This document shows, in pieces, positions 1 to 64,000 of a stretch of DNA of 64,000 bases (position 1 is the first letter of the stretch; each line of letters starts with the position of its first letter). The position numbers were made by a program, and so were the translations under genes. The DNA is from Bacteroidales bacterium (lineage in GTDB: Bacteria > Bacteroidota > Bacteroidia > Bacteroidales > UBA12077): contig DAOWGM010000022.1 of the NCBI GenBank assembly GCA_030637515.1, positions 39,937 through 103,936 of the forward strand. The letters are read 5' to 3'. Under the pieces are notes generated by a model. It made no database searches. It saw only the letters and a list, made by a program, of their open reading frames with translations, and was not told where the DNA came from.

Positions 1-103
1 AAAAAGCTTAATATTGTAAACAAAGATAAACCTTTATAAAAACCAATTAGTATAAAATAAATCAAATTTTTTTGAGAAATAATTGGTTGATTAGATTGAT
101 GAA

Positions 104-2209
104 ATGTCAGATTATTTGCAACAAGAAATAAAATTTTTAAGTGGAGTTGGTCCTAAAAGAGCCGAACTTCTGCATAAGGAGTTAGGAATATACACTTTTG
201 AAGATTTGTTATATTACTTCCCTTATAAATATATTGATCGTTCTAAATTCTATAAAATAAATGAGCTCAACCAAAATTTGCCATATATTCAGCTTAAGGG
301 AAAAATTGTTGGCTTTGAATCGATTGGTGCAGGACGAAAAAAAAGACTCGTTGCTTTTTTATCAGATGGAACAGGAACTATTGAATTGTTATGGTTTAAA
401 GGTTTAAGCTTTATCCAAAAAAGTCTTTTGTTAAATACGGAGTATATTGTTTTTGGTAAACCAGGTTATTTTAGCGGAAAATATAACATAATTCATCCTG
501 AAGTTGAAAGTGCTTTGAAAGCTCAGAATGTTATAAGTGCTAAATTACAAGCTCATTATAATACAACAGAGAAACTAAAAAATAGTTTTTTACATTCAAA
601 AGCAGTTTCAAAACTGATAAATAATCTTTTAGTTGTTTTAAAAGGAAAAATTAAAGAAACATTACCGGATTATTTATTGAAAAAGTATAAGCTAATTTCA
701 TTGGAAGAAGCCTTATTTAATATTCACTTTCCTCAGAATACAGAATTACAGAAGAAAGCAGTTGCACGTTTAAAATTTGAAGAGCTTTTTTATATTCAAT
801 TAAATATATTACAAAAAAGAAGTTATCGAATCCATAAATCAAAAGGATATGTTTTTTCTAAAGTGGGAGATTCTTTGAATTTATTCTATGAGAAAAATCT
901 ATCGTTTGAATTAACTGATGCTCAAAAACGGGTTTTAAAAGAAATAAGAAAAGATATTGGATCAGGTAAACAAATGAACCGATTACTTCAAGGAGATGTC
1001 GGAAGCGGAAAAACCTTGGTTGCATTAATGAGTATGTTAATTGCTCTTGATAATGGTTTCCAGGCTTGTATTATGGCGCCAACAGAAATTTTAGCAAACC
1101 AACATCTTGATACAATAAAGGAATTTTTAGATGGTTTGCCAGTACAAGTAGGTTTGTTAACGGGATCCACAAAAACAGCAGCCCGAAAAGAATTACATGA
1201 GAATCTATTAAATGGGAATTTGCAAATTCTTATAGGAACACATGCTTTAATAGAAGATACTGTTCAGTTTAAAAATCTTGGAATAGTTGTTATTGATGAA
1301 CAACACAGGTTTGGAGTTTCTCAAAGGGCAAAGTTGTGGGAAAAGAACTCACAGCCTCCACATATTCTGGTAATGACAGCAACTCCAATTCCACGAACAC
1401 TTGCAATGACCATTTATGGTGATTTAGATGTTTCAGTTATTGATGAGTTACCTCCAGGAAGAAAACCTGTTCAAACAATTCATTTATACGATTCAAAACG
1501 ATTACGAATGTTTGGGTTCCTCAAACAACAAATTGAGCAGGGTCGACAGATATACATTGTTTATCCTTTAATAAAGGAATCTGAGAAAATGGATTATAAA
1601 GACCTTGAAGATGGATATGAAAGTATTACAAGGGCATTTCCACCACCAAAATATGCTGTTAGCGTTGTTCATGGAAAAATGAAACCAAAGGAAAAGGATG
1701 CCGCTATGAATCTTTTTGTGAAAGGTCAAACACATATTATGATTGCAACTACAGTTATTGAAGTTGGTGTAAATATTCCAAATGCTTCGTTAATGGTAAT
1801 AGAAAGTGCTGAGCGTTTTGGATTATCACAGTTACATCAGTTACGAGGAAGAGTGGGGCGTGGTGCTGATCAGTCTTATTGTGTACTAATGACATCATTT
1901 AAACTTTCTAATGAATCACGAAAGCGAATTGATATAATGACTAAAACAACTGATGGTTTTGAAATTGCAGAAGCTGATCTAAAACTTCGTGGTCCTGGAG
2001 ATATTGAAGGAACTCAGCAAAGTGGTTTGGCATTTGATTTGAAGATAGCTAATCTTGGACAGGATGGACAACTAATTCAATACGTTCGAGATATTGCCGA
2101 AAGCATTCTTGACGATGATCCAGATTTGAGTAGCCCGGATAACATGATGCTGGCAAGACAATTAAAAAGAAATGCGAACAAAAAAGTTGATTTTAGTGTA
2201 ATAAGCTAA
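104..2209 (+). CDS. recG: ATP-dependent DNA helicase RecG
   Basis: 701 aa ORF; Walker A GDVGSGKT, DEQHRFGV, TATPIPRTLAMT and QLRGRVGRG motifs typical of RecG. Confidence 0.97.
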   Translation: MSDYLQQEIKFLSGVGPKRAELLHKELGIYTFEDLLYYFPYKYIDRSKFYKINELNQNLPYIQLKGKIVGFESIGAGRKKRLVAFLSDGTGTIELLWFKGLSFIQKSLLLNTEYIVFGKPGYFSGKYNIIHPEVESALKAQNVISAKLQAHYNTTEKLKNSFLHSKAVSKLINNLLVVLKGKIKETLPDYLLKKYKLISLEEALFNIHFPQNTELQKKAVARLKFEELFYIQLNILQKRSYRIHKSKGYVFSKVGDSLNLFYEKNLSFELTDAQKRVLKEIRKDIGSGKQMNRLLQGDVGSGKTLVALMSMLIALDNGFQACIMAPTEILANQHLDTIKEFLDGLPVQVGLLTGSTKTAARKELHENLLNGNLQILIGTHALIEDTVQFKNLGIVVIDEQHRFGVSQRAKLWEKNSQPPHILVMTATPIPRTLAMTIYGDLDVSVIDELPPGRKPVQTIHLYDSKRLRMFGFLKQQIEQGRQIYIVYPLIKESEKMDYKDLEDGYESITRAFPPPKYAVSVVHGKMKPKEKDAAMNLFVKGQTHIMIATTVIEVGVNIPNASLMVIESAERFGLSQLHQLRGRVGRGADQSYCVLMTSFKLSNESRKRIDIMTKTTDGFEIAEADLKLRGPGDIEGTQQSGLAFDLKIANLGQDGQLIQYVRDIAESILDDDPDLSSPDNMMLARQLKRNANKKVDFSVIS

Positions 2210-2241
2210 GAAGTTTAAAGTTATTAGTTCATAGTTTAAAG

Positions 2242-3081
2242 TTGAAAAAAAATCTTATGTATAAATATATTATCCTTTTATTTTTATCACTTAGCACCAT
2301 AATTTTAAATGCACAAAACAATTCTTCTTGCGAAATAAAAAACAATGCTTTTCAACCTGGCGAAAAGTTAGCTTATGTAATAACATATAACTGGTTTTTA
2401 GTGTGGACTGATGTTGGTGGAGTTGAATTTGAAGCCACAAAAGATAAGATGTTTAACCAGGAAGTGATGAATTTGAAAGGAACAGGTGTAACATTTTCAT
2501 TTTACAATTGGTTCTTCCAGGTTCGGGATGTTTATCAATCATGGGTTAATCCCGATAATTTATTACCGGTTTATTATCATCGAGATGTAAATGAAGATGG
2601 ATATATTATTGATATTAAGTATCGTTACGATTTCGAAAATTTGGTGGCATACTCCGAAGTTGAAAAAACCCGAAAACCGTATTATCAGGATACGGTAGCA
2701 ATTTTTCCTTGTACTTACGACGTTATTTCTGTTATTTACCAAGCACGTAATATTGATTTTAAAAAGTATAAAAAGAATGAGCAAATACCTTTTAAGATTT
2801 TACTTGACAATGAGATTCATGAGGTTTTTATAAGATATAAGGGGAAAGAAGTTAAAAAAGTACGTGGTGTAGGTAAATTTAATTGCATCAAATTTACAGG
2901 ATCACTTGTTGCAGGCGATGTTTTTAAAGGTGGAGAGGATCTTACAATTTGGGTAACTGATGATGAGAACCGAATTCCTGTCTGGATTGAAAGTCCAATA
3001 ATTGTTGGAACAATTAAAGCTCGCTTAGTAGGATATGAAGGTCTAAAACATCCACTAAAATCAATGATAAAGAAGTATTAG
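2242..3081 (+). CDS. DUF3108-type secreted protein; TTG start
   Basis: 279 aa ORF with N-terminal signal peptide; FQPGEKLAYVITYNWFLVWTDVGGVEF and YDVISVIYQAR resemble DUF3108 proteins of Bacteroidota. Confidence 0.75.
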   Translation: MKKNLMYKYIILLFLSLSTIILNAQNNSSCEIKNNAFQPGEKLAYVITYNWFLVWTDVGGVEFEATKDKMFNQEVMNLKGTGVTFSFYNWFFQVRDVYQSWVNPDNLLPVYYHRDVNEDGYIIDIKYRYDFENLVAYSEVEKTRKPYYQDTVAIFPCTYDVISVIYQARNIDFKKYKKNEQIPFKILLDNEIHEVFIRYKGKEVKKVRGVGKFNCIKFTGSLVAGDVFKGGEDLTIWVTDDENRIPVWIESPIIVGTIKARLVGYEGLKHPLKSMIKKY

Positions 3082-3211
3082 ATTACTTAAAACTTCTTAT
3101 TTAAAATTAAAATAAATAAGTGTTTTTGTTCAAAAACCTGACAAAAAGCAATTTTTAATTTTTAAATACGGTTATTTTTGTATCCGAATTTCAAAATTTT
3201 GAAAAATTCAG

Positions 3212-3631
3212 ATGCCAGATTCTAAATCGATCGAACATAAAGGACGTATTGATTCTATTGAAGAAAATAAGATCAATGTAAGTTTCATAGCTTTGTCAGG
3301 ATGTGCTTCATGTCATGCTAAGGGAGTATGTACTGCAGCTGACATGCAGGAGAAGAGCGTCGAAGTCTACGATTTTTCAAATCAATATAGTGTAGGTGAA
3401 GAAGTGAATGTAACATTAAAACAATCTCTTGGATTTAGAGCATTGTTTTTAGGTTATGTATTACCGTTTATTATGGTTTTATTTATCCTTATTATTTTAA
3501 CAATAATTACAAAAAATGAAGCTATTTCTGGAATAGGAGCTTTATTGGTTCTTGTTCCTTATTATGTGGGTTTGTTTTTATTGAAAGATAAGATTAGAAA
3601 GAAATTTACATTTAAAATAAATAAGATTTAA
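3212..3631 (+). CDS. RseC/SoxR-reducing-system family protein
   Basis: 139 aa; Cys motif CASCHAKGVC followed by two TM segments; directly upstream of the rnf genes. Confidence 0.88.
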   Translation: MPDSKSIEHKGRIDSIEENKINVSFIALSGCASCHAKGVCTAADMQEKSVEVYDFSNQYSVGEEVNVTLKQSLGFRALFLGYVLPFIMVLFILIILTIITKNEAISGIGALLVLVPYYVGLFLLKDKIRKKFTFKINKI

Positions 3632-3692
3632 GTAGAGGGGTTCAGGAATCTGAATCTCAATATTTGATATTAAATACTAAATACAAATAAAA

Positions 3693-4625
3693 ATGAGTAC
3701 AACAATTTTATTTACTGTTATTTCTCTTAGTGCAATTGGGGCGATAGCTGCAATAATTTTATATTTTGTAGCTCAGAAGTTCAAGGTTTATGAGGATCCG
3801 CGTATCGATCAGGTAGAAGAAATTTTACCGGCAGCAAATTGTGGCGGTTGTGGTTATCCTGGATGCCGTGGGTTTGCCGAAGCAATGGTAAAGGCTGATG
3901 ATTTATCACCATTTTACTGCCCGGTTGGAGGAAATGAAACTATGACTCAGGCTGCACAAATTCTTGGAAAAGCTGTTGAAGCAAAAGATCCACTTGTTGC
4001 TGTAATCAGATGTTCTGGTTCACCGGCTCATCGCGAAAGAGTAAATACTTATGATGGCGCATCAACATGTGTCATTGTTTCTGGTTTATACTCGGGCGAA
4101 ACAGGTTGTCAGTATGGTTGCCATGGATTAGGTGATTGTGTTGATGTTTGTGATTTCGAAGCAATTTACATGGATGAGGAAACAGATTTGCCAGTTGTTA
4201 TTGATGATAAATGTACAGCTTGTGGCGCTTGTGTAAAAGTGTGCCCTAACGATATAATTGAGTTAAGAAAAAAGAATAAAAAAGATCGGAAGATTTTTGT
4301 TTCATGTGTAAACCAAGATAAAGGAGGTATTGCTAAAAAAGCATGTTCTGTAGCTTGTATTGGTTGTGGTAAGTGTGTTAAAGTATGTGCTTTCGATGCT
4401 ATTACAGTTGAGAATTTCTTAGCTTATATCGATCCTAACAAATGTAAACTTTGTAGAAAATGTGTTGCGGAATGCCCAACAGATGCTATTCTTGAGATCA
4501 ATTTTCCACCTAAGAAGGTAAAGCCTGAACAGACAGAAGGTGTAGCTAAGGCTACTGAAAAACCTAAGGTTGAAGTACCAAAAGCTGAATCAAACGAATC
4601 AAAAGAAAACGAAAATAATAAATAA
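3693..4625 (+). CDS. rnfB: Rnf electron transport complex subunit B (Fe-S protein)
   Basis: N-terminal TM, AANCGGCGYPGCRGFA cluster motif, several CxxCxxCxxxCP ferredoxin motifs; K/E/P-rich C-terminal tail. Confidence 0.95.
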   Translation: MSTTILFTVISLSAIGAIAAIILYFVAQKFKVYEDPRIDQVEEILPAANCGGCGYPGCRGFAEAMVKADDLSPFYCPVGGNETMTQAAQILGKAVEAKDPLVAVIRCSGSPAHRERVNTYDGASTCVIVSGLYSGETGCQYGCHGLGDCVDVCDFEAIYMDEETDLPVVIDDKCTACGACVKVCPNDIIELRKKNKKDRKIFVSCVNQDKGGIAKKACSVACIGCGKCVKVCAFDAITVENFLAYIDPNKCKLCRKCVAECPTDAILEINFPPKKVKPEQTEGVAKATEKPKVEVPKAESNESKENENNK

Positions 4626-4636
4626 GGAGGGATAAA

Positions 4637-5968
4637 GTGTTAAAAACATTTCCAAAAGGCGGCGTTCATCCAGCAGAAGGTAAATATTCTGCAAATAGTG
4701 CAATTGAAACATTGCCGCTTCCAAAAACAGTATCAATACCAATTGCTCAACATATTGGTGCTCCCTCTAAGGCTATTGTCGCAAAAGGCGACAAGGTCAA
4801 AGTTGGAGATAAGATTGCTGAAAGTACAGGTTTTGTATCTGCTAATATTCATTCTTCTGTTTCAGGAACAGTTGTTAAAGTTGACAAGGTTCTGGATTCA
4901 ACAGGTTATAAACGCCCTTGCGTTATAGTTGATGTTGAAGGCGACGAGTGGAATGAGAGTATTGACAGATCAAGTGATTTGAAAAAAGAAATCAGTTTGA
5001 CTGATAAAGAAATCATTCAAAGAATTAACGAATCTGGTATTGTAGGTTTAGGAGGGGCAACTTTCCCATCTCATGTAAAGCTTTCTGTTCCTGATGGTAA
5101 GAAAATCGATGTGTTAATTATTAATGGTGTTGAATGTGAACCATATTTAACATCCGATCATCGATTAATGCTTGAAAAAGCAGAAGAAATGCTTGTTGGT
5201 ATTCAGATTATTATGAAAGCCTTAGGTGTAAATCTGGCTTTAATTGGAATTGAAAATAACAAACCTGATGCTATTTCTCATCTTCAGAATCTTGTAAAAG
5301 ATTTTCCTGGAATTGAGGTTCATGCATTAAAAGTTCAGTATCCACAAGGTGGCGAAAAACAATTAATCAAAGCTTTAATTAATCGTGAAGTTCCTTCAGG
5401 AGCATTACCATTAAATGTTGGAGCTGTAGTTCATAATGTAGGAACAGCATTAGCGGTTTACGAAGCAGTTCAAAAAAATAAACCTCTATTTGAAAGAGTA
5501 GTTACTTTAACAGGGAAATCAGTAAAAAAACCATCGAATTTCATGGTTCGTATTGGAGCTCCTGTTACAGAATTAATTGAAGCAGCAGGTGGATTACCTG
5601 AAGATACAGGAAAAGTAATTAATGGCGGACCAATGATGGGTAAAGCATTAAATTCGTTGGAAGTTCCGGTTGTTAAAGGTACTTCAGGTATTTTAATTAT
5701 GCCTGTTGATTTATCTTCAAGAAAAAAAGAAAGTGACTGTATCCGATGTGCAAAGTGTGTTTCAGTTTGCCCACAGGGATTAGAACCATTTCTTTTAAAT
5801 AAATTAGCTCAATTAGAGAAATATGATAAACTGGAAACAGGTGCAGTAATGGATTGTATTGAATGTGGATCATGTGCTTATACATGTCCTGCAGGATTAC
5901 CATTACTTGATTATATAAGATTAGGAAAGTCAAAAGTTAGTCAAATCATAAGATCAAGAAAACAATAA
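4637..5968 (+). CDS. rnfC: Rnf electron transport complex subunit C; GTG start
   Basis: FKGGVHP-like N-terminus (FPKGGVHPAEGK), GLGGATFPSHVKL, CIRCAKCVSVCP and CIECGSCAYTCP. Confidence 0.96.
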   Translation: MLKTFPKGGVHPAEGKYSANSAIETLPLPKTVSIPIAQHIGAPSKAIVAKGDKVKVGDKIAESTGFVSANIHSSVSGTVVKVDKVLDSTGYKRPCVIVDVEGDEWNESIDRSSDLKKEISLTDKEIIQRINESGIVGLGGATFPSHVKLSVPDGKKIDVLIINGVECEPYLTSDHRLMLEKAEEMLVGIQIIMKALGVNLALIGIENNKPDAISHLQNLVKDFPGIEVHALKVQYPQGGEKQLIKALINREVPSGALPLNVGAVVHNVGTALAVYEAVQKNKPLFERVVTLTGKSVKKPSNFMVRIGAPVTELIEAAGGLPEDTGKVINGGPMMGKALNSLEVPVVKGTSGILIMPVDLSSRKKESDCIRCAKCVSVCPQGLEPFLLNKLAQLEKYDKLETGAVMDCIECGSCAYTCPAGLPLLDYIRLGKSKVSQIIRSRKQ

Positions 5969-6969
5969 TGAACAAATTATTTATATCACCATCTCCTCAT
6001 GTATATGAGGATACAACCGTAAAACGGTTGATGCTTGATGTGGTAATTGCCATGTTGCCAGCTTTGGCATTCTCAATCTATTTCTTTGGGATGGGAGCAA
6101 TTATAGTAACATTAACCGCCGTTGTTTCGTGCTTAGCTTTTGAATGGTTAATTCAAAAGTTTATCTTAAAACAAGAACCTTCTATTACTGATGGTTCGGC
6201 CTTAGTAACAGGTATCTTGTTAGCTTTTAATGTTCCAACAAGTCTTCCGATTTGGATTATTGTTATTGGAAGTTTAGTTGCAATCGGAATTGGTAAAATG
6301 TCGTTTGGCGGATTGGGAAATAATCCTTTTAATCCTGCACTTGTAGGACGTGTATTTATGCTTATTTCTTTTCCTGTTCAAATGACAAGCTGGCCTGTTC
6401 CTTCAGGATTTAGTAACAGTTATACTGATGCTGTTACAGGAGCAACTCCACTTGGAGTTATGAAAGAGGGTATTGGAGCTGGAGAATCCGTTTCTGCAAT
6501 TATGGATAAGATTCCAGATCACATGCAACTTTTTTATGGTCACATGGGAGGTTCAATGGGAGAAATTGCTGCAGTAGCTTTATTACTTGGATTTGGATAT
6601 TTGTTATTTAGAAAAGTGATTACAATACATATTCCTGGTTCAATACTTTTAACTATTGTTGCTTTTACAGGAATTTTATGGCTTATTAACCCAGAATCAA
6701 ATGCTGATCCTTTATTTCATTTGCTTACTGGAGGTGTAATGTTAGGTGCTATTTTTATGGCAACCGATTATGTTACTTCACCAATGTCGGTCAAGGGAAT
6801 GTGGATTTATGGAATTGGAATTGGAGTAATAACAGTTGCAATTCGTGTATTTGGAGCATATCCTGAAGGTATATCATTTGCAATACTTATCATGAATGCT
6901 TTCGTTCCATTAATTAATATGTATATTAAGCCGAAACGCTTTGGAGAGGAGGTTAAAAATGGCCAATAA
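5968..6969 (+). CDS. rnfD: Rnf electron transport complex subunit D
   Basis: Multi-TM protein, flavinylation-type motif TGATPLG, NPFNPALVGRVFM; between rnfC and rnfG. Confidence 0.95.
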   Translation: MNKLFISPSPHVYEDTTVKRLMLDVVIAMLPALAFSIYFFGMGAIIVTLTAVVSCLAFEWLIQKFILKQEPSITDGSALVTGILLAFNVPTSLPIWIIVIGSLVAIGIGKMSFGGLGNNPFNPALVGRVFMLISFPVQMTSWPVPSGFSNSYTDAVTGATPLGVMKEGIGAGESVSAIMDKIPDHMQLFYGHMGGSMGEIAAVALLLGFGYLLFRKVITIHIPGSILLTIVAFTGILWLINPESNADPLFHLLTGGVMLGAIFMATDYVTSPMSVKGMWIYGIGIGVITVAIRVFGAYPEGISFAILIMNAFVPLINMYIKPKRFGEEVKNGQ

Positions 6970-7540
6970 GAAAGAATCAACTTTTCTAAGTATGGTGCTA
7001 ACATTGTTCTTAGTAACTTTTATAGCATCAGCGGCACTTGGTTATTTATATGAATTAACCAAAGGACCTATTGAAGCAAGTAAACTTGCAAAACAAAATA
7101 ATGCTATTATGCAGGTTGTTCCTGAATTTGATAATAAGCCGGGAGAAGAATCATTTAACATGGAAGTTGATGGAGGAACTCTTGAGTTTTTCCCTGCAAA
7201 AAAGAATGGCGAATTAGTTGGAACTGCTGTAAGCACATTTACTAATAATGGTTTTAGTGGTAATTTTAAAATTATGGTAGGATTCTTACCTGATGGTATC
7301 ATACATAATATTTCTGTATTAGAGCAAAAAGAAACTCCAGGATTAGGAGATAAAATGCAAAAAAACAAATCTGACTGGAGCGTTCAGTTCAATGGAAAGG
7401 ACCCTGCTAATTTTCAGTTAAAAGTAACTAAAGATGGTGGTGATGTTGATGCAATTACAGCTTCAACAATTAGTTCCAGAGCATTTTGTGATGCTGTAGA
7501 CAGAGCATATAAAGCATACATGGAAGGAGGTCAAAAATGA
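6959..7540 (+). CDS. rnfG: Rnf electron transport complex subunit G (FMN-binding); internal ATG of the 6941 ORF chosen
   Basis: One TM plus FMN-binding domain, DAITASTISSRAF attachment-type motif; ATG at 6959 preceded by GAGGAGG. Confidence 0.93.
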   Translation: MANKKESTFLSMVLTLFLVTFIASAALGYLYELTKGPIEASKLAKQNNAIMQVVPEFDNKPGEESFNMEVDGGTLEFFPAKKNGELVGTAVSTFTNNGFSGNFKIMVGFLPDGIIHNISVLEQKETPGLGDKMQKNKSDWSVQFNGKDPANFQLKVTKDGGDVDAITASTISSRAFCDAVDRAYKAYMEGGQK

Positions 7541-8124
7541 GCCAGTGGAAAAATTTTAGCAAAGGATTTTTCAAGGAAAATGCAGTATTTGTTTTATTCC
7601 TTGGATTGTGTCCAACATTAGGTGTTACTACATCTGCAATTAACGGATTAGGAATGGGGTTGGCTACAACATTTGTATTAGTTATGTCAAACTTAGTAGT
7701 TTCTATTGTAAAATCGCAAATACCTGATAAGGTTCGTATTCCTTCTTTTATTGTAATTATTGCATCTTTTGTTACAATGGTTGAACTTGTTATGCAAGCT
7801 TATGTGCCGGCATTATTCGAACAACTAGGAGTATTTATTCCACTTATTGTTGTAAACTGTCTTATATTAGGAAGAGCTGAAGCTTTTGCGTCCAAAAATA
7901 ATGTTTTTTCATCTATTATTGATGGCTTAGGAATGGGTTTAGGTTTTGCAATGGCATTAACTATTTTGGGTGGAGTTCGTGAAATATTAGGTAGTGGCTC
8001 TATTTTCGGATGGAAGTTTATTGAGGGAGATGGAATGCTAGTTTTCGTATTAGCACCTGGTGCTTTTATAGCCTTAGGTTATCTAATTGTTCTTGTAAAT
8101 AAAATCAATAAAAAAACTGCTTAA
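7537..8124 (+). CDS. rnfE: Rnf electron transport complex subunit E
   Basis: NAVFVLFLGLCPTLGVTTSAINGLGMGLATT; overlaps the rnfG stop; RnfE/NqrD family. Confidence 0.95.
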   Translation: MSQWKNFSKGFFKENAVFVLFLGLCPTLGVTTSAINGLGMGLATTFVLVMSNLVVSIVKSQIPDKVRIPSFIVIIASFVTMVELVMQAYVPALFEQLGVFIPLIVVNCLILGRAEAFASKNNVFSSIIDGLGMGLGFAMALTILGGVREILGSGSIFGWKFIEGDGMLVFVLAPGAFIALGYLIVLVNKINKKTA

Positions 8125-8134
8125 TTAAAGTACT

Positions 8135-8707
8135 ATGGAATATGTAATTATCATCATATCAGCAATATTTGTAAATAATATTGTATTAAATCAATTCTTT
8201 GGGATATGCCCTTTTATTGGTGTATCTAGCAAAGTTGAAACTTCAGCAGGAATGGCAGGGGCCGTTACTTTCGTAATGGTTATTGCAACTATTGTAACTT
8301 ATTTACTCCAAAAATATGTTTTAGATGCATTTGGAATAGAATTTATGCAAACCATTACATTCATTCTTGTAATTGCATCATTAGTTCAATTAGTTGAAAT
8401 AATTTTAAAGAAAGTAAGTCCTGCTTTGTATCAAGCATTAGGAATATTTCTGCCTTTAATTACAACGAATTGTGCTGTATTAGGTGTTGCTATATTAGCA
8501 GTACAAAAAGACTATAACTTAATTGAAAGTGTTGTTTTTGCAATTGCAAATGCCGTTGGCTTTGGACTTGCATTAGTAACATTTGCAGGATTACGTGAAC
8601 ATATGGATATGGTAAATATACCAAAAGGAATGAAAGGTGTACCTATTGCATTTCTTGTAGCAGGATTATTAGCTCTTGCATTTATGGGATTTGCCGGATT
8701 AGTATAA
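8135..8707 (+). CDS. rnfA: Rnf electron transport complex subunit A
   Basis: [36 protein letters not shown] and [12 protein letters not shown]; RnfA/NqrE family. Confidence 0.95.
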
Positions 8708-8730
8708 AGAAAAAGAATTTTCAATTTAGA

Positions 8731-8759
8731 AAAGAGCGACCATATGGTTGCTCTTTTTT
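8731..8759 (+). terminator. Rho-independent terminator after rnfA
   Basis: AAAGAGCGACCATATGGTTGCTCTTTTTT: perfect stem followed by T-run. Confidence 0.88.
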
Positions 8760-8816
8760 CGGTATATTTTATTTTGTGTTTGTTTTTTTATAAATTGCTT
8801 GCTTATTCTACCAACT

Positions 8817-11108
8817 ATGAGATATAGAAAATATATAGTTTTAATTATATTTTTTACTTTGCAAATCTCTTTTCTATTTTCATCAGAAAAAAAGAACATT
8901 CTCATATTAAATTCTTACCACAAAGGTCTGCAATGGACTGATGATATTGTAAATGGCATAAATCAAAGTCTCTCTGAATATGAGTTTGAAAAAGAAGTTT
9001 TTATTGAATATTTTGATTCTAAAAGATTCTTTAATAAAGAATATCAAAAAGCATTATATGATTTGTATAAAGCTAAATATAATCAAACTGGTTTCGATAT
9101 TATAATATTATCAGATGATCATGCATTAAATTTTCTGCTTGAATATCGCGATAGCCTATTTGGAGAAGTCCCAGTTGTATTTTGTGGAATAAATAACCCC
9201 CATATTTACCCTGAAACTTATACTGGTATAATTGAAGATATCGATTATACAGATAACTTTAAACTCATAAAGGAACTTCATCCTAATTTCTCAAAAATAT
9301 ATTTTGTTGTTGATAATACAAAAACCGGAAATGTAATTTATGATAGGGCTTACAGAAGTTATCTTGCTCTTAGTAAGGGATATAGTTATGAGTTTCTTCG
9401 AGATTATAGTTTTGATGAGCTTTTTGAAAAAGTATCTTCGTTAGACGATCATTCTGTAATTCTGCTAACTGCTTTTACTAAAGATAGATTAAATGAATAC
9501 TGTTCGTATGATGAAATAGTTAGGAACCTAAGAAAACATGCTAAAGTACCTTTATATGGAGTTTGGAATTTTTATCTTGGGAAAGGAATAATTGGAGGTA
9601 AAATTATTTCAGGCTATGATCAAGGATATAAAGCTGCTAATATTGCTCAAAAAATACTTAATGGAGATATTGTAAATGAAATTAATATTGAAATGTCTGA
9701 ATCTTCATATAGGTTTGATAATAAGGAATTAAAACGGTTCGGAATTCGAAAAAGAAATTTGCCTGATAATTCAGTTATTATAAATAGTCCTTTGTCATTT
9801 TTAACAAAGAACAGACAACAAACTGTTTTCTTTAGTATAATATTTATGTTATTACTACTTGTTATTATTGTACTATGGCTATATATATTCTTCAGAAAGG
9901 CAAAAATTAAGCAGGAACGAAGGCAATTAAAAAATATTGAACTTAACAACGAAAAATTGCAACTTGCTAATGAGAAAATCGAAGAGGCAAACAAATTAAA
10001 GTCTGCTTTCCTAGCTAATATGTCTCATGAATTTAGAACTCCAATGAATGGAATTATAGGATTTTCAAAACTATTAAATGATTCTCCTGATATTGATCCT
10101 GAAACCAGAAATAAATACTTACAGATTATTCATAAGAGTGGTTATATCATTTTGGATTTGATTAACGATGTTATTGATTTATCAAAAATTGAATCAAAAA
10201 AACTAAAGATTGAGTATTCCGAATGCAATTTAAGTAATTTATTGGATGAACTTCTTAGCTTTTTTATTGCCGAACGTGATAATCATGAAAAGCAGGATAT
10301 TAAAATTCATGTTGAAAAAGAATTTGAATATAAAGACATAGCCATATATTCTGATGGTAATAGAATTAGACAGGTTTTATTTAATCTGCTAAATAACGCC
10401 TTAAAATTTACCACAAAGGGATCTATTAAGTTTGGATACTTTATAGAATCACCAAATATTTTTTTCTTCGTTAAAGACACGGGAATAGGACTTACTGAAC
10501 CTGAAAAAGAAATAATTTTTGAAAGATTTCGTCAAGTTGAAGATAAAATGACCAGAAGGTTTGGTGGTTCAGGAATTGGATTGTCAATATCAAAGGGGAT
10601 TATAGATAATTTGGATGGCAGAATTTGGGTGGATTCTGAAAAAGGAGAAGGTTCTACATTTTATTTTTCTATACCATTAAAACTCGTTGAAAAGAAGAAT
10701 GAACATGAATCTTCAAGTAAAAATACGATTCATTATTTATGGAGTGATAAAACAATTCTTATTGTTGAAGATTCCCAAATTTCTTATGAATTATTAACCA
10801 AATTTCTTAAGAATACAGAAGTAAAATTTATTCATGCGCCGGATGGAGAAAAAGCTGTTGAAATCTGCAAAAAAGAAGAAAGCATTGATCTTGTTTTAAT
10901 GGATATTCAACTTCCAATTCTTGATGGTCTTGAAGCAACTGCACAAATAAAAGAATTTAGACCCGATTTGCCCATTATAGCACAAACAGCTAATGCTATG
11001 AAAGAAGACAAACCAAATATTCTGGCATCCGGGTGTGATGATTATATTGCAAAACCAATAGACAAAACAGATTTGTTGGAAAAAATTAATATATTTTTAA
11101 GTAAATAG
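8817..11108 (+). CDS. Hybrid sensor histidine kinase with ABC-type substrate-binding sensor domain and C-terminal receiver
   Basis: Provided ORF starts at 8748 inside the rnf terminator; ATG at 8817 (MRYRKYIV) fits better. [21 protein letters not shown] sensor, [20 protein letters not shown]-box, [10 protein letters not shown]-box, [13 protein letters not shown] receiver. Confidence 0.88.
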
Positions 11109-11230
11109 TTACATTTCTAATTTCTTCAAAACATTTGATCTTGTTAAGGATACCATGTTTTTTGTTAGTATCTTTTTTTTAAATGAAATTATAAAATCAT
11201 TAAATTAGCTTCTCTTAAAATAAGTATATT

Positions 11231-13363
11231 ATGAACGAAAATCATATTCTAAAAATATCAACCGACCTTTCTGTAAAAGACTGGCAAGTAAAAAATACAA
11301 TTCAATTATTTGACGAAGGAGCAACTATTCCTTTTGTGAGCAGATACAGGAAAGAAGCTACAGGTAGTTTAGACGAGGTGCAAATTGCTGCAATAAAAGA
11401 ACAGCTTGCAAAGCTAATGGAAATTGATTCGAGGAGAGAAACTATTTTAAAAACAATTGAAGAGCAGGGTAATTTAACGGATGAATTAAAAAAACGGATT
11501 GAGGAGGCTGATACTTTAACTGAACTTGAGGATATTTATTTACCATATAAACCTAAAAAGAAAACAAGGGCAACAAAAGCGAAAGAAAAAGGACTGGAGC
11601 CTTTGGCTAAAATAATAATGAAGCAACAGGAGCTTAATATTACTGGTAAAGCAGAACAATTTATAAACGATGAAGTTCCTACAATTGAAGATGCTTTTCA
11701 GGGTGCACGCGATATAATTGCAGAGTGGATAACTGAAAATGTAAGAGCAAGAAATAATATAAGAAGATTGTTTCAGCATAAATCAATAATTAAATCAAAA
11801 TCAATTAAAGGAAAAGAGCTTGAAGGAATAAAGTATAAAGATTATTTTGAATGGGAAGAGCCATTAAAACGCTGTCCTTCTCATAGATTATTGGCAATGC
11901 GAAGAGGAGAGAATGAGGGATTTTTAAAAGTCTCAATTTCTTCCGAAGAGAATGAAGCTATTGAAATGTTAGAAAACCAATTTGTTGATGGCGCTTATGA
12001 TGTTTCACAGCAAGTTCGTGAAGCTATTAAGGATTCCTATAAAAGACTTTTATCATCATCAATTGAAACTGAATATAAAAACTCATCGAAAGAAAAAGCA
12101 GATGAGGAAGCAATAAAAGTTTTTGCTGATAATCTTCGACAACTTTTATTGGCGGCACCACTTGGTCAGAAAAATGTTTTAGCTATTGATCCGGGTTTCA
12201 GAACAGGATGTAAAATTGTATGTATTGATGCTCAGGGTAATCTTGTGCATAACGAAACAATATATCCGCATCAGCCTCAGAATGAGAAAGGAATGGCTAT
12301 GAAGAAAATAGATTCAATGGTTGAAACCTTTAAAATTGATGCAATAGCAATTGGTAACGGAACTGCAAGTCGTGAAACAGAAGCCTTAGTTAAAAAAATA
12401 AGATTTACGACAGATGTGAGGGTTTTTGTTGTAAGTGAAGATGGAGCATCAATTTATTCAGCATCATCTGTAGCTCGTGAAGAATTTCCTGAGTATGATG
12501 TTACTGTTCGTGGAGCAGTTTCGATAGGAAGAAGATTAATGGATCCATTGGCTGAATTAGTGAAAATTGACCCTAAATCAATTGGTGTAGGTCAATACCA
12601 ACATGATGTTGATCAGAATAAGTTAAAAGGCAAATTAGATCAGGTTGTAGAAAGTAGTGTGAATATGGTTGGTGTAAACCTAAATACTTCAAGCAAGCAC
12701 TTGTTAACTTATATTTCAGGTCTTGGTCCGCAATTAGCACAGAATATTGTTGATTATAGGAAAGAAAATGGTGCTTTTAAATCCAGAAAAGAATTACAGA
12801 ATGTAAAACGAATGGGCGATAAGGCTTTTCAACAGGCAGCAGGTTTCCTTAGAATTGATAAAGCCGAAAATCTATTAGACAATAGCGCTGTTCATCCTGA
12901 GAGATATAAAATTGTAGAGAAAATGGCTTCGGATTTAAATTGTGAGGTAATTGATTTGATTAAAAATGAGGATCTGAGAAAGCAAATAAAATTGGAAAAC
13001 TATGTTGGAAAAGATGTGGGATTGCCAACTTTAAATGATATTCTTAAAGAATTATCCAAACCGGGTCGTGATCCACGTCAAGGAATTAAAGTATTTGAAT
13101 TTGCACACGGAATTCATAAAATAGAAGACCTGCATATTGGAATGGAATTACCCGGAATTGTTACAAATATTACGAATTTTGGAGCTTTTGTTGATGTTGG
13201 GGTAAAACAAGATGGTTTGGTACATATTTCTCAATTGGCAAATCGCTTTGTTTCTGATCCGAATGAAATAGTAAAATTGCATCAACATGTTAAAGTAAAA
13301 GTTACCGATGTTGATTTGCCAAGAAAAAGAATACAGTTAAGTATGAAGGATATTGAAAAGTAA
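11231..13363 (+). CDS. tex: Tex family RNA-binding transcription accessory protein
   Basis: PFVSRYRKEATGSLDEVQ, GLGPQLAQNIVDYRKENGAFKSR and C-terminal S1 domain GIVTNITNFGAFVDVGVKQDGLVHISQ. Confidence 0.96.
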   Translation: MNENHILKISTDLSVKDWQVKNTIQLFDEGATIPFVSRYRKEATGSLDEVQIAAIKEQLAKLMEIDSRRETILKTIEEQGNLTDELKKRIEEADTLTELEDIYLPYKPKKKTRATKAKEKGLEPLAKIIMKQQELNITGKAEQFINDEVPTIEDAFQGARDIIAEWITENVRARNNIRRLFQHKSIIKSKSIKGKELEGIKYKDYFEWEEPLKRCPSHRLLAMRRGENEGFLKVSISSEENEAIEMLENQFVDGAYDVSQQVREAIKDSYKRLLSSSIETEYKNSSKEKADEEAIKVFADNLRQLLLAAPLGQKNVLAIDPGFRTGCKIVCIDAQGNLVHNETIYPHQPQNEKGMAMKKIDSMVETFKIDAIAIGNGTASRETEALVKKIRFTTDVRVFVVSEDGASIYSASSVAREEFPEYDVTVRGAVSIGRRLMDPLAELVKIDPKSIGVGQYQHDVDQNKLKGKLDQVVESSVNMVGVNLNTSSKHLLTYISGLGPQLAQNIVDYRKENGAFKSRKELQNVKRMGDKAFQQAAGFLRIDKAENLLDNSAVHPERYKIVEKMASDLNCEVIDLIKNEDLRKQIKLENYVGKDVGLPTLNDILKELSKPGRDPRQGIKVFEFAHGIHKIEDLHIGMELPGIVTNITNFGAFVDVGVKQDGLVHISQLANRFVSDPNEIVKLHQHVKVKVTDVDLPRKRIQLSMKDIEK

Positions 13364-13384
13364 AAGTCAATAAATTAGACAGGT

Positions 13385-13417
13385 AAGCACTTGCAATATT
13401 TGCAAGTGCTTTTTTTA
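13385..13417 (+). terminator. Rho-independent terminator after tex
   Basis: AAGCACTTGCAATATTTGCAAGTGCTTTTTTT: 10-bp stem plus T-run. Confidence 0.9.
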
Positions 13418-13525
13418 TTTAAAATAATGAAAATATTATTAAACTAATGTAATAATTGTTTTGTCTTAGTGTCTAAAGTTTGAAATGATTTTAATATTTA
13501 AACTGTAATTATAAATTTTTTAAAG

Positions 13526-15958
13526 ATGAATAAAATTATTACTTATGTTTTATTGATGTTTTTATCAATCAATGTATTTTCTGAAGATAATAAACCTACT
13601 GAGGCAAGTCTGGGATCTTTAAAGGGATTTGTTTTTGATTCCAATTCAAATCAACCTTTAGAATATGCAACAATCTCGATGACAAGAAAACGTAACAATC
13701 AGGTTGTTAATGGTACTATAACGGATCAGACAGGTTTTTTCAAAATAAAAGATGTTGATTTTGGAATGTACATTATTGAAATCACATTTATTGGTTATAA
13801 ATCTAAATTGTTATATGATGTTGCTATACGACCAAATGATAAAAATATTGATTTAGGTCAGTTAACATTGGAACCTGCTGTTGAGGAAATCGGTGAAGCA
13901 GTTGTTGTTGCAGATCGTCCAACTATGACATATAAAATAGATAAAAAAATTATAAATGTAAGTCAGCAACATACATCAGCTTCAGGAACTGCTGTTGAGA
14001 TTTTGGAAAACATTCCTTCTGTTACTGTTGATATTGAGGGGAATGTAAGCTTACGGGGAAGTACAAGTTTTACAGTTTTAATTGATAATAAACCAACAGT
14101 TCTCGATCCGAGCGATGCTTTAAGTCAGATACCTGCAAGTGCAATTGAGAATATTGAAGTTATTACGAATCCTTCTGCAAAGTATGATCCTGATGGGACT
14201 TCAGGAATAATAAATATAATCACCAAAAAGAATAAACTACAGGGTTTTAATGGAATTGTTAATATAAATGCTGGTACGCAAGAGAGGTATGGTGGCGATT
14301 TTCTTATAAACTGGAGAAAAGAAAGATTAAATATATATGTAGGAGCTGATCTTAATAATAGAAATCGTGAAGGAAGTATTGAGACAGAAAACAGAACCTT
14401 ATTTAATGATACAACTTCTTATTTATTATCTGATGGGGATTTTAGTCGTGGAAGAAAAACTTATAATGTACGAACAGGTTTTGATTTAACTCTTAACCCA
14501 CAAAGCTCACTTAATTTTAATGCAAGAGTTGGAAACTGGGAAATGGGAGGCTCAAGCTTTACTGACTATCAGAATTATACTTCTCCGGTTTCAACCAATG
14601 AGATATATAAGAGTGAACAGGTATCAGATCGTGGGGGATTATTTTACACATTAAGCTTAGGATATAATCATAAGTTTATGAAAAAAGGACACGAAATTAA
14701 TTCACTATTTAATTTTAGTTCACGCGATTTTGAGGAAGATAATTTTAATCAATTATTTGATGATAATAATGTAGTGACAAGTGGACAAAGATCTTTAGAG
14801 TCAGGTCCGAGAAAACATTATACTTTCCAAATGGATTATACCTTGCCACTTAGAATAGACGATAAGTTTGAAGCAGGATATAAATTCAGAATTGAAGACA
14901 GTGATCAGCTTGCTGAAATGTATCAGTATAATTCTGTAACTCAGGTTTATGATTATATGACTGATTTTATGCACGATGTAACTCACGACAGAGATATTCA
15001 CTCAATATATTCTTTGTACTCAGGCGAAATTGGCAACTTCGGTTATCAGGGAGGGCTTCGTGGCGAATATACTTTTCGTGAAATTAAACTGCTCGAAACA
15101 GGTGAAAGTTCAGTAATTGATCGTTGGGATTTGTTTCCTACAGTACATATGTCATATAATTTACCAAAAGATCAACAAACAATGGCAAGTTATACAAGAA
15201 GGATAAAAAGACCAAGAGGTTGGTATTTTGAACCATTCTTAACATGGACAGACGCCTATAATGTGAGAATTGGTAACCCCGATATTCTACCGGAATATAT
15301 TGATTCATATGAATTAAGTTACCTGAATAAGTTTGGTAGAAATTCGTTTTCTGCCGAAGTATATTATCGAATTACAAATAATAAAATTGAACGAATAAAA
15401 AGTGTTTATGACGAAAATGTTTATTTAACATCTTACGAAAATGTAGGAGACGACTATTCATTGGGTATTGAACTAATGCTTGCTGTTGACGTGCAAAAAT
15501 GGTGGCATATCGATTTAATGGGTAATATTTACGATTATCGTGTTGAGGGAGAACTTGACGGAAAAGATTTTTCAGAAAGTAGTTTTAACTGGAATGCACG
15601 ATTTAATAATACATTACGATTAGGAAAAACCACGAGAGTTCAGTTAAACGGAATGTATAATAGCCCAACAATTACTGCTCAGGGAGAACGTGATGGATTC
15701 TTAATGGCTAATTTAGCAGTTCGACAGAGTTTCTTTAAAAATAAATTGGCTGCAACTTTACAAGCCAGAGATTTGTTCGCTACAATGCGCCATTCTTCAA
15801 CTTATGAAGGCGATGATTTTTATTCTTATTTTTATTTTATTCCAAAATCGCCAACTGTAACATTAACTTTAGCTTTTAAAATTAATAATTATAAACCTGA
15901 TAGAAAAAATAGATCTAATGGTGAGATGGATGATATGGGAGGTGATGAAGAGTTTTAG
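13526..15958 (+). CDS. TonB-dependent receptor-like outer membrane beta-barrel protein with CarboxypepD_reg-like N-terminus
   Basis: Signal peptide, LKGFVFDSNSNQPLEYATISM regulatory-like domain, plug-like VEILENIPSVTVDIEGNVSLRGSTSFTVLIDNKPT, C-terminal barrel. Confidence 0.9.
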   Translation: MNKIITYVLLMFLSINVFSEDNKPTEASLGSLKGFVFDSNSNQPLEYATISMTRKRNNQVVNGTITDQTGFFKIKDVDFGMYIIEITFIGYKSKLLYDVAIRPNDKNIDLGQLTLEPAVEEIGEAVVVADRPTMTYKIDKKIINVSQQHTSASGTAVEILENIPSVTVDIEGNVSLRGSTSFTVLIDNKPTVLDPSDALSQIPASAIENIEVITNPSAKYDPDGTSGIINIITKKNKLQGFNGIVNINAGTQERYGGDFLINWRKERLNIYVGADLNNRNREGSIETENRTLFNDTTSYLLSDGDFSRGRKTYNVRTGFDLTLNPQSSLNFNARVGNWEMGGSSFTDYQNYTSPVSTNEIYKSEQVSDRGGLFYTLSLGYNHKFMKKGHEINSLFNFSSRDFEEDNFNQLFDDNNVVTSGQRSLESGPRKHYTFQMDYTLPLRIDDKFEAGYKFRIEDSDQLAEMYQYNSVTQVYDYMTDFMHDVTHDRDIHSIYSLYSGEIGNFGYQGGLRGEYTFREIKLLETGESSVIDRWDLFPTVHMSYNLPKDQQTMASYTRRIKRPRGWYFEPFLTWTDAYNVRIGNPDILPEYIDSYELSYLNKFGRNSFSAEVYYRITNNKIERIKSVYDENVYLTSYENVGDDYSLGIELMLAVDVQKWWHIDLMGNIYDYRVEGELDGKDFSESSFNWNARFNNTLRLGKTTRVQLNGMYNSPTITAQGERDGFLMANLAVRQSFFKNKLAATLQARDLFATMRHSSTYEGDDFYSYFYFIPKSPTVTLTLAFKINNYKPDRKNRSNGEMDDMGGDEEF

Positions 15959-15964
15959 GGAATT

Positions 15965-15992
15965 AAAAAAGGCTGCATTTGAACAGCCTTTC
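15965..15992. terminator. Bidirectional terminator between convergent genes
   Basis: AAAAAAGGCTGCATTTGAACAGCCTTTCTTTTTT between the + strand 13526 gene and the - strand 16210 gene. Confidence 0.85.
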
Positions 15993-15997
15993 TTTTT

Positions 15998-16210
15998 TTA
16001 TTCTGGTTTTTTTGCAGGACAAGTGCTAAATCCAAAAATAGTATAAAGTGGACAAAAACTAATAAAGCTGGTTAATACAAAAATTCCTGCAAAAACCAAC
16101 AATGCAATACCTAATGTTCCTGTTACAACTTTAAAGTAAAATAATAAGGCAATAACAATCGCAATTAGAATTCGGATTACCTTATCTGCAATACCCATAT
16201 TCCTTTTCAT
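15998..16210 (-). CDS. DUF2892 (YgaP-like) small membrane protein
   Basis: 70 aa; MKRNMGIADKVIRILIAIVIALLF...SFCPLYTIFGFSTCP typical of DUF2892. Confidence 0.88.
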   Translation of the reverse strand: MKRNMGIADKVIRILIAIVIALLFYFKVVTGTLGIALLVFAGIFVLTSFISFCPLYTIFGFSTCPAKKPE

Positions 16211-16265
16211 AATAAATTGATTAGTTTAATATTTAACTACCCAAACAACATATTATCAAGAATGT

Positions 16266-17795
16266 TTAATTAATCTTTTTAAAATCGAGGTTTTGAAAAT
16301 GAAAATCACCAGAGGGTAAATCAATTTTAAATCCAATAATATTTTCTGACTCGTTTAATTCAAATTGAATAAGACCAAAAGGTAGAAACGGATCTTTAAA
16401 TTGGACTTTAAATGTATTTTCTGACCAATGCTCTAGTACACCAGTGAAAATTAATTTAGCGGGTAACAAAGTAAGAGTTAATTTATTATTCTCAAATTTC
16501 ACCAATGCATCTCCATACATTTTATCATGGTATTTTCCTGCATACTTTTGCAAAGCTAAAGTAGGTTTAGAATCAGGATTTTTACTTGTAATTCTTTCTT
16601 TTTCGAATTCTCTCTCATCACTTTCCGATTCCAGCTTTTTGGACAAATAGTAATTAATCCAATCGTTGGTGAATTGATCAGTTATAATATCAATAATTGA
16701 ATAAAAAATGGCGTTGTTACCATAAAGCTCAAAGCCATTGTTTAAAATTATTATTCCTAAATTTTCTTCAGGTATAATAGAAACTTTGCTAATATATCCA
16801 GGCATACCACCATTATGCTCAATTATTTTTCTTCCGTTATAATCATATGTGTTCCATCCTAGAGCATAATTTCTAAAATGTATTCCAAAGCTTTCTTTTT
16901 CTTCCGATACATATCTTATGGTTTGAGCAGATGTTAAATTTCTAACTGTTTCTGAGGAAAGAATTTGTTCGTTTTTCCATTTTCCATCATTTAATAACAT
17001 CATTGTCCAGTTTGCTAAGTCACGCACGTTTGACCAAATTGATGCTGCAGGTTTTCCTGCATTAAAATCATAATAGTTAATAGTTGAATCATTGTAATGA
17101 GGAAAAGCAATCTCTTCGGTACCATCAAACTGATAATTTGAAGTTCTTGAGCTTTTCATCTCTAGTGGTGTAAAGAATTTTTGCTGAATAAAACTTTCCC
17201 ATGATTTGCCTGAAACTCTCTCAATAATCTCACCTGCAATCATGTACATATTGTTTTGGTATCCGAGATTTGTTCTAAAGTCATAAATAATAGGAAGATA
17301 TTGCATTCGGTTTATTACATCTTTATTCGAATAATCGGTATTGTACCAAAGCAAATCGCCATAAAAAGTTCCCAAACCTGTTCTATGCGATAAAATATCT
17401 CTTATTTCTACATTTTGTGTTATGTATTTATCTGATAATTTAAACTCCGGGATATAATCAATTACTTTGTCGTTCCAGTTTACAAGACCATCATCTACCA
17501 ATTTGCCAATAGCTGCAGCTGTAAAAGCCTTTGTACATGATGCAATATTGAAAATATCATTGTTATTTAAAAAATCAACAGTATTGGAATTCTTATAACC
17601 AAACGATTCTTCGTATATTATTTTATTGTCTTTTACCACTAAAACGCTTAATCCTGTTGGATGAAATTCTTTAAAAACTTTTTCACTTATTCTATCTATT
17701 TTCTGAAGATCATTTTCTTCTTTTTGCATAAATAGAATAATCGGAATAGCTATTACTAATAATAGTGGGAGAACAAATTTGACAATATTTTTCAT
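16266..17795 (-). CDS. Serine hydrolase (beta-lactamase/penicillin-binding-like)
   Basis: SCTK (SxxK) motif, YQNNMY, C-terminal domain; start at MKNIVKFVLP preferred over the upstream ATG at 17855. Confidence 0.88.
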   Translation of the reverse strand: MKNIVKFVLPLLLVIAIPIILFMQKEENDLQKIDRISEKVFKEFHPTGLSVLVVKDNKIIYEESFGYKNSNTVDFLNNNDIFNIASCTKAFTAAAIGKLVDDGLVNWNDKVIDYIPEFKLSDKYITQNVEIRDILSHRTGLGTFYGDLLWYNTDYSNKDVINRMQYLPIIYDFRTNLGYQNNMYMIAGEIIERVSGKSWESFIQQKFFTPLEMKSSRTSNYQFDGTEEIAFPHYNDSTINYYDFNAGKPAASIWSNVRDLANWTMMLLNDGKWKNEQILSSETVRNLTSAQTIRYVSEEKESFGIHFRNYALGWNTYDYNGRKIIEHNGGMPGYISKVSIIPEENLGIIILNNGFELYGNNAIFYSIIDIITDQFTNDWINYYLSKKLESESDEREFEKERITSKNPDSKPTLALQKYAGKYHDKMYGDALVKFENNKLTLTLLPAKLIFTGVLEHWSENTFKVQFKDPFLPFGLIQFELNESENIIGFKIDLPSGDFHFQNLDFKKIN

Positions 17796-17931
17796 CGCAT
17801 GGTTTTTATAATAATAAGAGTCAATTAAAGTAATTAATTTATTAGCAAAAATCAATTCTTCGAATATATTTAAACTAACAACCCGGATTTCAATGTTGAA
17901 ATTCGGGTTGTTTCTGAATTATTAATTTACA

Positions 17932-20343
17932 TTATTCGTATCGTAACACTTCGGCAGGGTTTGTTTTTGCTGCCTTTAATGTTTGTAGCAATACTGTTGA
18001 TAATGAAATAATAAATATTAATATCATTCCAATAACAAATTGTGGCCAGCTAATATCAACATGATATGCAAAATCTCTAAACCACTTTTCGATAAAGTAA
18101 TATACAATTGGAACAGCTATTACATATGAAATAATTACCCAAATCATAAATTGTTTTGATAGTAAAATAGAAATACTTTTTAATGAGCCCCCTAAAATTT
18201 TTCGAATTCCAATTTCTTTTATTCTTTTTTCAATTGAAAATGAAGCCAAACCATATATTCCTAAGCAAGAAATAAAAATTATTAATCCAGAAAAGTATAG
18301 AAAGAGTTTACTCATTTTTATATCCGATGAATATTGATTGTAATACGCATCTTCTAAGAATTCATATTCAAAGTCAATCTCAGGAAACAACTCAGCCCAT
18401 TTATTTTCAATAGCCTTTAGTGCTTCTTCAGTTTGGTTATCTTTAATTTTAATACCCATTACATTAGTCATGCTTGCCATGTTTTCACTATCTTCTTGGA
18501 TTGGTAAAACTATAGTTGCATTAATCTTGTTTTTTAGTGATTGACTATGGAAATCTTTGATTATTCCTATAACTGTTCTTTTCTCTTCGCCACCCATTGG
18601 TATTGATTTACCAATCGGATTCTCCAGATTGAGTTCTTTAACAGCGGTTTCGTTTAGTATAACAGATTCAGTCCTGTCTGAAGGAAATTCTTCTGAAAAA
18701 AACCTTCCTTCGATCATTTCAATTTGCATGGCATTTATGTAGTCTTCGTCTACCTCCATACGCTGAATAAGTAAATTCTCATCAGAACCTTCTGATAAAG
18801 GAATATTCTGCAAGGCTAAATGCCCGCTTGCTGAAAAAGATGATGCGCAACTTACATACGAAACATTATTTAATGTTCCCATTTCACTTTTTAAAGTTTT
18901 ATATCGTGGAAGAACTTCTTTCTGACTAATAGGTAGTATTACTAAATTGTCTTTATTAAATCCTAAATCAGTTGATTTAACAAATTTTAGCTGAGCAAAT
19001 ATAAATAATGTAAAAATTACTAATGATGAAGCAATTGTAAACTGAAGTATAACTAAAATCCTTCTTAAATTAATGCCTGAATTATTTTTAATCCCATTTA
19101 AATTAAAAACATCTTTAGGCGAAAACTTCGATAAAAAGAAGGCTGGATAGCTTCCCGAAATAAAACCAATAAAAATGGTAATAAACAAAAGGAATCCTAA
19201 CAGTTTAAAATCATTTAAAAAAGATATTTCCAGGGTTTTTCCGATGAAATTATTAAGTGCAGGATTTATTAGATGCGCTGTAATTATTCCAATAAATAGG
19301 GCGATTAATGTAATAATCATCGATTCGCCAATAAACTGGTAAACCAGATGTTTTCTTAACGCACCAAAAACTTTACGTATTCCAACCTCTTTTACCCTGT
19401 GCATATATCTTGAAGTGGATAGATTCATAAAATTGATTGCTGCAATTAGAACCAAAATGCCTGAAATTGTAAGAAAAATCCAAATGTATTTTTTATTTCC
19501 TTCAGGATCTAAGCTGCCTGCAACATCTTTGCTGAAATAAATATCACTTAAAGGCATTAAACTTATATCATAAATTGGTTTAAAATGATCAGGAACATTT
19601 TCATCAACCAAAGCATTCATTTTTTCAGATCTATTTTTTATGTCTGTATTAGGATTAACGAGAATATAAACATAATCATCTTGAAATTCCATAAAATTAC
19701 CGTTGTTATATGTCCCGGCTAATTTCTTTTTAGCATCAATTGTGTTGTATGAGATTAAATATTCACAAAATATCTGAGTGTTGAATGGAATATCATCTAA
19801 AATTCCAGTCACTGTAAATTCATCTTCATCATCAATTATTAATTTTTGACCGATAGGATTCTGGTCACTAAAGTACTTTTCTGCTTTTTCTTTTGATAAT
19901 AGAATAGAGTAGGGGGCGCTCAAAACAGTTTTTGGATCGCCAATAGCTAACTTATAAGTAAATACATCAAAAAAGCTTGAGTCGGCGTAGTAAAGATTTT
20001 TCTCATTAAAGATTTGATCGTTTATTTCTAGTTTGAACTCTTCGGTTTTTCGAATTCTGACAAAATCCTTTACCTCGGGATATTCTTCTTTAATTGTTTG
20101 ACCCAAAGCAGGCGTACTCATTGCAAGAGTTATACTATTATTACCCATATTAAAATGGGTTGTAACTCTGTAGATTTGTTCTCTGTTCTTATGAAACTTG
20201 TCGTAGCTCAATTCATTGTTTACATAAGCAAAAATGATTAAGCTACTTGCAATACCAGCAGCTAATCCAAAAATATTTATTAAGCTTATTTTTTTGTGTT
20301 TAAGGATACTCCTTAAGGAGATTTTGAGATAATTTTTCCACAT
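17932..20343 (-). CDS. FtsX/MacB-type ABC transporter permease
   Basis: 803 aa, 8 predicted TM in two FtsX-like halves, ...RVKEVGIRKVFGALRKHLVYQF and KRIKEIGIRKILGGS repeats; ends KAAKTNPAEVLRYE. Confidence 0.92.
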   Translation of the reverse strand: MWKNYLKISLRSILKHKKISLINIFGLAAGIASSLIIFAYVNNELSYDKFHKNREQIYRVTTHFNMGNNSITLAMSTPALGQTIKEEYPEVKDFVRIRKTEEFKLEINDQIFNEKNLYYADSSFFDVFTYKLAIGDPKTVLSAPYSILLSKEKAEKYFSDQNPIGQKLIIDDEDEFTVTGILDDIPFNTQIFCEYLISYNTIDAKKKLAGTYNNGNFMEFQDDYVYILVNPNTDIKNRSEKMNALVDENVPDHFKPIYDISLMPLSDIYFSKDVAGSLDPEGNKKYIWIFLTISGILVLIAAINFMNLSTSRYMHRVKEVGIRKVFGALRKHLVYQFIGESMIITLIALFIGIITAHLINPALNNFIGKTLEISFLNDFKLLGFLLFITIFIGFISGSYPAFFLSKFSPKDVFNLNGIKNNSGINLRRILVILQFTIASSLVIFTLFIFAQLKFVKSTDLGFNKDNLVILPISQKEVLPRYKTLKSEMGTLNNVSYVSCASSFSASGHLALQNIPLSEGSDENLLIQRMEVDEDYINAMQIEMIEGRFFSEEFPSDRTESVILNETAVKELNLENPIGKSIPMGGEEKRTVIGIIKDFHSQSLKNKINATIVLPIQEDSENMASMTNVMGIKIKDNQTEEALKAIENKWAELFPEIDFEYEFLEDAYYNQYSSDIKMSKLFLYFSGLIIFISCLGIYGLASFSIEKRIKEIGIRKILGGSLKSISILLSKQFMIWVIISYVIAVPIVYYFIEKWFRDFAYHVDISWPQFVIGMILIFIISLSTVLLQTLKAAKTNPAEVLRYE

Positions 20344-20461
20344 AACAATTATAGATTTAAATTCTAAATCAAAGTTAGTTTAAGATTAAGTCAAAAAATG
20401 TTAAGGAAAATCTAATAAAAGTTAAATAAATGTTAAAAATATCGAGGATTACAATGTGTTT

Positions 20462-23400
20462 TTAACCTATTAGATGTTTGTTAATTACAGATAATAATTT
20501 TTCTGTACCTATTGGTTTTGAAATAAACTCGTTAGCACCAGCATCAAAACTTAGATTTTGGTCTTCAGGCATCGAATAAGCCGATTGAACAATGATAGGA
20601 ACTTTACTTTGTTTTGCTCTGATTTTTCTTATAGCCTCAAGACCATCCATTTCTGGCATTTTAATATCCATTAAGATTAAATCTATCTTATAATTACCCA
20701 TACAAATATCAATAGCTTGCTGGCCTGTTTTTGCCCATAACAATTCTGCAGATGTTTTACGGATTATCATCTCAAGAAATTTGAAATTGCTTTCCTCATC
20801 TTCGGCAATTAGAATTGTTTTTTGATTCCAGTTATATTTCGAAATACCTTTTTTAGTACTTATCTTTTTTTCTGAAGTTGCTTGAATAAGTTCAAAAGGC
20901 ATATCGAATTTAAATACAGAACCCTTGTTTAATTCCGATTCTACATTTATTTCTCCCCCCATTATTTCAACGAGGTTCTTTGTAATTGTTAATCCAAGAC
21001 CAGCTCCTCTGTAAATCTTTTTCTTATTATCTTCAATTTTATTAAATCTTGTAAAGATCTGATTTTGTTGTTCCGGGCTTATTCCTATTCCCGTATCTTT
21101 AACAAAAAATTGAATCTTATCTTTACCTGTTCGGTAACCAAATTCCACTATTCCATTTTCGGTAAACTTAATGGCATTACTTATTAAATTTTTCAGAATC
21201 TGATGTAATCTATATGGATCCGTTTTTATCTCAAGCGTGTTAAATAATTGCTCTTCACCAACTTTTAATACTACTCTATCATTAGAAATAATATTGTCCT
21301 CAAACTCCATTAACAGGTCCTTAAATATTTGATTAACAAAACATCCTTTTTCGCTTATATCCAGTTGACCAGCTTCGATCTTTGCAATATCAATAATATC
21401 ATCGATTAGATTTAATAAAGAATTACTATTTTTCTTAATCAGATTAGCAAGTTCCGCTCTATGATTTTTTTCTATATCCTGATCATTTATTAAATTTGAA
21501 AAGCCAATTATAGCATTCATTGGAGTTCTTATTTCATGCGACATATTTGCAAGAAATGCAGATTTTAAACGGTCAGATTCTTCAGCTTTGTTTTTAGCAA
21601 CTTCAAGATCCTTAGTACGTTCCTGAACTAAATTTTCAAGCTTTTCCTGTTGATGTTCAAGTTGCTCATTAATTTTCTCAAGATTTTCTGCCTGAGTTTT
21701 TAATTCTTCTTTTTGGAGGCTAATTTCATTAGTTCTTTCTATAACTTTTTCTTCAAGATTTCTTTTATCTTTTATTAAATTCTTAGTTCTCAGTTTTATA
21801 TATGTAAATATGAAGATGAAACCAAGAAATACTAAGGAAATTACAAATCCTCTTGTTTTATAGAATGGTGGTATTACTTTTATTTCAAGTTCGACCGGGT
21901 TTTCGTTCCAAACTTTATCATTATTGCTCCCTTTTACTTTAAATGTATAAAATCCAGGATCAATATTGGTGTAAGTTGCCGTTCTGTTATTGGCTGCATC
22001 AATCCAGTCTTCATCAAATCCTTCAAGCATATATTCATACTGATTTTGCGGTGTGCTAGTAAAATCAAGTGCAGCAAACTCAATAATAAAAAAGTAATCT
22101 TTCTTTGTAAGTTCAATAGGTCTGTTTTCATATTGAATTTTATTAAAAGGCAACAAACTATTTCCCCAGTCGGAATTGTTCAGAATCCTGAAATCGGTAA
22201 TAACAACCTCAGGAATAAAAGGATTGCTACTTACTTCCAGAGGATTAAAATATGTTAATGCAGAGTTGCTTCCAAAGAACATATTGCCATCATTGCATTT
22301 CAATATAGCATTTCTGTTGAAACCGCTACTCTCAAGTCCATCATTATAAGTATAATTAGTTAATTTATCATTCCATGGTGAGTATTTTGATAAACCTCTG
22401 GATGAACTAATCCATAAATTACCTATATCATCTTCAGCAAGTCCAATAATCATATTACTAAGCAGATTACTATTTTTAGGATGCATGGAAAAAGATCCTC
22501 TTTCTCTGTCAAATTTTATTATACCGCTTGATTCTGTACCAAGCAATAAATTTTTGTTACGATCTTCAAAAACTATTAATACATGAAGGTCTCTTTTAAA
22601 TTTTGTAGAGTCATACTTTGTTGGTGAATAATTAATAAACTCTTCTTTTTCAGGTAAAAACTGAAATAAACCACCAGCATACGATCCAATCCAAAGTCTG
22701 TCCTGACTATCCAGATATAAGTTACTAATGTAGTTATCGATGAAAATTAAAGAATCGATTTTGTTTTGGAAATAATGTTTAAACGTATAATCCTCAGGAT
22801 TATCAGCTTTAATAAGTTTGTTCAATCCATTAGATGTGGCAATCCAGATTGTTCCGTTTTTATCTTCAACAATAGTATTAATTTGATTATTACTAAGACT
22901 AGAATTATCACCTCGTTTGCCAAGATATCTTGTAAAGTGATATTTACCGTTTTTATATTCAATCCTGTTTAACCCACCTCTGTATGTTCCTGCCCAAATA
23001 ATGCCTTCCCGATCGACTAAAACGGACCATACTCTGTTTACACTCAGAGAATTATTATTTGAAGGGATATTTTGAAAATGTGTAAAAACTTTCGTTTTTA
23101 GATTATACTTCGAGATACCTCCTCCATCAGTTCCGATCCATAGATTTTCGTTTTCATCTATATCAATTGCCATAACACTAGGATGTGGCAATGTGTTTTT
23201 AATTTCAGGATTGTGAATTATATTTTTAAATTTACGTGGTTTAAGGTCCAGTTTATTAATACCGCCTCCACGTGTTGCTATCCATAAATTTCTTGAATTA
23301 TCTTCGAAAATATATTCAATTCTGTTATGACTAATACTTTCTTCATCATTTGGATTATGTTTAAAACGAATAAATGTTTCCTTTTCAGGATCAAATTTGT

Positions 23401-24322
23401 TTAAGCCTCCCTGGTATGTTCCTATCCAAAAATATCCATATGAATCTTTTGTAATAAACTCACAATTATTATCACTTAAACTGGATTGATTGTGTGGATT
23501 ATGTTTGTAATGTGTAAAAGTTTCGGTTTTTGAATCAAATTTACTGATACCTGTTTCTCTATAAGCAATCCATATTATTCCGTCTTCATCAGCAAATAAG
23601 TGCTGAATACTATTTGAACTAATACTGTTAATATTTTTTGGATCGTGTGTGTAAATCTTAAAGGTTTCGTCGGATGGATTGTATTTATTCAATCCATTTC
23701 CTGTTCCAAACCATAATTCTTTGTTACTTGTCTCACACACGCTTTTTGCACGCAAATCGCTGAAACTTTTCGGATTATCCGGTTCAGGGTGAAAACGTGT
23801 AAAATTCTCTTCTTTTTTATTGAATTTGTTTAATCCCCCGTTGGATGTTCCAACCCAAATATTGTTTTGGCTATCTTCAAATACAAATAAAACCTGATTA
23901 TTGCTAAGGCTATTTGGATCATCCGGTTTATTTGAAAAGTTTGTAAATGTGTTTGTTCTAGGATCAAACCTGTCAATTCCACCTCCAAATGTCCCAAACC
24001 AAAATATTCCTAAAGAGTCCTGAATCATTTTTCCGAAATTACCGGTGGTAAGAGAATTGGGATTATCTATTTCATGTCTGTAAATATTAAATTCGTATCC
24101 ATCGTATTTATTTAATCCATCTTGAGTCCCAAACCATAGATATCCTGATTGATCCTGAATTATTGTATAAACATTGCTATGAGAAAGACCATCCTTGATT
24201 GATAATTTTTCGAAGTTATATTCATCTGTATTTTGAGCAAATAATGATGCTGTTGTTATGCTTATTACGAATATTATAACTCCCAAACGGATTTTTTTTA
24301 AAATTAAATCAGGATTATTCAT
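20462..24322 (-). CDS. Hybrid histidine kinase, two-component-regulator propeller / triple-Y sensor, HisKA-HATPase-REC, no HTH
   Basis: 1286 aa; many LWIGTxxGGLNKFD propeller repeats, [51 protein letters not shown]. Confidence 0.94.
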   Translation of the reverse strand: MNNPDLILKKIRLGVIIFVISITTASLFAQNTDEYNFEKLSIKDGLSHSNVYTIIQDQSGYLWFGTQDGLNKYDGYEFNIYRHEIDNPNSLTTGNFGKMIQDSLGIFWFGTFGGGIDRFDPRTNTFTNFSNKPDDPNSLSNNQVLFVFEDSQNNIWVGTSNGGLNKFNKKEENFTRFHPEPDNPKSFSDLRAKSVCETSNKELWFGTGNGLNKYNPSDETFKIYTHDPKNINSISSNSIQHLFADEDGIIWIAYRETGISKFDSKTETFTHYKHNPHNQSSLSDNNCEFITKDSYGYFWIGTYQGGLNKFDPEKETFIRFKHNPNDEESISHNRIEYIFEDNSRNLWIATRGGGINKLDLKPRKFKNIIHNPEIKNTLPHPSVMAIDIDENENLWIGTDGGGISKYNLKTKVFTHFQNIPSNNNSLSVNRVWSVLVDREGIIWAGTYRGGLNRIEYKNGKYHFTRYLGKRGDNSSLSNNQINTIVEDKNGTIWIATSNGLNKLIKADNPEDYTFKHYFQNKIDSLIFIDNYISNLYLDSQDRLWIGSYAGGLFQFLPEKEEFINYSPTKYDSTKFKRDLHVLIVFEDRNKNLLLGTESSGIIKFDRERGSFSMHPKNSNLLSNMIIGLAEDDIGNLWISSSRGLSKYSPWNDKLTNYTYNDGLESSGFNRNAILKCNDGNMFFGSNSALTYFNPLEVSSNPFIPEVVITDFRILNNSDWGNSLLPFNKIQYENRPIELTKKDYFFIIEFAALDFTSTPQNQYEYMLEGFDEDWIDAANNRTATYTNIDPGFYTFKVKGSNNDKVWNENPVELEIKVIPPFYKTRGFVISLVFLGFIFIFTYIKLRTKNLIKDKRNLEEKVIERTNEISLQKEELKTQAENLEKINEQLEHQQEKLENLVQERTKDLEVAKNKAEESDRLKSAFLANMSHEIRTPMNAIIGFSNLINDQDIEKNHRAELANLIKKNSNSLLNLIDDIIDIAKIEAGQLDISEKGCFVNQIFKDLLMEFEDNIISNDRVVLKVGEEQLFNTLEIKTDPYRLHQILKNLISNAIKFTENGIVEFGYRTGKDKIQFFVKDTGIGISPEQQNQIFTRFNKIEDNKKKIYRGAGLGLTITKNLVEIMGGEINVESELNKGSVFKFDMPFELIQATSEKKISTKKGISKYNWNQKTILIAEDEESNFKFLEMIIRKTSAELLWAKTGQQAIDICMGNYKIDLILMDIKMPEMDGLEAIRKIRAKQSKVPIIVQSAYSMPEDQNLSFDAGANEFISKPIGTEKLLSVINKHLIG
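21513..21550. repeat. 38-nt perfect direct repeat copy (H-box coding segment)
   Basis: GCATTCATTGGAGTTCTTATTTCATGCGACATATTTGC, identical to 26762..26799. Confidence 0.85.
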
Positions 24323-24351
24323 TATAAATAATAATTAGGTTGAGTGTTTTT

Positions 24352-25549
24352 TTATTCACCTATTAAAAATGTTGCTAAAACTTCTAATAGTCTATTTGCT
24401 TTTATGGGTTTTGATAAATATGCATTACATCCGGCTTCCAGACTTAAATGCTCATCATTTTCCATAGCATAAGCTGTTTGAGCAATTATTGGGATTTCGG
24501 GATGAGTCTTCTTTATTGTTCTTGTGGCTTCAAGTCCATCCATGTTTGGCATTTTTATATCCATAAGAATTAAATCCGGCTCATGTTGTTTACACATATT
24601 AATGGCTTCAATGCCATCTTTTGCCCATAAAATATTTGCCTTTGTTTTGTTAAGAACCATTTCAAGATATCGATAGTTGCTATCTTCATCCTCAGCAATC
24701 AGTATGGTTTTATTACTCCATTTATATGAGTTTATTATCATGGAACTTTGATTTATAGTTTTTCTCTTTGAGCTAATTTACTAAATGGAAGGGTAAAATA
24801 AAAGGTTGAGCCCTTATCTTTTTCAGATTCGACCCATAATTTGCCATTAAGTAGTTCAGTCAAGTTCTTACTTATTGCCAGACCCAAGCCTGCTCCTCTA
24901 TATAACTTCTTCTTATCATCTTCAATTTTATTGAATCGGTTAAATATTTTAATTTGTTGCTCCGGTGACAATCCTATACCAGTATCTTTAACATAAAAAG
25001 TTAATTTCTGGTCGTTTTTTTTACTATAAAAGCAACCATATTCTATGAATCCTTTTTCAGTAAATTTCAGGGCATTATCAATTAAGTTAGATAATATTTG
25101 TTGTAGACGAAAAGGTGCTGTATATATAATGAAATCCTCTTTTTTAAGTTTATTGTTTATTCTAATCTCAATTTTATTTTTTGATAAGCTCCTTTTGAAT
25201 CAAAAGCTAAGTATCCAAATTCTGACTGTGCCCCAATAAAGATTCTTCCGTCTGTTCCCTTCACCAAGGTATATACTACAGAACTGTTGGGCATTGGAAT
25301 TAGCTGCCAGTCAGTTCCGTTATAAATTGTTAATCCGTTGTTATTTCCATAATACATTATTCCTGTGTTATCTTGCGTTATTGACCAAATTTGAGGAAAG
25401 CCTGGATATTCTTCTGGTAAATAATTATGAATAAAGGGAGACCCTAATTCTTTATACTCCTGAGTATAGACAAAGTAGGCATTAGAAATTAAACAAAAAA
25501 TTATAATTATTTTTTTCATATAAACCTTACCAATGTTTATAAATATCAT
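24352..25549 (-). pseudogene. Remnant of a propeller-type hybrid histidine kinase: large internal deletion plus a frameshift before the receiver
   Basis: N-terminal fragment 25549..25157 (FIHNYLPEEYPGFPQIWSITQDNTGIMYYGNNNGLTIYNGTDWQLIP) matches the N-terminus of the 34408..38562 kinase. Sequence then runs directly, in another frame, into a HATPase region (RLQQILSNLIDNALKFTEKG...[12 protein letters not shown]...GAGLGLAI), and the receiver (24741..24352) is in a further frame. Confidence 0.88.
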
Positions 25550-25634
25550 TTAGAATATTTGAGATAGTAACACTGGGATATATTTACCTGAAATGTGTTT
25601 TTCAGAACTTATGTTAACTAACAACAAAACATTT

Positions 25635-25666
25635 ATAAATTATTGAAAAAAAAGGACTTTCACAAA
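25635..25666 (-). promoter_or_regulatory. Putative Bacteroidota-type promoter TTTG-N20-TAATTTAT upstream of the remnant/20462 unit
   Basis: Minus strand TTTG TGAAAGTCCTTTTTTTTCAA TAATTTAT; same box spacing as at 29464 and 38587. Confidence 0.55.
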
Positions 25667-25722
25667 TTATCAAAAGTGTTTTTGATACATATGGAATAAT
25701 TATAGATGAATGTTGGATGGAG

Positions 25723-28700
25723 TTAAGATAAGAATTGGCTCATTAAACTTAGAAGTTTTGCTTTTTGAATTGGTTTTTTAATATATGCGTTACATCCTGC
25801 TTCTAAACTTAATTCTTTGTCATTTTCCATAGCAAAAGCTGTTTGAGCTATAATAGGTAAGTCTGGTTTTTGTTTTTTTATTCTTTCAGTTGCTTCCAAT
25901 CCGTCCATTTCGGGCATCTTTATGTCCATTAAAATCATATCAATTTCATTGTTGACACTTTTTTCAACAGCTTCAATGCCATTTTTTGCACGAATAATAT
26001 TGATATTAGTTTCAGATAAGGTCATTGTGAAAAAACGAAAATTGCTATCATCATCTTCTGCAATTAATATAGTTTTATTCGACCAATTGTATTGTTTAGT
26101 ATATTCTGATTTTAATTTATCGCTAACTTCAAATTTGTTAATTTGCTTTATTGGAATTTTAATAGTAAAAACAGAACCTTTTTCAATTTCAGATTCCACA
26201 TTAATTTCGCCCCCTAATAATTCAATCAAATTTTTACAAATTGCCAGCCCTAATCCAGCACCTTCATATAGCTTTTGTTTCTCGTCTTCAATCTTCGTAA
26301 ACCTGGTAAAAATATGAGCAAGTTGTTGTTTGTTCATACCAATTCCAGTATCCTTTATAAAGATTGATATATAGTTGTTTTCAGTTTGGTATCCAAGTTC
26401 TACAGTTCCTTCTTCTGTATATTTAATCGCATTTTCAATCAGATTTTTTAAAATTTGTTGGATTCTTCCCTGATCAGAAAATATTATTATATCCTCTTTT
26501 ATATCAGGATTTAAAATAAAATTAAATTCCTTATCGGATACTATGTCTACATAATCGAAATGCAATTCCTTTAGGAGATCTATAAAGCTAAACTCAGCTT
26601 TTATAATTTTTATTTGTTTTGTTTCAATTTTTGCTAAGTCCAGAATATTTTCAATAAGATTCAATAGAGTAAATCCATTTTTTGTTATTTCACTGGTAAG
26701 TTGTGATTTAGATTCGGAATCCAAATCATTATCGACCAATAAGTTGGAAAAGCCGATAATGGCATTCATTGGAGTTCTTATTTCATGCGACATATTTGCT
26801 AAAAACGAAGATTTTAATCGGTCACTTTCTACCGCTTTTTCTTTTGCAAGCTCCAAATCTTTTGTTCTTTCTGTAATTAAATTCTCTAAGTTATTTCTAT
26901 GTTTTTCAAGTTCCTTATTTTGTTCTTCAATTTGTTTTTTTTGATCTTGTGCGTAATCACGTTGTGCTCTTAATTCATCGCTTTGAGTTAGAATTTCTCC
27001 ATTTTGTTGATTTATTTGAGAAGTTCTTTCCTTAACTTGTTTTTCTAATATATTTCTTTGTTTTTTTATTCTATAAATACGCGATTTATTCCACAGAAAC
27101 AGGACTCCTAAAATAAAGGCAACTATGAAGATTTTAAATATTAAAGTTTGATACCATGCGGGTAGTATTTTAATTTTAATCGAAACAAAATTTTCATTCC
27201 AAATTCCTTGACTATTAGTTGATAGTACTTTAAAAGTATAACTTCCCGGATCAATATTGGTATAAGAAACATTTCGCATTTTATCGGCATCAATCCACTG
27301 GTCTTCAAAAGGTTCAAGTTTGTATTTAAACAGTATTTCTTCGGGGAAAACTAAATCTATAGCAGTGTATTTTACATTAAATCGTTTATATTTTGGTTGA
27401 ATATTAATAAGCTCTTTAAGATTAAAAGAAAAATCATTTGTATAAACCTTTTCAATAAAAATAGGAGGTAATTCATTATTTAGAGTAATTTTCTCTGGAT
27501 TTATGCAAGCAACTCCTCCTGTTGTTAAAAACCATAAATTACCTTGAGTATCTCTAAGGGATTCTGTAGCCCCAAGGCAAACGCTATTTTTCATTCCATC
27601 GCTTTTATCGTAGAATTCATAATCGATTTTATCTATTTTTTTTGCAGCATATTCGTTTAGTTGATTTTTGGAAACTTTCATAATACCTTTTGGGCCAGGC
27701 ACCCAAAAGAAACCTAAATTATCTTCTATAATATCAAATACAGTATTATTTTGTAATCCATTTTTAACAGTATAATTGGTGAAAACATTATTTTCAAACC
27801 TCGAAATTCCTGTATTAGTTGAAATCCAAAGTATATCATCATCGTCTTTATAGATATTAAAAATCATATTATCAGGTAATCCGTCAGCCATATCATATTG
27901 CTTGATTACTGAATCATTTTTTATGAAATTAATACCCTTTTTCGTTCCTGCTACTATAATGTCTGGATTATACTGCATTACAGTCATTACATAATTAGTA
28001 CTCAGGCCATTGTCTGAATTTATGGTGTAAATACTTCCATCTTTATCAATTCTATGAATCCCAGTACGATTGGTAGCGATCCATATGTTACCGTTTGCAT
28101 CTTCAAACGTTTTTCTTATATAATTATCAGGGAATCCATTATTTATATTAAATAGTTTTTCTTTGTTATTACCAATTTTTAATAAACCGCCATAAGTACT
28201 AATCCACACGTTTCCTTTACTATCTTTATACATATGTTTGATGTGAGGACTTTCTAAAGGTATTTGGGTTTTTAATTTACTTATTTGTCCATTCTTTATA
28301 ATATCAATTGTTCCGTTTTCATTTGCAACCCAAAATTCATTTTTTGCATACTGCATAATTGCAGTGTTTACATTAGAAATTAAACCTTCCGATTCTGAGT
28401 AACATGTAAATTTACCATCTGTAATTTGAAATAATCCTTTTCTGTAAGTTCCGCCCCATAAATTCCCTTGCTTATCAAATATGATTTTTACTACACGATT
28501 ATTTGGTAAACCATTTTTTTCAGATAAACATTCTGTTTGATTAGTAACCTTATTATACCTGTAAAGTCCATCGGCAGAAGATGAAATCCATAGATAGCCA
28601 TTAATATCTTCGACAATATTTTCCACAAACCTGATATTTAAATTAGGATGCCTTTGCAATTTATCATTTGAAATAGTATAAATACCATTGCTTGAAGAAA

Positions 28701-29415
28701 CCCAAATAATTCCTTCACTATCCTGATAAAATGAAAATATTTCTTCGGAAGTGTTATGCATGTCGCATGGTACGAAAACATTGTCCTTATATTTAATAAC
28801 TTCTCCCTTTATTGTACCAATCCAAACATTGCCTGAATAATCTTCGAAAATTGCATAAATTGCGCCGGATGTGATTTTTTTTAAATCATTATAGTGAATT
28901 AAACTATCACCGTCATATTTAAACAATCCACTTGCATTTGTACCAATCCAAATATGGTTATTACTATCAATAAAAATGGATTCAATATTTGAATTGTCAA
29001 GTAATTGAAGCTTTTTATCCCTATATAAAACATTGTCTTTAATAAGAGTTATTCCTTTTTGAGTACCTATCCAGATAATTCCTTCTTTATCTTCGCATAG
29101 AATTTTAACAGCTTCGGTTAATAAGGCATCGTTATTTTGCGATGTAAAATTTGTGAAACTAATTCCATCAAATCTGGAAATTCCTCCATATGTAGCAATC
29201 CAAATATAACCATTTTGGGATTGAATAATATTACTTACTGCATTTGAAGTTAAGCCATTATCAATTGTCCATGACCTAAGCCTATATTGAGTTAATGCTT
29301 TTTTCGGATCGAGGCTTTTTAATTGAGCAAGGATTGAGGTTTGAGATATAATAATTAAAATAAATGCAAAAGCTAATTTTAATCGTATTTTAAATATGCG
29401 CTTTAACCAGTTCAT
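25723..29415 (-). CDS. Hybrid histidine kinase with propeller/triple-Y sensor and C-terminal receiver, no HTH
   Basis: 1230 aa; [88 protein letters not shown]-type receiver. Confidence 0.94.
26762..26799. repeat. 38-nt perfect direct repeat copy (H-box coding segment)
   Basis: Identical to 21513..21550; encodes [13 protein letters not shown] on the minus strand. Confidence 0.85.
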
Positions 29416-29463
29416 AAAGATGGGATAAGGTAAATATATTAGATGTTCAGGTTTTAATATTTC

Positions 29464-29495
29464 ATAAATTATCGAAAAAAAAGCACTTTTACAAA
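29464..29495 (-). promoter_or_regulatory. Putative Bacteroidota-type promoter TTTG-N20-TAATTTAT upstream of the 25723..29415 kinase
   Basis: Minus strand TTTG TAAAAGTGCTTTTTTTTCGA TAATTTAT, about 50 bp upstream of the start codon. Confidence 0.6.
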
Positions 29496-29548
29496 CAAGA
29501 ACTGGCTTTTTTTTAACAGTGAGATAATTACAATTTATAAATGAGATG

Positions 29549-31423
29549 TTAAGTCAGATAAGAGTTTAACAATGATAACAATTGAGGTTGTCTAATTGGT
29601 TTCGTGAGAAAAGCGTCACATCCTGAATCGAAGCTCTTTTTTTCATCGTATTCGAGTGTAAATGCAGTTTGAGCAATTATAGGAATCCTTTTATTCATGC
29701 TTTTTATTTTTCTCGCAGCTTCCAGTCCATTCATTATGGGCATTTTAATATCCATTAAAATAAGATCTATTTTATTGTTTTCAACTATTTTAATGGCTTC
29801 TATACCATTTCTAGCATGGTGAAGTTTTGCTCCTGTTTTTGACAGAGCAATGTTTAACTGACGATAATTTGCATACTCATCATCGGCAATTAAAATTGAC
29901 TTCTTCTCCCAATGATAATTCTGAATTTGGATATCTTTTTGTGAGATAATGCTTTGATTAATATCAGAAGTATTAAACGGAATATTAAAATAGAAAGCTG
30001 CTCCTCTGCCTAATTCCGATTCAACCCATATTCTGCCTCCTAATATCTCAACAAGATTTTTACTAATACTTAATCCTAAACCAGCTCCTCTGTATAGCTT
30101 TTGTTTAGAAATTTCAGCTTTTGTAAACCTGTTAAAAATACGAGTTTGGTATTCTCCAGAAAGGCCAATACCGGTGTCCTTCACATAAAATTTCACATAA
30201 GAATCTTTATTGCTTTCATTTAACATATAACCAAAATGGATTTCTCCTTTTTCAGTAAATTTAAAAGCATTATCCAATAAATTTGTTAAAATACTTTTTA
30301 TATGACTTGAGTCGGTATTTATTTCAAAACTATCTTGAAGAGCTTCATTGTCAAGAACAAGATTAATGTCGCTCTTATAGGTGTTTTCTTTTAAATCTTC
30401 AAAATCCTCAAGAATATTTTTAAGAATTTTGTGTATATCAACTTTGTTTATTCTTGCCTCAAGTTGTCCGGCTTCAATTTTTGAGATGCTAATGATATCT
30501 TCGATTAGTTTTAGCAGAGAATTAGTACTCTGAGTGATATGCATAACCATTTCTCCTTTGAGCGAATCTTCAACTTCAGGATCTATTAATAGGCTTGAGA
30601 ACCCAATTATTGCATTCATAGGTGTACGGATTTCATGCGACATATTAGCAAGAAATGCTGATTTTAAGCGATCCGATTCTTCTGCTTTTTCTTTAGCAAC
30701 TTCCAGTTCTTCAGTTCTTTCTTTAACCAAAAGCTCTAAGTGATTTTGATGTTGTTCCAGTTCTTTATTGGCATTTTTTAGTTTTTCGGATTGAGTGATA
30801 ATTTCCTTTTGCTGATCCATTACCTTGTTTAGGTAATATGTTTTTTTGTCATTCGTTTCAATTAATGCTTTATAAGTTTTTTTTCTTACAACCTCATATA
30901 TTATAGCCATTGATGAAACGGCAATAAAAGTAGATATGAATCTTGATTTCAAGTTACTACCGTAGTCAACCATAAAATCAGGATCTGTGTAAAAGAGAAG
31001 AAGTGTACTTGTTAGAAGAAAAACTATAAAATATATACCTCGTCTTAATCCAAGTACAAATAAGCTAAATACAGGATATACATAAAACCAAAGAAATGCA
31101 GTGTTTTCTTCACCTCCATAAATTAAAAAGAAATGAAGTAATACAGTAAGCATTGTAACCAGTAAATACCCCGTTACTTTAAACTTTTTTGTAAATCGTA
31201 AATAAAAAAAAGCTATGGAAGTTAAAAGAGCGAAAGAAAGAACAATTAAAGCATAAAAAATATTAAAATGGATAATAGTCTTAATTCCATAAAAGATCAT
31301 GAAAATAATCCCTATAATGGAGAATAAATTTATTATAATAGTTTTTCGTAATTGGTCCGACTCAAAATCGCCGGATATTCCTCCGGTTACAATATTATTT
31401 ATAAGTCTATAGAGTTTGTTCAT
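29549..31423 (-). CDS. Multi-TM hybrid histidine kinase with C-terminal receiver
   Basis: 624 aa; several TM helices at N-terminus, no propeller; [49 protein letters not shown]. Confidence 0.93.
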
Positions 31424-31437
31424 GATTCCTTATAAAA

Positions 31438-34395
31438 TTACTTCTCGAAATATTTTTTTATTGTTATTAATAATTTTTGCCGTTGGATTGGTTTTGACAG
31501 ATGTTCTTCGCAACCTGCATTAATGCTTAAGTTGATATCTTCCTTTGAAGAATATGCTGAAACAGAAACAACTGGTATTTTGGAATTATTGCTTTTAATA
31601 ATTCTTGTTGCTTCTAAGCCATCTAATATTGGCATTTTAACATCCATTAAAACAAGATCAAAATTATTTTCCTTACTTTTTTCAATTGCTTCTTTTCCAT
31701 TCTCAGCTCTAAAAATCTTTATTTTTGTATTTTTAAGGATCATTTCAAGAAATCTGTAGTTACTTTCTTCATCCTCGGCAATAAGAATTGTTTTATCTGA
31801 CCAGTCAAAATCTTTATCAATTATGGTTTTCTTTTCAGCATCTTTCACTATTTCATTATCTTTTGTGTGAAAAGGAATAGTGAAATAAAAGGCGGAGCCA
31901 CGTTCAGGCTCAGATTCTACCCAAATAGTACCATTAAGTAAGTTAATGATGTTTTTACAAATAGCTAATCCTAAGCCGGCTCCACGATATAATTTCTTTT
32001 TATCATCTTCAACTTTTGTGAATCGTTTAAAAATATGATTTTGTTGATTAACTGACAAACCTATTCCTGTATCTTTAACAAAAAGCTCTATTGAATTTTT
32101 AAGAATATTAAATCCAATTTCAATATTGCCAGTTTCTGTATACTTTACTGCATTATCAATAAGGTTATTAAATATTTGTTTAATACGGTAATTATCTGAG
32201 TATACTTCGATATTAATTTCTGGTATTTTTAAATTCAGATGTAATCCTTTAAGTTTAATAATATCATAAAATGAAAGGTAAACATCATTTAAAGTATTGT
32301 TAAGGTTAAATTTCTCTTTTTGAACTTTAAATTGATTTGTATCGATACGTGAAAGTTCCAGTATATTGTCAATCAAATTAAGTAATGAATAACTATTAGC
32401 TGAAATTTCTGAGATAAGATTATTCTTAACTTCTGTTTCGAGATCTTCTTCACCAAGCATATTTGAAAAACCAATTACTGCATTCATGGGTGTCCTTATC
32501 TCATGAGACATATTTGTTAAGAATGAACTCTTTAAACGATCTGATTCTTCTGCTTTTTCTTTAGCTATCTTTAAATCTTTAGTTCTCTGATCAACGATTT
32601 GTTCTAAATGGCTTTGGTGCTTTTCCAGTTCATTTTTTTGTGATTGTATTTCTTCGTTTTTTTGTAAAATTTCTTTTTCTGCATTTTTTAGTTTCGATAT
32701 ATCGGTATCAACAAATATTAATTTTTGGATTTCCCCTTTGTCGTCTATAAATGGAGTTAATGTGGTTTGTAAATTTCTTATTTCTCCATTTCTAGTTTCT
32801 ATTAATGATTCATATACAATAGATTTTTTTGTTTCTTTAACCTTACTCAGAATATCTTTGATATTGGGATTTGTACTCGCATTTACAACATTGCTTCCAT
32901 GTATTTTTTTTCTTTCTTCAAGTGTATATCCAAATAAACGGAATAAACCTTCATTAACCCATTCGAAATTTCCTTCGGCATCGCAAATTGTAACCGCATT
33001 ATCAGTTTCACTTGCTACAATAGAAAGCTTTTGTAGTTCATTATTTTTTTCTTTTAAGATTAGGTTCGTTTTGTGTTTTAGAACGTACCTGCTATAAAGA
33101 AGAACTATTAATAAAATAATTAGAACTGAGAATGCAATTAAAGCATTTCTATAAAGTGTTTGTTTTTCAAGTTCAATTTTTTGTTTTTCTATTTCTTGTT
33201 GTTTTTGAGCTGTCTGGAATTTAGCTTCAGCTTCTTCTATTTGCTTATTTTTATTTGTGTTGAATATACTATCTTTTAATTCAGTACTAATTTTGTAATA
33301 TTTTAAAGATTTATCGTATATCTCAAGCCCCTCATATGATTCAGATAAAAATTCACAAATATTCATTTCCTCATGCAAAATTTTAATCTCTTTGGCAATA
33401 ATTAATCCTCTTTGCGCATATTTAATTGCTTCATTGTATTTTGTGATTCTTTCTTCAATGTCAATTGTTTGTTTAGCAATCTTATTATTTAAACTTGCTA
33501 TATTTCCCAACGAAGATGATATTCCTTTTTGATCATTAATTATTACTTTTAATTCCAGGGCTTTCTCATAATAATCTAATGCTAACACAAAATTGTTTAA
33601 TTCTTCATGCAGCATTCCAATATTGTTAAAACAAAGTGCAACACCTTTTTTATCATCTTTCGCTAAAAGGATTTTAAGAGATTTGTTATAATATGTGAGA
33701 GCCTCATTGTATTTTTTTTGTTTTTTATAAACAATAGCAATGTTATTATAGCCACCTCCCATACCAAGACTATTTCCTATTTCATCATAAATAATCAATG
33801 ATTTCTGGAAATATTCTATAGCTCTTTCAAAATTGTCTTGTTTTAAATGAACCATGCCTATGCTATTATAGCATTTTGCTATTCCTCTTTTATTGCCAAC
33901 TTTTTCATGCTTCTTTAAAGCAAGTTGAAAATACTCCAAAGATTTGCTGTAATCACCTCTTAGTAAGAAAACTATTCCAATACCATTATAGCAATCTCCA
34001 ATCCCTTTTTGACTGTTTCCTGATATTCTTTTTGCTGACGATTCAGATAGTTTAGTATATAATTCTATTGCAGTGTTAAACGCCTTTATTGCTTGATCAA
34101 AGTGTCCTCTATTCCAATTAATATCACCTAAATTTTTGTACAGATTGGCTTCGCCTATTTTGTAATTGATTTTTTGTGTAAGTTTAAGACCTTTGGTTAC
34201 AAAATATTCCGCCGAATCAGGATATGACCTTCTTAATTTCCATGATAAATCTGTATATATATTTATTCTGGTTGTGTCATCTAAAGGATTGTCAAGCATT
34301 TCCAATAAACTATCAGCTTCCGAATTATATTGAGCCTCTATATTTTGGCTACAAATAATTAGTATGACTAATATTAGGTGATATTTTAATCTCAT
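31438..34395 (-). CDS. TPR-PAS hybrid histidine kinase with C-terminal receiver
   Basis: 985 aa; repeated TPRs (GKCYNSIGMVHLKQDNFERAIEYFQKSL), TM, PAS (SETDNAVTICDAEGNFEWVNEG), HisKA/HATPase/REC. Confidence 0.93.
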   Translation of the reverse strand: MRLKYHLILVILIICSQNIEAQYNSEADSLLEMLDNPLDDTTRINIYTDLSWKLRRSYPDSAEYFVTKGLKLTQKINYKIGEANLYKNLGDINWNRGHFDQAIKAFNTAIELYTKLSESSAKRISGNSQKGIGDCYNGIGIVFLLRGDYSKSLEYFQLALKKHEKVGNKRGIAKCYNSIGMVHLKQDNFERAIEYFQKSLIIYDEIGNSLGMGGGYNNIAIVYKKQKKYNEALTYYNKSLKILLAKDDKKGVALCFNNIGMLHEELNNFVLALDYYEKALELKVIINDQKGISSSLGNIASLNNKIAKQTIDIEERITKYNEAIKYAQRGLIIAKEIKILHEEMNICEFLSESYEGLEIYDKSLKYYKISTELKDSIFNTNKNKQIEEAEAKFQTAQKQQEIEKQKIELEKQTLYRNALIAFSVLIILLIVLLYSRYVLKHKTNLILKEKNNELQKLSIVASETDNAVTICDAEGNFEWVNEGLFRLFGYTLEERKKIHGSNVVNASTNPNIKDILSKVKETKKSIVYESLIETRNGEIRNLQTTLTPFIDDKGEIQKLIFVDTDISKLKNAEKEILQKNEEIQSQKNELEKHQSHLEQIVDQRTKDLKIAKEKAEESDRLKSSFLTNMSHEIRTPMNAVIGFSNMLGEEDLETEVKNNLISEISANSYSLLNLIDNILELSRIDTNQFKVQKEKFNLNNTLNDVYLSFYDIIKLKGLHLNLKIPEINIEVYSDNYRIKQIFNNLIDNAVKYTETGNIEIGFNILKNSIELFVKDTGIGLSVNQQNHIFKRFTKVEDDKKKLYRGAGLGLAICKNIINLLNGTIWVESEPERGSAFYFTIPFHTKDNEIVKDAEKKTIIDKDFDWSDKTILIAEDEESNYRFLEMILKNTKIKIFRAENGKEAIEKSKENNFDLVLMDVKMPILDGLEATRIIKSNNSKIPVVSVSAYSSKEDINLSINAGCEEHLSKPIQRQKLLITIKKYFEK

Positions 34396-34407
34396 AAATC
34401 AATTAAC

Positions 34408-37400
34408 TCAGGATAAATACTTATTTATTAGTTTCAGTAACTTTGACTTTCTTATTGGTTTAGCAATATAGTCATTGCATCCAGCTTTCACACTCATTTT
34501 TTCATCGTTTTCCATAGCGAAAGCAGTCTGGGCTATAATGATAATATCTTCATCTATTTTTCTAATTCTCCGGGTTGCTTCAATACCATCCATATTTGGC
34601 ATTTTTATATCCATCAATATCAGATCAATGTTCTTTTTCTGAAATTTTTCAATAGCTTCAATACCATCTTTTGCTCTAACTAAGGTTACATTTGTTTTTG
34701 ATAGTACCATTTCCAGAAAGCGGAAGTTACTTTCTTCGTCTTCAGCAACTAAAATTGATTTGTCTGCCCAATTATAAATATTTTCTTTTTGATTTTCTTT
34801 CAATATAATACCATTCTCCGATACTTTTAAGTAAGGAATTGTAAAATAAAAGGTCGACCCTTGCTTTGGTTCTGATTCTACCCATACATCTCCACCAAGT
34901 AAATTCGAAATATTTTTACATATTGCAAGACCTAATCCGGCTCCTCTGTAGAGTTTCTTTTTATCGTTTTCGAATTTTGTAAAACGGCTAAATATCTGAC
35001 CCTGTTGCTCTTCTGTTAGTCCAATACCTGTGTCTTTTACGAAAAACTGTATAGTTGAATCTTCATTTTCTTCTTTCAAAGTATAACCGATCTCTATTTT
35101 TCCGGTTTCGGTAAATTTTAAAGCGTTGTCTATTAGATTGATTAATATCTGTTGTATTCTTATTGGATCGGTATATGTAGTAAAATTTATATTTTCAATA
35201 CCAGGCTTAAAAACTAAATTAAGGTCCTTGTGATGAAGTAGCTTTTTCTTTTCAGAAAAAGTTTCAAACAATTCGTTTAATATTTTATTAATCTGACAAT
35301 TCTTCTTGTTAATTTCTAATTGTCCTGCCTCAATTTTTGCAATATCAATAATATCATCAATCAAGTGCAGTAATGTATTGCTATTATGAATAATATGCGA
35401 AACTAATTCATCTTTATCTTCTTTGACAATGTTATTGTCGTTTAGTAAATTAGAGAAACCAATAATGGCATTCATAGGTGTGCGAATCTCATGCGACATA
35501 TTGGCTAGGAAAGCAGATTTTAATTTATCAGATTGTTCTGCTTTTTCTTTTGCTATTTCCAAATCAATAGTTCTGTCCTTTACTAATTGCTCAAGTCTGT
35601 TTCGGTGTTTTCCTAGCTCTTTATTCTGTTCTTCAATAAATAGTTTTTGTTGCTGAGCAAAATCTCTTTGAGCTTGAATTTCATCTTTTTGTTGCATTAC
35701 TTCCTGTTCTGCTAACTTTAATTTTGTTATATCAGAATCAATGGCGATCAATTTAATCACATTTTCATTTTCGTCTAAAATGGGAGTAATTGTTGTATGT
35801 GCCCATATATTTTTTCCGGATTTAGAATTGTTTAATGATTCATAAATTTTACTTTGCTTAGTTTGTAAGCAATAGTCAATGGCATCTTTTATATTTTTAC
35901 TTATACTAAAATCAACTAAAGTGTTATAATTTAGTTGATTCAAATCTTCAAAGGAATATCCATAAAGTCTTGTAAAACCCGCGTTAACCCACTCCAGGTT
36001 GCCATTTTCATCAGCTATTGCAATAGCATTATCCGTTTCGCTAGCAACAATTGATAACTTTTCTAATTCTTCATTCTTAGTTGTAAGTTCTTCTGATTGC
36101 GTTAGGATTTCTTCTTTTTGCTGATTTATTTCATAAGTGCGTTTTTCTACTAGTCTTTCTAATTCTACATTTATTATTCTTAACCTTCTGATACTAATTC
36201 TAACAACTCCAAAAATTAATATAATTCCTATAATAAAATATCCTATATATGCAGTTGGTTTCCGATACCATGGAGGTAGTATTCTGAATTCAAAGCTTGC
36301 TTCAGTACTAATGATATTATATATATTTTTGGTTCTAACTTTAAATTTGTATAAGTCTTCATTAAGATTAGTATATTCTTTGGTTGTTATATTATTCCAG
36401 CCAGACCAGTTTTTATCATATCCTTCAAGCATATATTGATATTTCAGATTTGATCCATTACTGAATTCAGGTGAAGCATATTTAAAAATAATTGAATTGT
36501 AACGAAAATCAATTTTATATTTGAATCTTTCATTTTGGATTGAGGAAAAGCATTTTTTATTATCCTTTTCAATGTAATAATTGCCAAAGAAGATGACAGA
36601 ATCATTTTTAATACTTACGTTTCTTATGTAGGAATGGAATTCTTTATTGTAATTTTTTTGAATAGAGTTATCAAACCTGAATATACCATCTGTTCCTCCA
36701 ATCCAAATAATGTTATCAGGTTCAATAAGCATTGCTCGTATTCCTGTTTCGGGTATTCTGCTTAATGCAGCTGAATTCCATGAATAGCTTCCATCAGGAG
36801 CTTTGGAAGCGATGCCAATAGAGCCGGGTTTGCTTATTATTTGCGAAATCCAAACATTTTTTTCATAATCTTCAGTTAACAAATAAATATCTTTTTGTTC
36901 TCCTTTAAAAATATCACCAAAAGTATTATCTGAGATAAATTTATCTGAATTTTTATCGAAACGGTATAAGCCAAATTCGGTTCCAAATACAATTGTATTA
37001 TTAAAATCAAATACCATAATGTCTTTTAGTGAAGGCAAACCCGATTTAATATCATAGTGAATTATTTCTTCAGGATTTAAAATATCATCAGACGGCATAA
37101 TACGAACAACACCATGACGATAAGTACTTATCCATATCTCTCTATTTTTATCTTCGGCTATTGTCCTTACACTAATACCGGAATTAAGAATTGTTCCTTT
37201 ATACTCGAATTTGCCTTTCTTGTATTCCAAAACACCTATATTATTTCTTAAACCAGCATATACTATATTAGGATTTGAAGGAGATTGATATAATTTAAAA
37301 GATAATTGGCTTGTCCATTTATTTACTAATGTTTTATTTTTAATTTCATAAATTCCTTCAGTTGTAGCAACCAAAAGCATTTTGTTTGAACCACTAATAT

Positions 37401-38562
37401 CTGTAAAGTTTAGAAATGACCAAGCCTGTACAATATCTCCCGGTATTTTATGAACCTTATTATTTTCTATATAGTAAATTCCCTGTAATGTAGAAATGTA
37501 AATAGTTTCTTCGTAACGAATTATGGATTCAACAATTCCTTCAAGGCCGGTTAATTCGTTCCATAGTGTTATAGGGAGTGATATGTCACATCGCGAAATT
37601 CCATTATTAAGTCCAAGCCAAAGGTTACCCATATTATCAATGTACACTGTCCGAACATTATTATGTTGGATTCCTTTATTTTTTGTAAAATTATAGAGTA
37701 CATCACCTTGTCGGTTAATTATTAGACATCCACATCTGTTTGTTCCAAGAATAATCTTTTCATCTCTTGTAACGATTCCTGTATTAACAAAGTTCTCTGT
37801 TAAAAATTTATTTGCTTCACAAACAATATTACTAAGCTTACTTGTCTTGTCATATGTAGGATTATAGGTGTAAAGTCCTCTTGTTCTGTCAGCCAGAATT
37901 ATTTCATTTTTAAACTGTTCTGCAAAGTAAAATGTTTTATTTATGAAGTCTTTTCCATCAGGAGCCAAAACTAATATTTCGTTTTCTAATTTAAACAATC
38001 CTTTTTTCGTGTCAACGATAAATAGCTCATTGTTAAAACTGAACGCAATATTATAAGTGGATTCAGACTTCCAGTATGTGAAGCCGTTTTTGTTTAATTG
38101 AATAAGATAATCTGATGATCTGAAATAGATATGGTCTTTTATAGTTATGATATCCCTTATAATTCCTATATCACTAAAGCCAAGAGAATCAATAAGAGAA
38201 AAATATTTCAGTTTGCCACATTTATCTGGTTGCAGATACCCTATTTCATTAGTTCCTGCGGCGTATATAATACCATTTTGATCTTTTGCTAAAGCTCTGG
38301 ATGATATTTTATTTGGTAACCGAATTAGTTCCCAGTCATTTCCATCAAAAATTGTAATCCCGTCACCATTTGCAAAATAAATAAATTCCCTACTATCCTG
38401 AATGATATCCCAAATTTGAGGATGCCCTTTATATTCTTTTACACCGAAATTAGTTATAAATGGATTTCCCGTTTCATTTTGAGCATTTAATGCGAAGGTT
38501 ATATTAAAAGTAAGTATAATAAAAATCCAAAAGAATAATTTAAAATTCTTTATCATGAACAA
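34408..38562 (-). CDS. Propeller/triple-Y plus PAS hybrid histidine kinase with C-terminal receiver
   Basis: 1384 aa; divergent propeller, triple-Y region, PAS (SETDNAIAIADENGNLEWVNAG), [36 protein letters not shown]. Confidence 0.93.
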   Translation of the reverse strand: MFMIKNFKLFFWIFIILTFNITFALNAQNETGNPFITNFGVKEYKGHPQIWDIIQDSREFIYFANGDGITIFDGNDWELIRLPNKISSRALAKDQNGIIYAAGTNEIGYLQPDKCGKLKYFSLIDSLGFSDIGIIRDIITIKDHIYFRSSDYLIQLNKNGFTYWKSESTYNIAFSFNNELFIVDTKKGLFKLENEILVLAPDGKDFINKTFYFAEQFKNEIILADRTRGLYTYNPTYDKTSKLSNIVCEANKFLTENFVNTGIVTRDEKIILGTNRCGCLIINRQGDVLYNFTKNKGIQHNNVRTVYIDNMGNLWLGLNNGISRCDISLPITLWNELTGLEGIVESIIRYEETIYISTLQGIYYIENNKVHKIPGDIVQAWSFLNFTDISGSNKMLLVATTEGIYEIKNKTLVNKWTSQLSFKLYQSPSNPNIVYAGLRNNIGVLEYKKGKFEYKGTILNSGISVRTIAEDKNREIWISTYRHGVVRIMPSDDILNPEEIIHYDIKSGLPSLKDIMVFDFNNTIVFGTEFGLYRFDKNSDKFISDNTFGDIFKGEQKDIYLLTEDYEKNVWISQIISKPGSIGIASKAPDGSYSWNSAALSRIPETGIRAMLIEPDNIIWIGGTDGIFRFDNSIQKNYNKEFHSYIRNVSIKNDSVIFFGNYYIEKDNKKCFSSIQNERFKYKIDFRYNSIIFKYASPEFSNGSNLKYQYMLEGYDKNWSGWNNITTKEYTNLNEDLYKFKVRTKNIYNIISTEASFEFRILPPWYRKPTAYIGYFIIGIILIFGVVRISIRRLRIINVELERLVEKRTYEINQQKEEILTQSEELTTKNEELEKLSIVASETDNAIAIADENGNLEWVNAGFTRLYGYSFEDLNQLNYNTLVDFSISKNIKDAIDYCLQTKQSKIYESLNNSKSGKNIWAHTTITPILDENENVIKLIAIDSDITKLKLAEQEVMQQKDEIQAQRDFAQQQKLFIEEQNKELGKHRNRLEQLVKDRTIDLEIAKEKAEQSDKLKSAFLANMSHEIRTPMNAIIGFSNLLNDNNIVKEDKDELVSHIIHNSNTLLHLIDDIIDIAKIEAGQLEINKKNCQINKILNELFETFSEKKKLLHHKDLNLVFKPGIENINFTTYTDPIRIQQILINLIDNALKFTETGKIEIGYTLKEENEDSTIQFFVKDTGIGLTEEQQGQIFSRFTKFENDKKKLYRGAGLGLAICKNISNLLGGDVWVESEPKQGSTFYFTIPYLKVSENGIILKENQKENIYNWADKSILVAEDEESNFRFLEMVLSKTNVTLVRAKDGIEAIEKFQKKNIDLILMDIKMPNMDGIEATRRIRKIDEDIIIIAQTAFAMENDEKMSVKAGCNDYIAKPIRKSKLLKLINKYLS

Positions 38563-38586
38563 TGGTTTAGGTTGACTTAATGCGAT

Positions 38587-38618
38587 ATAAATTATCTAAA
38601 ATTTATGGCAAAACCAAA
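38587..38618 (-). promoter_or_regulatory. Putative Bacteroidota-type promoter TTTG-N20-TAATTTAT upstream of the three-gene kinase unit
   Basis: Minus strand TTTG GTTTTGCCATAAATTTTAGA TAATTTAT just upstream of the 38562 start. Confidence 0.6.
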
Positions 38619-38723
38619 AAAGCATAACTAAAATTAATTTTTATTTTACGTGGATCAATCAAAAAAGTTTGAAATGAAGGTTTTGGTATTAGGAAAATTA
38701 AAGTTATTAGAATTAGAAAATTG

Positions 38724-38924
38724 TTAATACAGATTGTCTTTTTCAGGCATTACTATCCATAATATGATGTAAATAATAATACCTGGGAATGCTGCACTAA
38801 AAATACTAAATACCAAATAAAGTATTCGTACCAAAGCAATATCCCATCCGAAGTATTCGGCAATTCCTGCACAAACGCCTGCTATAACCTGATCGTGCGA
38901 ACGTGTTAGTTTTCTTTCGTACAT
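38724..38924 (-). CDS. PspC domain-containing protein
   Basis: 66 aa KLTRSHDQVIAGVCAGIAEYFGWDIALVRILYLV...YIILWIVMP. Confidence 0.93.
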   Translation of the reverse strand: MYERKLTRSHDQVIAGVCAGIAEYFGWDIALVRILYLVFSIFSAAFPGIIIYIILWIVMPEKDNLY

Positions 38925-38931
38925 ATTAAGA

Positions 38932-39651
38932 TTAATTAATACTCAAATTTAATAATCTTTTATATAGAATTAAAATTCCACTAACAATAACTAAAAATCC
39001 GCAAGAAAAAATAATCCAGTTAAATGATTCAGGAACATATTGAACAGAAAGATCAAATAGTTTATCACTTATTTTTCTGCTTTGAAATTCGTGAAAAGAA
39101 ATATGATTTATCAAAAATCTGCAGTAATCCCATATAAATGATAAAAAAACAATAACAGATCCAGATATTAAAATGATCCATTCCTTCCTTAATATTTTCA
39201 CTTTATTATCGGTTTTTATATTAAAATTATAAATAACCAAAGCCAATATTATCATCAGGATTGATATTAAAACAGGGGCAACGATCGGTCCTGTCCAGAT
39301 AACTGGAAGGAGAAACAGAATATCCCAAGTTAAAAGACTTTCGGGCCATCCTAAAATCAAATATAGAAATACATAATAAATAATATCCCAAACTGCAAAG
39401 GAGTATAAAAACCATGCAAATCGTTGTGAAAAGTTTTTTCCAGCAATTATACCAACAGATAAAAGCATAAAAAGTGAAGCCAGTTCACGAATTAGCTCTG
39501 TAAAACCAATTAAATTATTAAAAGGGACTAATGGGAAATTAAATCCTGAAGGATAATACAATGCTCTTAAATAAACTACAACGGAGCCTTCGAAAATCCC
39601 CATTGTTATTGCAAAAACGCTAACCCAGATTAATATTTGATGTTTTTTCAA
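38932..39651 (-). CDS. Hypothetical multi-TM membrane protein
   Basis: 239 aa ORF with about 6 hydrophobic segments, 7 bp upstream of the pspC-like gene. Confidence 0.8.
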   Translation of the reverse strand: MKKHQILIWVSVFAITMGIFEGSVVVYLRALYYPSGFNFPLVPFNNLIGFTELIRELASLFMLLSVGIIAGKNFSQRFAWFLYSFAVWDIIYYVFLYLILGWPESLLTWDILFLLPVIWTGPIVAPVLISILMIILALVIYNFNIKTDNKVKILRKEWIILISGSVIVFLSFIWDYCRFLINHISFHEFQSRKISDKLFDLSVQYVPESFNWIIFSCGFLVIVSGILILYKRLLNLSIN

Positions 39652-39723
39652 ACCGTATTTTTATTTAAAGGTACATGACAATTGACAATTAGTCAATAGT
39701 TATATATAGGAACGTAATTGTAA

Positions 39724-39756
39724 TTTGCTAAATTGCCGCTTAAAATGTTAATTTTG
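39724..39756 (+). promoter_or_regulatory. Putative Bacteroidota-type promoter upstream of mutS2
   Basis: TTTG-N21-TAATTTTG, matching the TTTG/TAnnTTTG consensus. Confidence 0.55.
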
Positions 39757-39787
39757 CAGAGTTTTAAATTGATCAAATAAAATAGAA

Positions 39788-42277
39788 GTGCTTTACCCCG
39801 ATAATTTTGAAAATAAAATAGGATTCGATAAGATTCGTGACATGCTTAAAGGCGGATGTTTGAGTAATCTTGGACGTATGCGTGTCGATAAAATAAGATT
39901 TTCAGCGAAATATTCGTTTATTGAAACTCTTGTAAATCAGGTTGATGAATTTAAGCAAATTATGTTAATGGAAGATGATTTTCCTTTAAATCACTTTTTA
40001 GATCTAACACCTGCATTAAAAAAGATAAAGGTTTTAGGAACATTTCTTTTAAAGGAAGAATTATTTGATCTGAAACGCTCGCTTGAAACTATTAAAGCAA
40101 TTCTAAAGTTCTTTAAATCGAGAAAAGAAGAAAATAAGTATCCCTTTTTGCAAAAACTGGCAGATAATGTTAAGCTCTATCCGTTTATATTTGACCGAAT
40201 TGATTCAATAATTACCAAACAGGGAGATATAAAAGATAATGCTTCGCCTGAATTAAATATTATTCGAAAAGATATTCGCAATAAGGAAGGAGCTGTTTCA
40301 AAACGACTACATTCTATTTTAAAAGAAGCTCAGAAAAGTGGGATTGTTGATCCTGATGTGACTTTGTCGGTGCGCGATGGAAGAGCAACCATTCCTGTTG
40401 ATGCATCTAATAAAAGAAAAATAAAAGGACTTATTCTGGATGAATCTGCAACTGGGAAAACAGCATATATTGAACCAACCGAAATTGTTGAGCTTAATAA
40501 CGATATAAAAGAACTCTATTATGCTGAGAGGCGAGAAATAGTAAAAATATTAACTCTTTTTACCGATGATATCAGACCATATACTGATGATTTGCTTTTT
40601 ACTTACGAATATATGGGAACCGTTGATTTTATTCGTTCCAAAGCATTACTTGCAAACAAGCTAAATGGAATAAAACCCATATTTAACAATCGTCCAATGA
40701 CACAATGGAAGCAAGCCGTTCACCCATTGCTTTACTTGTCTTTTAAAGAGGAGTCACGTACAGTTATTCCATTGGATATTGAACTTGATTCCAATAATCA
40801 AAGGATATTACTTATTTCAGGACCAAATGCCGGAGGAAAATCTGTATGCTTGCAAACAGTTGGTTTGTTACAATATATGTTTCAGTGCGGACTTCTGGTT
40901 TCAATGAATGAGAATTCTGAAATTGGTTTATATCAGAACCTTTTTCTGAATATTGGTGATGATCAATCTATTGAAAATGACTTAAGTACATATAGTTCTT
41001 ATTTGCTGAATATGAAAAACTTTTTGAAATCAGCAAATAATAACACCTTAGTGTTAATTGATGAATTTGGATCAGGTACAGAACCTATGCTTGGAGGTGC
41101 TATTGCAGAAGCAATTTTAGATTCAATAAATAAAAAAAGAGCACAGGGAGTTATTACAACACACTATACATCTTTAAAACATTTTGCTTCATCAACACAA
41201 GGAATCGAGAATGGAGCAATGTTATTCGATACAGCTAAAATCCAACCATTATTTAAGTTATCAATTGGAGAGCCTGGAAGCTCTTTTGCGTTCGAAATTG
41301 CACGAAAAATAGGATTGCCTGAAGAAATACTTCAGAACGCAACAGATAAAATTGGTAAAGACCATATCGATTTTGATAAAAATTTGAAAGATATTCTACG
41401 CGACAAACGATATTGGGAAACTAAACGGGAAAGTGTTCGCAAAGCAGATAAAAGACTGGAAGAGCAAATTGCAAAATATACCGTAGAGCTTGAATTGGCT
41501 GAAAAATCGAGGAAAGAAATACTAAAAAAGGCAAAACAGGATGCAGAAGTTTTGCTTGAAGGTGTGAACAAACAGATCGAGAACACGATACGCGAAATAA
41601 AAGAAAGTCAAGCAGACAAAGAAAAAACAAAAGTCGTACGTAAAAAACTTTCTGATTTTAAGGAACATCTTGGAGCAATTGACTCTGAAGAAGGAGCTCG
41701 CATTAATCGAAAGATTGAAAAATTGAAACAACGAGAGAAGTACGGAAAAAATAAATCTGAAAAACAAAAATCAGAAAAGTCAGACATAGTAAAAGAGCAA
41801 AGTTTAAATAGTTACGAAAAAGGCGACAAAGTAAAATTATTCGGACAGGATTCCATAGGAGAAGTGCTTGATGTTAATGGTAAAAGTATTATGGTTGCTT
41901 TTGGAAATATGATAACAACACTTGATATTAAACGCCTTGAAAAGATATCTGAAAAGGAATACAAAAAATTATCCAGAAAAAACACTGGCTCTGGAACTGG
42001 ATCAAACTATGATTTTGGAGAACGTCGTTTAAATTTTAAATCTGAAATAGATGTTCGCGGAAAGCGGGCAGAAGAAGCTCTACAGATTGTAAATGATTTT
42101 ATCGATGAAGCTATTGTAATAAATATGAGTTCGGTAAAAATTTTACACGGAAAAGGCGATGGCATTTTACGACAATTAATTCGTCAATATCTTGCTACTG
42201 TTGATGTAATTAAATCATACCACGACGAAAGTGTTCAGTTCGGTGGATCAGGAATTACCAGTGTTGAATTTGAATGA
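39788..42277 (+). CDS. mutS2: Endonuclease MutS2; GTG start
   Basis: SGPNAGGKSVCLQTVGL, DEFGSGTEPMLGGAIAEAIL, THYTSLKHFA, C-terminal Smr domain (EIDVRGKRAEEAL...VKILHGKGDGILR). Confidence 0.96.
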   Translation: MLYPDNFENKIGFDKIRDMLKGGCLSNLGRMRVDKIRFSAKYSFIETLVNQVDEFKQIMLMEDDFPLNHFLDLTPALKKIKVLGTFLLKEELFDLKRSLETIKAILKFFKSRKEENKYPFLQKLADNVKLYPFIFDRIDSIITKQGDIKDNASPELNIIRKDIRNKEGAVSKRLHSILKEAQKSGIVDPDVTLSVRDGRATIPVDASNKRKIKGLILDESATGKTAYIEPTEIVELNNDIKELYYAERREIVKILTLFTDDIRPYTDDLLFTYEYMGTVDFIRSKALLANKLNGIKPIFNNRPMTQWKQAVHPLLYLSFKEESRTVIPLDIELDSNNQRILLISGPNAGGKSVCLQTVGLLQYMFQCGLLVSMNENSEIGLYQNLFLNIGDDQSIENDLSTYSSYLLNMKNFLKSANNNTLVLIDEFGSGTEPMLGGAIAEAILDSINKKRAQGVITTHYTSLKHFASSTQGIENGAMLFDTAKIQPLFKLSIGEPGSSFAFEIARKIGLPEEILQNATDKIGKDHIDFDKNLKDILRDKRYWETKRESVRKADKRLEEQIAKYTVELELAEKSRKEILKKAKQDAEVLLEGVNKQIENTIREIKESQADKEKTKVVRKKLSDFKEHLGAIDSEEGARINRKIEKLKQREKYGKNKSEKQKSEKSDIVKEQSLNSYEKGDKVKLFGQDSIGEVLDVNGKSIMVAFGNMITTLDIKRLEKISEKEYKKLSRKNTGSGTGSNYDFGERRLNFKSEIDVRGKRAEEALQIVNDFIDEAIVINMSSVKILHGKGDGILRQLIRQYLATVDVIKSYHDESVQFGGSGITSVEFE

Positions 42278-42320
42278 TCATAAAATTTTGTAAATTTGGG
42301 ATAAACTAAATCCTAAACCA

Positions 42321-43625
42321 TTGATCTTAATATATACAAAACAAACCTCGTCAAGACTCGATTATATCTTGAATTTCATATGTAAAGATATTTATGGAGT
42401 TGATTATAAGCTCACAACCAGTATGGAAGAGTTTGTATCATCGGATACAGCTAAAATTAATTATTCTGAAGAAAGTATTGACGGAAGTATTCACATTAGT
42501 CCAATAAATCTATTATTCGAAACTAATATTCTACAAAAAAAGATTAAAGTTTCAGATTGGGAAGATCAAATAATATTTTTTCAGACTTCAGAAAATGTTG
42601 ATATTCCATTTGATTTATTCGCAGCAAGTTTTTATTTAATTAGTAGATATGAGGAGTATTTACCGTTCAGTGCAGATAAACACGGTAGGTTTGAAGCAAA
42701 TCAGAGTTTGGCTGGCAAGAATGGGTTTTTACAAGAGCCTGTTGTAGATCAATGGGTGTGTAAATTAGGGAAGATGCTAAACGAGAAATTTCCAAATTTT
42801 AAGCCTTGCGAAAGAAAGTTTAAATATATTTCTACTATTGATATTGATAATGCGTATGCATACTTGTATAAAGGAACTGTTAGAACGATCGGTGCATCAA
42901 TGCGTGATTTATTTAAGCTGGATTTTAACGAAAACATAAAACGCTTTCAGGCTTTAACTGGAGAAAAAGATCCTTTCGACACCTACGGATATTTGGATGC
43001 ATTGCATAAACAATATAATATTAATCCTTTATGGTTTTTTCTTGTAGGAAATTATAATACCTACGATAAAAATCTGCCTCTAGATAATGAAGCTTTTCAG
43101 GAGCTAATAAAAGAAGTTTGTGCTGTTTCTGAAATAGGAATACATCCTTCGTATGAGTCTAACGAAAGTTTTGATCAACTTAAAAAAGAGTTTGATTACT
43201 TATCAGGAGTTACAGGAAAACCAATAACAAAAAGTCGTCAACATTACTTGAGATTGTTATTTTCCGAAACATATCAGAATTTATTGAAACTTGGAATTAA
43301 AGAGGATTATACCCTTGGTTATGCTTCTGATGTTGGATTTAGAGCAGGCACATGTACATCATTCCAGTTTTATGATTTATATAACGAAAAAGCAACTGAT
43401 TTACGAATTCACCCTTTCTATGTAATGGATGCTACTCTTAATCAATACTTAAAGTTAAATATTGATGAAGCGGTAGAGTTAATTGCTAAGATTATTAAAA
43501 AAGTAAAACAAGTTAACGGAACATTTATCAGTTTGTGGCATAACGAATCTTTAAGTGACCATGGTCATTGGAAAGGTTGGGAACCAGTTTACAAACAAAT
43601 GCTCGAAATCATTTTTGAAAAATAA
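42321..43625 (+). CDS. Polysaccharide deacetylase family protein (DUF7033-type N-terminus)
   Basis: 434 aa; STIDIDNAYAY, EIGIHPSYESN, SRQHYLRL and SLWHNESLSD motifs; TTG start. Confidence 0.82.
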   Translation: MILIYTKQTSSRLDYILNFICKDIYGVDYKLTTSMEEFVSSDTAKINYSEESIDGSIHISPINLLFETNILQKKIKVSDWEDQIIFFQTSENVDIPFDLFAASFYLISRYEEYLPFSADKHGRFEANQSLAGKNGFLQEPVVDQWVCKLGKMLNEKFPNFKPCERKFKYISTIDIDNAYAYLYKGTVRTIGASMRDLFKLDFNENIKRFQALTGEKDPFDTYGYLDALHKQYNINPLWFFLVGNYNTYDKNLPLDNEAFQELIKEVCAVSEIGIHPSYESNESFDQLKKEFDYLSGVTGKPITKSRQHYLRLLFSETYQNLLKLGIKEDYTLGYASDVGFRAGTCTSFQFYDLYNEKATDLRIHPFYVMDATLNQYLKLNIDEAVELIAKIIKKVKQVNGTFISLWHNESLSDHGHWKGWEPVYKQMLEIIFEK

Positions 43626-44535
43626 CTCCACATTGGAAATTCAGTATCTAAAACATTCTCAGATTGATATAGTAAAATGGGATTCTGCTCTTGAGAATTC
43701 TGAATTGCCATTATTTTATGCTCTTTCATGGTATCTCGATATAGTTTCTCCCGATTGGGAAGCACTGGTATATGGAGATTATAAAGCGGTAATGCCTCTT
43801 ACAGTTAAACGTAAATATGGATTGAGATATGTTATTCAACCAAGCTTTGCTCAACAATTAGGTTGTTTCTGTAAAGCAGGTTTTTCAAATGTATTTGATG
43901 ATTTTATCAAAAAAACTTCTGATTTATATAAGTATTGTAATATTCAGCTTAACTATACTAATCCTGCTGTAAGTAACTTCAATTTTCAAACCCGAATAAA
44001 TTGTGAATTGAATTTTACTGAATCATTTCAGGATATATATAAGAATTATAATACCAATACCAAAAGGAATATTTCCAAAGCAAATAAGAATAGTTTGGAA
44101 TTTGTTAAGGATCTTTGTACGTCAGAACTAATACAATTTATAAAAAGAAATTCAGTTGAGAATCTGAGTAAAAATCAATTCAAAACTTTAGAGCAAATTA
44201 TTATTGAAGCTGAAAAGCAGGGAGTAGGACAAAGCTATGGTATTTTAAACGAAAAAAAGGAAATACTTGCAGTTGCATTTTTAATAAACAAATTTGACAG
44301 ATTAACATATCTGGCTTCTGCTTCAAATGAAGAAGGTAAAGAAAAACGTGCTGGATTTTATTTAATGAACGAACTATTAAAAATGTATTCAGGTTCGAAT
44401 ATGATTTTTGATTTTGAAGGAGGGAATATGCCAAATACAGCAAGTTTCTATAAAGGATTTGGAGCAATGGAAAGAGAATATCTTGGTTTGAAAATAAATA
44501 AACTCCCTTATCCATTAAAGTGGTTTAAATGTTAA
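43615..44535 (+). CDS. FemAB/GNAT-like acyltransferase-fold protein
   Basis: ORF open from 43555, but the N-terminal part overlaps the previous gene; start approximate (TTG 43615 or 43633). NTNTKRNISKANKNSLEF and AGFYLMNELLKMYSGSNMIFDFEGGN resemble FemAB/GNAT-type proteins. Confidence 0.7.
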   Translation: MKNNSTLEIQYLKHSQIDIVKWDSALENSELPLFYALSWYLDIVSPDWEALVYGDYKAVMPLTVKRKYGLRYVIQPSFAQQLGCFCKAGFSNVFDDFIKKTSDLYKYCNIQLNYTNPAVSNFNFQTRINCELNFTESFQDIYKNYNTNTKRNISKANKNSLEFVKDLCTSELIQFIKRNSVENLSKNQFKTLEQIIIEAEKQGVGQSYGILNEKKEILAVAFLINKFDRLTYLASASNEEGKEKRAGFYLMNELLKMYSGSNMIFDFEGGNMPNTASFYKGFGAMEREYLGLKINKLPYPLKWFKC

Positions 44536-44546
44536 GATTTGAAATA

Positions 44547-46163
44547 TTATTTTTTATTTGATTTTAGAACTTTTTCAATCTCATTAATATACCAATAAGT
44601 AAAAATTGAATTTCCACTATTTAATTTATTTTCTGAAAAGTTTTTATTTTTTTTCAATTCTTCTTTCATAGCTGATTGAGCAAAATCATAATTTAATGGA
44701 TCTGTTTCAGGATTTATTTTTTTCAGAATCTTATTTGGAATTAATGTTTTTATTTTTTTTCGGATTTGATAGTTTTTAAATTCTTTTGGTGATAACAGTT
44801 TACCTTCATCAAAATCAACATCAAATTTTTTGAAAGTGCTTCTTAGAACTTCATCATATAGAATTTTTCCGAATTTATATTTGTAAGGAATAGTCTTGCA
44901 GTAATTTACTAATTCATTATCCCAAAATGGAAGCCTATATTCGTATCCAAAGAAATCATAAATATGAGCTGAATTTGCAATATATTTCGATAGGTTCTCT
45001 TTTATTTCCCAATCCTCAAAAATTGAATAGGCGTAAGCACTTTTATCTTTTTTAGATTCTTGTAAAAGTTGTGAGTAAATTTTACTTATTATTTCTTTTT
45101 CAGATTCCGAAGAAAGTTTTGTTAGCAGGAATCGTTCTTTGATAATACTTTTAGCAATCTTTTTTAATGATGCTTCTTTTTTAATATTTCCATTTTTATA
45201 TAATTGACTTCCTCCTAAAAAGTCTCCGGAATGACCAGGTATGAATACAGAATTATCAGAAATGATTTTGTTTTTTTTGAAATGTTTTAATGCAAAGTAA
45301 TCATGAAACATTGGAGTTGTAGAGAACTGAGAGAATTGCTCACAAAATGCTGTAAATTCTTCGTCTTTTATATAATTTCCAACTGTTTTTTCATTGTATT
45401 CAATAAATTCCCAATCAAAACCAAGTTCTTTTGCAACTTTCTGTGAAGTTACTCTTTCCTGATTATTATTTAATTTTCCGTAAGAGAAACAAAAAACATT
45501 TGTATAACCAAGCTCTTTTAATTTGCATGCAATATATCGGGAATCAAATCCTCCACTTAGCGGAATAATTGCTTTTCTTCCGTCAAGTGATTCAACTAAT
45601 CGTTCAGATGTCTTATCAAGATTACTCTGCAATTGATTTCTTTGAGTTTCATACGATGCTAAATTTTCTTCAGAAGTATAATAATTGAAATAAAATTCAG
45701 AACTTATTTCTGAATTATTAAATTCAGTTATTTGTCCAGACTGTGTAACGCTAATACTTTTTACTAAAGTATTTGAACCTGTCACAAAACTTGATGCTAA
45801 CAATTCGTTTTTTGAGAGTGGCGAAAGTAAAGGCTCTTTTATTGATTTTAAAATTTCTGAAACACTATCTGAAATATGCAGAATGTTATTTTGGTTTGTG
45901 TAAAACAAAGGAAATGCTCTGATTATATCATTTGCAATTAAAATTTCATTTTCTGAGAGTTTTATACAAGCTGTAAGAAGACCGTTTGCATTACTTATTT
46001 TGTTTAATAAATCCTCTTTTGTTTTTACATTTTCAAAATAACTTACAAGCTTTTCTTTTTCAAAGTATTCATTATTAGAGTCAAATAAAAATCCTTTAAC
46101 AAAAACATTGTCTTTATTAAACCATTTAAATCCGTTATTAATAATAAGATCAATCTTTGCCAT
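44547..46163 (-). CDS. Asparagine-synthase-related protein
   Basis: 538 aa; PP-loop PLSGGFDSRYIACKL, ...YEYRLPFWDNELVNY; N-terminus MAKIDLIINN lacks Cys2. Confidence 0.85.
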   Translation of the reverse strand: MAKIDLIINNGFKWFNKDNVFVKGFLFDSNNEYFEKEKLVSYFENVKTKEDLLNKISNANGLLTACIKLSENEILIANDIIRAFPLFYTNQNNILHISDSVSEILKSIKEPLLSPLSKNELLASSFVTGSNTLVKSISVTQSGQITEFNNSEISSEFYFNYYTSEENLASYETQRNQLQSNLDKTSERLVESLDGRKAIIPLSGGFDSRYIACKLKELGYTNVFCFSYGKLNNNQERVTSQKVAKELGFDWEFIEYNEKTVGNYIKDEEFTAFCEQFSQFSTTPMFHDYFALKHFKKNKIISDNSVFIPGHSGDFLGGSQLYKNGNIKKEASLKKIAKSIIKERFLLTKLSSESEKEIISKIYSQLLQESKKDKSAYAYSIFEDWEIKENLSKYIANSAHIYDFFGYEYRLPFWDNELVNYCKTIPYKYKFGKILYDEVLRSTFKKFDVDFDEGKLLSPKEFKNYQIRKKIKTLIPNKILKKINPETDPLNYDFAQSAMKEELKKNKNFSENKLNSGNSIFTYWYINEIEKVLKSNKK

Positions 46164-46167
46164 AAAA

Positions 46168-47466
46168 CTATAATAATGTTTCTGTTTTGATTTGTGTATT
46201 TGAAATTCTAATTATATAAATTAAAAGGAAAATATTAAAAACAACACCAACCAGTGCATATAATGAGATAGAATAAATAATACTATTAAAATATTTATAT
46301 CCAACGTATAGTGCAATAAACCTAAATATAAGTAGAATAATATTGTAAATTAATAAGTCGGATTGTTTATTTAATACTGTAATAATATAACTTAACGGAT
46401 AGTTTAAAAATCCTAAAAAAAGCCATGGAATCATTATCTGAGAGAATGTTCCAGCTAATTTCCATTCAACACCAAAAAAGAAGCTAAATAGAAACGGAGC
46501 TGCAATTAAAAGTATAATAAATGGAATAACTGCCAGTTTTGCTAGTTTCTTATAACTTGAAATTACCAGATTACGTAAGTTTTCTCCATTATTATATCGT
46601 TTTGATGCTTCATTATATAATACCTGTTCAACTGATTGGCCAACAAGGCTTAATGGTGTTGCTATAATTCTGTTTGCTAATCCATAAAGAGCCGTCATTT
46701 CTATACTGTAAAAAGCAGTTAACAAAAATATTGGCATATGATTAGAAATGGCATTTGAAACTGCGATACTGGTATTAAATATTGGAACTGATTTATATTT
46801 TTTTATAAGTTGGGATATCTTAATTACTGATATTTCTTTCTTTTCAATTGCTATATTTTTAAATGAAATATACAGGCTGTATATGGCTGAAACGAACTGA
46901 CCACTTATTAATCCAAACACCAATCCATACCTTAGGAATGATATTAAACCTAAACCAATTTGCAAAACAGACGATGAAGATGATTTGGCTATTCTGGTAA
47001 TAGAAATGCTTTTGAAATTACTATTCCTGTTAAACCAGTATGAGCAAGATTGTGTAATACCTAAAAATAAAAGTGATAATGGAAGAAAGTATAATAAAAT
47101 GCCAATATTTTTTTCACCAAGAATGGAATTTATTGGTTCAAAAAAGAATAATATGATTAGAAATGCAATGAAAGATAATATGAAAGATGTAAGCAGGCTT
47201 GTTAAAAACAAAATTTTTCCACCCTCATTTTTTGGTGGTAATACAATAGCAAGTTCAAGTTTTAATGAAATTACCATTGAGAGTATTGCACATAAAGAAG
47301 AATAAATAAAGAAAATCCCAAATTGTTCTTTTGTAAATATTCTGGTTAATGCAATTGTGGCAAGAAGAGGAATTAGCTGTGCTACTGAAAATCCAGAAAA
47401 AAGTATAAATACATTTTTGTAAATATCTTTGTTAAAAATGTCTTGTACTTTCTCTTTTATGGACAT
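46168..47466 (-). CDS. Oligosaccharide flippase family (Wzx/MATE-like) protein
   Basis: 432 aa, about 12 TM; NVFILFSGFSVAQLIPLLATIALTRIFTKEQFGIFFIYSSL. Confidence 0.9.
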   Translation of the reverse strand: MSIKEKVQDIFNKDIYKNVFILFSGFSVAQLIPLLATIALTRIFTKEQFGIFFIYSSLCAILSMVISLKLELAIVLPPKNEGGKILFLTSLLTSFILSFIAFLIILFFFEPINSILGEKNIGILLYFLPLSLLFLGITQSCSYWFNRNSNFKSISITRIAKSSSSSVLQIGLGLISFLRYGLVFGLISGQFVSAIYSLYISFKNIAIEKKEISVIKISQLIKKYKSVPIFNTSIAVSNAISNHMPIFLLTAFYSIEMTALYGLANRIIATPLSLVGQSVEQVLYNEASKRYNNGENLRNLVISSYKKLAKLAVIPFIILLIAAPFLFSFFFGVEWKLAGTFSQIMIPWLFLGFLNYPLSYIITVLNKQSDLLIYNIILLIFRFIALYVGYKYFNSIIYSISLYALVGVVFNIFLLIYIIRISNTQIKTETLL

Positions 47467-47511
47467 CTGAAGTATACTATTATCATTAATAATGCAGAGT
47501 AAACATCAACT

Positions 47512-48222
47512 TTATTCCTTCAAGCTCTCAAAATCAATTTCCATTACTTCATTTTGTTCCGAAACCTTACCGTCTTCAAATGTAATTGTTCGTGATGGAA
47601 ACTGCTTTACCATATTGTAATCATGCGTAATCATTACAACTGCTCTGCCATTATTGCTAATGTCAAGTAAAATCTTCATCAGATTTTCCGAAGTTTCAGG
47701 GTCAAGATTACCTGTAGGTTCATCTGCAAGAATAATCTCAGGATCATTAAGTAATGCACGGGCAATAACAACTCTTTGTTGTTCTCCACCAGATAATTGA
47801 TGAGGCATTTTATAACCTTTATAACTCAGGTTAACTTTATCAAGAACTTCGGCAATTCTATCGTTAATATCGTTTTTGTGTTTCCAACCTGTTGCTTTTA
47901 AAACAAAATGAAGATTATCAAAAACAGTGCGGTCCGATAATAATTTAAAATCCTGAAAAACAACACCCAGTTTTCTTCTTAATAAAGGTTTTTGGTTTGT
48001 TTTTAATTTAGTTAAATCAAATCCGGCAACTTTGGCTTCACCCTCTTTTAAAGGAATTTCTGCATTTATAGTTTTAATAAGACTAGTTTTTCCGCTTCCT
48101 ACTTTTCCAATAAAGTACACAAACTCACCTTTACTAATACTTAAGTTAACATCTTTAAGAACCAGATTGTCTTTTTGAAAAATGCTTGCGTTTTCAAATT
48201 CAATTATTGTATCAAGAGCCAT
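47512..48222 (-). CDS. ftsE: Cell division ATP-binding protein FtsE-like
   Basis: 236 aa; [69 protein letters not shown]. Confidence 0.9.
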
Positions 48223-48224
48223 TA

Positions 48225-48425
48225 TTATTCTATTTTTTTTAGTACTCCAAAAGGTGTTGATTCAATTAATGATTTAATTTTTTCCATATATTGATCAAGA
48301 CCATATTTCCTTATTTGGTTTTCAGGATTATTTGTTTTGAAATGAGCTAATAAAACAAACTCATCATCACGTATCTGAATATAATCAGGTATTTTATCTG
48401 TTCCTTGTGTTTTTAAAAAATACAT
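48225..48425 (-). CDS. Small conserved-looking hypothetical protein upstream of ftsE
   Basis: 66 aa ORF ending 2 bp before the ftsE start; same strand. Confidence 0.65.
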   Translation of the reverse strand: MYFLKTQGTDKIPDYIQIRDDEFVLLAHFKTNNPENQIRKYGLDQYMEKIKSLIESTPFGVLKKIE

Positions 48426-48649
48426 GGTATGCTATTTGCTTAGTCACAAATGTAGATAAAAAAAGTCATTTTTATTATGAAAACATTTTGGGAACTTATT
48501 AACGAAACATATTAACAATTTTATCGATTTATAAAATTAAGAAGTAATATTTACCGAAATTAACAGTTTTATGTTAATTAAAAAGACTTGAATACACGAA
48601 CAGTTATGTTTATTCTTTTTAAATTTATGCGAATTTCAAGGACTGAACC

Positions 48650-51600
48650 ATGATACAAAGAAAATATTTTAAAATACTTATTACGAGCGTATTGCTAATC
48701 TTTGCTTTTGGGGCATTCGCCCAAAAATCAATGATATTTACTGATCCTGATATTGAATACAAAACAGGATTAGAGTTATTTGAGAAACAAAAATACGGAG
48801 TAGCTCAGGAACATTTCCAAAATGCAATAAATTCTTACAAAGAAAGCAACGTTGAATTTAAAGCAAATGCTGAGTTTTATTCAGCTTTATGCGCACTTGA
48901 GTTGTACAACGAAGACGCTGAATATATGATTTCACGTTTTATTGTGGAGCGTCCTGAAAATTCAAAGGTGAATGCTGCATACTTCCAAATGGGAAAATTT
49001 CAGTACAGACAAAAGCAATATCATAAAGCAATAACATGGTTTAATAAGTTAAATAAAGATAAGCTGAACGAAGAAGAAACCTCAGAATTTTATTTTAAAC
49101 TGGGATATAGTTATTTCAGGCGAAAGAAGTTTGAAGAAGCAAGTATGGCTTTCTACGAGATAAAAGATGAAAGCACAAAATTCTCAGCGCCTGCAAAATA
49201 TTATTATGCTCATTTAGCATATCAGGATAAGAATTATGAAACAGCATTACAGGGATTTGACCAGCTAAGTGAAAATGAAACATTTGCTCCAGTGGTTCCA
49301 TATTATATTACACAAATTTATTATTTACAGGGTAGATATGATGAGGTTCTTGAGTATGCTCCTGCGTTGTTAGAATCTGCAAGCGCTAAAAGAACACCGG
49401 AAATAGCTAAAGTTATTGGCGATTCATACTATAAAAAACAACAATTCTCAGAAGCAATTGAATATCTTCAAATACATGAAGACAAAGCTAAATTTGTTTC
49501 ACGAAATGATTATTATCAACTTGGGTATTGTTACTATAAATTGGAGCAGTACGACAGTGCCGCAGTTGCACTGGAAAATGTATTAAATAAAGAAGATTTG
49601 CTAGCTCAGAATTCATATTTTCATATTGCCGATTGTTACATTGAAACAGATCAAAAGAACAAAGCCAGACTTGCTTTTGAATTTGCATCAATCCTTGATT
49701 TTGATCCTGAAATAAAAGAAGAAGCTCTTTTTAATTATGCTTTGTTAACCTACGAACTTTACCATTCTCCCTTTAATGAAGCTATTGGTGCTTTTCATGA
49801 ATTTATAAAGTCATATCCAAATTCAGAACGAATCGATGATGCGTATAACTTTCTGGTAATGGCATATTTATATACAAGCAATTATAAAGAAGCACTGAAT
49901 TCTTTAGAGAAAATTTCAGATAAGGATCATGGAATGAAAGAGGCTTATCAAAAGGTGGCTTATTTTCGTGGATTGGAGCTTTTTAATAATCTTCATTATA
50001 CCGAGGCTGTTGAAACGTTCGATAAATCATTGCAATATCCAGGTTATAACAGACTAATTTCTGCTCAATCAAATTATTGGAAGGCAGAGGCCTTTTATCA
50101 GTTGGGAGATTATAATAGTGCTATAGAATCATATAATAACTTTCTAATTACAAGCGGATCTTTTCAATTGCCTGAATATAATCTGGCTCATTACAATATG
50201 GGATATTCGTATTTTAAATTAAAGGATTATCCGAATGCAATTCAGTGGTTTAGAAAGTATGTTGGATTTACAAAAAATGAAAAATCAAAAACAGTTGCAG
50301 ATACTTATAATCGTATAGGTGATAGTTATTTTATAAGTAGGACTTATTGGATGGCAATAGAGTTTTACGACAAAGCTATTGAAACAGGTTTAATGGATAA
50401 AGATTATGCTCTTTTTCAGCGAGGATTTGCTTTAGGATTGTTAATTCGACCAGAGAAAAAAGTAGAATCTTTGCAGCAATTACTTACTGAGCATCCTGAA
50501 TCTGCATATATCGATGATGCATTATTCGAAATGGCAAGAAGTTATAGGGATCTCATGGAAACTGATAAAGCCCTCGAAAAATATACACGTATAATTGAAG
50601 ATTATCCTTCAAGTAGTTATGTGAAAAAATCACTTGTGCAACTGGGTTTAATAAATTACAATAATGATAAGAATACAGAAGCTTTAAAATACTACCAAAG
50701 GGTTGTTGCAGAATTTCCTGGCACCTCAGAAGCTAAAAATGCATTAACCGGAATTAAGAATATTTATGTTGATATGAATGATGTTGATGCATATTTTGCT
50801 TACGTAAACGGATTAGGCGAATTTGCAGATATTAGTCTTAACGAACAGGATTCTCTAACTTATATATCTGCCGAAAAACTATATATGGCAGGCGATTGTG
50901 AAAAGTCAATACTCCAGTTTAACGATTATTTAACCAGATTTTCTGATGGTTCATTTGTATTAAATTCTCACTTTTATTTAGCTGATTGTCAGAATAGAAA
51001 TGGAAATGTTGAAAGTGCTCTTAAATCATACAATTTTGTTATTGATAAACCAAAAAATACATTTTCTGAACAAGCTTTAATGGCTGCTGCTGAAATAAAT
51101 TATAAAACTGAAAACTACGAAAGTGCTTTATTAAATTATCAGAAGCTGGATCAGATAGCAGAAGTAAATAATCATCTTATAGAATCGCGAATTGGTCAGC
51201 TTAGAAGTAACTATAATTTAGAAGATTACAACAAAGTTATTGAGAATGCTGATAAGGTGCTACACACAGAAAAAATATCTGGTGAATTAAAGCGTGAGGC
51301 TCATTATAAAAAAGGGAAAGCGCTACATAATCTAAAAAATAATGAGCTTGCATTAGATGAGTTCAGAATAATTTCTGAAGAAGTTAATAGTAGAGAAGGA
51401 GCCGAATCAAAATATTTAATTTGTGATATTTACTTTAACGATAATCAGTTTGATGTAGCTGAACATGAGATATTTGATTTTGCAGCTCAGAATACTTCAC
51501 AAGAATATTGGTTGGCAAAGTCATTTATTCTATTGTCCGATGTTTATTTAAAAAAGGACGATAAATTTCAGGCTACTCATACACTGAAAAGTATTATTGA

Positions 51601-51793
51601 AAATTATAATCCGGATGCAAATGATGAAATAGTTTCCCTTGCAACCGAAAAATACAACTCTATTGTTGAGGAAGAAGAACTGAAAATAGAGCAGAAAAAG
51701 GAAAGTGATGAATTAAAACTGAACTTTGAAGAAAATACAGAAGGTCAGTACGACGAGCTTTTCAAAGAAAAGTCAGATACTATTAATTTTTAA
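48650..51793 (+). CDS. Large tetratricopeptide-repeat protein with signal peptide
   Basis: 1047 aa; N-terminal signal (LLIFAFGAFAQK), numerous TPR units throughout. Confidence 0.92.
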   Translation: MIQRKYFKILITSVLLIFAFGAFAQKSMIFTDPDIEYKTGLELFEKQKYGVAQEHFQNAINSYKESNVEFKANAEFYSALCALELYNEDAEYMISRFIVERPENSKVNAAYFQMGKFQYRQKQYHKAITWFNKLNKDKLNEEETSEFYFKLGYSYFRRKKFEEASMAFYEIKDESTKFSAPAKYYYAHLAYQDKNYETALQGFDQLSENETFAPVVPYYITQIYYLQGRYDEVLEYAPALLESASAKRTPEIAKVIGDSYYKKQQFSEAIEYLQIHEDKAKFVSRNDYYQLGYCYYKLEQYDSAAVALENVLNKEDLLAQNSYFHIADCYIETDQKNKARLAFEFASILDFDPEIKEEALFNYALLTYELYHSPFNEAIGAFHEFIKSYPNSERIDDAYNFLVMAYLYTSNYKEALNSLEKISDKDHGMKEAYQKVAYFRGLELFNNLHYTEAVETFDKSLQYPGYNRLISAQSNYWKAEAFYQLGDYNSAIESYNNFLITSGSFQLPEYNLAHYNMGYSYFKLKDYPNAIQWFRKYVGFTKNEKSKTVADTYNRIGDSYFISRTYWMAIEFYDKAIETGLMDKDYALFQRGFALGLLIRPEKKVESLQQLLTEHPESAYIDDALFEMARSYRDLMETDKALEKYTRIIEDYPSSSYVKKSLVQLGLINYNNDKNTEALKYYQRVVAEFPGTSEAKNALTGIKNIYVDMNDVDAYFAYVNGLGEFADISLNEQDSLTYISAEKLYMAGDCEKSILQFNDYLTRFSDGSFVLNSHFYLADCQNRNGNVESALKSYNFVIDKPKNTFSEQALMAAAEINYKTENYESALLNYQKLDQIAEVNNHLIESRIGQLRSNYNLEDYNKVIENADKVLHTEKISGELKREAHYKKGKALHNLKNNELALDEFRIISEEVNSREGAESKYLICDIYFNDNQFDVAEHEIFDFAAQNTSQEYWLAKSFILLSDVYLKKDDKFQATHTLKSIIENYNPDANDEIVSLATEKYNSIVEEEELKIEQKKESDELKLNFEENTEGQYDELFKEKSDTINF

Positions 51794-51808
51794 ATAGGGA
51801 ATTGGAAT

Positions 51809-53473
51809 ATGAATCGTAAAATATTAATATACCTACATATTTTAGGGCTGGCAGTTTTGTCAACAATAAAAGTTAGTGCACAAGAAAAATTAGTTAAAGA
51901 AGTACAGGTTGTGAAGCCTTACGAACCAACAATTTCTGATGCATATAAAATCACGCATTTGCCTAAAATAACCGATACTGTAAAAACAGTACCTGAAATA
52001 ACATATACCCTACAGACAAAACCTATAAATGTTGGTTATACTATAACTCCAATAAAACCTGCAAAGATGGTTGGAGAGCCTTTATCAACCCTTTACAATA
52101 GTTACGTGAAAGTTGGTTTAGGAACAAAGGTAATGCCAATGATTGAGGCTTACGTAAGTAACAAACGTTCTAAGGAATATTCTATCGGAGCATATTATAA
52201 ATTTCTGAATTCTATTAGTCAGGTAAAATTGGATAATGATGAAAAGGAATTTGCAGGATTTAGTGATAATGATCTCAGATTTTTCGGAAAGAAATTCTTA
52301 AAGAATTCAATCATAAGTGGTGAGATGGGGTTAGCGAGTAATACCAGATATTTTTATGGATATGAAACAAGTGTAGATACAATTCTGGAAAAAGAAAATA
52401 TTAAACAGAATTTTCTATCAATGAATCTTGCAGCTGACTACAGGAGTAATTATGTTGACTCAACTCATATTAATTATCAGTTTGGATTTGATCTTGGATA
52501 CACACGAGATCTTTTTGAAAACAATGAACTGGGGATTATGGTAGCCGGTGATATAAACAAGATTTTTTCTTCTGAAATGGTTGGTGTAAGTCTTGATGTC
52601 GAACATTTTTCGCTTAGTGAAAGCATTGACTCAGTTAATAATACTGTAATTCATATTTTTCCATGGTTAGGTAAGTTCGGAGAAAAATGGCGAATAAAAG
52701 CCGGTATAAATACATTTTCTGATTTACGAGGCGATCACTCAAAAGCATTTTATTACCCTGTTGTAAACCTCGAATATGACATAGCTAATCATTATTTAAT
52801 TCCATATGGCGGAGTAGACGGAAAACTCGAGACTAATAATTTCAAAAGGATAAGCAAAATTAATCCATTTCTTGTACCAGGAACAGGCTTATTAAATACT
52901 GATCATAAAATTATTTTATATTGCGGTATAAGAGGAAACTTTAACTCAACAACCTATTATAATTTTAAAGTATCATATTCATTAATTGATGATATGCCAT
53001 TTTTTGTGAACGATTTTGTAAGTACCGATAGCATGGGTAATCAGTTTAACGTTGTTTATGATGATATTAAATTGGTTCATTATTTTGGTGAAATTTCTGT
53101 TTCTCCTTCTGAGGAACTTGTTTTTAATGTAAAGGCAAATTACCAAGAATATGAAATGACAAATGAAGCTAAACCATGGCACAAACCGGCTTTTGATTTA
53201 GCATTTACCACCAGATACAATTTGCGTCAAAAAATAGTTCTTAAAGCCGATATTCTTGCACTTGGGAAAAGATATGTTAAGCCAATTACTGCAGGAGATA
53301 TTAATGAGCTCGAATCGGCAATTGATATAAATATTGGAGCTGAATATAGATATTCAAAAGTATTATCAGGATTTATACAGTTAAACAACTTATTGTCTGA
53401 TAATTATTACGAATGGAACCTTTACCCAACCTATAGTTTTAATATTATGGCAGGTTTAACATATTCCTTTTAA
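51809..53473 (+). CDS. Outer-membrane beta-barrel-like protein
   Basis: 554 aa; signal peptide, EVQVVKPYEPTISDAYKI motif, beta-barrel-like alternation, C-terminal aromatic (YSF); 15 bp after the TPR gene. Confidence 0.78.
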   Translation: MNRKILIYLHILGLAVLSTIKVSAQEKLVKEVQVVKPYEPTISDAYKITHLPKITDTVKTVPEITYTLQTKPINVGYTITPIKPAKMVGEPLSTLYNSYVKVGLGTKVMPMIEAYVSNKRSKEYSIGAYYKFLNSISQVKLDNDEKEFAGFSDNDLRFFGKKFLKNSIISGEMGLASNTRYFYGYETSVDTILEKENIKQNFLSMNLAADYRSNYVDSTHINYQFGFDLGYTRDLFENNELGIMVAGDINKIFSSEMVGVSLDVEHFSLSESIDSVNNTVIHIFPWLGKFGEKWRIKAGINTFSDLRGDHSKAFYYPVVNLEYDIANHYLIPYGGVDGKLETNNFKRISKINPFLVPGTGLLNTDHKIILYCGIRGNFNSTTYYNFKVSYSLIDDMPFFVNDFVSTDSMGNQFNVVYDDIKLVHYFGEISVSPSEELVFNVKANYQEYEMTNEAKPWHKPAFDLAFTTRYNLRQKIVLKADILALGKRYVKPITAGDINELESAIDINIGAEYRYSKVLSGFIQLNNLLSDNYYEWNLYPTYSFNIMAGLTYSF

Positions 53474-53762
53474 TTCGCATTGAAAATAAAGTTTTAAAAT
53501 GTGAATTTCATGTTAATAAAATAAGCTAATTTAATTCGTTTTAATCGCCTGAAAATTACATATTTTTAGTATATTTACATGTTTAAAAGATAGACTTTAG
53601 AATGTTTTGTAAAAGTCTGAAAATTAGATTGATGTAAACTTATTTCCAAGTGTTAAAAAAACAAAAAAAATCCATTTAAAAAGTATTCTAAAATAGATTT
53701 TGAAACCAAGTGATTTTTAACCTGGAATTACTTAAGTATTGTTTAGATTTAAGAAATATTAA

Positions 53763-55781
<2,019 letters not shown>

Positions 55782-55796
55782 GAAAATATAAAGCAT

Positions 55797-55828
55797 AAAA
55801 AATGGCGATATTTATATCGCCATTTTTG
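55797..55828 (+). terminator. Rho-independent terminator after gyrB
   Basis: AAAAATGGCGATATTTATATCGCCATTTTTG hairpin. Confidence 0.88.
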
Positions 55829-55890
55829 TTTTATTATCGGAATTATATTAGCAAATATGTTTTTGTAATAAATATCTGTAATACAATAAA

Positions 55891-56979
55891 TTAATTGTAC
55901 TTGTATGCTGCTTTTTCTAAATCTCTTACTGTTTTAATTTTCTTAGGAGAATTTAAATACTGATCAAGAAATTTGTAGATTTTAACTCGAACTTCTCGGG
56001 CATGTTTTGTATCCATTCTATCAAATGAATGCCCACCTGGTACAGCTTGAAAAATTTCATAATCAAAATTCTTTCCTTCAGCTTTTAATGATTTAATTAA
56101 ATGTTCAACTTCAAGAACATTAACATCATTATCAATTGTATTGGTATGAATTAGGAGTGGAGTTCCCGTGTATTTATGCGTATTCCAAGCAGGTGATCTT
56201 CTTTTGTATTCGTTTACATCCTCAAAAGCTGTTTTTCCAATATGATAATCTGCCGAATATAAATCGCGGTAATCCTGAGTCTGATATCCCATGCGTGCAA
56301 TTAAATCGCTAACAGGAACGCCTGCAAAGGCAACTTTGTAATTTTCAGGATGATCAAATATGTTCATAAGCGAAATTAATCCGCCATGACTCCAACCAAT
56401 AATTCCAACTCTATTTTTGTCAACTATTTCATAATTATCAATCATAAACTGACGACTTGCATCAACATCTTCTGTTTCAAGTCCTCCGTAATCGATCTTT
56501 TCATAGTGTCCTTTGCCATACCCGGTACTCCCGCGATATTCTGCTGCAACTACTATATATTGCTGTGCCATTAGCTCGCGAATAATATGTGCATAATAAG
56601 TAGTAAAATCAGCGTGTACTCCACCATGAGGCAATACAATTAGCGGATACTTTTTTGAAGGATCAATATCCTTAGGGATAAAAGTATAGCTCCAGAATTT
56701 AACAGGATTTCCAGCACCTTGAGCTGTTGGATTTTCTTCTTTCCATTTTGGAGGACCATAAATATAAACCTTATCAATAAAAGCTACATCGCCAACTTTA
56801 TTATACCATAGAATATCATCAGAAATTTTTTCTAATCTATCTAATCTATGATTAAGATATTCAAGTTGATCATTTAATTTTTCGATAACTGCTTTACTGT
56901 TTTCATCGTTTTGCCCAAATGTATTTAAGCTAAAAAAACAGATAAAAGCTAAAATGGAACATTGTATTAATTTTTTCAT
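55891..56979 (-). CDS. Prolyl-oligopeptidase (S9)-type alpha/beta hydrolase
   Basis: Signal peptide, GWSHGG nucleophile elbow (GxSxGG), VPGGHSFDR His region. Confidence 0.88.
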   Translation of the reverse strand: MKKLIQCSILAFICFFSLNTFGQNDENSKAVIEKLNDQLEYLNHRLDRLEKISDDILWYNKVGDVAFIDKVYIYGPPKWKEENPTAQGAGNPVKFWSYTFIPKDIDPSKKYPLIVLPHGGVHADFTTYYAHIIRELMAQQYIVVAAEYRGSTGYGKGHYEKIDYGGLETEDVDASRQFMIDNYEIVDKNRVGIIGWSHGGLISLMNIFDHPENYKVAFAGVPVSDLIARMGYQTQDYRDLYSADYHIGKTAFEDVNEYKRRSPAWNTHKYTGTPLLIHTNTIDNDVNVLEVEHLIKSLKAEGKNFDYEIFQAVPGGHSFDRMDTKHAREVRVKIYKFLDQYLNSPKKIKTVRDLEKAAYKYN

Positions 56980-57027
56980 GATTGAAATAATTTTTCTATT
57001 GTGATTAGACCAGATTTTTTTTAAAGT

Positions 57028-57807
57028 TTAAATCTCAATTTCACCTTCGAATACTTGTGTTGCAGGTCCAGTTAACCAGATATTTCTGAAAGTATTTTTA
57101 TCTTTTTTAGTAAATGAAATGTGTAAGTTTCCTCCAATTGTAAGAATGTCATAAGAATTATTATTAGATTTTGAATAAAGAGATGCGCTTATAGCCGCAG
57201 CTGTAACTCCTGTTCCGCATGATAATGTTTCGTTTTCAACTCCTCTTTCATAAGTTCTTACAAAGATCTTATCCTCTTGAATCTCAACGAAATTAACGTT
57301 GGTTCCATCAGGAGAAAACTCTTTACTATATCTTATTTCCTTACCACGATTGTACACATCAATTTCTTTAACTTTCTCTTTGAAGGTGACATAATGAGGG
57401 GATCCTGTATTTAAGAAAAAGTTTGAGTTAACTTTATTTACGTTTGTAACATTTTGCATTTTAAGTGAAATAGAATCATCTTCATTAATTTTAGCTTTGT
57501 GTATTCCATCAATTGCACTGAAAATGGTTTCTTTGGCGAAAACCCCAAGATTTTTAGCAAAATCAACAATACATCTACCTCCATTACCACACATGGAACT
57601 TTCATTCCCATCAGAATTATAATATACCATATTAAAATCCAAATTAGCGTGATTTTCTAAAAGCATTAAACCATCTGCGCCAATGCCAAATCTTCTATCG
57701 CATAAATACTTGATATGAAGTTTGTTTAGTGATATTTTCTTTTCTCTGTTATCAATAATTATAAAGTCATTTCCAGTACCCTGATATTTAAAGAAATTAA
57801 TTGTCAT
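57028..57807 (-). CDS. dapF: Diaminopimelate epimerase
   Basis: Start at MTINFFKYQGTGNDFIIIDN; MCGNGGRC and ETLSCGTG active-site Cys motifs; the ORF-track upstream extension looks non-coding. Confidence 0.94.
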   Translation of the reverse strand: MTINFFKYQGTGNDFIIIDNREKKISLNKLHIKYLCDRRFGIGADGLMLLENHANLDFNMVYYNSDGNESSMCGNGGRCIVDFAKNLGVFAKETIFSAIDGIHKAKINEDDSISLKMQNVTNVNKVNSNFFLNTGSPHYVTFKEKVKEIDVYNRGKEIRYSKEFSPDGTNVNFVEIQEDKIFVRTYERGVENETLSCGTGVTAAAISASLYSKSNNNSYDILTIGGNLHISFTKKDKNTFRNIWLTGPATQVFEGEIEI

Positions 57808-57961
57808 GTTGTATTTTTTTGTAAACTTATAAATAAAATATTTAAAATGTACATTTGATAATTGCTTGTTAAATAATGTTAAACTGAGATATTTTGAATT
57901 TAAAGTCATTAATTTTGAGCAATAAGTACATTAAAATAATTAATTAAAACCAAATAGTGTT

Positions 57962-59443
57962 ATGAAAACCAAAACGTTTATAGGGAATATTCTTATTGCT
58001 GGTTTATCCGCATTATTAACAGTTATTATTTATACAAACTATTTTCAGGAAAAAATTAAAAGACCTGATTCAGAAACTCAAAAACGGAAGGCGCTTGATT
58101 TATTAGAGGATTCTAATCTCGTCAATTTCTATCAGGGAAATGTTGCAAAGGGTGAAATTAACGATTTTACTGTTGCCGCTGAAAACAGTATTCACGCTGT
58201 AGTTCATGTAACTTCTAAATATAATCTGGAAAACAACGATTCTTATAATAATTCATTTTACGAATGGTTGTTTGGAGAAAGGAATAATCAACCTGCCGTA
58301 TCTTTTGGATCTGGTGTAATTATTTCAGAGGATGGATATATAGTTACTAATAATCATGTAATTGAGAATTCTGATGAAATACAGGTTGTTTTGAATGATA
58401 AGCGAACATTTACAGCAAAACTTGTTGGTGCTGATCCGGGTACTGATCTTGCTTTGTTGAAAGTTAAATCAACAGAACTTCCTTTTATTTCTTATGGTAA
58501 TTCGGATGTTTTAAAAGTAGGAGAATGGGTGTTAGCAGTTGGAAATCCTTTTAATTTGACTTCAACAGTAACAGCAGGGATCGTAAGTGCAAAAGCCAGA
58601 AATATTAATATCCTCGACAATAAAAGTAATTATCCTATTGAATCATATATTCAAACCGATGCAGCTGTAAATAAAGGGAATAGCGGAGGAGCACTCGTAA
58701 ATTTAAGAGGCGAATTAGTAGGAATAAATTCAGCTATTCTATCTCCATCAGGATCTTATTCGGGTTATTCGTTTGCAATACCTATTAATTTAGTAAAAAA
58801 GGTAGTTGCAGATATCATTAAATTTGGTGAAGTACAGAGAGCTGTTCTTGGCATAAATATTCAAGATGTTAACAGCGAAACTGCTAAAAAATATAATCTC
58901 GATAAAATTGAAGGAGTACTTGTATCTGACGTAAACGATGGTGGCGCTGCGCAGGAGGCTGGATTGAAACAAGGTGATGTGATAGTTGAAGTTAATAAAG
59001 CAAAAACAAATAGTGTTGCTGAATTAACAGAACAAATGGGGAATTACAGACCTGGAGAAATTATTTACATTACTGTTAAAAGGGATAATAAAAAGAAACA
59101 ATTTGAGGTGCTTTTACGTAATATGCTTGGAAACACGAAAATTGTGAAAACCGATGAGTTCTTTTCCATTTTGGGTGCGTCAGTTCAGCAAGTAGATAAT
59201 ATTGACAAACGAAGGCTGGATATTAATTATGGTGTTAAAATCACCGGAATTAAAAAAGGAGCTTTAAGAAAGTCTGGTATTAAGGAGGGATTTATAATAC
59301 TTAAAATGCAAGGCCAAAAAGTCGTTAATGTCGATGATCTAAAAAAGATCCTTAGTAAAGAAAATGAGGGAGCTATTGTTGAATTGAAAGGATTGTATCC
59401 CGAAGGAAGATATATGTATGTATATCAGATAAAATTGGAATAA
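57962..59443 (+). CDS. Do/Deg family trypsin-like periplasmic serine protease with PDZ domains
   Basis: TNNHVIENSDEI, DLALLKV, DAAVNKGNSGGALVN catalytic motifs; two PDZ-like regions. Confidence 0.94.
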   Translation: MKTKTFIGNILIAGLSALLTVIIYTNYFQEKIKRPDSETQKRKALDLLEDSNLVNFYQGNVAKGEINDFTVAAENSIHAVVHVTSKYNLENNDSYNNSFYEWLFGERNNQPAVSFGSGVIISEDGYIVTNNHVIENSDEIQVVLNDKRTFTAKLVGADPGTDLALLKVKSTELPFISYGNSDVLKVGEWVLAVGNPFNLTSTVTAGIVSAKARNINILDNKSNYPIESYIQTDAAVNKGNSGGALVNLRGELVGINSAILSPSGSYSGYSFAIPINLVKKVVADIIKFGEVQRAVLGINIQDVNSETAKKYNLDKIEGVLVSDVNDGGAAQEAGLKQGDVIVEVNKAKTNSVAELTEQMGNYRPGEIIYITVKRDNKKKQFEVLLRNMLGNTKIVKTDEFFSILGASVQQVDNIDKRRLDINYGVKITGIKKGALRKSGIKEGFIILKMQGQKVVNVDDLKKILSKENEGAIVELKGLYPEGRYMYVYQIKLE

Positions 59444-59548
59444 AAAGCATGGTTTTATATTACCGCATAGATTTTTGGTGTTTTTTACTGTAAATTTGCA
59501 TATATCGCATTTTGAGTAAAGTTAACTTTGAGAAATCTTTTATAGTCA

Positions 59549-60409
59549 ATGAGACAGCTAAAAATTACAAAATCGATTACCAACAGAGAAAGTGCTTCTT
59601 TAGATAAGTATTTACAGGAAATTGGTCGAGAAGGACTAATTACTGTTGAAGAAGAAGTTGAATTAGCACAAAGAATTAGAAAAGGAGACAGGCTGGCTTT
59701 AGAAAAACTTACAAAAGCAAACCTGCGCTTTGTGGTGTCAGTTGCAAAACAATATCAAAATCAAGGGCTTACGTTGCCTGACTTAATTAATGAAGGTAAT
59801 TTGGGCTTGATAAAAGCAGCCGAAAAATTTGACGAAACACGTGGGTTTAAATTTATTTCTTACGCGGTTTGGTGGATTCGACAATCTATATTGCAGGCTT
59901 TGGCTGAACAATCAAGAATAGTTCGTTTACCATTAAATCAGGTTGGTTCCTTAAATAAAATAAATAAAGCATTTTCTAAATTTGAACAAGAGAATGAAAG
60001 AACTCCTTCGCCCGACGAATTAGCCGATAAACTGGAATTGCCTAAGGATAAGGTGGTAGATACAATGAGAGTTTCCGGTAGGCATGTGTCAATGGATGCT
60101 CCATTTGCATCTGGAGAAGACAGCAGTTTGCTTGACGTTCTTGAGAATAATGATGCTCCAAAGGCAGATACTAGTTTAATTAACGAATCTTTAATTCGTG
60201 AAATTGACAGGTCATTAGCCACATTAACAGAAAGGGAGAGAGATATTGTTAAATATTTCTTTGGTATTGGAGTTTCAGAGATGACATTAGAAGAAATTGG
60301 TGATAATTTTGGTTTAACCAGAGAAAGAGTACGCCAGATTAAAGAAAAAGCTATTAGAAGATTAAGACATACTTCAAGAAGTAGATTGTTGAAAACTTAT
60401 CTGGGATAA
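59549..60409 (+). CDS. rpoD: Primary sigma factor RpoD/SigA-type
   Basis: [78 protein letters not shown]. Confidence 0.95.
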
Positions 60410-60425
60410 TTTCTTTTTAAAATAT

Positions 60426-60451
60426 AAAGCCATCTTTTTAGATGGCTTTTT
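60426..60451. terminator. Bidirectional terminator between rpoD and uvrB
   Basis: AAAGCCATCTTTTTAGATGGCTTTTTTTA hairpin between convergent genes. Confidence 0.85.
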
Positions 60452-62464
60452 TTATTTCGTTTTTAAGAGTTCTTGTAAAGCGAACATCTCGTCACGTAAT
60501 CGCGCGGCTTCCTGAAAATTTAATTCTTTTGCAGCCTTCTCCATAGATAACTTAGTTTTTTCAATTGCTTTTTCTAATGCCATCTTATCCATATATTTTA
60601 CAATTGGATCTGCAGCAATATCTAAACCATCTGGTTCAGCATATATTTTCCCTTTTCGCCCTTTGTTTTGAAAGTTTTTCATTGTAGTGCCAAAAGCTTT
60701 TATAATTTGTTGCGGTGTTATTCCGTTTTTCTCATTATAAGCAAGTTGTTTTTCTCTTCGTTTAGTGGTTTCATCAATGGTTTGCTTCATAGATCTTGTA
60801 ATCTTGTCAGCATACATAATAACTTTCCCATCAATATTCCGGGCTGCTCTACCTGAAGTTTGTGTTAAAGCTCTGGATGATCTTAAGAACCCTTCTTTAT
60901 CAGCATCAAGTATAGCTACAAGTGCTACTTCAGGTAAATCCAATCCTTCGCGTAATAAATTTATACCGATTAACACATCAAAAGTTCCATCACGCAATTG
61001 GTCCATTATTTCAACCCGATCCAAGGTGTCTACATCTGAATGAATGTAACGACACTTTATCTCAAAACGAGTTAAATATTTCGTTAATTCTTCAGCCATT
61101 CTTTTAGTTAAAGTAGTAACAAGAACTCTCTGATTCTTTTCAGTTCTCAGGTTTATTTCTTCTATTAAATCATCAATTTGATTTAATGAAGGACGTACTT
61201 CAATCTCTGGATCAAGCAATCCTGTAGGTCGTATAACTTGCTCAACAATAACTCCTTCACACTTCTCTATTTCATAATCTGCTGGAGTGGCACTAACATA
61301 CATCAGTTGATTTGTTAAGTCTTCGAATTCTTCAAATTTTAAAGGTCTGTTATCAATTGCTGCAGGTAATCGGAAACCATATTCAACAAGATTTAACTTT
61401 CGAGATCGATCACCACCGTACATTGCTCTTACCTGTGGCAGGGTAACATGACTTTCATCAACTACAGTAAGGAAATCATCGGGAAAATAATCAAGTAAAC
61501 AGAACGGTCTGGTTCCAGGTTTTCTTCCGTCAAAATAGCGAGAATAATTCTCTATTCCTGAGCAATAACCTAATTCTTTTATCATCTCTAAATCATACTC
61601 AACTCTGTCTTTAACACGTTTTGCTTCAAATTTCTTTCCAACAGAATTAAAATATTCAATTTGATTAAATAAATCATCTTGAATTTGATGTATCGCACTA
61701 TGCATGCGATCTTTTGTAGTAACAAAAATATTAGCCGGATATATTATTCCGGACTCTAATTTTTCAATAGTTGTATTGTTGATTGGATCAAAAGATTCAA
61801 TCTCTTCAATTTCATCTCCCCAAAATACAACCCTGTAAGCTAAGTCGCTATATGCGAGGTGGATATCGATTGTGTCACCTTTAACTTTGAAAGTGCCGGG
61901 TTTGAATTCAATCTCAGTTCGGGAATACAAACTTTCAACCAGATATCTTAAAAACTGATTCCTGTCAATTGTTTGCCCGGTTTTTATTGTAATTGTATTA
62001 CTGTGAAAATCTTCAGGGTTTCCAATTCCATAAATACAAGAAACGGATGAAACAACAATAACATCTCTTCTGCCTGAAAGTAGTGAAGAAGTAGTACTCA
62101 GCCTGAGTTTCTCAATTTCCTCGTTAATTGATAAATCCTTTTCAATATATGTGTCAGTAACTGGAAGATACGCCTCAGGTTGGTAATAATCATAATATGA
62201 AACAAAATATTCTACCGCGTTTTCAGGAAAAAACTGTTTAAACTCTCCATATAATTGAGCTGCTAATGTTTTGTTATGACTCAATACCAAGGTTGGCTTT
62301 TGAACTTTTTCAATTACATTGGCAACTGTAAAAGTTTTTCCTGAACCTGTAACTCCTAATAATGTTTGAAATTTATCACCTCTGCTTACACCTTCAGAAA
62401 GCTGCTTAATTGCTTCTGGCTGGTCTCCGGTAGGAATATATTCTGATGATAATTTGAATTTCAT
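60452..62464 (-). CDS. uvrB: Excinuclease ABC subunit UvrB
   Basis: YIPTGDQPEAIKQL, GVTGSGKTFT, YYDYYQPEAYLP, GINLLREGLDLPEV, C-terminal UVR motif. Confidence 0.97.
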   Translation of the reverse strand: MKFKLSSEYIPTGDQPEAIKQLSEGVSRGDKFQTLLGVTGSGKTFTVANVIEKVQKPTLVLSHNKTLAAQLYGEFKQFFPENAVEYFVSYYDYYQPEAYLPVTDTYIEKDLSINEEIEKLRLSTTSSLLSGRRDVIVVSSVSCIYGIGNPEDFHSNTITIKTGQTIDRNQFLRYLVESLYSRTEIEFKPGTFKVKGDTIDIHLAYSDLAYRVVFWGDEIEEIESFDPINNTTIEKLESGIIYPANIFVTTKDRMHSAIHQIQDDLFNQIEYFNSVGKKFEAKRVKDRVEYDLEMIKELGYCSGIENYSRYFDGRKPGTRPFCLLDYFPDDFLTVVDESHVTLPQVRAMYGGDRSRKLNLVEYGFRLPAAIDNRPLKFEEFEDLTNQLMYVSATPADYEIEKCEGVIVEQVIRPTGLLDPEIEVRPSLNQIDDLIEEINLRTEKNQRVLVTTLTKRMAEELTKYLTRFEIKCRYIHSDVDTLDRVEIMDQLRDGTFDVLIGINLLREGLDLPEVALVAILDADKEGFLRSSRALTQTSGRAARNIDGKVIMYADKITRSMKQTIDETTKRREKQLAYNEKNGITPQQIIKAFGTTMKNFQNKGRKGKIYAEPDGLDIAADPIVKYMDKMALEKAIEKTKLSMEKAAKELNFQEAARLRDEMFALQELLKTK

Positions 62465-62469
62465 AAAAA

Positions 62470-63471
62470 CTAATTCTTCTTAAGAATTAAATATATAGGA
62501 TAATGGTCGCTATAACCACCATAATAGTTTGGACCACCATAGGTTCTGCTTGGGCTTTTTACTCCGTTTTTATTTTCATATGTTATCCAATCTGCAGAGA
62601 AAACATGTCCGGTTTTACCATCTACCACAAAACCATTTTTATCATTTAAGAAATGATTAGATACAATTAAATTGTCAAGCATATCCCAATTTCCACGGTA
62701 ACTGTGTGTTCCTTTTCCGGTTTCGGATAATTCAAGCATTATGTTGAATAATGAACCTTCATAATTAGAGTTGTTTGCATTCAGAGATTCAAAAATACTA
62801 GTGTTTTTTGGTCCATCGTTAAGATCACCCATAATAAGAATTTTTGCATTCTTGTTTGATTCTAATATTAAATCAACTTCTTTTCTAAGAGTTTCTGCAC
62901 ATTTAATTCTCTGAGGTTCTGTTTCCTGTTGCCCGCCACTTCTTGATTTCCAGTGATTAACAAATATATGAATTGTATCTTCTCCATACAGAATACCTTT
63001 GGCATATAATATATCTCTTACTTTATATTTAGAACTAGTATTTATGGGAATTGTTTTATGTGATAAATAAGTAAATTCATCAGAATTATAAATAAGTCCA
63101 ACATCAATTCCTCTTGAATCAGGACTATCTTCATGTACAATTTTATAATTAATTGATTTTAATGCTTCAGTTTTAATTAAATCATGAAGAACTGTACGAT
63201 TTTCAATTTCGCAAAGCCCTGCAATAACGGGAAGTTCATTTTCATTAACAGAACTAATTACTTTTGCAATATCATTTAGTTTCTTTTGATATCTTTCTGT
63301 AGTCCATTGTTTTTTGCCTTCAGGAGTAAATTCCTCATCTGTTATTAATGGATCATCAATTGTATCAAATAGATTTTCAACATTATAAAACATAATAGTA
63401 GCATTGTTATCCTGAGCATATATTGAAATAGATATAATGCTTACTATGATAATTAGAAAAAGATTTTTCAT
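62470..63471 (-). CDS. Endonuclease/exonuclease/phosphatase family protein
   Basis: MKNLFLIIIVSIISISIYA signal; FYNVENLFDTIDDP, GLCEIENR, ILIMGDLNDGPKN, SDHYPI motifs; start trimmed from 63525. Confidence 0.9.
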   Translation of the reverse strand: MKNLFLIIIVSIISISIYAQDNNATIMFYNVENLFDTIDDPLITDEEFTPEGKKQWTTERYQKKLNDIAKVISSVNENELPVIAGLCEIENRTVLHDLIKTEALKSINYKIVHEDSPDSRGIDVGLIYNSDEFTYLSHKTIPINTSSKYKVRDILYAKGILYGEDTIHIFVNHWKSRSGGQQETEPQRIKCAETLRKEVDLILESNKNAKILIMGDLNDGPKNTSIFESLNANNSNYEGSLFNIMLELSETGKGTHSYRGNWDMLDNLIVSNHFLNDKNGFVVDGKTGHVFSADWITYENKNGVKSPSRTYGGPNYYGGYSDHYPIYLILKKN

Positions 63472-63551
63472 GATTTCGTAATATTTAAAAGTTTGGAGGC
63501 ATAAAAATACGAATAATAATGACAAACCAACACTGACAATTAGACATAAAA

Positions 63552-63577
63552 AAAGTCACAAAATATTTTGTGACTTT
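63552..63577 (-). terminator. Rho-independent terminator downstream of tRNA-Pro
   Basis: AAAGTCACAAAATATTTTGTGACTTT perfect stem with T-run on the minus strand. Confidence 0.85.
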
Positions 63578-63579
63578 AG

Positions 63580-63655
63580 TCGGGATGAGAAGATTCGAAC
63601 TTCCGACCCCACGCCCCCCAGACGCGTACTCTAAACCTGGCTGAGCTACATCCCG
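63580..63655 (-). tRNA. tRNA-Pro (anticodon GGG)
   Basis: Minus strand CGGGATGTAGCTCAGCCAGGTTTAGAGTACGCGTCTGGGGGGCGTGGGGTCGGAAGTTCGAATCTTCTCATCCCGA; 7-bp acceptor stem, loop CTGGGGG gives GGG; no encoded CCA. Confidence 0.95.
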
Positions 63656-63797
63656 TAATGAGGTGTAAAAATACTTATCAATTCTTAATATGCAAAATTT
63701 ATTTTAAATTAAAATATGGTATATTTATTGTTTGAAAATAAAATTACTAATATAGATATTTATATAATTAGTTACGATAAATAAATCAATAAATTAA

Positions 63798-64000
<203 letters not shown>

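Follow-up and report, generated by a model that had tools for sequence, protein, structure and literature searches.

A probable deletion pseudogene of a receiver-less sensor kinase beside an intact stand-alone response regulator in a Bacteroidales bacterium

On the minus strand of the window, by which we mean the whole stretch of 64,000 nucleotides analysed here, three coding stretches in three different frames lie between the hybrid kinases 29415..25723 and 24322..20462, within a tandem array of sensor kinases that runs from 38562 down to 20462. They very probably represent a receiver-less, membrane-anchored sensor histidine kinase that a deletion has turned into a pseudogene, together with its surviving partner regulator. 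The deletion itself has produced an ordinary pseudogene and is a case of routine decay; what is unusual is the retention of the regulator beside a kinase that is exchangeable and dispensable. A literature search did not find a description of this locus.

The two halves of the broken kinase

The first half is an open reading frame of 130 aa (25157..25549, minus strand), in which a hydrophobic, signal-peptide-like start leads into the first propeller blades (about 100 aa), as the original prediction had described; its last seven or so codons lie past the junction and are read in the wrong frame. The expected alignment with the N-terminus of the Reg_prop kinase 34408..38562 is also found (41% identity over query residues 17-122, E 4.4e-22), and this part resembles many other Reg_prop kinases, although its Reg_prop score falls exactly at the cut-off, only the ~100 aa propeller start being left. 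The domain scan found no Y_Y_Y domain in the remnant, whereas the domain is present in the propeller-type homologues at the same locus of related genomes. No close full-length orthologue of the dead kinase was found in the genomes searched, and in a search of 295 genomes of the order the best match to this part was 49% identical. A scan of named genome contigs returned only distant Pinibacter loci (34-38%), and an apparent short open reading frame of 140 aa in G178 was rejected as a truncated homologue since it is made by the end of a contig.

The second half (24753..25181, minus strand) lies in the -1 frame relative to the propeller frame, and the claim that another frame continues into the ATPase domain at the junction is confirmed. 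It reads KIEIRINNKLKKEDF...LSNLIDNALKFTE and matches HATPase_c (E 1.5e-27), with no start codon from which the full domain could be read, so that, given the E value of 4.4e-22 for the first half, neither likeness is due to chance. The catalytic H-box (HisKA) was absent from the remnant in the domain scan. The stop at 24753 is the native stop of the kinase, as in the related genome G019, where the tail KLAESEKL corresponds to KLAQREKL in the window, each followed directly by the stop codon. There is no internal stop in this half and its dN/dS against intact kinases is 0.11-0.21, so most of the divergence predates the deletion, which is recent relative to it. Of 29 near-invariant HATPase columns one is altered, the D of TDPxRLQQ having become A, and between one and four changes of this sort also occur in several kinases that are intact.

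The junction and the size of the deletion

The two halves meet at CTTATCAAAAAA (25177..25188, minus strand), where the reading frame changes by -1. When the DNA is aligned with that of six related receiver-less kinases, homology on the HATPase side begins exactly at cTTATCAAAAAATAAAATTGAG, and GGAGCTTATCAA is the end of the propeller side; the join can be placed anywhere in 25188..25177. Up to about 12 nt at the join may be microhomology. Beyond the join the propeller frame stops after about seven codons.

The size of the loss is best judged against full-length propeller kinases of 1105-1114 aa (~3.34 kb), without PAS or receiver domains, which occupy the same slot in G010, G019 and G012, with the same leader element on one side and the same regulator gene on the other. 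They consist of a signal peptide, propeller, Y_Y_Y, TM helix, HisKA and HATPase. Measured against them the window copy lacks about 855 aa, or ~2.56 kb. The original prediction had put the loss at roughly 3 kb by comparison with 34408..38562; the loss is indeed large, but that kinase, with its PAS and receiver domains and 1384 aa, is the wrong yardstick. The view that most of the propeller, the triple-Y domain and the H-box have gone is correct, and the lost parts also include the TM helix and the linker to HATPase. Compared with the intact homologues in this slot, the gene thus has a disrupted frame (the -1 change and the stop seven codons past the junction) and lacks essential parts. The original prediction advised looking for the full-length gene at this locus in sister strains; the sister genomes searched do have full-length kinases in the slot, but no close orthologue of this exact kinase was found.

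The ancestor would have carried a Reg_prop propeller, Y_Y_Y, a TM helix, HisKA and HATPase, and no receiver. That it was receiver-less agrees with the position of its HATPase in the receiver-less clade and with a native stop just 5' of a separate regulator, at a spacing like that in G019. Both ends, the frame change and the intact homologues in the same slot are plain observations. From these we infer a single deletion of ~2.56 kb, probably by slippage or end-joining at ~8-12 nt of microhomology (CTTATCAAAAA), which would have brought the beginning of the propeller up against HATPase with a frame change of -1. Any product of the remnant would be a secreted fragment of at most ~120 aa, most likely inactive. 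A kinase without an H-box and TM helix passes on no phosphosignal, and the remnant, lacking both, should therefore be unable to signal.

One gene or two

In a HATPase tree the remnant groups with the receiver-less kinases of G010, G015 and G016 (support 100/99), and its grouping with the slot kinase of G019 is rejected (AU test, p-AU 2.8e-7). The flanking genes, in contrast, are closest to those of G019 (88-94%), as is the regulator (91%), which indicates that the slot kinase has been exchanged between lineages. Of the proposal that a hybrid kinase suffered a recent deletion in a family prone to exchange, the word hybrid has to be dropped; the remainder is supported, both ends being intact and homologous to the ends of full-length slot kinases and HATPase coming from another lineage than that of the closest species (p 3e-7).

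The most serious competitor to a simple internal deletion is a fusion of two genes, in which the start came from a propeller kinase and HATPase from another receiver-less kinase next to it, of the TPR type for instance; we regard this as possible, though clearly the less likely origin, and the kinase is dead either way. Two receiver-less kinases do stand in tandem in G010, G015 and G019, and at the junction the remnant reads KIEIRINNKLKK, as do the MASE6 and TPR kinases of G010, G015 and G016, and not KINIIVNNKLKN as does the G010 propeller kinase. Transmitters, however, have been swapped freely among sensors in this clade, so that HATPase says little of the sensor once attached to it. A simple internal deletion, moreover, involves no second gene, and the distance between the leader and the start of the remnant fits a single slot gene.

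It is improbable that the join is an artefact of assembly between paralogues and that the true genome has a full-length kinase. The source genome is a draft of 185 contigs (the window lies in G000:C72), 91% complete and with 7.7% contamination, and the region is rich in paralogues. Only ~12 nt are shared across the join, though, and assemblers normally need overlaps much longer than that. A search of the assembly gave no further copy of the one half or the other, the next best matches being 41% (N-terminal part) and 62% (HATPase) identical, and independent stubs in the same slot of G013 and G017 indicate that loss of the kinase at this position recurs.

Still less credence attaches to the idea that the truncated arrangement is functional, either as a secreted propeller fragment or, through -1 frameshifting on the six consecutive A at 25182..25177, as a fusion. 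These six A do coincide with the join and each half is an open frame, but the frameshifted product would have a signal peptide and neither TM helix nor H-box (the helix of intact slot kinases lies at ~766-785), which would place its ATPase domain outside the cytoplasm. Nor was the exact truncation found in any other genome searched. Programmed frameshifting was rejected on these two grounds. Conservation of the exact truncation in many genomes would have spoken for a working gene; it was seen in none of 20 genomes of the genus, two of which carry different stubs at the same place, and the deletion reading withstands this check.

The stand-alone response regulator

The third coding stretch (24352..24741, minus strand) is an intact, separate and conserved gene that encodes a response regulator of 129 aa. 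It consists of a single receiver domain with its acidic pocket, phospho-Asp and conserved Lys motifs intact, including SKP, as is expected of a single-domain response regulator. The gene stands alone in 15 of the 20 genus genomes searched, with 67-91% identity among the others, and each of the 15 copies is intact, even those of the window, G013, G017, G005 and G006, where the slot has no intact receiver-less kinase. Where the upstream kinase is intact, its native stop lies 10-40 nt before the regulator. The regulator is under purifying selection: its pN/pS is 0.09-0.19 in comparisons with the window, and the same range is found between genomes that retain a kinase.

A tree of 49 receivers places all the stand-alone receivers together (98/91) and apart from those of the hybrid kinases, with one exception, the C-terminal receiver of a G007 kinase, which joins the stand-alone lineage. 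The p-AU was 0.25 for a clade of stand-alone receivers only, excluding the fused G007 receiver, and 0.18 for a grouping of the window regulator with those of G010, G015 and G016.

These data contradict the original prediction that the locus was one hybrid kinase with a receiver, since the receiver is a conserved gene of its own in the window and in sister genomes; the supposed hybrid kinase is thus two genes, of which only the kinase is dead. That a true hybrid kinase had its receiver split off by a frameshift at about 24750 is hardly credible, even though its neighbours in the array are hybrids and G007 has a receiver of this lineage joined to a kinase, because the stand-alone receivers form one lineage and nine sister genomes (G010, G015, G016, G019, G012, G009, G003, G008 and G002) have an intact kinase with its stop and then a separate regulator start at similar spacing.

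Turnover of the kinase slot in sister genomes

Across the genus, nine genomes have an intact receiver-less kinase in the slot; one has a fusion there, another a frameshifted kinase, three have stubs (the window included) and two show no trace. Besides the propeller kinases already described, TPR kinases stand upstream of the free regulator in G016, G015 and G009; in G003, G008 and G002 the kinase at this place has the sensor of the window gene 25723..29415. In G004 the slot kinase is split across frames. In G007 it is fused to the regulator (L080:3399-7157), with no free regulator alongside, and this is likely to be a natural fusion of kinase and regulator. G013 retains a HATPase stub of 37 aa (L076:5387-5497) and G017 a scrap of ~45 nt, whose score against the window tail was reached by none of 1000 shuffled sequences; in G005 and G006 no trace of a slot kinase was detectable and the next gene upstream is a hybrid kinase.

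A promoter-like leader element, TCCTTTTTTTTCAATAATTTAT (25635..25656, minus strand), lies upstream of the dead kinase and is conserved before slot kinases of differing sensor types. Read as TCAAAAAC...TTCTTTTTTTTCAATAATTTAT, it precedes slot kinases with unlike sensors in eight genomes, the window included, and it has two matches in the window against a chance expectation of 0.08. The second of these, with two mismatches, is at 29464..29485 on the minus strand, upstream of the hybrid kinase 25723..29415. Scans for sigma-70 promoters and terminators gave no signal beyond chance level.

We tentatively describe this position, framed by leader and regulator, as a kinase slot in which sensor kinases are swapped, fused or lost, with the regulator perhaps kept as a shared hub of the array and not as the partner of one kinase. 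The regulator 24741..24352 probably still receives phosphoryl groups from the closely related hybrid kinases around it in the array, and would either hand these groups on or act as a competitor for them. Cross-communication between related hybrid kinases is known from the Gac network (PMC8175716). The genome also has, at another place, a small candidate HPt protein that stands alone (a frame of 125 aa), so that a phosphorelay is possible. With the kinase so labile and the regulator stable, the shared-hub role becomes testable: one regulator can be compared across genomes in which the neighbouring kinase is of the propeller or TPR type, fused, a stub or absent, and such a comparison is a natural experiment on whether single-domain regulators need a cognate kinase or act as shared receivers of an array.

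Relation to known systems

The domains of the intact slot kinases are shared with the Reg_prop/Y_Y_Y sensor histidine kinases of Bacteroidota, which are relatives of HTCS, but the slot kinases have no receiver or AraC-type DNA-binding domain in the same protein, and in the window copy nothing is left between the first propeller blades and HATPase. The HTCS of Bacteroides are described in one account (PMC11253607) as combining sensor kinase and regulator in one chain. The window gene does not fit that definition, as HisKA is absent and the receiver is separate both here and in sister genomes; the scan for HTH_AraC gave no match in the remnant or the regulator, nor in any of the array kinases that it covered. 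The regulator is like other single-domain response regulators in structure, yet differs from them in that the lineage includes a receiver that is part of a kinase (in G007) and in that the regulator outlives its neighbouring kinase in several genomes.

It is well established that two-component genes are lost, fuse, split and decay into pseudogenes, and the deletion reported here is a fresh instance. Among myxobacterial two-component genes, domain-loss indels, pseudogenes and the fusion and fission of kinases and receivers have been catalogued (PMC4603909); the changes seen here are of the same kinds, but recur at a single slot of the same array inside one genus.

Other rearrangements in and around the array

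Several further rearrangements were noted in the same arrays. In G006 the orthologue of the window kinase 24322..20462 (L106:1284-1495) is reduced to a propeller start (residues ~22-57) joined directly to the HATPase N-box (~1045-1073), with further stops, and reads as an independent deletion of the same kind in the next gene of the array. An orphan scrap in G016 (L069:404-462) that encodes RLQQILSNLIDNALKFTE lies between a small upstream open reading frame and the slot leader and is a relic of another kinase. A MASE6-type kinase of G012 (L074:17550-18289) is split across frames, and the G003 orthologue of 34408..38562 (L077:2404-3050) is split after ~200 aa.

On L068, L069 and L070 (G010, G016 and G015, respectively), TPR, MASE6 and propeller kinases have HATPase domains of 85-92% protein identity joined to unrelated sensors, with apparent breakpoints near the HisKA-HATPase linker, which suggests repeated exchange of transmitters within the array. 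The window kinase 25723..29415 is a possible mosaic, its sensor being 68-71% identical to those of the receiver-less slot kinases of G003, G008 and G002 and its HATPase and receiver grouping with hybrid kinases of G013 and G009. Outside the array, a plus-strand hybrid kinase (8748..11108) has a sensor like an ABC substrate-binding protein, and its transmitter DNA resembles that of the array, forming inverted repeats with it.
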